Shown here in pieces: positions 1 through 34,565 of a stretch of 34,565 bases of DNA (position 1 is the stretch's first letter; the number at the start of each line of letters is the position of its first letter). Origin of the DNA: Bacteroidales bacterium (GTDB lineage: Bacteria; Bacteroidota; Bacteroidia; Bacteroidales; F082); NCBI GenBank assembly GCA_017548125.1, contig JAFYNK010000037.1, positions 1 to 34,565 of the forward strand. The letters are read 5' to 3'. The notes under the pieces were generated by a model. It made no database searches and was not told the DNA's origin. It saw nothing but the letters and a program-made list of their open reading frames with translations. The translations under genes were made by a program, and so were the position numbers.

Positions 1-283
1 AACTTTTACATGCTTTATGTTTTTTCTTGGAATCTTTTCGTCTTTCTTTCAATCACATAGCTCGCTATGTTCTTTCAAGAAAAACAAAAATCTTCTCAAA
101 GAAAAATTCATAAATCATTTGCAAAGCAATTTATAGAAATACCCTATAAAAACTAGAATTATTCTCATAATTGCAATTATAAAGAATTTTATGTAAGTAT
201 AATGCTGTATGGAAAATAAATTGAGAACAAGACTTGCATAGGCTTCGGTTGCAATTAACATTTTTTATCCACTGCCTACCCTA
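1..283. other. AT-rich intergenic left edge with inverted repeats
   Basis: No gene is visible between the window edge and the aroA stop. The stretch holds a small hairpin at 55-70 (ACATAG, loop CTCG, CTATGT) nested inside wider arms TTTTTCTTG (21-29) and CAAGAAAAA (76-84). It also holds a reverse-complement copy (70-132) of a repeat found again at 30906-30970. The remainder (about 135-283) is AT-rich with no recognisable signal; in particular I see no convincing terminator for the aroA operon. Confidence 0.5.
70..132 (-). repeat. Dispersed ~65-bp repeat, copy 1 (inverted)
   Basis: Read on the minus strand, this stretch aligns almost gaplessly with 30906-30970 on the plus strand. Both start AAATTGC, share a GAGAAGATTTTT core and end TTTTTCTTGAAAGA, with roughly eight mismatches by eye. 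Both copies are intergenic. The second lies between the nucleoid-associated gene and the glycogen debranching gene, about 60 nt upstream of that gene's promoter. If position is conserved, this copy may precede a minus-strand gene lying left of the window. It contains no ORF and its function is unknown. Confidence 0.6.
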
Positions 284-1591
284 TCATGAAGTGAATTTAT
301 CGCACTCTGCGCCTTTGCGAGAAAGAGATTCAAAAAACAGCGGATATGATTTTGCCACGACTTCTGGATTTTCCATCTCGACATGACCGACTTTCATAGC
401 AAGCGGCACGAGCGCCATCGCAATACGATGGTCTTTGTAATTATCGAATGTAACATATTCTTCTTCTGAGAAATAAGGCAATTTTTCAGGACATCTCATC
501 CTTAAAACATCATCGGAGACATCTTCAAAAGTGACGTCAAGTTTCGACAACTCATTCATCATTGCCTTCTTCCTATCAGATTCTTTTATAGAGAGATTCT
601 TAAGTCCAGTGAATTCTGCATCTACTTGCAATCCTGCGCACGCTGCTACGACAGCAGGGAAAATATCCGGAGAATCAGTAAAGTCAAAAGTTAAATATTT
701 TTCACAAACTTCGGTCTTCTTTATAATCACACCTTTATCGGCAGTCGTCGTTTCTATTCCTAAAGATCTGAAAACGTCTTTTGTCACGGCATCCGCCTGC
801 ATGGAATCTATTTTTAAGTCTTTAAAAAACATCTGCGTTTTATCCGACAAGGCAAGAATCTCGTACCAGAACGCTGCTGCGCTCCAGTCGGGTTCAATTA
901 TAAAATCATCTAATTTATATCTCGAAGGATTGACCGTTATCTTCCTTTCATTGCGCTCGACATCGACTCCAGCATTCTTCATCATATTGACAGTCATATC
1001 GATATAAGGCATAGAAGAAAGGTTTCCTGTCAAAGTGAGCGACAATCCATTCTCCCAGAGAGGCGCTGCGAGCAACAACGACGATGCGAACTGACTACTC
1101 TGTTCGACGCTTATCTCAAGGTTGCCGCCTTTTATCTCGCCGCCTTTTATCTTTATCGGAGGATAACCTTCTTTTTCAAGATAATCTATTGAAACACCGA
1201 GACTTCTCAACGCATCGACCAATGGTTTCACTGGACGCTGCTTCATCCTCTCGCTGCCCATCAAAACGAACGTCCCGTCAATCATGCTTACGGCAGTCAT
1301 CAAGAAACGTAAGACCGTTCCGGCATTGGCGCAATCCAATTCAACAACGTCGTTATATGGCAAATGACTAAAGTCTAAAGACAAAAGTTTGCGAAGAAGG
1401 ACAGTATCATCTGAAGTTGAAATTAAAGTCGTTGAGTTATTTCTTTGTGTCTCTGTGTCTCTGTGTCTTTGCGTCTTCTCCTCCTGAACTCCACAATAAT
1501 GCATAATCATCAAAGCTCTGTTGCTTTCGCTTTTGCTTCGAGGAAGGTCTATTTCAGAATTAAAACTAATATTTAAAGGTGAAATGCGCAT
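284..1591 (-). CDS. aroA: 3-phosphoshikimate 1-carboxyvinyltransferase (EPSP synthase)
   Basis: This enzyme transfers the enolpyruvyl group of PEP to shikimate-3-phosphate, the sixth step of the cytosolic shikimate pathway to aromatic amino acids. Visible family motifs in order: LPRSKSESNRAL (residues 16-27, substrate-binding Lys/Ser), CANAGTVLRF (87-96), the RPVKPLVDALRSLGV block with GYPP, SSQFASSLLLAAPL, LSIKESDRKKAMMNEL and YKDHRIAMAL near the C-terminus. The length of 435 aa is normal only because of an extra stretch. Residues about 37-54 (EEKTQRHRDTETQR...) are low-complexity, encoded by a CACAGAGA-type tandem repeat, and sit where homologues run straight on to the ISTSDDT block. The gene is last in the murL-murD-aroB-aroA operon. 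Its ATG overlaps the aroB stop by one base (TAATG), implying translational coupling. Confidence 0.95.
   Translation of the reverse strand: MRISPLNISFNSEIDLPRSKSESNRALMIMHYCGVQEEKTQRHRDTETQRNNSTTLISTSDDTVLLRKLLSLDFSHLPYNDVVELDCANAGTVLRFLMTAVSMIDGTFVLMGSERMKQRPVKPLVDALRSLGVSIDYLEKEGYPPIKIKGGEIKGGNLEISVEQSSQFASSLLLAAPLWENGLSLTLTGNLSSMPYIDMTVNMMKNAGVDVERNERKITVNPSRYKLDDFIIEPDWSAAAFWYEILALSDKTQMFFKDLKIDSMQADAVTKDVFRSLGIETTTADKGVIIKKTEVCEKYLTFDFTDSPDIFPAVVAACAGLQVDAEFTGLKNLSIKESDRKKAMMNELSKLDVTFEDVSDDVLRMRCPEKLPYFSEEEYVTFDNYKDHRIAMALVPLAMKVGHVEMENPEVVAKSYPLFFESLSRKGAECDKFTS
1442..1477 (-). repeat. Simple tandem repeat inside aroA
   Basis: The minus strand reads as repeats of roughly GACACAGA (GCAAAGACACAGAGACACAG...) within the aroA reading frame, encoding the QRHRDTETQR stretch. 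Such simple repeats are elsewhere intergenic in this window. Here the repeat keeps the frame and interrupts no conserved motif, so it probably encodes a tolerated surface loop. Confidence 0.75.
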
Positions 1592-2610
1592 TATTCGGTA
1601 AATTTGTCTTTCAAAATCATGATGGAATCTCTTATGTCGTGAGGCATCACCTCAACATCGATGACAGGTTTCTCTGGTTTCGAGACAAGCACAAATCGTG
1701 GTTTGCCGCCTTTGTTTTTCTTGTCATGAGAAATATATTTCATTATCTCATCAACATCAAAATCATTAAGATTCAAGAGATTAAGATTTCCTTTAAACCA
1801 CATCTCATAGAAGAAGAGCCATTTCTCGTCCAGACCGCAATATTTCACCGAAAGATATAAGGCTGAATATATTCCAAGCGCAACTGCTTCTCCATGAGTG
1901 AGATAATTCTCTTTATCAACATAATACGACTCCAAGGCATGACCGATGGTATGACCGAAATTCAAGATCTTACGCAATCCCGACTCTCTCATATCAAGAC
2001 CAACGATTTCGTCTTTTGTCATCGCTGCTTTTTCTATGTAATCCCAATAGTTATCGGCATCTAAATCCAGAAACGAAGCATCAGCGACAAATGCATATTT
2101 CATCATTTCCGCTATGCCCGATTTTATATCTCTTTCGTTAAGAGTTTTTAAGAATTGAGTATTTATTATTATACTTTTCGGTTCGGAAAATAATCCTATT
2201 TGGTTTTTGTAGTTGTTAAAATTTATTCCGTTTTTTCCACCGATAGAAGCGTCAATCATGGCAAGTAACGTCGTTGGAACATTGACGAAATCGATTCCTC
2301 TTTTATAAGTCGATGCCGCAAAACCTCCTAGGTCTGATATCGTTCCACCGCCCAGATTTATCAAGAGAGTATCTCTTCCTGCATTAGATTCAAGGAGTCT
2401 ATTCCATATAAGCATAACATTTTCAATGCTTTTACTTTGCTCTCCAGAAGGAACTACAATCTTGGTAATTTCTCTTTCTGGCAATATCGACGCTATCATC
2501 GATGAATAAATGCTATAAATATTTTCATCTGTCAGGACGAAAAACTTATCGTAATTATTTGTCATCATTGATACCTGCGACAACGCAGCTTCACCGAAAA
2601 ATATGCTCAT
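1591..2610 (-). CDS. aroB: 3-dehydroquinate synthase
   Basis: This NAD- and divalent-metal-dependent enzyme converts DAHP to 3-dehydroquinate, the second step of the shikimate pathway. The start is set at 2610 (protein MSIFFGEAALS..., 339 aa). A longer in-frame ORF to 2712 only adds sequence that overlaps the murD C-terminus in another frame, whereas 2610 lies 4 nt after the murD stop. Motifs: SGEQSKS, the nucleotide-binding LGGGTISDLGGFAASTYKRG, VPTTLLAMIDASIGGK, the GIAEMMKYA helix, and the zinc-ligand segments LNFGHTIGHALE and THGEAVALG. Its stop overlaps the aroA ATG. Carrying two shikimate enzymes behind two peptidoglycan genes may co-ordinate biosynthesis, though the coupling could simply be positional. 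Confidence 0.95.
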   Translation of the reverse strand: MSIFFGEAALSQVSMMTNNYDKFFVLTDENIYSIYSSMIASILPEREITKIVVPSGEQSKSIENVMLIWNRLLESNAGRDTLLINLGGGTISDLGGFAASTYKRGIDFVNVPTTLLAMIDASIGGKNGINFNNYKNQIGLFSEPKSIIINTQFLKTLNERDIKSGIAEMMKYAFVADASFLDLDADNYWDYIEKAAMTKDEIVGLDMRESGLRKILNFGHTIGHALESYYVDKENYLTHGEAVALGIYSALYLSVKYCGLDEKWLFFYEMWFKGNLNLLNLNDFDVDEIMKYISHDKKNKGGKPRFVLVSKPEKPVIDVEVMPHDIRDSIMILKDKFTE

Positions 2611-2614
2611 AATG

Positions 2615-3898
2615 TTAAAATTTCTCTGCAAATTCTTTAAATACTTTTCCTCTCTCCTCGAAGTTTTTATATCTGTCGTAACTGGCAGCCGCTGGGGAAA
2701 GCAGACAAACATCGCCTTCTTTTGAATGTTTCTTCATTATGTCAAAAGCGCTCTGCATATCTCCATATTCATATATATTTCCTTGATAACCGGCAGTTTG
2801 CAGTAATCCTTTGATGGTGTTTCCAGCATCACCGGTCAACATAATATAAGGCAAAGGATTATCTTTCAAGAACACAATCAAAGGCTGATAATCTATTCCT
2901 CTGTCATAGCCTCCAAGCAAAAGAAAATTAACATTCTTTATTGTCTGTAGCGCTGCTACAGTCGCCTGTGGGATAGTGGAAATACTATCATTATAAAACT
3001 TCACTCCATTAAAAGTTCCCACATATTCCTGACGATGTTCAAGAGGTTTGAATGTTTTAAGATGCGGCAGCAATTCTGAAATAGTGACGCCGAAAGAATA
3101 ACAAGCGCAAAGAGCAGCCTTGATATTCAACTTATTATGTTCACCATGCAATAATATCTCATTCCAATCGATATTATAATCATCGAAATTATAGCTCTCG
3201 AAAGTCACATAACGAGTCTGCATCATTTCTGCTGTGAACGACAATTTATTATTCAAAACAGCGATATCATTATCGCTCATATAACGCATGATATTGATTT
3301 TTGCGTCTTTATATTTTTCAAAAGTGCCGAAATGGTCGAGATGTTCTTCAAACACATTCAACAAGACTCCGACATGCGGCGACTTATTTATGAACTGCAA
3401 CTGATGAGCTGAGAGTTCATAAACCACTATGGTACTTCTATTTATATTTGAAATACAATCAAAAATCGGGATGCCGATATTACCAGCGAGTATCACATCT
3501 TTCCCCGATTCTTTAAGCAGATGATATATCAATGTTGAGGTCGTGCTTTTACCTTTTGTTCCTGTAACGCCAATAGTCTGACTATGAAAAGCTTCCAGGA
3601 ACAAATCTGTTTGAGATGTAATTTTAGAAAAATCGATATTAATGTCTTTTACTGAAATTCCTGGTGTTTTTATTACAATATCATAATCGATTGCAGCTTC
3701 GAGATAATTTTGTCCACAATACAATCTGTATCTTTGATTATCAAGCTCTTGCAAAGCCGATTCATTCATATCAGCGACACCAATCACAGCATGAGGCAAG
3801 AATTTATTCAAGAATTTCAAAGTTGATTTTCCCTCACGGCCAAAGCCGGCGATGAGAATTTTCTTTCCTCTTAATCGTCTAAATATCGAGTCAATCAT
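2615..3898 (-). CDS. murD: UDP-N-acetylmuramoyl-alanine glutamate ligase (MurD or MurD2-type)
   Basis: This cytoplasmic ATP-dependent Mur ligase adds glutamate to UDP-MurNAc-L-Ala. It has an N-terminal Rossmann-like UDP-binding domain (KKILIAGFGREGKS). The central ATPase domain carries the P-loop GVTGTKGKSTTSTLI, the ELSAHQLQ motif and the NVFEEHLDHFGTFEKY metal-site block. The C-terminal domain carries EHRQEYVG, FYNDSISTIPQATVAAL, GGYDRGIDY and LSPAAASYDRYKNFEERG. At 427 aa it is near the normal MurD length. The neighbour 4 nt upstream is a MurL-like epimerase. In Xanthomonas, MurL acts with MurD2, which ligates L-Glu instead of D-Glu, so this protein may be MurD2-like; substrate stereochemistry cannot be read from the sequence. 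Confidence 0.92.
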   Translation of the reverse strand: MIDSIFRRLRGKKILIAGFGREGKSTLKFLNKFLPHAVIGVADMNESALQELDNQRYRLYCGQNYLEAAIDYDIVIKTPGISVKDINIDFSKITSQTDLFLEAFHSQTIGVTGTKGKSTTSTLIYHLLKESGKDVILAGNIGIPIFDCISNINRSTIVVYELSAHQLQFINKSPHVGVLLNVFEEHLDHFGTFEKYKDAKINIMRYMSDNDIAVLNNKLSFTAEMMQTRYVTFESYNFDDYNIDWNEILLHGEHNKLNIKAALCACYSFGVTISELLPHLKTFKPLEHRQEYVGTFNGVKFYNDSISTIPQATVAALQTIKNVNFLLLGGYDRGIDYQPLIVFLKDNPLPYIMLTGDAGNTIKGLLQTAGYQGNIYEYGDMQSAFDIMKKHSKEGDVCLLSPAAASYDRYKNFEERGKVFKEFAEKF

Positions 3899-3902
3899 CT
3901 GT

Positions 3903-5234
3903 TTATAAATTACTTATGTTATCCTTTAAAATCGATTCAAAATGCTCTGGAAGATTATTCGTCTCATCATATTGACTCAACAAATCATTCATTGACATTG
4001 ACTTTTGCCTTTCGTCTTTTGACATTTGACAATATTCGAGACACGCATTAACCTCCTCCACTGTGCCAACACATTCAAAAGGCTTCACATCAACATCACC
4101 GTTAAGTTGTTTTAAAATCGGAATTAAGTCATTGTCTTCCAATAAGTTCTTTCCAAAAATATCAGTCAGTTCTTCTTGAGAAATGAAAGGCGACATTATA
4201 ATCCAAGTGAACAGACACTTAGGACATTTGCCGCACCAAGAATCAGTCTTGCTTCCAACGTTACAGCTTTTAAACACCTTATAATAATCTTTGTTTCTAG
4301 AAAAGAAACGAGCGATTTGCACTTCGTTCAAAGGTCTCAAGAAACTAAAGTATTGAATCTCAGAACTTATATATTCATCGACATAACTTCTGAAGTCATT
4401 TTCAAAAGCTATTGATTTGCTATATTGATGATTCACTTCTGTATCAGGCACTGTAGGTTCATTTGCACTCGATTCATTGGAAAGAGCAATATATTTTGAA
4501 TTTGTCGCAAAACCAATCAATATTGTGTAAAAAGCCAACAATGCAGAGAATGGAGTATGTCCGTTCAGGAAGCCTTCGTTATTCATTCTCAACATTGTAG
4601 AATCCAAATTTCTTTTAACTATGGCCGTTTGTTCCAACGAAAAACCTGCTGTTTCAACACATTCTTTTGTAGCGCCGCGAGGATTTATTATCATAGGAAT
4701 TATCGGCATTTTATTTTTCAACAACTCGACTGTTACAACAGAATCCTTACCTCCGCCTATAGGAACCAACGTCTTTTCCTTTAGTTCTATGTTAATTTTT
4801 TCACAAGAAAACTCACCTTCAGGTATTATCTCCATAAAATCATTAACATTTTCCTTAATGCCATTAAGATAGAAGAACTCGCCTAAACCATTAAAATACA
4901 ATTTCTTCCACCACAGAATCTGTTTCTCATCCAATCTATGAGGCGCGATATAAACTTTCTTAGGACAAGCCAGCTTCCAATAACTCACGAGTTCAACCAT
5001 TCCGATATTAAAGATAAGAGTATCTAAATAGCTGTCATCCAAATTATTCCAATCGTACATCTCGTTTGATGGAATTTCAAAAGAAGGTGTGAAGAAAAAT
5101 TTATCATCGAGAGAGAAATAAAATTTCACCGACAAGGTATCATTTTCCAAAGTATAATTGTATCTTTGAAAACGGAAAAATTCATATTCTTCTCGCAAGA
5201 GATTATATTTATTTTGGTCGTAATATGTTGCCAT
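3903..5234 (-). CDS. murL: MurL-like UDP-MurNAc-L-Ala-L-Glu epimerase
   Basis: A 443-aa PP-loop ATP pyrophosphatase-type protein. MurL enzymes use ATP, releasing AMP and PPi, to invert the terminal L-Glu of UDP-MurNAc-L-Ala-L-Glu to D-Glu. Visible: the GMVELVSYWK segment, LGEFFYLNGI, the PP-loop PIGGGKDSVVTVELL (GGGKDS at residues 160-165), NESSANEPTVPD followed by NHQYSKSIAFE, and a Cys cluster (C324 and C334-x2-C337-x2-C340) as in zinc-binding PP-loop enzymes. The start is moved from 5303 to 5234 (MATYYDQ...), because a good promoter lies at 5259-5289 and the extra 23 residues come from a simple intergenic repeat. First gene of the operon, immediately ahead of murD, which strongly supports a peptidoglycan role. 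The family call is from recalled motifs; a generic QueC-like PP-loop enzyme is the alternative. Confidence 0.72.
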   Translation of the reverse strand: MATYYDQNKYNLLREEYEFFRFQRYNYTLENDTLSVKFYFSLDDKFFFTPSFEIPSNEMYDWNNLDDSYLDTLIFNIGMVELVSYWKLACPKKVYIAPHRLDEKQILWWKKLYFNGLGEFFYLNGIKENVNDFMEIIPEGEFSCEKINIELKEKTLVPIGGGKDSVVTVELLKNKMPIIPMIINPRGATKECVETAGFSLEQTAIVKRNLDSTMLRMNNEGFLNGHTPFSALLAFYTILIGFATNSKYIALSNESSANEPTVPDTEVNHQYSKSIAFENDFRSYVDEYISSEIQYFSFLRPLNEVQIARFFSRNKDYYKVFKSCNVGSKTDSWCGKCPKCLFTWIIMSPFISQEELTDIFGKNLLEDNDLIPILKQLNGDVDVKPFECVGTVEEVNACLEYCQMSKDERQKSMSMNDLLSQYDETNNLPEHFESILKDNISNL

Positions 5235-5258
5235 AATGTTAAAATCGAAATTGACGTA

Positions 5259-5289
5259 CAAAATTAACAAAAATGGCATTAAAATCAAT
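5259..5289 (-). promoter_or_regulatory. Predicted promoter of the murL-murD-aroB-aroA operon
   Basis: On the minus strand, ATTG (5286-5289) is followed after 19 nt by TAATTTTG (5259-5266). This matches the Bacteroidota -33/-7 pattern TTTG-N19-TAnnTTTG closely. Transcription would start near 5252, giving a leader of about 18 nt before the ATG at 5234. This placement rules out the longer ORF start at 5303. Confidence 0.6.
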
Positions 5290-5290
5290 A

Positions 5291-5318
5291 ATTCATAATG
5301 CATAATTCATAATGCACA
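5291..5318. repeat. ATTCATAATGCATA simple repeat
   Basis: Two copies of ATTCATAATGCA sit in tandem in the divergent murL/yqgE spacer. The same sequence family recurs at 13573-13599 over the stop of the FGE lipoprotein gene. It is low-complexity and non-coding here. Confidence 0.55.
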
Positions 5319-5339
5319 ATCAAATTTATTCTAGTGGTC

Positions 5340-5927
5340 ATGAATAAAGAGGAACTATTTAAGATTCAAAGCAATACATTAAAGGTGTCAATTGGCGACG
5401 TTTTGATTTCGGAGCCTTTTCTCAACGATTTTTACTTCAGGCGTTCCGCCATATTAGTCGTCGATCACAACGAAGAAGGCAGTTTCGGCGTTGTCATCAA
5501 CAAAAGGCTCAAAGTGCCTTTCAACGACCTCATCATGGGTTTTCCTAAGTTCGATGCCGAAGTCTATCTTGGCGGTCCCGTTGAAACCGACAGAGTTTTC
5601 TTCATCCACACCATAGGTGAGATGATTCCTGATTCGCATAAAATCATGAGCGGACTCTATTGGAGTAGCAACATCAACGCTCTTAAAGCTATGATTAAAA
5701 ACGACTTGATAAAACCACACGAAGTCAGATTCTACATAGGCTACGCTGGATGGGACGGCGGACAAATACGCACGGAACTGGAAGCAAACGTCTGGGTCGT
5801 TGGAAAATTCAGCACAAAAGAAATACTCCACACTATGCCAAGCAAAATGTGGAGCACCTTTGTCAATAAACTAGGAAACAAATACATTCTTTGGGACAAG
5901 TTCCCATTAAATCCTTCGGATAATTAA
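5340..5927 (+). CDS. YqgE/AlgH family protein (UPF0301/DUF179)
   Basis: A 195-aa cytoplasmic protein of the widespread YqgE/AlgH family, whose biochemical role is unsettled. Motifs in order: the GDVLISEPFLNDFYF N-terminus, SAILVVDHNEEGSFGVVINK, the VYLGGPVETDRVFFIH strand, GLYWSSNINALKAMI, RFYIGYAGWDGGQI and ELEANVWVV near the C-terminus; these are the conserved family blocks and the protein is full-length. A GTG two codons earlier (5334) could also start it; the ATG at 5340 is preferred. It is divergently transcribed from murL and has no obvious promoter of the TAnnTTTG type. Downstream are a short TGATGAAGTAATGAAGT repeat and a CTAATTC-type repeat. Confidence 0.9.
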   Translation: MNKEELFKIQSNTLKVSIGDVLISEPFLNDFYFRRSAILVVDHNEEGSFGVVINKRLKVPFNDLIMGFPKFDAEVYLGGPVETDRVFFIHTIGEMIPDSHKIMSGLYWSSNINALKAMIKNDLIKPHEVRFYIGYAGWDGGQIRTELEANVWVVGKFSTKEILHTMPSKMWSTFVNKLGNKYILWDKFPLNPSDN

Positions 5928-5976
5928 AGTGATGAAGTAATGAAGTACAACTGTCAATTCCTAACTCCTAATTCTT
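5928..5976. repeat. Simple repeats between convergent genes
   Basis: The gap between yqgE and the GH3 fusion gene is filled by two simple-repeat types. GTGATGAAGTAATGAAGT is the reverse complement of the 8-mer array at 11864-11946. CAATTCCTAACTCCTAATTC belongs to a family also seen at 10281-10315 (inverted), 17058-17096 and 22089-22102. No classic terminator hairpin is visible. Confidence 0.55.
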
Positions 5977-8856
5977 CACGGCTTTATAAAAAAGGTCGTG
6001 TATTTCTGTTCTAAGGTTTAATTTTGACAATTTATTATTATCTGATGTTGGATAAACTCTATTAGATAAAAATATCACAATCAAATTGTTAGCTGGGTCA
6101 GCCCAGGCAAAAGTACCTGTAAATCCAGAGTGTCCGTAGCTTTCCATCGACGATTGTTTGGAAGGTGTATATAATTCAGCATCAGGATCCAACTCTGGTT
6201 TGTCGAAACCGATTCCTCTCCTATTTTCATTGTCGGTGAAAGGCGCCGATGTAAAATATTTCACCGTTTCCTCTGTAAAAAACTGATTGCCATTAGCATA
6301 GCCATTATTCAAAAGAAGCTGCATCATAACAGCAAGGTCTCTCGCATTTGAGAAAAGTCCTGCATGGCCCGACACTCCGCCCATCAAGGCAGCGGTCTGG
6401 TCATGTACATCACCTAGAATCAACTGATTACGAAAATATTTATCATCTTCTGTTGGGACGATATTATTTACGTCAAACTTATTCAATGGTTTAAAGCCGA
6501 TATGATTAAGATTCAAAGGCTCAAAGAAATTATCATACAAATACGACTCAAAAGATTGATTAGTAAGAGATTCAACAATTTGAGGAACGAAATAAAATCC
6601 CAAATCACTATATTTATATTTCTTTTCCTTCAATTCAGATTTCATTATTGTATCATAAATAACATTCACAAAATCCTCAGAAATATAAAGATTTCTAGCC
6701 ACACGCAAAGTATGTTCTTCATCGATACTTTCTCTAAAATACAGCATATCAGGGCGATTGTTTTTACAAGTCATTTTATAGATAGGAATCCATGATGCCA
6801 TTCCAGATTGATGTGTAAGAAATTCTATCAACTTAATTTCACCTTTATCCGATTGATTCATAAAAGGAAAGAAGTCGCCTAGAGTTGAATTAAGGTCCAG
6901 TTTTCCTTCATCATAAAGCTTCATCAATGCAAATGTGGAAGCGAAAAGTTTCGTCAAAGAGGCAATATCATAAACAGATTCAGAATGGACGAGCTGATTG
7001 CCTTCATAAGTATATTTTCCATAGTTCTTGTCGAAAATTATTTTTCCATCTTTAAGAGCCAGAATCTGGCATCCAGGAAATGCGTTTTGGTTTATCGCAT
7101 CAATCACAAGAGAGTCTATTTTTTTTGTATATACATTATCTATCAATGATATAGGCAATGTTTCTGGAGAAAGGAAAGCGTCAAATTCAATACCTTCGCC
7201 GCATTTATATTTCTTAGTTGAAACAGGAAGCTTTCCTTTTGGTGACATTTTTCCAAGCAAAATATCAGCCATTGCGTTTGCAACCATCTGATTGTCTTCA
7301 TATCCAACGAGAACCGATTTCACATTTTTGTTCAAATTAAACTTATCCAAGGCATACGGACTTCCGAAAAGATTGAAAATCACTTTATTACTTTTATTCA
7401 AATTATCTATAAAAGAAAGCATTCCTGATGTTATTCCATAATTTTTAGAAGGATAACTTGATGTGTTTCTGATATTTACAATCACATAATCGTAAGATTT
7501 TAGTTGTTTAGCAGTTCTTTTAACCTCTTCTTCAGAAGCATCGTTTTTCAAAAGGAAGGCAGTGTTTTTAATGCCATTCTCATTCAATTTATTCGATATG
7601 AAATTATCGTTTCCGAAAGTAACGACAGCTATTTTATTATCAGAATTGTTCTTAAGCGGAAGAATATCCCTTTTATTTTCGAGCATTGTAACAGCTTCAT
7701 TATAAAGACGTTGTTTCAACAAATAATATTTATTCTGATTCAAGTCATTGTTAAGTCTTTCAGTATGTTGAGGCTGATATTTATGAAGTCCGAGCTGGTA
7801 TTTATGTCTTAAAACTTTTTTACAGCTCTCCTCCACTCTATTTCTTACGAGCGCATCGTTTTTAGCAGCATTGATGATAATGTTAATAGATTTTTCAATA
7901 TTTATAGGAAGAAGCATCACATCATTTCCAGCCATAAGAGCTTGAAAGCAAACGCTATCAGGGTCGATTCCGTTATAGGCTCCTTTCATTTCCAGGCCAT
8001 CGGTGAAAATGATTCCGTCGTAATTCATTTTATTTTTTAACAGATCAGTAACGATATTATGAGAAAGAGAAGACGATTTGTTCACCACAGGCTCGAGAGC
8101 TGGGAAATAGAGATGACCTACCATTGCGCCTTTAACGCCGTTATCTATCAGATATTTAAACGGTGTGAGTTCTATTTTCTCTATTTCTTGTAAAGAATTT
8201 TTAATTATCGGCAACGCATGATGAGAGTCCGTTTTTGTATTGCCATGGCCTGGGAAATGCTTCATTGAAGGCAGCACTCCATTATTTTGCAGCGCTAAAG
8301 CATACGCTGCGCCTTTACGAGCCACATTATCAGGGTTTTCGCCGAAACTACGGAAACCGATTACAGGATTGTCAGGCTCGTTATTAACATCGATATCAGG
8401 AGCGAAATTCACATTGATGCCAATGCGAACGCATTGTTCTGCAATTTGACGTCCCATCTCAGAGATGAGTGAATCGTTGGTTATTGCGCCCAACGTCATC
8501 TGATAAGGATATGACAATCCGTCGTTTATACGCATTCCTAGTCCCCATTCGCCATCAATGGCAACCATAAGAGGAGTCTGAGCCTCAGCCTGCCATTCGT
8601 TAGCCTGCTGCAACAACAGTTCAGCATCAGTTCTGAAGAACGTGACGCCGCCAATATTATATTTATCAATATATCCAGCTATCTGCGCGTCAAAATCCTT
8701 GTTAGGCTGATTAGCTCTAAGATTCATGAGCTGCCCCACCTGCTGTTCCAAGGTCAGAGAATTAAAAACCGAATCTACCCATCTTTCTTCATTGTTTTGT
8801 GAAAAAACATTAAGAGAAATAATAAAAGTGAATACTGATAATAATATTTTTTTCAT
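5968..8856 (-). CDS. Exported GH3 (NagZ-type) beta-N-acetylhexosaminidase fused to a beta-lactamase-like serine hydrolase
   Basis: A 962-aa two-enzyme fusion with a signal peptide (MKKILLSVFTFIISLNVFSQ). Residues about 25-560 are glycoside hydrolase family 3: KHFPGHGNTKTDSHHALP (199-216) is the NagZ-type His/Asp acid-base signature, and D286 in FTDGLEM is the expected nucleophile. Residues about 570-962 are a class C beta-lactamase/penicillin-binding-like domain with S633-L-T-K636, YSD (749-751, where YxN is usual) and H909-S-G. Similar fusions occur in Bacteroidota and are thought to act on periplasmic peptidoglycan fragments, but specificity cannot be read here. The ATG overlaps the stop of the upstream thioredoxin-like gene by 4 nt, so the two are probably co-translated. 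Confidence 0.9.
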   Translation of the reverse strand: MKKILLSVFTFIISLNVFSQNNEERWVDSVFNSLTLEQQVGQLMNLRANQPNKDFDAQIAGYIDKYNIGGVTFFRTDAELLLQQANEWQAEAQTPLMVAIDGEWGLGMRINDGLSYPYQMTLGAITNDSLISEMGRQIAEQCVRIGINVNFAPDIDVNNEPDNPVIGFRSFGENPDNVARKGAAYALALQNNGVLPSMKHFPGHGNTKTDSHHALPIIKNSLQEIEKIELTPFKYLIDNGVKGAMVGHLYFPALEPVVNKSSSLSHNIVTDLLKNKMNYDGIIFTDGLEMKGAYNGIDPDSVCFQALMAGNDVMLLPINIEKSINIIINAAKNDALVRNRVEESCKKVLRHKYQLGLHKYQPQHTERLNNDLNQNKYYLLKQRLYNEAVTMLENKRDILPLKNNSDNKIAVVTFGNDNFISNKLNENGIKNTAFLLKNDASEEEVKRTAKQLKSYDYVIVNIRNTSSYPSKNYGITSGMLSFIDNLNKSNKVIFNLFGSPYALDKFNLNKNVKSVLVGYEDNQMVANAMADILLGKMSPKGKLPVSTKKYKCGEGIEFDAFLSPETLPISLIDNVYTKKIDSLVIDAINQNAFPGCQILALKDGKIIFDKNYGKYTYEGNQLVHSESVYDIASLTKLFASTFALMKLYDEGKLDLNSTLGDFFPFMNQSDKGEIKLIEFLTHQSGMASWIPIYKMTCKNNRPDMLYFRESIDEEHTLRVARNLYISEDFVNVIYDTIMKSELKEKKYKYSDLGFYFVPQIVESLTNQSFESYLYDNFFEPLNLNHIGFKPLNKFDVNNIVPTEDDKYFRNQLILGDVHDQTAALMGGVSGHAGLFSNARDLAVMMQLLLNNGYANGNQFFTEETVKYFTSAPFTDNENRRGIGFDKPELDPDAELYTPSKQSSMESYGHSGFTGTFAWADPANNLIVIFLSNRVYPTSDNNKLSKLNLRTEIHDLFYKAVKN

Positions 8857-10205
8857 TGCTTAATAATATTTACAAATTTAACAAGTTCTTCAAAATCAAA
8901 TGGTTTGTATATGATATTTTTATTTTTATCAAGGACATAAAAAGTCGGTGTGGATGTTACGGCGTAATTGCTTACGTGTGGACTATTCCATTCCAATCCA
9001 TCATGATAAAAATATCCATCAAGTTTATTTTTCTTAACAATACTCTTGATTTTCTTCAAATCGCCTTTGACGCTCAGCGCCACCAAAGAGACATTAGGAT
9101 TTTCATCGAGGAAAGATTTGAATTGTCTGATATTTTCCCTACAATGCTCACAGGAATAAGACCAGAAATAAACAATAGTATATTCATTATCAAAATTATA
9201 CATATCAAAATCCTCATCAAAAATCGTTTTTCCAGAGATGTTTTTCGCTATACTTCCAATCTTTACTCTTGAATTAAACTCGACTACAGAAAGTAATTCA
9301 TTATATTGATTTTCATCACATTTCAAATTTTCAGAATAAGGCATTCTCGTCATATAATCAACGATTTCCTCGTAGCCTAGTTCATTAAAACCTTCTATAA
9401 GATATTGAAAAACAAACTTATACATTTCAAAATTAACAGAAGCGCGATACAGCACATTATCGATTCCAAGAATAACAGCCATTATCTGCTGATCGTGATT
9501 TTGTCCTGAAGTTTGTTGAATTGATAGAAAATCAATGATTTTTGTTGTCAATACATTTGTAGGAATTAGCGACAAGTCGTTAAAGTCAACTTCATTGAAA
9601 AAATTGGCAATCAGTTCATTACGTTGTTTTTGAAAATCTGCATCAAGATTCAAGGGTGTGAATTTATCGACGCGAATCAATGATGAAGCATAGTTATTAT
9701 TCATAGACAAGGAATCAGTGAAAGAGACAAACGAATCCTGCAATTTCCGATATTCGTTCAATGCATTCATATAGAACTCAGATTTTTTATCGTAGGAACG
9801 AAGCAGCGGCTTCAACAAATCCAACGAATTCATTGTCTGTTCTTTAAAAGACAAGTATCTATACCAATCCGTATTTAATTGAGAATCAATGAATATTATT
9901 TCTTCTAACTTATTAATATCTTTCAAGACGAACTTGACATCATCATCTTCATAGAGAAAATCGAAAGCGAAGCCATACTCAGTCTCAATCTGATACATAC
10001 CTTTTTCGAGCTGCGTATTGAAATCTACGCGTTTGTCATGCGACAACATAACGGAGTCGAGCACTTCCATATACAAGCCCGTGTAAGCGTTGAGATACAC
10101 TTTCTGTTGAGGGAGATTAAAAAAAGACCCTGATACAGTTTGAGAAAAAACGCCCAAAGGAACAAGACAAAACAATATGATTATCAGTATTTTAAAAGCT
10201 TTCAT
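8853..10205 (-). CDS. Exported thioredoxin-like (TlpA-type) protein
   Basis: A 450-aa protein with a signal peptide (MKAFKILIIILFCLVPLGVFSQ). The N-terminal ~100 residues are beta-rich (TVSGSFFNLPQQKVYLNAY), resembling the DUF4369-like domain often paired with TlpA in Bacteroidota. A helical middle follows, then a C-terminal thioredoxin fold. The active site is C-E-H-C within YFWSYSCEHCRENIRQF, followed by VSLVALSVKGD and the cis-Pro segment TSTPTFYVLDK. It probably acts in the periplasm as a disulfide reductant or redox sensor. It precedes the GH3/serine-hydrolase gene with a 4-nt overlap, suggesting service to the same envelope process; the client protein is unknown. Confidence 0.82.
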   Translation of the reverse strand: MKAFKILIIILFCLVPLGVFSQTVSGSFFNLPQQKVYLNAYTGLYMEVLDSVMLSHDKRVDFNTQLEKGMYQIETEYGFAFDFLYEDDDVKFVLKDINKLEEIIFIDSQLNTDWYRYLSFKEQTMNSLDLLKPLLRSYDKKSEFYMNALNEYRKLQDSFVSFTDSLSMNNNYASSLIRVDKFTPLNLDADFQKQRNELIANFFNEVDFNDLSLIPTNVLTTKIIDFLSIQQTSGQNHDQQIMAVILGIDNVLYRASVNFEMYKFVFQYLIEGFNELGYEEIVDYMTRMPYSENLKCDENQYNELLSVVEFNSRVKIGSIAKNISGKTIFDEDFDMYNFDNEYTIVYFWSYSCEHCRENIRQFKSFLDENPNVSLVALSVKGDLKKIKSIVKKNKLDGYFYHDGLEWNSPHVSNYAVTSTPTFYVLDKNKNIIYKPFDFEELVKFVNIIKQ

Positions 10206-10225
10206 TTCATAAAATTACAACTTAA

Positions 10226-10255
10226 CAAAGATATAAAAAAAGTCAACAAGACTAC
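10226..10255 (-). promoter_or_regulatory. Predicted promoter of the thioredoxin-like/GH3 operon
   Basis: The minus strand carries TATCTTTG (10226-10233), a perfect TAnnTTTG -7 element, 21 nt upstream of the thioredoxin gene's ATG. The -33 element is weak: CTTG lies about 21 nt further upstream within a CAAGACAA-type repeat. Confidence 0.45.
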
Positions 10256-10315
10256 AAGACAACAAGACAACAAGTTTTTTTTAGTTAGGAATTAGGAATT
10301 AGGAGTTAGGAATTT
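10244..10315. repeat. Two adjoining simple repeats
   Basis: ACAAGACTACAAGACAACAAGACAACAAG (an ACAAGAC-type repeat) is followed by TTAGGAATTAGGAATTAGGAGTTAGGAA. The second is the inverted form of the CTAATTC family seen at 5955, 17058 and 22089. Both lie between divergent promoters of the thioredoxin-like and MATE genes. Confidence 0.6.
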
Positions 10316-10319
10316 TCAT

Positions 10320-10327
10320 TAACTTTG
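10320..10327 (+). promoter_or_regulatory. Possible -7 element for the MATE gene
   Basis: TAACTTTG matches the Bacteroidota -7 consensus about 50 nt upstream of the MATE start. No TTTG is present at the expected -33 spacing, where the TTAGGAA repeat lies, so support is partial. Confidence 0.35.
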
Positions 10328-10376
10328 CATTCTTCTAAAATCGACATGTATTTCACCATAAAACATTGAAAATCAA

Positions 10377-11705
10377 ATGAAAGTCCAGATAACAAACAAG
10401 GAAATATGGAGCATTGCTATTCCTATCATGTTAGGTAATTTAGCGCAGACCATCATCAACTTCACTGACACGGCATTTTTAGGTCATCTTGGCGTCATAG
10501 CACTAGGAGCGTCGATGCTGGCTGGACTTTTCTATTTCGTTTTCACAACCATAGCGACTGGTTTTGCCATTGGCGTTCAGATAATTATAGCGAGGCGATT
10601 CGGCGAAGGCAATCACGGAAGAGTCGGCGTAATCTTCGAGCACGGCTCACTCTTCGTTATGTTTTTAGGAACACTGCTCTTTTCTATCTTATACTTCTTC
10701 TCCGACGCGCTTCTGGCATGGCTCATCGATTCACCCAACATATATGCAGCCTCATTAGATTACATAAAATATCGTCAGTTCGGAATCTTCTTCGTATGTT
10801 TCAACTTCTTGTTCAGAGGATTATATGTAGGGATTTCAAACACCAAAGTCATTACTTATTCCACAATAATAATGGCTATTGTTAATATTCTTTTAGATTA
10901 CTGTCTGATATTCGGCAAATTCGGTTTTCCAGAGATGGGAATAGGCGGCGCTGCGTTAGCGTCGTTATGTGCAGAGATATCAGCGTTTGTATTCTTTTGG
11001 ATTTACAGCTATATAACACTAAAAGACAAAGAGTTCGGCATGTTCAAGATTCACAAGCTAGAATCGGAACTGATGAAGAGAATCTTAAAAATAGCGACAC
11101 CTACAATGGTTCAGAAGCTATTCTCTTTTGGCGTTTGGTTCATATTTTTCATCATGATAGAAAAGATGGGCGAGACTGCCACCGGCATTTCATCTATAGT
11201 AAGAAGCATTTACATGATACTTGTAACGCCATGCTTCGCTTTTTCCACAACCACCAACACTTTGGTTAGCAGAACAATAGGCGCAGGACATTCGGAGCAT
11301 GTATTCGGAACCATCATTAAGATAATAAAGAACTGCGTTTTATGCACTCTGCCTCTTATTATAATTCTAGCGATAATACCTTTACAAGTCATTGGCATTT
11401 ACACTGAGGACTTGAGTCTGGCACAATTAGTTGTTCCATCAATTTACGTGATATGTGTTTCAGCGATATTTCAAGTTGTCGGCAACGCTTATTTCGAGGC
11501 TGTCTCTGGCACTGGCAACACATCAGCAGCATTATATCTTGAAGCAGCGATCTTGGTCGTTTACGTTATATATGTATTTCTGATGACCCGTTACTGCAAT
11601 GACGTCCAATGGGTTTGGAGCGCAGAAATATTATACGGAGGCCTGCTCGCCATCGTATGCTATATGTATATGAAAAAGGCAAAATGGAATGAGAAGAGGA
11701 TTTGA
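10377..11705 (+). CDS. MATE-family multidrug/Na+ antiporter
   Basis: A 442-aa inner-membrane protein with about 12 predicted hydrophobic helices in two homologous halves. The MATE hallmark region is present at the N-terminus (IWSIAIPIMLGNLAQTIINFTDTAFLG), with the second-half counterpart ATPTMVQKLFSFGVWFIFFIMIEKMG. Family members export cationic drugs or metabolites in exchange for Na+ or H+. Substrate cannot be inferred. The closest group is the DinF/NorM-like MATE set. It lies upstream of DUF454/YbaN in the same direction but is separated from it by about 250 nt of tandem repeats, so co-transcription is uncertain. Confidence 0.9.
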   Translation: MKVQITNKEIWSIAIPIMLGNLAQTIINFTDTAFLGHLGVIALGASMLAGLFYFVFTTIATGFAIGVQIIIARRFGEGNHGRVGVIFEHGSLFVMFLGTLLFSILYFFSDALLAWLIDSPNIYAASLDYIKYRQFGIFFVCFNFLFRGLYVGISNTKVITYSTIIMAIVNILLDYCLIFGKFGFPEMGIGGAALASLCAEISAFVFFWIYSYITLKDKEFGMFKIHKLESELMKRILKIATPTMVQKLFSFGVWFIFFIMIEKMGETATGISSIVRSIYMILVTPCFAFSTTTNTLVSRTIGAGHSEHVFGTIIKIIKNCVLCTLPLIIILAIIPLQVIGIYTEDLSLAQLVVPSIYVICVSAIFQVVGNAYFEAVSGTGNTSAALYLEAAILVVYVIYVFLMTRYCNDVQWVWSAEILYGGLLAIVCYMYMKKAKWNEKRI

Positions 11706-11721
11706 TTAGTTGGGGATTCAG

Positions 11722-11857
11722 GGTTTAAGGTTTAAGGTTCAAGGTTTAAGGTTTAAGGTTCAAGGTTCAAGGTTTAAGGTTTAAGGTTCAAGGTTTAAGG
11801 TTTAAGGTTTAAGGTTTAAGGTTTAAGGTTTAAGGTTCAAGGTTTAAGGTTTAAGGT
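11722..11857. repeat. Heptanucleotide tandem array (GGTTTAA/GGTTCAA)n
   Basis: Nineteen perfect 7-bp units plus GGT, with a single variable position (T or C). In order the variable base reads T T C T T C C T T C T T T T T T C T T. It begins about 17 nt after the MATE stop. The unit is not a multiple of three and the array is non-coding. Such arrays change copy number by slippage. Confidence 0.95.
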
Positions 11858-11863
11858 AAAAAA

Positions 11864-11946
11864 ACTACATTACTACATTACTACATTACTACATTACTTC
11901 ATTACTTCATTACTTCATCACTTCATTACTTCATCACTTCATTACT
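11864..11946. repeat. Octanucleotide tandem array (ACTACATT/ACTTCATT)n
   Basis: Ten 8-bp units plus ACT: four ACTACATT, then ACTTCATT and ACTTCATC variants. It starts 6 nt after the 7-mer array and ends 7 nt before the DUF454 ATG, so it occupies the entire expected 5' leader. The reverse complement of this unit family occurs at 5928-5947. Confidence 0.95.
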
Positions 11947-11953
11947 AAAAAAA

Positions 11954-12304
11954 ATGAAAACATTATTAACGATATTAGGTTTATTATCATTGACGTTGGG
12001 TATCATCGGGATTTTTGTTCCGTTATTACCAACGACACCTTTTTTGTTATTGGCAGCGGCTTGTTTCTTTAAAAGTTCAAAATCTTTATACGAGAAGCTC
12101 ATCAACAGCAAACATCTAGGTCGATACATACGAGATTATAGAGAAAACAAAAGAATACCTCTGCGAGCAAAGATATTCTCTCTTATATTATTGTGGACAA
12201 GCTTATTTTACTGCATCTTCTTCGTCGCCAACGGGATGCTATGGCTACAGATTTTATTAGCAGTAATTTTAGTTGGAGTGACAGTTCATATTGTTTCGTG
12301 TTGA
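11954..12304 (+). CDS. DUF454 (YbaN-like) inner-membrane protein
   Basis: A 116-aa membrane protein of the YbaN/DUF454 family. The family signature GIIGIFVPLLPTTPFLLLAAACFFKSS spans two N-terminal hydrophobic segments. A basic cytoplasmic loop (LGRYIRDYRENKRIPLRAK) and two further helices follow (LILLWTSLFYCIFFVANGM, LLAVILVGVTVHIVSC). Family function is unknown; adjacency to transporters is not informative. The last 43 codons are duplicated in diverged form about 1 kb downstream (13218-13346), on the far side of the kinase-like gene. Confidence 0.88.
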   Translation: MKTLLTILGLLSLTLGIIGIFVPLLPTTPFLLLAAACFFKSSKSLYEKLINSKHLGRYIRDYRENKRIPLRAKIFSLILLWTSLFYCIFFVANGMLWLQILLAVILVGVTVHIVSC

Positions 12305-12310
12305 AGACTA

Positions 12311-12332
12311 TTAGAAAATATTTATTTTCTAA
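12311..12332. terminator. Perfect AT-rich palindrome between convergent gene ends
   Basis: TTAGAAAATA (12311-12320) and its exact reverse complement TATTTTCTAA (12323-12332) are separated by TT. It spans the stop of the kinase-like gene and lies 7 nt after the DUF454 stop. It could be a weak bidirectional terminator, though it has no GC clamp. It also falls where similarity between the two copies of the ybaN 3' end stops, so it may mark a junction. Confidence 0.4.
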
Positions 12333-13128
12333 TGAATTTCACAATACAATCAATACAAATAGGAGTATCAGAAACAGAATCAATAAACACATTTGCAGAG
12401 TGCATATCTTCCAAATGTAAGCGTTCTCCTATATAATTTACGCCTCGTCCATCGCCATTGTCACGAAAACCCTTTTGAGCAACCATAAAATCTATCTCCT
12501 GCTTGGTAGCTAATCGTTTGCAAGTAATATAGGGCTGTGTGCATATAATACGGAACATTCCTTCGGAATCACGCGTAAAACCAATCACATTCATTGGCGT
12601 TTCCGCAAAGAGTGCATTGTGCAATATAATAGACTCCAATGCTCTGCCCAGCGTAGCATAAATGGATGTACGAAGTTTGATTACAGATGTATCGCCATTC
12701 TGATAATAAACTTTCGCTTCTGCTCCTTGGGCAATCATTGGACCGTATTCTGCTTCGATGTCCTTTTCGGCATTGTTAAACCATACACCTTTGGCTTCTG
12801 CCCATTGATACACCAATTTTTCTTGGAGTTCATCTATTTCCCAATTTCCTGGGCCGACTTGGCTTGCTGAAGCATTTGTACTTGTTTCAAGGCTTGTTCG
12901 CGCGTAGCAGCAGACGATGTACGCCCCAATGAGCATCTCACCTGCGCAGCAGAGACCTGCATGCTCCGCTTGATTGAATTGAGTAAGGTTTGTTTTTCCA
13001 TTGAGTATGTAGTTTGTAAAATTATCAATCAATTGTGTTGTCTGCTCGGAAAATCCATGATTACTAATAGCAGCATAGATTGATTCTATACTTATTTGTG
13101 ATGTGCTATTCAACATTTCCCCTGGCAT
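12322..13128 (-). CDS. Orphan protein-kinase-fold protein resembling the polyvalent-protein kinase domain
   Basis: A 268-aa protein. The C-terminal ~130 residues carry protein-kinase-like motifs: a glycine-loop-like GAEAKVYYQNGDTSVIKL with a lysine in the ATP site, a helix with a possible Glu (GRALESIILHNAL), the catalytic loop HLEDMHSANVFID (H-x-x-D-x4-N), and a following ICIDC segment in the DFG position. The pattern is that of the Ser/Thr/Tyr-kinase domain found in polyvalent proteins of phages and conjugative elements, here standing alone. The N-terminal ~100 residues are not recognised. The start is placed at 13128 (MPGEML...) because a -7 element lies at 13158-13165; an ORF start at 13158 would precede transcription. 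It is flanked by two copies of the ybaN 3' end, indicating acquisition by recombination. Confidence 0.62.
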   Translation of the reverse strand: MPGEMLNSTSQISIESIYAAISNHGFSEQTTQLIDNFTNYILNGKTNLTQFNQAEHAGLCCAGEMLIGAYIVCCYARTSLETSTNASASQVGPGNWEIDELQEKLVYQWAEAKGVWFNNAEKDIEAEYGPMIAQGAEAKVYYQNGDTSVIKLRTSIYATLGRALESIILHNALFAETPMNVIGFTRDSEGMFRIICTQPYITCKRLATKQEIDFMVAQKGFRDNGDGRGVNYIGERLHLEDMHSANVFIDSVSDTPICIDCIVKFIRK

Positions 13129-13157
13129 GATTTTCCAACTTATTGTAATCTTGTTCA

Positions 13158-13165
13158 CAAAGATA
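13158..13165 (-). promoter_or_regulatory. Predicted -7 element for the kinase-like gene
   Basis: The minus strand reads TATCTTTG, a perfect TAnnTTTG match. The -33 is weak (CTTG about 22 nt upstream). Transcription would start near 13151, supporting translation from 13128 rather than 13158. Confidence 0.45.
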
Positions 13166-13217
13166 CAGTTTTTTTGTGTGAGATGTACAAGAAGAGAGTT
13201 ATTTTTGTGTTATTTTT

Positions 13218-13346
13218 TTCTCTCTCTCATTGCTTTGGGCGAGCTTGTTTTATTGTATCTTCTTCGTCGCCGATGGAACGCTCTGGCTACAAGTCTTATT
13301 AGCAGTGATTTTAATCGGAGTGACAGTTCATATAGTTTCATGTTGA
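13218..13346 (+). pseudogene. Truncated second copy of the DUF454/ybaN 3' end
   Basis: In one frame this stretch encodes FSLSLLWASLFYCIFF, VADGTLWLQVLLAVIL and IGVTVHIVSC followed by TGA, matching the last 43 residues of the DUF454 protein with only a handful of substitutions. At DNA level it differs at many third positions, so it evolved under coding constraint in another genome or gene copy before being truncated. Similarity begins abruptly at TTC TCT and fades just after the stop (GAAGACTA is shared). No start codon or upstream part of the gene is present. Confidence 0.85.
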
Positions 13347-13397
13347 AGACTACAAGTGCATATTTTTTAAGGGGAATATCACTCTATAATATGTCAA

Positions 13398-13439
13398 TCA
13401 TAAGCGGAAGCCAATATCATCAAATCCATTGATTTTAGT
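13398..13439 (-). pseudogene. Relic of an FGE-sulfatase domain C-terminus
   Basis: The minus strand encodes TKINGFDDIGFRL then a stop, with another in-frame stop just upstream. DIGFRL is the terminal motif of FGE-sulfatase domains. The DNA GCGGAAGCCAATATC here is shared with 15226-15243 inside the neighbouring FGE lipoprotein gene. It looks like the tail of a deleted paralogue or of an older version of that gene. Confidence 0.5.
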
Positions 13440-13485
13440 TTATTCGTTTTTATACGTCATTATAGACAATCCCCAATTCCAAAAT

Positions 13486-13533
13486 CCGCCTCCATCATCC
13501 GTCTCCATCATCCGTCTCCACCATCCGCCTCCA
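13486..13533. repeat. 13-bp tandem repeat (CCGTCTCCATCAT)n
   Basis: Three full 13-bp units plus nine bases of a fourth, with C/T and A/C variants. A close relative (CCGTCTCCAAAAT) is repeated at 17161-17213. The two arrays are in the same orientation and bracket the FGE lipoprotein gene. Confidence 0.85.
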
Positions 13534-13572
13534 AAAAAAAAGGCGTTACCCCTATTTTTAAGAGTAACGCCC
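13533..13572 (-). terminator. Rho-independent terminator of the FGE lipoprotein gene
   Basis: On the minus strand, GGCGTTAC (complement of 13564-13571) pairs with GTAACGCC (complement of 13542-13549) across a 14-nt loop, followed by nine T residues. This 8-bp GC-containing stem with a U-tract lies 25 nt after the lipoprotein stop. Confidence 0.88.
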
Positions 13573-13596
13573 TAATTATGCATTATGAATTATGAA

Positions 13597-16500
13597 TTAA
13601 AGGCAAAGTCTAAATCCATAATTGGACCCACACTTTTCTTGTTCGAGGCTAAAACGTTTCGCCACACGGCAGTACTCCGCTTCATGGCCCCAACCACCGC
13701 CACGACTCACACGATGGTTTGCAGAAGTTTCTGCCTGGTCTGGGCCTTGTGGATTTTCTCCTGGGCTATTTCCATAGTAATCATCATCATACCAGTCATT
13801 GCACCATTCCAACACATTGCCACTCATGTCATATATACCTAATTCATTGGCTTTTTTAGTCTTAACATCATGTGTCTTAGTTTTACCTTCCACATCAACA
13901 AGGTTACCAGAGTACCAAGCAACTTCACCTACATCGTTGCTACCGCTGTACATATATCCCTTAGATCTATTGCCTCCTCTTGCAGCATATTCCCATTCCG
14001 CTTCTGTAGGAAGCCTGAAGTTCATGCCTGTAAGCTCGTTCAGCTTAGATATAAATGTCTGGCAATCACCTATAGATTGCTTGTCGCTATCATCCCATGA
14101 CATAAATTCTGCTGGTCTTTGAGGATAATAAACGTCTTTATTCATGAGTTCACCCCAGCTTGCAGGGCTGTCACTGCCCATCACTGCTTTCCAGAGTTCC
14201 TGTGTCACCTCTGTCTCTCCTATGCTGTAAGTGGTTAAGGTAACACTATGCGCCGGCTCTTCGTCTGCATAATCCGTGATGCCATCATATGGGTTATAAA
14301 CAGATCCCATTGTGAAGGTACCTCCTTCAACTTGTATCATATTAAAGCTAACGCCGTTAACTGTAATGGTTTCAACAACTATTGGTGGAAATTCTGTTGT
14401 TGCACATGCTTCTGTTGATGCTTCTGATTCGCCCACTTCGTTAACTGCTGTAACCTTGTAGCAATATTGTGTTCCTGCTGTCAAGCCTTCAACTGTATAT
14501 GATGTTACTGTCAAACCAGAGACAACAACTGTCTCTCCGTTATAAACATTATAGCTTGTAGCATTTTGAACAGCGTCCCATGTTAATGAGATTGTTGTTT
14601 GACCTGTTGCTGTAGCGACTAAGTTTGTTGGAGCTGCAGGAGCTGTAGGTACTGATTCTGTTGTTGCGCATGCTTCTGCTGAATGTTCTGATTCTCCTAT
14701 TTCGTTAACTGCTGTAACATTGTAACAATATTCTGTTCCTGCTGTCAAGCCTTCAACTGTATATGATGTTACTGTCAAACCAGAGGCAACAACATTTTCA
14801 TTGCTGTAAACGTTATAACTTGTAGCATTTGGAACAGCTGTCCATGTTAATGAGACAGTTGTTTGACCTGTTGCTGTAGCGACTAAGTTTGTTGGAGCTG
14901 CTGGAACTGTAGGTGTAACTGGTTCCGATTCTGTTGTTGCGCAAGCAGATTCTGAAGCTTCCGATTCGCCTGCTTCGTTAACTGCTTTAACTACATAGCA
15001 ATATTGTGTTCCAGGTGTCAAGTTTTTAACTATGTATGTTGTTTGCGCAAAACCTGAGACAACAACATTGCCATTGCTGTAAACGTTATAACTTGTAGCA
15101 TTTGGAACTGCGTCCCATGTTAATGAGATTGTTGTCTGACCTGTTGCTGTAGCGACTAAGTTTGTTGGCGCTTCTGGAATTGTAGGTTCTTCTGGTTGTT
15201 CAGGATTTGTAATCGTAGATAGACATAGGCGGAAGCCAATATCTTTAGCTGCTGTGGTAGGGAAGGTATAGCTACAATATGTCACTTTGCAACATTCATT
15301 GTCGTGGACATAAGCACCACCACGAAAATGATGATACTCATTATTATCAGGATTAAAATTAACAGTAGCTCTATCACTAGTCCATTCTGCCACATTACCG
15401 CTCATATCGTATATACCTAATTCATTTTGAGATTTGGTCTTCACATTTTGTGTTTGATAGCAGTTGCCAACGTACCATGCCACATCAGCTACGTTATTGC
15501 TTCCGCTGTATGTGTAACCTTGAGATTTATTTCCACCTTTTGCTGCATATAGCCATTCCGCATCTGTAGGCAGTCTGAAGGTTTTGCCTGTAAGTTCATT
15601 TAATTTCGTGATAAATTCTTGGCATTTATTCCAAGAAACATTTTCCACTGGTCTTTGAGGATTACCGCTAAATTCGCTTGGGTTTGTGTCCATCACAGCT
15701 TGCCATAATGCTTGTGTCACCTCTGTTTCGCCAATATAATAGTCAGAGATATCATTTCCATTGCCTTCCACTTCTATCATAGTGAAGGTCACACCATTAA
15801 CTGTAAAAGTTCCTGGAGGATTTGATGGCACTTCTGTTGTTGCACATGCTTCTGCTGAAGGTTCTGATTCGCCAGCTTCGGTAACTGCTGTAACATAGTA
15901 GCAATAATTACTTCCTGCTGTCAAATTTTCAACTGTGTATGTTGGTTCTGTCAAACCAAAGGCAACAACATCGTCATTGCTGTAAACCTTATAACTTGTA
16001 GCATTTTGAACAGCGTCCCATTTTAATAAGATTGTTGTTTGACCTGTCGCTGTAGCGACTAAGTTTTTTGGAGCTGTTGAATCTGGTGTCTCTGGTTGTT
16101 CATCTTCTTCTATCTCTTCCCAACGCAAGGTACCTTTTTCCACGTTAGATATATATCTGTAGTAGAATTTGTTACCTTCTACGCCTTTCTTAAACTCATA
16201 GCCGCCCTTACTGCTTTTTAAAATGACATTATTGTTTTCATTTGGCAATAACACAATAAATGATTTTGATGTGCCTGCAGTTACGTTTATTGCAGCTGAT
16301 GCGTCCTCTGTAACAACGAAGTCGTATTTGTTTGCGCTTTCATTATATTGGAGGCTGTATTCTGTGCCTTTTATAGCAGCTCCGCTTAATTCCGCAACGC
16401 TGTCCAAATCTAAATACGCTATAGCGATCTGGTTCTTCAATACGCCACGTAACGGAAGTATTATTTCTCCGTCTTCTTCAACAGCTGTAACACTAACTTT

Positions 16501-16974
16501 AGCTATATGGCAATAGCCCAAATCTCCAATGCTGCCGCTTTGTTCTGCTATGCTACCGCTTACGCTTGTTATAATTTCGTCTTCGCCTACTTTGTTTTCT
16601 GTAATGTATGGAACTTCAAGATTTTTGGAATTACCCAAGTACCATACTTCATATTCTTCGCCTTCATTGATAAGGTTTTCATCAACCTCGCCTTCAAAGG
16701 CAAGTTCGCTTGATTGCAATGTAGAAAAAGCTGTAAGCTCTACAATCTGTGGATTTGTCTCGTTTGGTAAAGCGAGATAGATTCTTTCTGTGCCTGTGCT
16801 CCATTTTATCGAGCCGTCTTCCATAAGGTTAGTTAAGTCAGACTTACCTCCTTTATTAATAGGTATAATACAACTTACCTTCACTTTTCTGCCAGTTAGT
16901 TCATCAATTGGCTTCTTGCATTGAGTGAAACATAAAACCATCAATGCCATTAAAATTGTAATTGTCTTTTTCAT
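13597..16974 (-). CDS. Large surface lipoprotein with four FN3 and two FGE-sulfatase domains
   Basis: An 1125-aa protein. The start is placed at 16974 (MKKTITILMALMVLCFTQC), giving a lipoprotein-like leader with Cys at about residue 19; the longer ORF to 17001 adds nine non-signal residues. Order: a ~290-residue unrecognised N-terminal region (beta-rich, reminiscent of fimbrillin-like surface proteins), FN3 (about 301-381), FGE-sulfatase domain 1 (about 391-586), three FN3 repeats (about 602-861), FGE-sulfatase domain 2 (about 870-1125). FGE signatures: IGETEVTQ, FRLPT(D/E)AEW, LGIYDMSGNV(A/L)EW, GFRLCL. Domain 1 lacks the GGTFTMGS segment present in domain 2. True formylglycine-generating cysteines are not evident, so a binding role is likelier than catalysis. 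FN3 units are similar also at DNA level (264-273 bp spacing). Confidence 0.85.
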   Translation of the reverse strand: MKKTITILMALMVLCFTQCKKPIDELTGRKVKVSCIIPINKGGKSDLTNLMEDGSIKWSTGTERIYLALPNETNPQIVELTAFSTLQSSELAFEGEVDENLINEGEEYEVWYLGNSKNLEVPYITENKVGEDEIITSVSGSIAEQSGSIGDLGYCHIAKVSVTAVEEDGEIILPLRGVLKNQIAIAYLDLDSVAELSGAAIKGTEYSLQYNESANKYDFVVTEDASAAINVTAGTSKSFIVLLPNENNNVILKSSKGGYEFKKGVEGNKFYYRYISNVEKGTLRWEEIEEDEQPETPDSTAPKNLVATATGQTTILLKWDAVQNATSYKVYSNDDVVAFGLTEPTYTVENLTAGSNYCYYVTAVTEAGESEPSAEACATTEVPSNPPGTFTVNGVTFTMIEVEGNGNDISDYYIGETEVTQALWQAVMDTNPSEFSGNPQRPVENVSWNKCQEFITKLNELTGKTFRLPTDAEWLYAAKGGNKSQGYTYSGSNNVADVAWYVGNCYQTQNVKTKSQNELGIYDMSGNVAEWTSDRATVNFNPDNNEYHHFRGGAYVHDNECCKVTYCSYTFPTTAAKDIGFRLCLSTITNPEQPEEPTIPEAPTNLVATATGQTTISLTWDAVPNATSYNVYSNGNVVVSGFAQTTYIVKNLTPGTQYCYVVKAVNEAGESEASESACATTESEPVTPTVPAAPTNLVATATGQTTVSLTWTAVPNATSYNVYSNENVVASGLTVTSYTVEGLTAGTEYCYNVTAVNEIGESEHSAEACATTESVPTAPAAPTNLVATATGQTTISLTWDAVQNATSYNVYNGETVVVSGLTVTSYTVEGLTAGTQYCYKVTAVNEVGESEASTEACATTEFPPIVVETITVNGVSFNMIQVEGGTFTMGSVYNPYDGITDYADEEPAHSVTLTTYSIGETEVTQELWKAVMGSDSPASWGELMNKDVYYPQRPAEFMSWDDSDKQSIGDCQTFISKLNELTGMNFRLPTEAEWEYAARGGNRSKGYMYSGSNDVGEVAWYSGNLVDVEGKTKTHDVKTKKANELGIYDMSGNVLEWCNDWYDDDYYGNSPGENPQGPDQAETSANHRVSRGGGWGHEAEYCRVAKRFSLEQEKCGSNYGFRLCL
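14373..15180 (-). repeat. Three tandem FN3-encoding DNA repeats
   Basis: The marker TGTAGCGACTAAGTTTGTTGG recurs from 14611, 14875 and 15148, spacing 264 and 273 bp, with a fourth, more diverged copy from 16051. Flanking text such as GTTATAACTTGTAGCATTTGGAACAG is nearly identical between copies. This suggests recent domain duplication and potential for copy-number change by recombination. Confidence 0.8.
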
Positions 16975-17057
16975 TGTTTGTATTTTTTGAACCTTGGCCA
17001 TTGGCTGTTGGCCGTTGGCTTTTGTTAATTATTTTTATTTATTTTTCTCTAATTGTT

Positions 17058-17145
17058 AATTGTCAATCTAATTCCTAACTCGTAATTCCTAATTAATCAG
17101 ACGTGTCAATGTGTGTTTATTTTCATAGGAATCATTGACGCGTCT
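17058..17145. repeat. CTAATTC-type repeat plus long inverted repeat
   Basis: The gap between the FGE lipoprotein and the small exported-protein gene holds a copy of the CTAATTCCTAA family (17058-17096). A hairpin follows with arms AGACGTGTCAATG (17099-17111) and CATTGACGCGTCT (17133-17145), 12 of 13 bases pairing, separated by 21 nt. There is no T-run after it on the minus strand, so it is not a classic terminator; it may be a REP-like element. Confidence 0.6.
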
Positions 17146-17148
17146 CTA

Positions 17149-17586
17149 CTAATTCCGTATCCGTCTCCAAAATCCGTCTCCAAAATCCGTCTCCAAAATC
17201 CGTCTCCGTCTCCTCGCGAAAGCGAAGGCTAAAGCGAAGCCGAGCATAAGCAGCATTCCGTCGTTCAACGGAACTTCATCGGCAGCCATGTCGAAGTCGC
17301 CGAACTCGAGACTGTTGTAGCCAAGTTCGTTGCCGAAATTGTCAAACTCGAAGCCGTTGCCTACGTTTTCATCGAACAAATCAAATGTGAAACCGTAGCC
17401 TCCTGTGGGAGAGAGGTCGTCGAAGCCGAAGCCCACGCCATCTTCTGGCGAACGAAGCTCATGATTGCTCTCGTCTTGGAAATACGCGTCGTTTTGTGTA
17501 TTCTGCACGTTCTGGGCATTCAACGCACCCAATGTAAACGACAGAGAACTCAGCATACATGTCAGTACAATTATTTTTCTTTTCAT
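17149..17586 (-). CDS. Small exported protein with a C-terminal sorting-like signal
   Basis: A 145-aa protein of unknown function. It has a signal peptide (MKRKIIVLTCMLSSLSFTLGALNAQ), then an acidic, Gly/Phe/Asp-rich body (FGFDDLSPTGGYGFTFDLFD). The C-terminal tripartite segment has VPLNDG, a hydrophobic stretch (MLLMLGFALAFAFA) and RRRRR. That arrangement resembles exosortase-like (PEP-CTERM type) sorting signals with small Bacteroidota variants; the assignment is by shape, and no sorting enzyme is in the window. The final ~16 residues (ILETDFGDGFWRRIRN) are encoded by the 13-bp repeat at 17161-17213, read through all three frames. The natural terminus was therefore probably just after the arginine cluster. 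It is upstream of the FGE lipoprotein gene. Confidence 0.65.
   Translation of the reverse strand: MKRKIIVLTCMLSSLSFTLGALNAQNVQNTQNDAYFQDESNHELRSPEDGVGFGFDDLSPTGGYGFTFDLFDENVGNGFEFDNFGNELGYNSLEFGDFDMAADEVPLNDGMLLMLGFALAFAFARRRRRILETDFGDGFWRRIRN
17161..17213. repeat. 13-bp tandem repeat (CCGTCTCCAAAAT)n in a coding 3' end
   Basis: Three perfect 13-bp units followed by CCGTCTCC and a truncated GTCTCC. On the minus strand it encodes the tail of the 145-aa protein. Because 13 is not a multiple of three, each unit is read in a different frame (RRIL, ETDF, GDGF-WRR), and all three frames are open. Confidence 0.9.
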
Positions 17587-17635
17587 TAATTTATAATTAA
17601 AATTTACACATCTTTTTACCTTATAAAATGTTGCG

Positions 17636-17664
17636 CAAAATTATGAATAAGAAGCAAGAGCAAA
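17636..17664 (-). promoter_or_regulatory. Predicted promoter of the small exported-protein gene
   Basis: On the minus strand TAATTTTG (17636-17643) is a perfect -7 element. TTTG (17661-17664) lies 17 nt upstream, slightly short of the usual 19. The leader to the ATG at 17586 would be about 45 nt. Confidence 0.45.
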
Positions 17665-17710
17665 AAATTATCGGCGTTGTAATTTTACAAAAAAAGCGTT
17701 GCATTTTTAC

Positions 17711-17752
17711 AAAAAAACAAAAACGCCCGCTTCTTCAATAGAAACGGGCGAT
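17711..17752 (-). terminator. Rho-independent terminator of the fucosidase/AraC operon
   Basis: On the minus strand the stem CGCCCG (complement of 17745-17750) pairs with CGGGCG (complement of 17724-17729) across a 15-nt loop and is followed by TTTTTGTTTTTTT. It begins 4 nt after the regulator's stop. Confidence 0.85.
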
Positions 17753-17755
17753 TTG

Positions 17756-18814
17756 TTATTTCAGACTATCTAAGAAGTCATGAGGCGTCATTCCTGTGAC
17801 TTTCAGGAAATTCCTCCAAGCAGTAGAACGCTGACGGTATCCGACATAGTTAAACAGTTCATGAATATCGACTTCAGAGTTTGACTTCAACCTTTCCACC
17901 ACATAATCGACACGCCGATGTGTGATGTATTCAATGAATGTCATTCCCGTATTTCGTTTAAAGGCCTCGCCTATATAAGTACGATTGGAATCCAACTGCT
18001 CTGACAAAGACGTCAAGCTCAGTTCTGGACTGCGCCATTTATCATTCATATCTAACGACAATAATATCTGCGTCCATAGTTCATCATCTGAAGATTGATT
18101 GTTTTCTGCAACTTCCATTTCAGCAGCCGTAGCATGTGAAACCACAAGACGCTCTTTCAATTCATAATAAGCTACCGACAAGAAAAATCCAAGCCATGCG
18201 ATCTGATGCAGAAGCACAAATAAATAAATATGTGTAATCTGTATTATGAAATGTAACAATCCTATCAGGCAGAAACCAAGCGCGTAATACAGAATAAACT
18301 TTTTGTCAGCGCTGCTTCGTTTCCAGTCGTACGGAACAAGTAACAGCGAGAAGCAATATAACAGCATCATGACTAGTGCAAACAGACGGAACAACACATT
18401 AAAGTCACCGATATGACTCCAGACATCAGCGTAAGTATATAAAGGCGTATATTCAATGCCAGCGCACAATCCTATGCTTACCAATAAAAGCAATGGCGCA
18501 AAAAGAATAGCATATACTTTTGTACGACCTACTGTCGGACGTATGACTTCCAAAGGATATAAGAAGTAAGTCATCTGAAAAATAATCGGCACGAAAGTAT
18601 GTTCCGGTTCAAAGAAGGCACCATCAGCGGTAGTAGTCTCAGCCCAAGTACGAAAAATGAATGTCATAGTAAAGAAGGCCGACACCCAGCTAAGCACAGC
18701 CTGAATATAACGGGAATAGTCGCCTGTTTCCTTACGACGTCGCCATAACAGGACTCCGCCAGCAGCAAGAGACACCATCATCAAAACTAATAATATTGTA
18801 GCTATAAACTTCAT
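17756..18814 (-). CDS. Membrane-anchored AraC-family transcriptional regulator
   Basis: A 352-aa protein. The first ~230 residues contain about seven hydrophobic helices (for example FIATILLVLMMVSLAAGGVLL, AILFAPLLLLVSIGL, LFALVMMLLYCFSLLLV, LIGLLHFIIQITHIYLFVLL). The C-terminal ~100 residues form an AraC-type double helix-turn-helix (LSLTSLSEQLDSNRTYIGEAF; the second HTH is VDIHELFNYVGYRQRSTAWRNF, ending in KVTGMTPHDF). A membrane-embedded sensor with a cytoplasmic DNA-binding tail is common in Bacteroidota, but ligand and targets are unknown. It lies 12 nt downstream of the GH29 gene in the same direction, so they are co-transcribed, and it may autoregulate the pair. Confidence 0.87.
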   Translation of the reverse strand: MKFIATILLVLMMVSLAAGGVLLWRRRKETGDYSRYIQAVLSWVSAFFTMTFIFRTWAETTTADGAFFEPEHTFVPIIFQMTYFLYPLEVIRPTVGRTKVYAILFAPLLLLVSIGLCAGIEYTPLYTYADVWSHIGDFNVLFRLFALVMMLLYCFSLLLVPYDWKRSSADKKFILYYALGFCLIGLLHFIIQITHIYLFVLLHQIAWLGFFLSVAYYELKERLVVSHATAAEMEVAENNQSSDDELWTQILLSLDMNDKWRSPELSLTSLSEQLDSNRTYIGEAFKRNTGMTFIEYITHRRVDYVVERLKSNSEVDIHELFNYVGYRQRSTAWRNFLKVTGMTPHDFLDSLK

Positions 18815-18826
18815 AAAACAAACTTA

Positions 18827-20593
18827 TCATCTAATTTTAAACACCCATGCAGCATCGCTCTTTAAGTCGTTATATTTCAATGGCGTCGTATCGATAATCA
18901 TCTTGCCGTCTTCATATCTCCATGGCAAAATCTTTTCGCAGCCGAGCATTGTAACTACAGCATTTTCCTTTGGCTGCGGCAACTCTAAAACGAGTTCATC
19001 TTGTGGATAATCTATCGCTATAGCGTACAAAGCATCGTCTTTTGTAGTATAACAGACGTAAGGCTGCTCGCACTTATATTCCGCCTTGAAACCATCGACA
19101 GGTTTTAATAATGTCTTAGACGCCACGGGGTTAACGTCTCTACAGACGAACAATCGCATCATAGCGTCGATGTTTTTCTCTTCATATTCCACCTTGACAT
19201 CATACGATTTTCCTGCTTTTAATTTGATGCTAGCGGAAGTAGAGTTCCAGTTTTTGGCCTGGTCGGCATCGCTTTGTTGTTCATTAGCCTTTGAAGGATT
19301 GTAGTCTATTAAGACTTTGCCGTCAACGGTCAATCTCACGTTATCATCCACTTCCACTTCAAATGTGTAAACATCTGTCTTTTCTGGAACGAAAACGCCT
19401 GTCCATGTAGCGCTGAAGTTATCGTAGCTTATCGCCTTATCAGGAGAGTTACGATGCCAGTTAAAATCTATCAAGGAGTCAGTTCTGCATACTGTCACTT
19501 CCTTCATTTCGTAGAACTTATGATAAGGACGAGTTCCATATATCGCCTCGCCGTTTATCTCGAGCCATTTTCCGAGGTCGAGCAAACGTTCTTGTTGTAT
19601 CATAGGGATGATGCCGTCTGCTGCAGGGCCGACGTTGAGCGTCATGCCGCCGCCGGCAGCGACTGTCTTAGCGAAGTGGCGTATCAGTTCTTTAGAGGTG
19701 AGATAATTGGACAGCGGCTCATTGCGATTAAGTCCGAAAGAGCGGCCTATGCCGCGGCATTCTGCCCAAGGCCTGTCGGTCTGTGTGATGCCGGCGCTGT
19801 ATTCAGGAGTTCTGAAGCCATATTGCGCGCCGTGTCCCCAGCGGTCGTTGACGATAGCCTCCTCGCCCACTGTGTTATAATACCACGCTATAAGTTCGGC
19901 AGCGTGCCATTGCTCAGCGGAGTTACGCCATTCGCCATCGGAGAAGATTATTGAAGGACGATATTTCGTCACCAACTCCTTGAACTGAGGAATCATGTGA
20001 TTATCTACATAATTAGTGATGGAGTCATCTGGGTCGATGTACCATCTGTGCATTGGGTTGGTCCATTCTGGAAGAGAGTAATAGAATCCCATCTTCAAGC
20101 CTTCAGAACGGACAGCATCAGTGAGTTCACCTACGATGTCGCGTTTTGGACCGCCAACGACGCTATTCCATTCTGGAGAATATTCGCTATCCCAGAGGCA
20201 GTAACCGTCGTGATGTTTTGTCACGAGCAACACATATTTAGCGCCGCTTTTCTTGAACAAGTCAGCCCAATCCGAAGGGCTCCAGAACTCAGCCTTGAAC
20301 ATTTTATCGAAGTCACGATAGGTGAAGTCTTCGCCGTAGTTTCTTTTCTGGAAATTGACACGAGTAGTGTCGTTGTTCATCAATCCGCTGTAATACCATT
20401 CAGCGTATCCTTCATTAGAGGCGAAAGCAGGGACAGAATATACGCCCCAGTGGATGAAGATTCCTAGTTTCGCATCTGAGAACCATTGAGGATAACCACG
20501 TTGTTGCAATGATTCCCATGTTGGCTCAACATTCTGAGCAAAAGATGACAATGCTAAAAAGCATATTAATAATAAGGTAGAGATTTTTTTCAT
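18827..20593 (-). CDS. Exported GH29 alpha-L-fucosidase with PA14-like domain
   Basis: A 588-aa secreted or periplasmic enzyme releasing alpha-linked L-fucose. The start is placed at 20593 (MKKISTLLLICFLALSSFAQ), the signal-peptide Met; an ORF start at 20617 adds eight residues. GH29 catalytic domain: WFSDAKLGIFIHWGVYSVP, EFWSPSDWADLFKKSGAKY, VLLVTKHHDGYCLWDS, GFYYSLPEW, and the nucleophile Asp in SIIFSDGEW. A PA14-like beta-barrel follows after about residue 380 (FSATWTGVF, YTFEVEVDDNVRLTVDGKVL), likely binding glycan, then a ~60-residue C-terminal cap. Host mucin or plant fucosides are likely substrates. The next gene, 12 nt downstream, is a membrane AraC regulator. Confidence 0.92.
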   Translation of the reverse strand: MKKISTLLLICFLALSSFAQNVEPTWESLQQRGYPQWFSDAKLGIFIHWGVYSVPAFASNEGYAEWYYSGLMNNDTTRVNFQKRNYGEDFTYRDFDKMFKAEFWSPSDWADLFKKSGAKYVLLVTKHHDGYCLWDSEYSPEWNSVVGGPKRDIVGELTDAVRSEGLKMGFYYSLPEWTNPMHRWYIDPDDSITNYVDNHMIPQFKELVTKYRPSIIFSDGEWRNSAEQWHAAELIAWYYNTVGEEAIVNDRWGHGAQYGFRTPEYSAGITQTDRPWAECRGIGRSFGLNRNEPLSNYLTSKELIRHFAKTVAAGGGMTLNVGPAADGIIPMIQQERLLDLGKWLEINGEAIYGTRPYHKFYEMKEVTVCRTDSLIDFNWHRNSPDKAISYDNFSATWTGVFVPEKTDVYTFEVEVDDNVRLTVDGKVLIDYNPSKANEQQSDADQAKNWNSTSASIKLKAGKSYDVKVEYEEKNIDAMMRLFVCRDVNPVASKTLLKPVDGFKAEYKCEQPYVCYTTKDDALYAIAIDYPQDELVLELPQPKENAVVTMLGCEKILPWRYEDGKMIIDTTPLKYNDLKSDAAWVFKIR

Positions 20594-20660
20594 AATATAT
20601 TTTAAGTCAACGGACAACAGACAATAGACAACAGTCTTTGTCCAAATTTAATTACACATA

Positions 20661-20668
20661 CAAAAATA
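20661..20668 (-). promoter_or_regulatory. Possible -7 element for the fucosidase gene
   Basis: The minus strand reads TATTTTTG, a TAnnTTTG match about 67 nt upstream of the start codon. The nearest TTTTG upstream is at 23 nt spacing, so the -33 is poor. The remaining 200 nt up to the next gene (20669-20853) are AT-rich with nothing else recognised. Confidence 0.35.
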
Positions 20669-20853
20669 CGATTTTTATTAAGTATAATTAACAAAAGCCA
20701 TCGAAATTACATTTTTATTAAATATACTTAAAAAACACAGGTTATTATATCATATTATATTGCCACTCCATAACATTTGCAAGAACTCCATCGCAACTTG
20801 CAATTATACAAATAATTCAAAACACAAGTAATATATTTACCAAAGTTTTTTTC

Positions 20854-22023
20854 TTAGAAAACATATTGCAATCCAATCTGATAACCGATATACATTCTTT
20901 GGTTATAGTCTCCGTCTTTACTCCAGAAACATTTATTTGGCATCAAGTCGTTGGAGTTTACATAATTAGTATTTAAATAATTGAAACTTGCGCCTCCGAA
21001 GACATTATAATGATTCTTGAAAGCGAATGATGGAGCAAGAAGATATGAGAAATTACAACATGTCTTATCGTTAGAAAATCCCACTGAAACAGCTTTGAAT
21101 TCATTGTTGATTTCAATCCAATCGTTTATTGGAATATGGATACCGTAACCAGCTTCTGCAACGACCTTACTTCCGTCGTTGACCAAGTTGTTATAGCCCA
21201 CGCCCAAGATACCGTAAGTGTATTTGCCTCCAGATCTGAATGATAAAACCGTATTGTTCATCATGTCATAAGAAAGAGCGACGCCCATCTTACCGTTTTT
21301 TATGATATTGATGAAAGCAATAGGGAAATTACTTTCTTCAGCTATATTAAGCAAAGTAGCGAACTGCACGCCTTTGACTTTCTTAGCGATATTAGTCACT
21401 GCTGCAAACTGCACACCTTTCACGTCGCCTGCGATATTGGTCACGCCTGCGATCTGCACGCCTCTCGCTTCTTTGGCATAATTCACAACACCTGCTATCT
21501 GCATACCATTAAGAGTATCAAATGCAATATTGTTGACTCCGCCTATTACGAGACCGTTGGCATTTGATGATGAATTTAAAACACCTCCTATTTGCATTCC
21601 ATAAAAGGAATTACGTCCTGCATTAGCTAATCCTGCGACTTGAATTCCGTAATAATATTCAGCCAAGTTCGCCAATCCAGCCACAGATATTCCATATGCA
21701 TTATAGTGTATTTCATTGACCATTCCAGCGACTTGCAATCCGTATGCATTATTATATATGATATTTTCAGCACCTGCAACAGCAATACCTTTGATATTCC
21801 CAGCTGTGCCAATCAACGCATTGACAGAAAAAGCAACAGTATATTTTTCTCCATCTTTTAAATCAAAGGCACTCAATGGAAAACCAAGACCAATATGATA
21901 TGGAGCAAATTTTTCTCCTAATTCCCAACATGTCTCTTTTGACTTACGCACCGATTCTGCACCTTGAGAAAAAGCACTGACAGACAAAAATGTACAAAGT
22001 AAAAATAACAATATTTTTTTCAT
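20854..22023 (-). CDS. LA_2272-type surface-repeat protein
   Basis: A 389-aa exported protein with signal peptide MKKILLFLLCTFLSVSAFSQ. Residues about 70-230 consist of roughly eight ~20-residue repeats of the form YGxQ(V/I)AGLxN (YGLQVAGMVN, YGISVAGLAN, YGIQVAGLAN, RGVQIAGVTN, KGVQFAAVTN). This is the LA_2272-family surface repeat known from Leptospira and common in Bacteroidota. The C-terminal half is rich in alternating hydrophobic/aromatic strands (YTYGILGVGYNNL, YLLAPSFAF, MYIGYQIGLQYVF) and ends in an aromatic Phe, consistent with an outer-membrane beta-barrel. Function is unknown. It appears monocistronic, with no clear promoter; the upstream spacer contains a TTGAAAG-type repeat. Confidence 0.82.
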   Translation of the reverse strand: MKKILLFLLCTFLSVSAFSQGAESVRKSKETCWELGEKFAPYHIGLGFPLSAFDLKDGEKYTVAFSVNALIGTAGNIKGIAVAGAENIIYNNAYGLQVAGMVNEIHYNAYGISVAGLANLAEYYYGIQVAGLANAGRNSFYGMQIGGVLNSSSNANGLVIGGVNNIAFDTLNGMQIAGVVNYAKEARGVQIAGVTNIAGDVKGVQFAAVTNIAKKVKGVQFATLLNIAEESNFPIAFINIIKNGKMGVALSYDMMNNTVLSFRSGGKYTYGILGVGYNNLVNDGSKVVAEAGYGIHIPINDWIEINNEFKAVSVGFSNDKTCCNFSYLLAPSFAFKNHYNVFGGASFNYLNTNYVNSNDLMPNKCFWSKDGDYNQRMYIGYQIGLQYVF

Positions 22024-22041
22024 GATTTTATTTTTTAAGTC

Positions 22042-22102
22042 AACATTTTTTTAATTGAAAGTTGAAAGTTGACAATGGAAAGTTAATTTTCAATTCCTAA
22101 TT
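22042..22102. repeat. TTGAAAG and CTAATT simple repeats
   Basis: TTGAAAGTTGAAAGTTGAC is followed by a CAATTCCTAATT copy. The latter supplies the TAG stop of the exonuclease gene, another case of a simple repeat touching a gene end. Confidence 0.5.
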
Positions 22103-22633
22103 ATTAAATATTTCCATCGCGAGATAGGCGCATGCTTCTGCGTCGGCGAGGGCATGATGATGATTGACGAGATTATAACCGCAATGTGCCGCCACGGTAT
22201 GCAGCTGATGATTCTCCAGATCGGGGAACACTTTGACGGAATTTATGTGCGTGCAATAAAACTTGTAGTTTGGATAACGCATTCTATAATGAGCGAAGCA
22301 AGCCTTAAGGCAGCGCTCATCAAAACTTTTGTTATGAGCCACAAGAGGAAGGTTTCTCACATATTTGGATGCTTCGCGCCACACCTCAGGGAAAATCGGC
22401 GCTTCATTGGTATCTTCTAGTTTAATTCCATGAATTTTGGTATTCCAATAACAATAATAATTTGGAACTGGTTTTATCAAGCTGTAAAATCTATCGACAA
22501 TCTCCCTGTCTTTTACTATAACGATGCCGACACTGCAGGCGCTCCTAATATCACCGTTAGCCGACTCGAAATCAATAGCCGCAAAGTCAGGGAGATCGGG
22601 CATTATAATCTGATTATTGGACAACTCCGCCAT
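22097..22633 (-). CDS. DEDDh 3'-5' exonuclease (DnaQ/epsilon-like)
   Basis: A 178-aa cytoplasmic exonuclease of the DnaQ superfamily. ExoI motif FAAIDFESANGD supplies D20 and E22; ExoII is around LPLVAHNKSFDERCL (Asp in SFDER); ExoIIIe is YNLVNHHHALADAEACA, with the His and Asp of the DEDDh class. The short length, without polymerase or BRCT additions, suggests a stand-alone nuclease in repair or RNA turnover rather than the replicative epsilon subunit, though this cannot be decided. It is last of a four-gene operon; its ATG lies 1 nt after the stop of the 103-aa gene. Confidence 0.88.
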   Translation of the reverse strand: MAELSNNQIIMPDLPDFAAIDFESANGDIRSACSVGIVIVKDREIVDRFYSLIKPVPNYYCYWNTKIHGIKLEDTNEAPIFPEVWREASKYVRNLPLVAHNKSFDERCLKACFAHYRMRYPNYKFYCTHINSVKVFPDLENHQLHTVAAHCGYNLVNHHHALADAEACAYLAMEIFNN

Positions 22634-22634
22634 C

Positions 22635-22946
22635 TTATTCTTTAATCTCAGCGTGGAAAATATCTATCTCGTCGTCCTCAAACATACATTCTGAAGTGTA
22701 GAACTGACCTGGTTTGTCGTCGTCTTGGAACAACATCAAGGTAACTTTCTTAAACTTCAAAGGTTGTTGGCTTTCAGACACTTGTTGTACTTTCTCGTAT
22801 GAAATGCCTTCCATCTTCAACATTTTCAACAATGCTGCCAAGTCTAAGTCAACATTGATAAAAATATCTTCATCTTTTTCTTTCCAAGCTATACTGATAA
22901 CACCTGTGGTGTATAATTCAAAGTTTTTAATTTCTACAGTTTTCAT
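22635..22946 (-). CDS. Hypothetical protein, 103 aa
   Basis: I do not recognise a family. The protein is small, acidic and soluble, with no signal peptide or membrane segment. Visible features: alternating beta-like segments (MKTVEIKNFELYTTGVISIAW, FKKVTLMLFQDD), a short leucine-rich helix (LDLAALLKMLKMEGISYEKV) and an acidic C-terminus (FEDDEIDIFHAEIKE). It is real by context: 6 nt after the HAD gene and 1 nt before the exonuclease, in the same operon. Confidence 0.75.
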   Translation of the reverse strand: MKTVEIKNFELYTTGVISIAWKEKDEDIFINVDLDLAALLKMLKMEGISYEKVQQVSESQQPLKFKKVTLMLFQDDDKPGQFYTSECMFEDDEIDIFHAEIKE

Positions 22947-22952
22947 AATTAT

Positions 22953-23558
22953 TTATTCTTGATTTAACAATTCATTAAGATCTTTTTTCAGCTGTTCTGC
23001 ATTAACAAAATGTATCGACTTCATTCCTACCTCGATAGCGCCTTTTACATTATTAATATTATCGTCGATGAACACCGACTCTTCGGCTTTAAGATTATAA
23101 CGTTCCAACAACGTATGGTAAATCTTAGGATCAGGCTTGAGAAGTTTCTCGTCGCCGGAACAAACGATGTTATCTATCAAAGAGAATATCTTATACACTT
23201 TCTGCACCATTGGAAAAGTCTCGTTCGACCAGTTTGTCAATCCGTAGATGACAGGATACTTCTCTTTCAATGACTTGATGAGTTCGAACATTCCAAGAAT
23301 CTCCTCGCCCATCGTCTTCATCCATTCGCTTTGATATAATCTGATAGCTTCTTCAAATTCAGGAAACTCGGCGATACGTTCTTTCACCGCGACTTCAAAA
23401 GGCTTACCTTTATCCATCTGAGCGTTCCATTCCGTATTACAGACATTCTCGATGAAATAGTTACATTTCTCCATATCATTAAAATATGAATCGAAAAGAT
23501 AATGTGGATTCCAATCCACCAGCACGCCGCCGAAATCGAAGATTATGTTTTTTATCAT
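22953..23558 (-). CDS. HAD-superfamily hydrolase (YihX-like subclass IA)
   Basis: A 201-aa cytoplasmic phosphatase-like protein. Motif I is DFGGVLVDWNP: the nucleophile Asp is present but the usual Asp+2 is Gly, as in YihX-type glucose-1-phosphatases and haloacid-dehalogenase-like members. Motif II is GLTNWS, motif III the Lys in LLKPDPKIY, and motif IV FIDDNINNV. A helical cap lies between about residues 15 and 90. The substrate is unknown. It overlaps the upstream acyl-ACP synthetase gene by 4 nt (ATGA type), indicating translational coupling. Confidence 0.88.
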   Translation of the reverse strand: MIKNIIFDFGGVLVDWNPHYLFDSYFNDMEKCNYFIENVCNTEWNAQMDKGKPFEVAVKERIAEFPEFEEAIRLYQSEWMKTMGEEILGMFELIKSLKEKYPVIYGLTNWSNETFPMVQKVYKIFSLIDNIVCSGDEKLLKPDPKIYHTLLERYNLKAEESVFIDDNINNVKGAIEVGMKSIHFVNAEQLKKDLNELLNQE

Positions 23559-26014
23559 TTCTTTAAACGTTTTTCAATCAATGATGCTACTTTATCACGG
23601 AAACTTTCTACTGACTGTTCCTCTGTTGGCATGACAGGATCCAAGATATCTACATCGATCTTCTTCCAGAATCTTGGAACGATACTCTTGCCATAACATG
23701 CTGACTCTGAACCAGCGATGGCGACAGGAACCACAGGAACGTTCAACTCCTTGCTTAAGATAGCGAATGTTTCCTTGAACTTTCTCATTGTGTTATCTTT
23801 AGAACGTGTTCCTTCTGGGAAGATGATGATATGCTTGCCTTTCTTCAAGACAGCACACATTTCCTGCAATGACTGACGTACGTTTTTGTTGATATCCATC
23901 AAGATGATATTATTTTTTCTTGCAAAGAACCTAGCGATCTTAGATCTCCAGTGTTTCTCTTTAGCGAAGAAGAAAATATCTTTGTTAATCTTATGCGAGA
24001 AGTTGTAAGTAATCAACATGCCGTCTATAGCAGAGCGGTGATTTGCCACTATGATACAAGGTGTCTTAGGCAATTTCTTGTTGCCTCTAACTCTGAAGCG
24101 ATAGCATATCGAGAACAACATTTTTGCAAAAGCATCTGTAAACCAATGTGTGAAACCAGGTTTTTCCAACTTCACGTCTGTCTTTGTTGCGAGTATTTCC
24201 TTCCAGGTAATTTTGTTGGTATTGAAAGAATGCTCGTTGTTTTCTATATAATCTGTGAGTTTTGCCAATGTGTTGAGGTTTTCCATCGACTCTTCGTTAA
24301 GCATTATACCGAATGTATTTTCTATATAAGCGAGAAGAGAGACCTTGCTCAGCGAGTCCATCGACAAGTCAATTTCGAAGTGGTCATTTTCATTAGCCAC
24401 GCTCTTTGTCTCATCCTCGATGAAAGCCTTCAACATCTTATACACCTCGCTCTTTCCTTCGAGCGACTCCTGCACGTTGGCGGTCTTAGGTTTAGCCAGC
24501 AGCACTGGGAGAAGGAATCTCTGCACCTTGCCGAGACGAGTCTTAGGCAGCTCATCCGACATGATATGATATTGCTTGATGCGTTTATATTGAGGCTGTT
24601 CAGCATTGAATTGTTCCACTTCTTTTTTTATGAGCGAATCCATAGCTTCGAGGTCTATCTGTCTGATAGCTACCATATTAGGTCTTACCGCAGCATGAAG
24701 AGCGTCTTCGTGGAGGAAGATACCGATTTCCTGTACGTAAGCGCTCTCGCTCATGAACTCTTTCTCGAGCAGTTCTGGGTTGATATTTTTGCCGTTTGAT
24801 GTCACGATAATCTCTTTGATACGACCTGTTATCTTAAGTCCGTATTTGTCGAGCAATCCCATATCGCCGGTGTGGAGCCAACCGTCTCTGATGATGTCGT
24901 TAGTCTCCTCTTCGCGTTTGTAGTAACCCTGCATAACATTGTCGCCTTTGACGCATATCTCGCCTTTTTCAGAGATCTTGACTTCGATGTTAGGGAGGAG
25001 TTCGCCAGCATAACCGACTTTACGTCTTCCTGGACGTGTGAATGAGATCATAGGAGCAGTCTCTGTCATGCCGTAGCCTTCAAGGACATACAATCCGAGA
25101 GTCTTCAAGATGGTTGCCGTCTCTTTGGAAAGAGCTGCGCCGCCACATACCAGATATTTAACATGGCCGCCGAATTTCTCATGCACGCTGCTGAAGATAG
25201 TCCTTGAAACGGCGTCGCTGCCGATGAGCTGCGTTATCTTATAAAGGAGACGTGTCACGAAAGAAGCGTTGATCTTATTCATGATACCTTTCACGAGCAT
25301 ATCGTAAAGACGAGGCACGCCTATTATTATCGACACCTTGCCGGCGTTGAGAGTCTTGATGATAGCCTCAGCGTTCATTGCCTCGGCGATATGGACAGTG
25401 CCGCCCATATAAAGAGGAGCCACCACGCTGCCCAAAAGCGGAAGGATATGATGCACAGGAAGCAGCATCATAACATTACTGTCCTCTTGGAATATCGGCA
25501 CCTGCTTGCTTACAGAATCGACGTTGAACATGACGTTCTTGAAAGAAAGCATCACGCCTTTAGGGTTGCCTGTAGTACCAGAGGTGTAATTGATAAGCAT
25601 TGTATCTTCCAAAGCACCGAGAGGTATGTCGGTGGCAGGGATATTATCGTCGTCCGAAAGCTGCACATCGTTTTTCGTGAAGAGACGAGCGCCTTGAAGG
25701 TCGATGCCTTTAAACATCTCTTGTTTGTCCTCAGAAATGAACACGATGTCGGGACGGCAGTCGTTGATGACATATTCAATCTCTTTCTTTGTTGACTGTG
25801 AATCCAAAGGCACCGCTATAGCATTGCAGCGCATAGTACCGTAAAAAGCGAAGCACCACTCAGGAGAGTTTTGTGCGCATATCAAGACTTTTTCAGGCTT
25901 GGTTACTGCCGAGAATGAGTCAGCATAGATTTGAGAATATCTTAAAAGTTGTGTGTAGGTGTATTTTGCGTCTTTGAAAGTGAGCGCCAACTTGTCTTTT
26001 TTTGATATTAACAT
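23555..26014 (-). CDS. Acyl-CoA/ACP synthetase, carrier and PlsC-type acyltransferase fusion
   Basis: An 819-aa multidomain lipid enzyme. Residues 1-~520 are an AMP-binding ligase with P-loop YTSGTTGNPKGVM (143-155), GYGMTETAP and a GWLHTGDMG-type motif. Residues ~530-610 are an acyl-carrier-protein-like domain with the phosphopantetheine Ser at about 554 (MDSLSKVSLL). Residues ~640-819 are a lysophospholipid-type acyltransferase with NHRSAID (658-664) and FPEGTRS (732-738). It likely activates a free fatty acid, loads the built-in carrier and transfers the acyl group to a lysophospholipid, analogous to Aas. First gene of an operon with the HAD, 103-aa and exonuclease genes. Confidence 0.9.
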   Translation of the reverse strand: MLISKKDKLALTFKDAKYTYTQLLRYSQIYADSFSAVTKPEKVLICAQNSPEWCFAFYGTMRCNAIAVPLDSQSTKKEIEYVINDCRPDIVFISEDKQEMFKGIDLQGARLFTKNDVQLSDDDNIPATDIPLGALEDTMLINYTSGTTGNPKGVMLSFKNVMFNVDSVSKQVPIFQEDSNVMMLLPVHHILPLLGSVVAPLYMGGTVHIAEAMNAEAIIKTLNAGKVSIIIGVPRLYDMLVKGIMNKINASFVTRLLYKITQLIGSDAVSRTIFSSVHEKFGGHVKYLVCGGAALSKETATILKTLGLYVLEGYGMTETAPMISFTRPGRRKVGYAGELLPNIEVKISEKGEICVKGDNVMQGYYKREEETNDIIRDGWLHTGDMGLLDKYGLKITGRIKEIIVTSNGKNINPELLEKEFMSESAYVQEIGIFLHEDALHAAVRPNMVAIRQIDLEAMDSLIKKEVEQFNAEQPQYKRIKQYHIMSDELPKTRLGKVQRFLLPVLLAKPKTANVQESLEGKSEVYKMLKAFIEDETKSVANENDHFEIDLSMDSLSKVSLLAYIENTFGIMLNEESMENLNTLAKLTDYIENNEHSFNTNKITWKEILATKTDVKLEKPGFTHWFTDAFAKMLFSICYRFRVRGNKKLPKTPCIIVANHRSAIDGMLITYNFSHKINKDIFFFAKEKHWRSKIARFFARKNNIILMDINKNVRQSLQEMCAVLKKGKHIIIFPEGTRSKDNTMRKFKETFAILSKELNVPVVPVAIAGSESACYGKSIVPRFWKKIDVDILDPVMPTEEQSVESFRDKVASLIEKRLKK

Positions 26015-26040
26015 CTTTTATAATCGTTTTCAATATTTCG

Positions 26041-26048
26041 CAAAGATA
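26041..26048 (-). promoter_or_regulatory. Predicted -7 element of the acyl-ACP synthetase operon
   Basis: The minus strand reads TATCTTTG, a perfect TAnnTTTG, about 27 nt upstream of the ATG. Upstream TTTG tetramers recur every 7 nt inside a (TCTTTTG)n tract at spacings of about 15 and 22 nt, so the -33 is not defined uniquely. Confidence 0.45.
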
Positions 26049-26088
26049 ATAAAAGACAAAAGGCAAAAGACAAAAGACAAAAGATTTT
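26049..26088. repeat. Heptamer repeat (CAAAAGA)n upstream of acyl-ACP synthetase
   Basis: About five 7-bp units (AAAAGAC/AAAAGGC variants). It overlaps the expected -33 region, so unit number would change TTTG-to-TAnnTTTG spacing in 7-bp steps. The rest of the gap to 26228 is AT-rich with nothing recognised. Confidence 0.7.
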
Positions 26089-26228
26089 TTCAAAATATGT
26101 AGAGACTTATGATTATTCGGGAAATTGAAAGCAAATGACATTCAATAAGAGAGATTCTCGTATCGGTTGATAAATGTTCATGTTATTATTTTTTACTAAT
26201 AAATAATGTAATATTTTTTCTAAAAACC

Positions 26229-26260
26229 TTTGGAGTTTTAATATATTATATATACTTTTG
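26229..26260 (+). promoter_or_regulatory. Predicted promoter of the three-gene cassette
   Basis: TTTG (26229-26232) and TACTTTTG (26253-26260) are 20 nt apart, matching the Bacteroidota consensus. The expected start near 26267 falls inside the palindrome at 26261-26278. The first ATG follows about 26 nt later. Confidence 0.6.
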
Positions 26261-26278
26261 CACATAATATTATATGTG
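26261..26278. promoter_or_regulatory. Candidate operator palindrome
   Basis: CACATAATATTATATGTG: arms CACATA and TATGTG with a 6-nt AT-only centre, directly abutting the -7 element and covering the predicted transcription start. The first gene of the cassette encodes a winged-HTH protein of the AbiEi-antitoxin type, a family known to autorepress by binding inverted repeats in its own promoter. Binding here is inference. Confidence 0.5.
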
Positions 26279-26292
26279 ATATAATTAGCAAA

Positions 26293-27255
26293 ATGAAATA
26301 TAATATCAATAAAATATCTGATTATCTAAATGAGCTGATTGGAAATGATATAAATCTTCTTCCGACAGAAAAAGAAGCTGTTGCAAAGTTGCCATTTACA
26401 CTTGCCAATAATTATGATTTCCACGATATGGAAATTATAGGTAATCGCATTACGGTTGCTGTACCAACTGAACCTAATGAATGCTCTCCTATGCAATTGG
26501 CGAAACATCAGGCAAAGATGATGGATATATTTGAGCATATCGTTGTGTTTGCATTGGATGAAATAGAATCATATAACCTAACTCGACTTACACGCGCTAG
26601 AGTGAATTTCATAGTTCCGAATAAGATTATCTTTATTCCAAGTTTGATGATGGTTCTTAAGGAAGTAAGAAAGAGCAATAAAACATTACCTGACACCATG
26701 CCTCCGGTTGCGCAGTTGATACTTCTTTATCATATCCAAGTGAAAAACCTTAATGGAATGACTACTGCGGAATTGGCAAATATTGTATCAATGGCATATC
26801 CGACTATCAATGTGGCTCTCCGTTGGTTAGAGAGAAATGATTTTATAGAACTCATGGGAAGAAAGCAAAAGTATGTAAAGTTTGCTGCGGATGGCAAAGA
26901 ACTTTGGAAAAAAGCACTCCCATTGATGACATCACCTATAGAATGCACTATATATGCAGATACAAAACCTCTTGAATCATTGCTGGCAAACGAAACAGCA
27001 ATGGGACATTACACAATGTTGGCAGAACCCAATAATCCTATTGTTGCCATCAGCAAAGCAACCGCAAAAAAATATAGCAGTTTGTTTAACAAACAATATG
27101 GCGACGTAAAAATTGAAGTTTGGAAGTATGCGCCTTCTCTTCTATCCGAAAACGAATATGTAGATCGTTTGTCTTTGTATTTATGTTTAAAGGATAGCAA
27201 TGATGAAAGAGTACAAATTGAATGTGACACTTTAATTGAAGAAATGAAATGGTAG
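26293..27255 (+). CDS. AbiEi-like winged-HTH antitoxin/transcriptional regulator
   Basis: A 320-aa soluble protein. The N-terminal ~130 residues are not recognised. A MarR-like winged helix lies at about 137-200 (PPVAQLILLYHIQ..., the recognition region MTTAELANIVSMAYPTINVALRWLER, wing DFIELMGRKQKYVKF). The C-terminal region (about 215-320) resembles the AbiEi C-terminal domain: ESLLANETAMGHYTMLAEP followed by a NNPIVAISKATAKKY strand. Together with the nucleotidyltransferase next door this suggests a type IV toxin-antitoxin or abortive-infection module, here with a longer N-terminus than typical AbiEi. Its stop overlaps the next ATG by 7 nt. A palindrome at its promoter suggests autorepression. 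A plain wHTH regulator of a nucleotidyltransferase is the alternative. Confidence 0.68.
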   Translation: MKYNINKISDYLNELIGNDINLLPTEKEAVAKLPFTLANNYDFHDMEIIGNRITVAVPTEPNECSPMQLAKHQAKMMDIFEHIVVFALDEIESYNLTRLTRARVNFIVPNKIIFIPSLMMVLKEVRKSNKTLPDTMPPVAQLILLYHIQVKNLNGMTTAELANIVSMAYPTINVALRWLERNDFIELMGRKQKYVKFAADGKELWKKALPLMTSPIECTIYADTKPLESLLANETAMGHYTMLAEPNNPIVAISKATAKKYSSLFNKQYGDVKIEVWKYAPSLLSENEYVDRLSLYLCLKDSNDERVQIECDTLIEEMKW

Positions 27256-28016
27256 CTGGACTTGACCGCTGGAGAGAATATTTCAGCGAATATAAAGATA
27301 AATATGTACTGATTGGAGGTGCTGCATGCAATCTTCTGGAAGAAGAATTAGATATGAACCCAAGAGCGACAAAAGACCTTGACCTCATACTTGTGGTAGA
27401 AGCACTTACACCTGACTTTGGCACACGCTTATGGGATTTTATCAAACATGCCAATTACATTAATAAAAATAAGGGAGAAAATGAACACAGGCATGAGTAT
27501 TACCGTTTTACGAATCCACAAGACAAGACATACCCTAAACAAATAGAACTGTTTGCACGTAACACAGGTATCTTAAATCTTCCCGAAGATGCCCACTTGG
27601 AACCAATAAGCTTAGGCGAAAATCTTTCCAGTCTGTCTGCAATACTGATGGATAATGATTATTATTCATTCACAATAGAACACAGCAGAAATATTGAAGA
27701 CATTCATATTGCCAATCCTGAGGCTCTTATATGTCTTAAAGCAAAGGCTTATATAGAAATGCTTGAAAGAAATGAAAAGAGTGAACAGGTTGACAATAGA
27801 GATATTGAAAAACATAAGAAAGATATATTCCGACTTGTCGCTATGCTTCCACAGGACTCGCATTTCAATCTGCCAGAAAAGTTGCGTAATGATATGAACA
27901 TCTTTGTACAAAGAATTGGCGATTTGCCAAACTCAGACTTCTTCAAAAGTGCAGGATTAAAAGGTATGAATGCAACTGTTCTTTTCGACCTTTTACAAAA
28001 AGCATTTATAGTATGA
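27249..28016 (+). CDS. AbiEii-like nucleotidyltransferase
   Basis: A 255-aa protein with a minimal nucleotidyltransferase-fold signature: VLIGGAACNLL (GG at residues 23-24), then TKDLDLIL with the metal-binding Asp pair D43 and D45. A possible third acidic residue follows in the strand KQIELFAR (about residue 99). The middle resembles the AbiEii/DUF1814 class (NPEALICLKAKAYIEM, a Lys-containing helix). AbiEii toxins are GTP-binding NTases that block growth, some by modifying tRNA 3' ends. Target specificity here is unknown. Translationally coupled on both sides: 7-nt overlap with the wHTH gene, 4-nt overlap (ATGA) with the phosphoesterase. Confidence 0.75.
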   Translation: MVAGLDRWREYFSEYKDKYVLIGGAACNLLEEELDMNPRATKDLDLILVVEALTPDFGTRLWDFIKHANYINKNKGENEHRHEYYRFTNPQDKTYPKQIELFARNTGILNLPEDAHLEPISLGENLSSLSAILMDNDYYSFTIEHSRNIEDIHIANPEALICLKAKAYIEMLERNEKSEQVDNRDIEKHKKDIFRLVAMLPQDSHFNLPEKLRNDMNIFVQRIGDLPNSDFFKSAGLKGMNATVLFDLLQKAFIV

Positions 28017-28819
28017 TTGTAAATTGCGACATAAACGAATATAATTTTCCAGAAGCTAAAAGCATTGTAGTTTCTGGAGATATTCATGGTGATTTCAATA
28101 TGCTAATCAACAAAGTCTGTGTACAATATCAGATGCAGGACACATTGATTATTGTGGCGGGAGATTGCGGTTTTGGTTTTGAAAGCAAAGGGTATTATGA
28201 TAACATCGTGAAACGAAATACCAAACGAATGAACGAAGCTAACAATTGGATTGTGTTTGTTCGTGGCAATCACGACAATCCAGCATACTTTGACGGAAAA
28301 TCTTTTATGCACAAAAGATTTATGGCAGTACCTGATTACTCCATACTTAAAGCATGTGATAAAACCATACTTTGTATCGGCGGAGCCATTTCCATTGACC
28401 GTAAATATCGTATGAATGCTTGGGAAGAGTATATCAAGAAACATAGAGGGCATACTGATGATGGAGCATTGGCAAAAAACGTTTATTGGACTGATGAAGC
28501 TCCAATGTTAAATATGGATAAATTACGTCAAATTAAAGATACATACAAGCTTAATGCTGTTGTAAGTCATACGGCACCATCTTTCTGTGAACTGCAAAAT
28601 AAGAACGGACTTTGCTGTTATGCCTATAACGATGAGAATCTGATATATGATGTTAACAACGAAAGATTGGTTATGGATGAGATACATAATATCTTAAAAG
28701 GTCAAAATCATCCAATCACTCACTGGTGCTACGGTCACTTCCATCAAAGTTTTCATGCTTCCATAGATGGAATTTTGTTTAAGATGCTTGATATAATGGA
28801 ACTTTATCAAATCAGGTAA
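28013..28819 (+). CDS. Calcineurin-like metallophosphoesterase
   Basis: A 268-aa PPP-type metallophosphoesterase with all five metal-site motifs: GDIHG (22-26), GDCGFG (50-55, where GDxVDRG is usual), GNHD (85-88), VSHTAP (184-189) and GHFH (241-244). There is no signal peptide, so it is cytoplasmic. Candidate substrates are phosphoproteins, nucleotides or an RNA/nucleotide adduct. The family alone does not tell. It is the last gene of the cassette, overlapping the nucleotidyltransferase by 4 nt, which argues for a stoichiometric or functional link. After the stop comes a heptamer repeat and then the SDR promoter. Confidence 0.85.
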   Translation: MIVNCDINEYNFPEAKSIVVSGDIHGDFNMLINKVCVQYQMQDTLIIVAGDCGFGFESKGYYDNIVKRNTKRMNEANNWIVFVRGNHDNPAYFDGKSFMHKRFMAVPDYSILKACDKTILCIGGAISIDRKYRMNAWEEYIKKHRGHTDDGALAKNVYWTDEAPMLNMDKLRQIKDTYKLNAVVSHTAPSFCELQNKNGLCCYAYNDENLIYDVNNERLVMDEIHNILKGQNHPITHWCYGHFHQSFHASIDGILFKMLDIMELYQIR

Positions 28820-28831
28820 TGACTAATGTCT

Positions 28832-28891
28832 AAAGTTCAAAGTTCAATGGTTCAAAGTTCAAAGCTCAATGGGTCAAAGTTCAGTGTTCAA
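28832..28891. repeat. AAAGTTC heptamer/octamer repeat
   Basis: Eight irregular units: AAAGTTC, AAAGTTC, AATGGTTC, AAAGTTC, AAAGCTC, AATGGGTC, AAAGTTC, AGTGTTC. It follows the phosphoesterase stop by 13 nt and closes the cassette on the right, as the CAAAAGA repeat closes it on the left. Confidence 0.7.
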
Positions 28892-28921
28892 CAAAATCGA
28901 TAATCATATCTAAAATATCGT

Positions 28922-28953
28922 TTTGACTTGTGTAAACAATCGTTCTATTTTTG
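28922..28953 (+). promoter_or_regulatory. Predicted promoter of the SDR gene
   Basis: TTTG (28922-28925) and TATTTTTG (28946-28953) are separated by 20 nt, close to the TTTG-N19-TAnnTTTG pattern. The start would be near 28960, with a leader of about 35 nt. Confidence 0.58.
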
Positions 28954-28994
28954 CGTTGTTAATTGAATGAAGAAAAACATAAAACTTTGATATT

Positions 28995-29756
28995 ATGAAA
29001 AGACTACAAGATAATGTAACGATAATAACCGGCGGAGGCAAAGGAATTGGCTTCGGATTAGCATGTGCGTTTGCAAAAGAAGGCTCAAATCTCGTCATCA
29101 CAGGAAGAACAGAATCCAGACTGCTGGACGCCAAGAAAAAGCTTGAAGACGAATACGGCATCAAAGTATTGGCCATGGTGGCTGACGGCGCCGACGAGAC
29201 ACGCATCAAAGAAGTGATAGCCAAGACAGTCGAGACTTTCGGCAAGATAAACACTTTGATAAACAACGCTCAGGCCTCAAAGTCGGGACTATCGCTCATC
29301 GAACACACCAAAGAAGATTTTGATTTAGCCATAAATTCTGGATTATATGCCACTTTCTTTTACATGAGAGAAGCTTTCCAGTATCTCAAAGAAAGCAAAG
29401 GTTCTGTGATTAATTTTGCCTCTGGTGCTGGACTGTTCGGAAAGCCTGGACAGAGCTCATACGCTGCAGCCAAGGAAGGCATCAGAGGTCTGTCTAGAGT
29501 CGCCGCCACCGAATGGGGTCCTGATGGCGTGAGAGTCAACATGGTGGCGCCGCTCGCCATGACCGAAAGCCTTAAAGAATGGAAAGAGAATTACCCCGAA
29601 CTATTTGAAAAGACAATACAAAGCATTCCATTGGGACGCTTCGCCGACCCGATGAAAGACATCGGAAGAGTGTGCGTCTTCTTAGCTTCCGACGACGCCT
29701 CCTACGTCACAGGCGAGACCATCTCGCTGCAAGGCGGCTCTGGATTAAGACCATGA
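28995..29756 (+). CDS. SDR-family NAD(P)-dependent oxidoreductase
   Basis: A 253-aa classical short-chain dehydrogenase/reductase. Cofactor motif TGGGKGIG (12-19), the structural NNAQ (in place of NNAG), the catalytic Ser in NFASGAG, and YAAAK as the Tyr-Lys pair. The terminal YVTGETISLQGGSGLRP block is the usual SDR C-terminus (VTGxxxxVDGG). The arginine after the second beta strand (TGRTES) suggests NADP(H) preference. The substrate is unknown; FabG-like or 2,4-dienoyl-CoA-reductase-like functions are both possible, with the NNAQ/ASGAG pattern leaning to the latter. It is monocistronic, with its own promoter and terminator. Confidence 0.87.
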   Translation: MKRLQDNVTIITGGGKGIGFGLACAFAKEGSNLVITGRTESRLLDAKKKLEDEYGIKVLAMVADGADETRIKEVIAKTVETFGKINTLINNAQASKSGLSLIEHTKEDFDLAINSGLYATFFYMREAFQYLKESKGSVINFASGAGLFGKPGQSSYAAAKEGIRGLSRVAATEWGPDGVRVNMVAPLAMTESLKEWKENYPELFEKTIQSIPLGRFADPMKDIGRVCVFLASDDASYVTGETISLQGGSGLRP

Positions 29757-29783
29757 AAAAAAAGCGACTCAGGTCGCTTTTTT
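29757..29783. terminator. Bidirectional terminator
   Basis: AAAAAAAAGCGAC, loop TCAG, GTCGCTTTTTT: a symmetric stem with A-run and T-run that can end both the SDR transcript (plus) and the nucleoid-associated gene (minus). It lies directly between their stop codons. Confidence 0.9.
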
Positions 29784-29785
29784 CA

Positions 29786-30811
29786 TTATTCTTCTTCGCT
29801 ATAATAAACCTTATAATATTTGCCTCTGTCGTCCTCCCCTTGTTCTATATGGTCGCGGTTGCCGTCGATGATGATCTGTATCTTGTTGTCAAGACGGATG
29901 ACGCGCTTGTAGGCTCGCTGCTGTTTCTTGAAAGCGTTGTTAGAGATCATGAAGTTGTCATCGATGCTAAGGCCGTTCTCCTCCTCGTAGTTTCTCTTGA
30001 AGTTCTGAAAACTCTCAATCACCTCTGGCTGCTCGATGACCTCATTAGCAAACTCGTCAAAATCGAAGCTCTCCTTCTCCTTGAAAAACTGTAAAGATTT
30101 ATTAAGAAGATCTATCTGGTCAGCCTTAGACACCTCGAACTCCTTAGGCAGCTCCTGCGTCACGAAGTTCTTGGCCATCGCCATCACGTTCTGAGTGTTG
30201 GCATATTCATCCTTACGCTGGCGCACATGAAGGAAGTCGTCGGTCCAGTAAAGCGCCTCCATGCCTTTGTTGGTGTTATCCACTATCGACACCACATAAC
30301 CCTCATCGACGTCCCTGTTGAAGATGAGACAGCCTTTGTCGAGTTTCTTCACGTTGATGCCTTGTTCGCTCTCAAGGCTGAACCTGCCGCCGCCACCGCC
30401 GACCTTCAGATAAGTGTCCTTGTTCTCAGTCTTGAAGATACCGACGGCATCGACCTGCATGCCGCTCATCATACAATCGGTGAAGTAAGCCACATAGAAC
30501 TCGCCAGCCTTGATCTTAGGATGAGTGCTTTGCTCGTAGAGATGACGAGCCAGTTTCTTCGACTCCTCATAGAGACACGACGGATCCTCGAAAATCTTAG
30601 AAGCCACGCCATGAACCACATTATATTCCAGACCGCTATCGTGATAAAGATGAAAGAACTCCCCGATATTGAAAGCGTTAAGGAAAAAGTTAGACATGGT
30701 GTTACGCAGCTCCTCGCTGAGAGAGACGTTAGACTTGGCAAGATGCACGCCCTCTTCAGCTGCCTTGTTGCCAATAATATGTAAAGCTAAATGTGTCAGT
30801 TTTGTTTCCAT
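29786..30811 (-). CDS. Nucleoid-associated protein (NdpA/YejK-like, NA37 family)
   Basis: A 341-aa cytoplasmic protein of the 37-kDa nucleoid-associated family (YejK/NdpA). It matches in overall layout: an N-terminal HLALHIIGNKAAEEGV segment, KIKAGEFYVAYFTDCMM, VDAVGIFKTENKDTYLKV, a middle GCLIFNRDVDEGYVVSIVDN strand pair, YWTDDFLHV and a C-terminal KRVIRLDNKIQIIIDG followed by GKYYKVYY. Family members bind DNA and localise to the nucleoid; their precise role is unclear. It is monocistronic, convergent with the SDR gene and divergent from the glycogen operon. Confidence 0.85.
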   Translation of the reverse strand: METKLTHLALHIIGNKAAEEGVHLAKSNVSLSEELRNTMSNFFLNAFNIGEFFHLYHDSGLEYNVVHGVASKIFEDPSCLYEESKKLARHLYEQSTHPKIKAGEFYVAYFTDCMMSGMQVDAVGIFKTENKDTYLKVGGGGGRFSLESEQGINVKKLDKGCLIFNRDVDEGYVVSIVDNTNKGMEALYWTDDFLHVRQRKDEYANTQNVMAMAKNFVTQELPKEFEVSKADQIDLLNKSLQFFKEKESFDFDEFANEVIEQPEVIESFQNFKRNYEEENGLSIDDNFMISNNAFKKQQRAYKRVIRLDNKIQIIIDGNRDHIEQGEDDRGKYYKVYYSEEE

Positions 30812-30837
30812 CGGATTCTTTTAGAAAATGAATGATG

Positions 30838-30845
30838 CAAAAATA
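30838..30845 (-). promoter_or_regulatory. Predicted -7 element for the nucleoid-associated gene
   Basis: The minus strand reads TATTTTTG, matching TAnnTTTG, about 27 nt upstream of the ATG. No clear TTTG lies at 19 nt; the best match is a weak CGTTG nearer in. Confidence 0.4.
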
Positions 30846-30905
30846 GTTAAAATCAACGAACGAAATTATTTGACAAGAAAATTGATAATGACATACATTT
30901 ATGAA

Positions 30906-30970
30906 AAATTGCTTTTCTAATGATTTGTGAATTTTTATTTGAGAAGATTTTTATTTTTCTTGAAAGAGCA
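30906..30970 (+). repeat. Dispersed ~65-bp repeat, copy 2
   Basis: Near-identical to the reverse complement of 70-132 (AAATTGCTTTT..., GAGAAGATTTTT core, TTTTTCTTGAAAGA end). It is located in the divergent spacer between the nucleoid-associated gene and the debranching enzyme gene, about 58 nt upstream of the latter's -33 box. It is not coding. It may be a leader or regulatory repeat, or a small mobile remnant. Confidence 0.6.
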
Positions 30971-31028
30971 CAGTCTCATTGCCAATGTTAAATTGTTGTG
31001 AAAAATGTTTAAAATATTTTTTTTACTA

Positions 31029-31059
31029 TTTGTTTTTTTATTCAAAAATTTTAACTTTG
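31029..31059 (+). promoter_or_regulatory. Predicted promoter of the glycogen operon
   Basis: TTTG (31029-31032), exactly 19 nt, TAACTTTG (31052-31059): a full match to the Bacteroidota -33/-7 consensus. The start would be near 31066, leaving a 26-nt leader before the ATG at 31092. This is the best promoter in the window. Confidence 0.72.
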
Positions 31060-31091
31060 CAAAGTTGTAAAATTTTGAAATTCATATTAAG

Positions 31092-33044
31092 ATGGCATAT
31101 ATTTCTTTTGACAAGCAGCATTTGGTAAACCTTGAATTTACTATGAACAAGGAGATTCTTCGTTCTAACAGATCGGGGGCTTTTTGCAATACGACAATCA
31201 TTGGTTGCAACACTAGAAAGTATCATGGTTTGCTGGTTGTGCCGCAGCCTCAGCTTGACAACTACAACCATGTCTTGCTTTCATCTATCGACGAGACTGT
31301 CATTGCCAACAAAGAGGAATTTCATTTCGGCGTTCATCAGTATGAAGACGGAACCATTATGCCTTCGGGTCATAAATACCTTAGAGAGTTCTCTGCCGAG
31401 CCGATACCTAAGCTGACGTATCGTGTTGGTGGGACTCGTATCACAAAAGAATACATATTCGCTGAAAACGACAGCAGGATTTATATACGTTATAATGTTA
31501 TAGAGGCAGCCCAGCCTATAGTGCTGCGTCTGACTCCATTCCTCGCATTCCGTAACGTTCATAGCTTGACTTACGAAAATCACGATGCAAATCGCAAATA
31601 TGTTCCTTTGAAAAACGGAGCCTCGTGGCTTATGTATGAAAACTATGACCCACTGTGTCTCCAGATTTCAAAAAACGCTGAATATACCCATGCGCCTCTT
31701 TGGTATTATAAAGTATTTTATATCAGAGAGTTTGAACGTGGCTACGACGCCGTGGAGGACTTGTACGTCCCTGGTTTCTTCGATGTCGATCTGAAAGAAG
31801 GCGAGTCTATCATAGTCTCCGCCGGCCTCGAAGAGAAAAATCCGGCAACGTTCAAACGTCAGTTCGACTCTATGATTGAGTCGAGAATACCTCGCGACAG
31901 CTTCGAACACTGTCTGCAAAACTCTGCGCAGCAGTTCATCATCAGAGAGAAAGACGGCACTCGCATGTTCGCCGGCTTCCCTTGGTTCGGCAGCTGCGGC
32001 CGTGACACCCTCCTATCAATTCCAGGACTGATACTCGCCAACGGCGATAAAAAGACTTTCAAAGAATTACTTAAGTATCTGATTGATACAATGAAAGGTC
32101 CTTTCTTCTCTAACAGATATTATCAGAAATCGCTTTATTACACAGCCGTCGATTCTCCGCTCTGGTTCTTCCTCGTGCTTCAGAAATATGAAGAGATGCT
32201 TGGCGCAAGCAAGAAGACTGTATGGAAAGAATACGGCGATGTCATGTCTAAGATTCTCAATAGTTTCATAGAAGGAACCGATTTTAACGTCAAGACATTG
32301 GAAAACGGACTCCTCTATGCTGGCAATGAAAACCTCGCCCTCACATGGATGAACGTTTTCTGCGAAGGAAAGCCTTATACACCAAGAACTGGATTGAACA
32401 TTGAAATAAACGCATTGTGGTATAACGCATTACGTTATGCAGTGGATGTCTTGAAAGAAGCCGACAAGAAAAATTCCGACCTCGAGAAATGGAATGACAT
32501 CGCTGATAAAGTCGCTGCGTCTTACACAAATTGCTTCTATAATGAACAAAACGATGTGTTTTATGATTATATAAACGACAATGAGAAAAATGATATGGTA
32601 CGACCAAATATGTTGATTGCTATATCTTTGCCTTATTGTCCGCTCAACGACGACTTGAAAAAGAAGATATTTGATATCACTCGTTCCGAGTTGTTGACTA
32701 ACAGAGGATTACGTTCTTTATCGCCTCGCTCTAAGTATTACAGAGAGGTCACTATCGGTAATCACAGAGAAAGAGAGACAGCATATCATAATGGAACGGT
32801 ATTTCCTTGGTTGATAATGCCTTACGCTGATGCGGCCGTGTCGCTCTATGGAAAGACATCATTGCCATATCTCGAAGATTTGTACAATGCCTTTGAAGAT
32901 GTTATTGACAAAAACGGAATCGGTACAATATCAGAGATTTATGATGGTAATCCTCCGCATTTGTCACGTGGTTGTATCTCGCAATCTACCAGCGTGGCGG
33001 CATTGTTATATTTGAAATATGTTATTGACGGATTGAAAAAATGA
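31092..33044 (+). CDS. Glycogen debranching enzyme (amylo-alpha-1,6-glucosidase)
   Basis: A 650-aa cytoplasmic enzyme removing alpha-1,6-linked glucose at glycogen branch stubs. The N-terminal beta-sandwich domain (residues ~15-250) begins with the typical LRSNRSGAFCNTTIIGCNTRKYHGLLV block. The C-terminal alpha/alpha toroid (~265-650) carries the family block FAGFPWFGSCGRDTLLSIPGL; homologues usually read W-F-x-x-W-G-R-D here, so the Trp is replaced by Cys. Further conserved segments are NRYYQKSLYYTAVDSPLW, MNVFCEGKPYTPRTGLNIEINALW and GTVFPWLIMPY. It is 4 nt upstream of the GT4 gene. In Bacteroides relatives these two genes are commonly followed by a GH57 amylase, which here would lie beyond the window if present. 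Confidence 0.88.
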   Translation: MAYISFDKQHLVNLEFTMNKEILRSNRSGAFCNTTIIGCNTRKYHGLLVVPQPQLDNYNHVLLSSIDETVIANKEEFHFGVHQYEDGTIMPSGHKYLREFSAEPIPKLTYRVGGTRITKEYIFAENDSRIYIRYNVIEAAQPIVLRLTPFLAFRNVHSLTYENHDANRKYVPLKNGASWLMYENYDPLCLQISKNAEYTHAPLWYYKVFYIREFERGYDAVEDLYVPGFFDVDLKEGESIIVSAGLEEKNPATFKRQFDSMIESRIPRDSFEHCLQNSAQQFIIREKDGTRMFAGFPWFGSCGRDTLLSIPGLILANGDKKTFKELLKYLIDTMKGPFFSNRYYQKSLYYTAVDSPLWFFLVLQKYEEMLGASKKTVWKEYGDVMSKILNSFIEGTDFNVKTLENGLLYAGNENLALTWMNVFCEGKPYTPRTGLNIEINALWYNALRYAVDVLKEADKKNSDLEKWNDIADKVAASYTNCFYNEQNDVFYDYINDNEKNDMVRPNMLIAISLPYCPLNDDLKKKIFDITRSELLTNRGLRSLSPRSKYYREVTIGNHRERETAYHNGTVFPWLIMPYADAAVSLYGKTSLPYLEDLYNAFEDVIDKNGIGTISEIYDGNPPHLSRGCISQSTSVAALLYLKYVIDGLKK

Positions 33045-33048
33045 TATT

Positions 33049-34341
33049 ATGAAAGTGTTGATGTTTGGCTGGGAATTTCCTCCTCATATCACTGGAGGTC
33101 TCGGCACTGCTTGTTTCGGAATGACAAAAGGTCTCGCCAAGAATGGCGTCGATGTGCTGTTCGTGGTGCCTAAGGCTCATGGCGACGAAGATGAGAGCAA
33201 CGTACGTCTTCTCAATGCAAGCGATGTGACTGTCAATATTGATAATGAAAAAGATAGATCATATTGGGATAGAGTGCAGTATATGGAGATAGGCTCTAAT
33301 ATCATCCCTTACGTCGGACCTGAACGTTTCGAGCGACTTGTTGAAGAACAACGTGCCACGAGTCATTTCCAGAGTCCGGTGTTCATGCCTCGTTATGAGT
33401 TCTCAGGGAAATATGGCGCCAACCTTATGGAAGAGGTGTCTCGTTATGCTCTCATCGGTTCTTCTCTGGCTCTTGAACATAAAGACGAGTTCGACGTGAT
33501 TCACGCGCACGACTGGCTGACTTATTCCGCTGGCATCGCTGCCAAGGAAACGACAGGAAAGCCTCTCGTGGTTCACATGCACGCTACTGAGTTCGACCGT
33601 TCTGGCGAGAATATTAACACTCTCGTATATTCAATAGAACGCCGCGGCATGGAAGCCGCCGACATCGTGATAACAGTCAGCGACTTGACAAGAAAAATCG
33701 TTATTGAGAAATACGGTATCAATCCTGATAAGGTCATCACTGTTCATAATGCAGTGGAACCTAACGACAAAAAACGGTCTGAATATGAGACTTGCGGCCT
33801 GAAGAATAAAGTCGTCACATTCCTCGGCCGTATCACATATCAAAAAGGTCCAGAATATTTCGTGGAGGCTGCGCATAAGATCTTGCAATACGACCCTACA
33901 ATTCACTTCGTGATGGCAGGCACCGGCGACCTTCTTCCTAAGATGATACGCCGCGTGGCTCAGCTTAAGATGGGCGCTAACTTCCACTTCACAGGATTCC
34001 TCAAAGGCAACGACGTGGATCAGATGTTCGCCATGTCTGACGTCTTCGTGATGCCTTCTATATCAGAGCCTTTCGGCATCGTGCCTCTTGAGGCTATGCG
34101 TCTCGACGTGCCTTGTGTCATCTCAAAACAATCAGGCGTTTCCGAAGTGCTTCAAAATGTGCTGAAAGTCGATTTCTGGGACATCAACGGCTTGGCTGAC
34201 GCCATCTACGGCTTGTGCCATTATCCAAAGTTAAGCGAGCTGTTCAAGAAAGCTGGTAAAGAAGAAGTAGATAATCTCAAGTGGGAATTCGCCTCTAAGA
34301 AGATAAAAGACGTTTATGAAAAAGCCATTAATTTAAAGTAA
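33049..34341 (+). CDS. GT4-family glycosyltransferase, probable glycogen synthase
   Basis: A 430-aa cytoplasmic GT-B glycosyltransferase. The N-terminal acceptor domain opens with MKVLMFGWEFPPHITGGLG (K/GGL donor-loop motif of starch and glycogen synthases) and contains VIHAHDWLT and VVHMHATEFDRSG. The C-terminal nucleotide-sugar domain has VTFLGRITYQKGPEYFVEA, FVMAGTGDLLPKM and the E-x7-E motif SEPFGIVPLEAM. Together with the debranching enzyme 4 nt upstream it likely forms the glycogen-metabolism operon characteristic of Bacteroidota. Shared features with GT4 sucrose- or trehalose-type synthases leave donor specificity (UDP- or ADP-glucose) open. A 53-bp tandem repeat starts 5 nt after the stop. 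Confidence 0.88.
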   Translation: MKVLMFGWEFPPHITGGLGTACFGMTKGLAKNGVDVLFVVPKAHGDEDESNVRLLNASDVTVNIDNEKDRSYWDRVQYMEIGSNIIPYVGPERFERLVEEQRATSHFQSPVFMPRYEFSGKYGANLMEEVSRYALIGSSLALEHKDEFDVIHAHDWLTYSAGIAAKETTGKPLVVHMHATEFDRSGENINTLVYSIERRGMEAADIVITVSDLTRKIVIEKYGINPDKVITVHNAVEPNDKKRSEYETCGLKNKVVTFLGRITYQKGPEYFVEAAHKILQYDPTIHFVMAGTGDLLPKMIRRVAQLKMGANFHFTGFLKGNDVDQMFAMSDVFVMPSISEPFGIVPLEAMRLDVPCVISKQSGVSEVLQNVLKVDFWDINGLADAIYGLCHYPKLSELFKKAGKEEVDNLKWEFASKKIKDVYEKAINLK

Positions 34342-34346
34342 TACCA

Positions 34347-34565
34347 ACACGCCTGTAGGGCGTAAATAGATATAACGTATGGCATCGCCTTACGTTAAAA
34401 CACGCCTGTAGGGCGTAAATAGATATAGCGTATGGCATCGCCTTATGTTAAAACACGCCTGTAGGGCGTAAATAGATATAGCGTATGGCATCGCCTTATG
34501 TTAAAACACGCCTGTAGGGCGTAAATAGATATAGCGTATGGCATCGCCTTATGTTAAAACACGCC
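34347..34565 (+). repeat. 53-bp tandem repeat array in the GT4 3' untranslated region (open at window edge)
   Basis: Units begin at 34347, 34400, 34453, 34506 and 34559, the last cut by the window end, so the true length is unknown. Copy 1 differs from copies 2-4 at two bases; copies 2-4 are identical. Each unit contains two predicted hairpins: ACGCC-TGTAG-GGCGT, and a longer one, TAACGTA-T-GGC-ATC-GCC-T-TACGTTA in copy 1. There are no spacers, and 53 is not a multiple of three, so it is neither CRISPR nor a protein repeat. Confidence 0.92.

What the first reader, a model, noticed from the sequence alone, without database searches (positions are those of the whole stretch)
26229..28819. Three-gene AbiEi-like / nucleotidyltransferase / metallophosphoesterase cassette
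Seen: one promoter, three genes overlapping by 7 and 4 nt, encoding a winged-HTH protein with an AbiEi-like C-terminus, an NTase with GG...DLD, and a PPP-family phosphoesterase with five intact metal motifs. Known: AbiEi/AbiEii pairs are type IV toxin-antitoxin or phage abortive-infection modules of two genes. A coupled phosphoesterase as third gene is not a standard component I know. Inference: the phosphoesterase may reverse or restrict the NTase's modification, or act as a second effector, giving a three-part defence or TA system. The unit sits between housekeeping genes and is bounded by simple repeats on both sides.
Basis: partly seen in the sequence, partly recalled or inferred. Interest (0 to 1): 0.8.

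Follow-up and report, generated by a model that had tools for sequence, protein, structure and literature searches.

The report
Three-gene AbiE-like toxin-antitoxin with phosphatase
A bacterium related to gut bacteria carries an AbiE-like toxin-antitoxin pair whose operon has repeatedly taken up a phosphatase-type third gene, which may be the missing switch that turns such toxins back on.

Summary
The three-gene unit is real: A (26293-27255, winged helix), B (27249-28016, nucleotidyltransferase), C (28013-28819, metallophosphoesterase, MPE), overlapping by 7 and 4 nt behind one Bacteroidetes-type promoter. B has the four AbiEii motifs, models as a pol-beta NTase and scores just under the Pfam AbiEii cut-off; A is only weakly AbiEi-like. 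In a sample of the window's order found with B alone, 14 of 23 AB loci (13 of 22 without the window) have an adjacent MPE, against 0 intact in 30 AbiEii loci of the same genomes. Two divergent MPE families fill the slot (after B or before A); one also joins a second wHTH-NTase family by overlap and, in one genome, as an in-frame fusion. MPE is thus a recurrent but accessory partner; both MPE families also stand alone. Best mechanism (inferred): A induces phosphorylation of B at Thr41, aligned with the phosphorylated Ser78/Thr39 of MenT toxins, and C removes it, the reactivating phosphatase postulated but not identified by Yu et al. 2020. Rival: C reverses B's nucleotide transfer. My searches found no description of this pairing. 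New variant of a known kind.

The parts
26051..26084 (.). simple repeat (AAAAGAC)4.9 upstream of the cassette
26229..26260 (+). promoter: -33 TTTG (26229-26232), 20 nt, -7 TACTTTTG (26253-26260)
   Evidence: same motif upstream of A in 25 of 44 AB regions
26261..26278 (.). inverted repeat CACATAATATTATATGTG just after the -7 box, possible operator for A
   Evidence: operator role inferred
26293..27255 (+). gene A, 320 aa: N-terminal alpha/beta part, winged helix (about 138-197), C-terminal part; putative antitoxin/autorepressor
27249..28016 (+). gene B, 255 aa: AbiEii-like pol-beta nucleotidyltransferase, putative toxin; motifs G23G24, R39-A-T41-K-D43-L-D45, K164, K188-H-x-x-D192
27369..27371 (+). 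codon of Thr41 of B, predicted phospho-acceptor (aligned with MenT3 Ser78 / MenT1 Thr39)
   Evidence: role inferred
28013..28819 (+). gene C, 268 aa: calcineurin-like metallophosphoesterase, all metal ligands intact
28832..28891 (.). AAAGTTC-type repeat array downstream

Best explanation
ABC is a mobile three-gene, AbiE-like toxin-antitoxin unit. B is a nucleotidyltransferase toxin (by analogy with MenT it would add nucleotides to tRNA ends). A represses the operon and neutralises B, probably by inducing phosphorylation of Thr41 two residues before B's first catalytic Asp. C is a dedicated phosphatase that removes this phosphate and so lets B be switched back on (or keeps a pool of active B ready), for instance when A fails during phage infection. 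Shown here: the operon, its promoter, the AB core, the recurrent recruitment of divergent MPEs, an NTase-MPE fusion, invariance of Thr41 and of C's metal ligands. Inferred: toxicity, Thr41 phosphorylation, C's substrate, defence role.
For: Co-occurrence: MPE next to AB in 14 of 23 genomes of the order sample found with B alone (13 same strand, 1 divergent); 30 AbiEii (PF08843) loci fetched from the same genomes show no intact MPE within about 1.5 kb, one a 50-aa MPE-like scrap; Fisher p 3.4e-7, 4.0e-6 counting the scrap, 7.8e-7 without the window; loci were treated as independent although labels are clustered on the B tree. Own genome has 5 PF00149 genes at E<=1e-5. Separate scan by B: MPE in 22 of 35 loci (20 C-type, 2 T2-type; 5 cut or fragmentary; 8 without). 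C and T2 align over only 86 columns at 17% identity around metal motifs; neighbour labels need 14 changes on the B tree. T2 also overlaps by 4 nt (L248), or is fused in frame to (L254, 492 aa; deletion derivative L271), a second NTase family with R-x-T-x-D-V-D. Thr41: R-A-T-x-D-h-D in 24 of 24 aligned B, same register as MenT3 R76-x-S78-K79-D80-x-D82 and MenT1 R37-x-T39-R40-D41-x-D43 (PMC7205606, PMC11375011 passages); there phosphorylation inactivates the toxin, and the 2020 authors postulate an unidentified phosphatase for reactivation, PstP needing 12 h. C's best solved relatives by profile are Ser/Thr phosphatases (PP2A, E 0.006).
Against: The Ser/Thr at that place is a general family feature (15 of 16 canonical AbiEii rows examined have R.[ST].D.D), yet the control loci lack MPE, so the phosphorylation idea does not by itself explain why only AB and the second NTase family recruit MPE. 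9 of 23 AB loci show no MPE (2 of these cut by contig ends), and 12 of 14 plasmid loci fetched show none. T2's best solved relative is the metallophosphoesterase MPPED2 (E 6e-4), an orthologue of a cAMP/cGMP-cleaving fly enzyme (the fly work is known to me from the opening of the abstract in the listing, the rest recalled), not a protein phosphatase. C-type MPE also follows a SMODS+SLATT pair and a GmrSD-type gene, and many C and T2 genes have no recognised partner. The known phosphatase-containing tripartite TA (KKP) uses the phosphatase as antitoxin, the opposite sign. A's AbiEi kinship is weak; B's fold match has E 1.8e-3 and is not to AbiEii/MenT.
Confidence: 0.38

Rival explanations
1. 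C reverses B's product: B transfers a nucleotide to a tRNA or protein and C, a phosphodiesterase or phosphatase, takes it off or trims the end, a second antitoxin or safety device.
For: MPEs include phosphodiesterases; T2 is nearest MPPED2; C-type MPE also sits behind a CD-NTase (SMODS)-SLATT pair (L063) and behind an AbiEii C-terminus (L051, 22.8 bits of 22.5), i.e. behind NTase-fold genes generally; KKP precedent for an antitoxic phosphatase.
Against: C's nearest solved relatives are phosphomonoesterases (weak E-values); MPE not seen at 9 of 23 AB loci, odd for an antitoxin; the GmrSD partner (L071) is no NTase by Pfam.
Confidence: 0.27
2. C is a second effector or a nuclease/nucleotidase acting on phage nucleic acid or nucleotide pools, sharing only the promoter with AB.
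For: C-type and T2 genes beside restriction systems (GmrSD L071; HsdM/HsdS-like neighbours of L265/L287, L272, L286, labelled by eye); SbcD among sub-threshold relatives.
Against: In-frame NTase-MPE fusion and 4-nt overlaps point to joint action with the NTase; no nuclease-specific feature was tested.
Confidence: 0.17
3. C and T2 are mobile hitchhikers (or independent house-keeping phosphatases) that insert next to defence genes; no functional link.
For: Many copies without recognised partner, some next to metabolic genes (L075-L077; T2 loci); 9 of 23 AB loci show no MPE; the cassette is mobile: the site is empty in 6 of 10 other same-genus loci and the relative G051 carries ABC elsewhere.
Against: No intact MPE at 30 control AbiEii loci of the same genomes; overlaps of 1-4 nt in 17 of the 20 downstream MPEs tallied; fusion; low dN/dS of C.
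Confidence: 0.13

Closest known systems
AbiE (AbiEi/AbiEii, DUF1814) type IV toxin-antitoxin systems
   Same: two overlapping genes, winged-helix regulator first, NTase second; motifs I-IV (G23G24, D43xD45, K164, D192) as defined in PMC3985639 (passages)
   Different: B scores 16.4 bits to PF08843 (cut-off 22.5) though one family member scores 28.5; motif I-II spacing 18 (x15 in AbiEii); motif IV KHxxD, not [KR]DxxD; A is 320 aa with an extra N-terminal part and no AbiEi Pfam hit; third gene
MenAT / TakA-TglT (neutralisation by toxin phosphorylation)
   Same: R-x-[ST]-x-D-x-D with the phospho-acceptor Ser/Thr in register
   Different: no operonic phosphatase described in the passages read; phosphorylation of B not tested
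KKP kinase-kinase-phosphatase tripartite TA (PMC11341870, passages)
   Same: three-gene TA with a phosphatase
   Different: PP2C-type phosphatase is the antitoxin and the toxins are kinases; no NTase
CBASS-type SMODS + SLATT pairs
   Same: a C-type MPE is the third gene in L063
   Different: B has no SMODS hit; no SLATT-type partner

Membership tests
AbiE type IV TA (DUF1814) | NTase with motifs I-IV, hG[GS]..DhD, K of motif III, D of motif IV | tested here: met
   G23G24, D43/D45, K164, D192 invariant in 24 aligned B; motifs from PMC3985639 passages; spacing and motif IV deviate in detail
AbiE type IV TA (DUF1814) | Pfam AbiEii hit over gathering cut-off | tested here: inconclusive
   B 16.4 bits of 22.5; 10 of 24 aligned B, the window's included, at E<=0.01; one family member (G109) 28.5 bits, over cut-off; hhalign to 16 canonical AbiEii E 4.5e-4, probability 33%
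AbiE type IV TA (DUF1814) | AbiEii/MenT-type fold | tested here: inconclusive
   B model pLDDT 88, pTM 0.88; best matches viral poly(A) synthases (prob 0.99-1.00; E 1.8e-3 and up), then Cid1 and CCA-adding enzymes at low probability = pol-beta NTases; none of the 50 rows shown is MenT or AbiEii
AbiE type IV TA (DUF1814) | AbiEi antitoxin: winged helix plus AbiEi C-terminal domain | tested here: inconclusive
   winged helix supported; hhalign to 15 upstream partners of canonical AbiEii E 1.7e-4, probability 49%; no AbiEi Pfam hit, none in the 50 fold rows shown
AbiE type IV TA (DUF1814) | toxin arrests growth, antitoxin rescues | not testable with these tools
   needs expression
TA by toxin phosphorylation (MenAT/TakA-TglT) | phospho-acceptor Ser/Thr at -2 of the first catalytic Asp | tested here: met
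   T41 in 24 of 24 aligned B, register
TA by toxin phosphorylation (MenAT/TakA-TglT) | antitoxin-dependent phosphorylation of the toxin | not testable with these tools
   Phos-tag or mass spectrometry needed
PPP protein phosphatases (C) | GDxHG, GDxVDRG, GNH[DE] signature (recalled) | tested here: not met
   GD[IL]HG and GNHD present; in place of GDxVDRG all 27 aligned sequences read AGDCGxGF
Calcineurin-like metallophosphoesterases (C) | Pfam Metallophos over cut-off, five metal motifs | tested here: met
   33.2 bits of 21.5; ligands invariant
Known defence systems in PADLOC | PADLOC model hit | tested here: not met
   only AbiEii at 12.1 bits, E 0.016 for B; none for A or C at E<=1

The most novel reading that the evidence does not exclude
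Metallophosphoesterases are a general, repeatedly recruited on/off switch for nucleotidyltransferase toxins: several NTase settings (AB, a second wHTH-NTase family including an NTase-MPE fusion, an AbiEii C-terminus, and a CD-NTase-SLATT pair) carry MPE genes because these enzymes reset the covalent state of the NTase (phospho-Thr) or of its product, making reversible NTase toxin systems.
Probability: 0.35. Interest if true: 0.8.

Novelty: new variant of a known kind. Interest (0 to 1): 0.62.

Why it matters
For NTase toxins neutralised by phosphorylation, how the toxin is ever reactivated is an open question: the 2020 TglT/TakA paper postulates an unidentified phosphatase (PMC7205606, passages). 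An operon that couples such an NTase to a phosphoesterase, with two divergent MPE families in the same role and one direct fusion to an NTase, gives a defined candidate and makes the question testable with three small proteins. It also adds a third component to AbiE-like systems; AbiE is called the fourth most abundant phage-defence system in PMC11375011 (passage).

Tried and rejected
Standard families: A and C match no PADLOC model at E<=1, B only AbiEii at 12.1 bits. NCBIfam gave only sub-threshold regulator, SbcD, YfcE and protein-phosphatase hits.

C as a plasmid gene: no match in 72,556 plasmid records. Single-protein scans of viral contigs with B and with C found no relatives; profile scans did. 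C beyond the window's order: in 395 genomes of a phylum sample only the window and one genome of the same order matched at E<=1e-30.

My first count of the MPE association looked only downstream and missed T2 genes upstream of A; corrected. The script found no B ORF in L188, L189, L191-L193 (probably because longer overlapping ORFs were preferred); they are unscored. L125 dropped out of the C tree. L002 (G051) and L010 give identical substitution counts for B and C, so I take them as one observation. L035 is missing from the table but C-positive. In one search the class lists were typed by hand. Neighbour names such as HsdS, HsdR, Fic, HipA were read by eye unless a Pfam call is named.

The idea that ABC is fixed at this locus: rejected; the ligase/SDR site is empty in 6 of the 10 other same-genus loci found (L290, L293, L294, L296, L297, L298); in the other 4 the ligase was not seen next to the SDR in the same arrangement. 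The relative G051 has the empty site and carries the cassette elsewhere.

Literature: searches. In the listings I saw no description of an AbiE/NTase toxin with an MPE gene; no paper of the held library contains AbiEii, phosphoesterase and operon together. I saw listings for most, passages for PMC7205606, PMC11375011, PMC3985639, PMC11341870, PMC7824862, PMC10419184, and abstract plus outline for PMC12287305. The library holds open-licence papers only, so this is no proof of absence.
Full report
Observation. The window holds three ORFs on the + strand: A 26293-27255 (320 aa), B 27249-28016 (255 aa) and C 28013-28819 (268 aa), overlapping by 7 and 4 nt. A Bacteroidetes-type promoter (TTTG, 20 nt, TACTTTTG; consensus recalled) lies at 26229-26260, followed by the inverted repeat CACATAATATTATATGTG (26261-26278); the motif recurs upstream of A in 25 of 44 AB regions examined, at -62, -64 or -75. 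Simple repeats flank the unit. Substitution rates against the nearest relative (77-85% identical) show purifying selection on all three genes.

The proteins. A has no Pfam hit over cut-off; members of its alignment hit MarR/Crp-type winged helices. Its model (pLDDT 86, pTM 0.61) has an N-terminal alpha/beta part, the winged helix and a C-terminal part; Foldseek returns mostly MarR/ArsR-type regulators and no AbiEi entry among the 50 rows shown, all with E above 0.01. Profile comparison with the genes upstream of 15 canonical AbiEii gives a weak match over the winged helix and the start of the C-terminal part (E 1.7e-4, probability 49%). B matches Pfam AbiEii below cut-off (16.4 of 22.5 bits); 10 of 24 aligned B match at E<=0.01 and one family member (genome G109) passes the cut-off with 28.5 bits. 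G23G24, R39, T41, D43, D45, K164 and D192 are invariant in the 24, which are the AbiEii motifs I-IV of PMC3985639 (passages), with longer motif I-II spacing and KHxxD for motif IV. The model (pLDDT 88, pTM 0.88) matches pol-beta nucleotidyltransferases (viral poly(A) synthases with probability 0.99-1.00 but E 1.8e-3 and up, then Cid1 and CCA-adding enzymes with low probability); no MenT/AbiEii entry is in the rows shown. C is a calcineurin-like metallophosphoesterase over the Pfam cut-off with all metal ligands invariant in 27 aligned sequences; its profile's nearest solved chains are PP2A and calcineurin, at E 0.006 and worse.

Co-occurrence. Searching with B alone in one genome per species gave 35 loci: A lies directly upstream in 32; L040 is cut at the left, in L042 and L044 B is a fragment. 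A C-type MPE follows B in 20 (in L032 broken into two frames), a different MPE family (here T2, 'QYASDLHLEF') in 2, 5 are cut or fragmentary after B, 8 show none, one of these with a 14-residue remnant of C. In an even sample of 393 genomes of the order, the window's own included, 23 carry B. Their neighbourhoods show an adjacent MPE in 14 of 23: C-type downstream in 3 (one the window), C-type divergent in 1, T2 downstream in 5 (one at 230 bp with a truncated B), T2 upstream of A by 51-117 bp in 5. Of the 9 without, 2 are cut by contig ends (L106, L119). Control: 30 of the PF08843 places in the same 23 genomes were fetched with up to 1.5 kb on each side (7 of 30 loci under 3.3 kb; 4 of the 23 genomes had no PF08843 match at E<=1e-5); none has an intact MPE, one has a 50-residue T2-like scrap. 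Flanks of that size do show the upstream T2 in AB loci (L083, L084, L087-L089). Fisher p = 3.4e-7, or 7.8e-7 without the window, treating loci as independent. By B clusters at 60% identity, 15 of 28 hold a member with MPE; this set mixes retrieval routes. Viral contigs by B profile: T2 in 6 of 14 loci, four distinct elements, five loci unscored. Two of the three gut 'phage' records with B were read and have AB-T2 (L207, L208). Plasmids: 49 records match B; of 14 loci fetched, L045 has T2 and L049 (Shinella) a third MPE type 160-230 bp after B; 12 show none, L206 among them with no B by the model. The association is therefore mainly a Bacteroidota trait in what I sampled.

Divergent MPEs and fusion. 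C and T2 profiles align over only 86 columns at 17% identity around the metal motifs (probability 84%): one superfamily, two families. On the B tree (59 rows, quick method) the neighbour labels need 14 changes (shuffled mean 30.7, so they are clustered and partly inherited); C and T2 branches interleave, which suggests that the slot was refilled more than once. T2 occurs in 59 of 393 genomes of the order (65 places at E<=1e-40). I read the neighbours of 44 of these 65: 10 are the AB loci above; 2 lie next to an A gene without a visible B (L243/L273; L250/L274, cut by the contig end); 4 belong to a second NTase family with its own winged-helix gene: overlapping the NTase by 4 nt (L248/L270), fused in frame to it in one 492-aa ORF whose NTase part reads R-V-T-F-D-V-D (L254/L269), as a deletion derivative that keeps 35 NTase residues and the MPE (L271), and upstream of a decayed wHTH-NTase pair (L276). 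Others lie in or near type I restriction genes (L265/L287, L272, L286, L281; by eye), and many have no recognised partner. C-type MPE occurs in 11 of 393 genomes of the order (E<=1e-30): 4 with AB, one behind SMODS plus SLATT_4 (L063), one behind GmrSD_N (L071), one with two further MPE genes (L068), four without recognised partner; and, from another search, behind an AbiEii C-terminus on a gut contig (L051). In the window's family 9 of 173 genomes carry C; seven of these (L003-L009) have no A or B next to C within the flanks.

Mobility. Between the ligase and SDR genes that flank ABC, 6 of the 10 other same-genus loci show the two genes next to each other without ABC, including G051, which carries an 80-85% identical ABC elsewhere.

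Mechanism. In TglT (the shared residue number Ser78 shows it to be MenT3) the antitoxin leads to phosphorylation of Ser78 in S-R-T-S-K-D-F-D; [quoted passage not shown] In MenT1 the acceptor is T39 in R37-x-T39-R40-D41-x-D43 (PMC11375011, passages). B has R39-A-T41-K42-D43-L-D45 with T41 invariant. I therefore propose that A causes phosphorylation of T41 and C removes it. The residue is general in the family (15 of 16 canonical AbiEii rows examined), so it permits but does not prove the model; the alternative that C undoes B's nucleotide transfer is nearly as good, supported by T2's kinship to MPPED2 and by the SMODS-SLATT case. A tripartite kinase/phosphatase TA (KKP, PMC11341870, passages) shows that phosphatases do occur in such systems, there as antitoxin.

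Verdict. Observation confirmed, interpretation partly supported and sharpened. Not a member of any named three-gene system that I know or found; AB is best called AbiE-like (motifs met, Pfam and fold tests inconclusive). New variant of a known kind; interest 0.62 because it gives a concrete candidate for a missing reactivating phosphatase, but function is untested.

Noticed in passing
L254 802-2280 (G356): In-frame fusion of an NTase (R-V-T-F-D-V-D) to a T2-type metallophosphoesterase, 492 aa, overlapping a winged-helix gene by 17 nt; a deletion derivative is in L271.
   Followed up: partly
L063 3952-6195, minus strand: C-type MPE as third gene behind SMODS (CBASS-type CD-NTase) and SLATT_4, with a DndD-like ATPase ORF on the far side (last label by eye).
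   Followed up: partly
L071 4052-7239, minus strand: C-type MPE directly behind a GmrSD_N (type IV restriction-like) gene.
   Followed up: partly
L068 2537-4802, minus strand: Three metallophosphoesterase genes in a row, overlapping by 4 nt each, the first C-type, the third identified by eye.
   Followed up: no
L122-L135; hits H2-H9 and H13-H20: C-type MPE relatives (about 24-47% identity) in viral contigs and large phages, including Lak megaphages of Prevotella: possible counter-defence or acquired enzyme.
   Followed up: no
L105, L106, L108, L116, L119, L186: The AB pair lies inside or beside type I restriction operons (HsdS/HsdR-like neighbours, labelled by eye); L111 and L114 have Fic-like, L104 HipA-like neighbours.
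   Followed up: partly
L078 (G052): A solo C-type MPE sits on the other side of the same SDR gene that flanks ABC in the window.
   Followed up: no
L011 6764-7735: A second, divergent A gene (28% identical) downstream of A-B-C without a B partner found, followed by an AAA-type ATPase ORF and a 253-aa ORF overlapping it by 4 nt (by eye).
   Followed up: no
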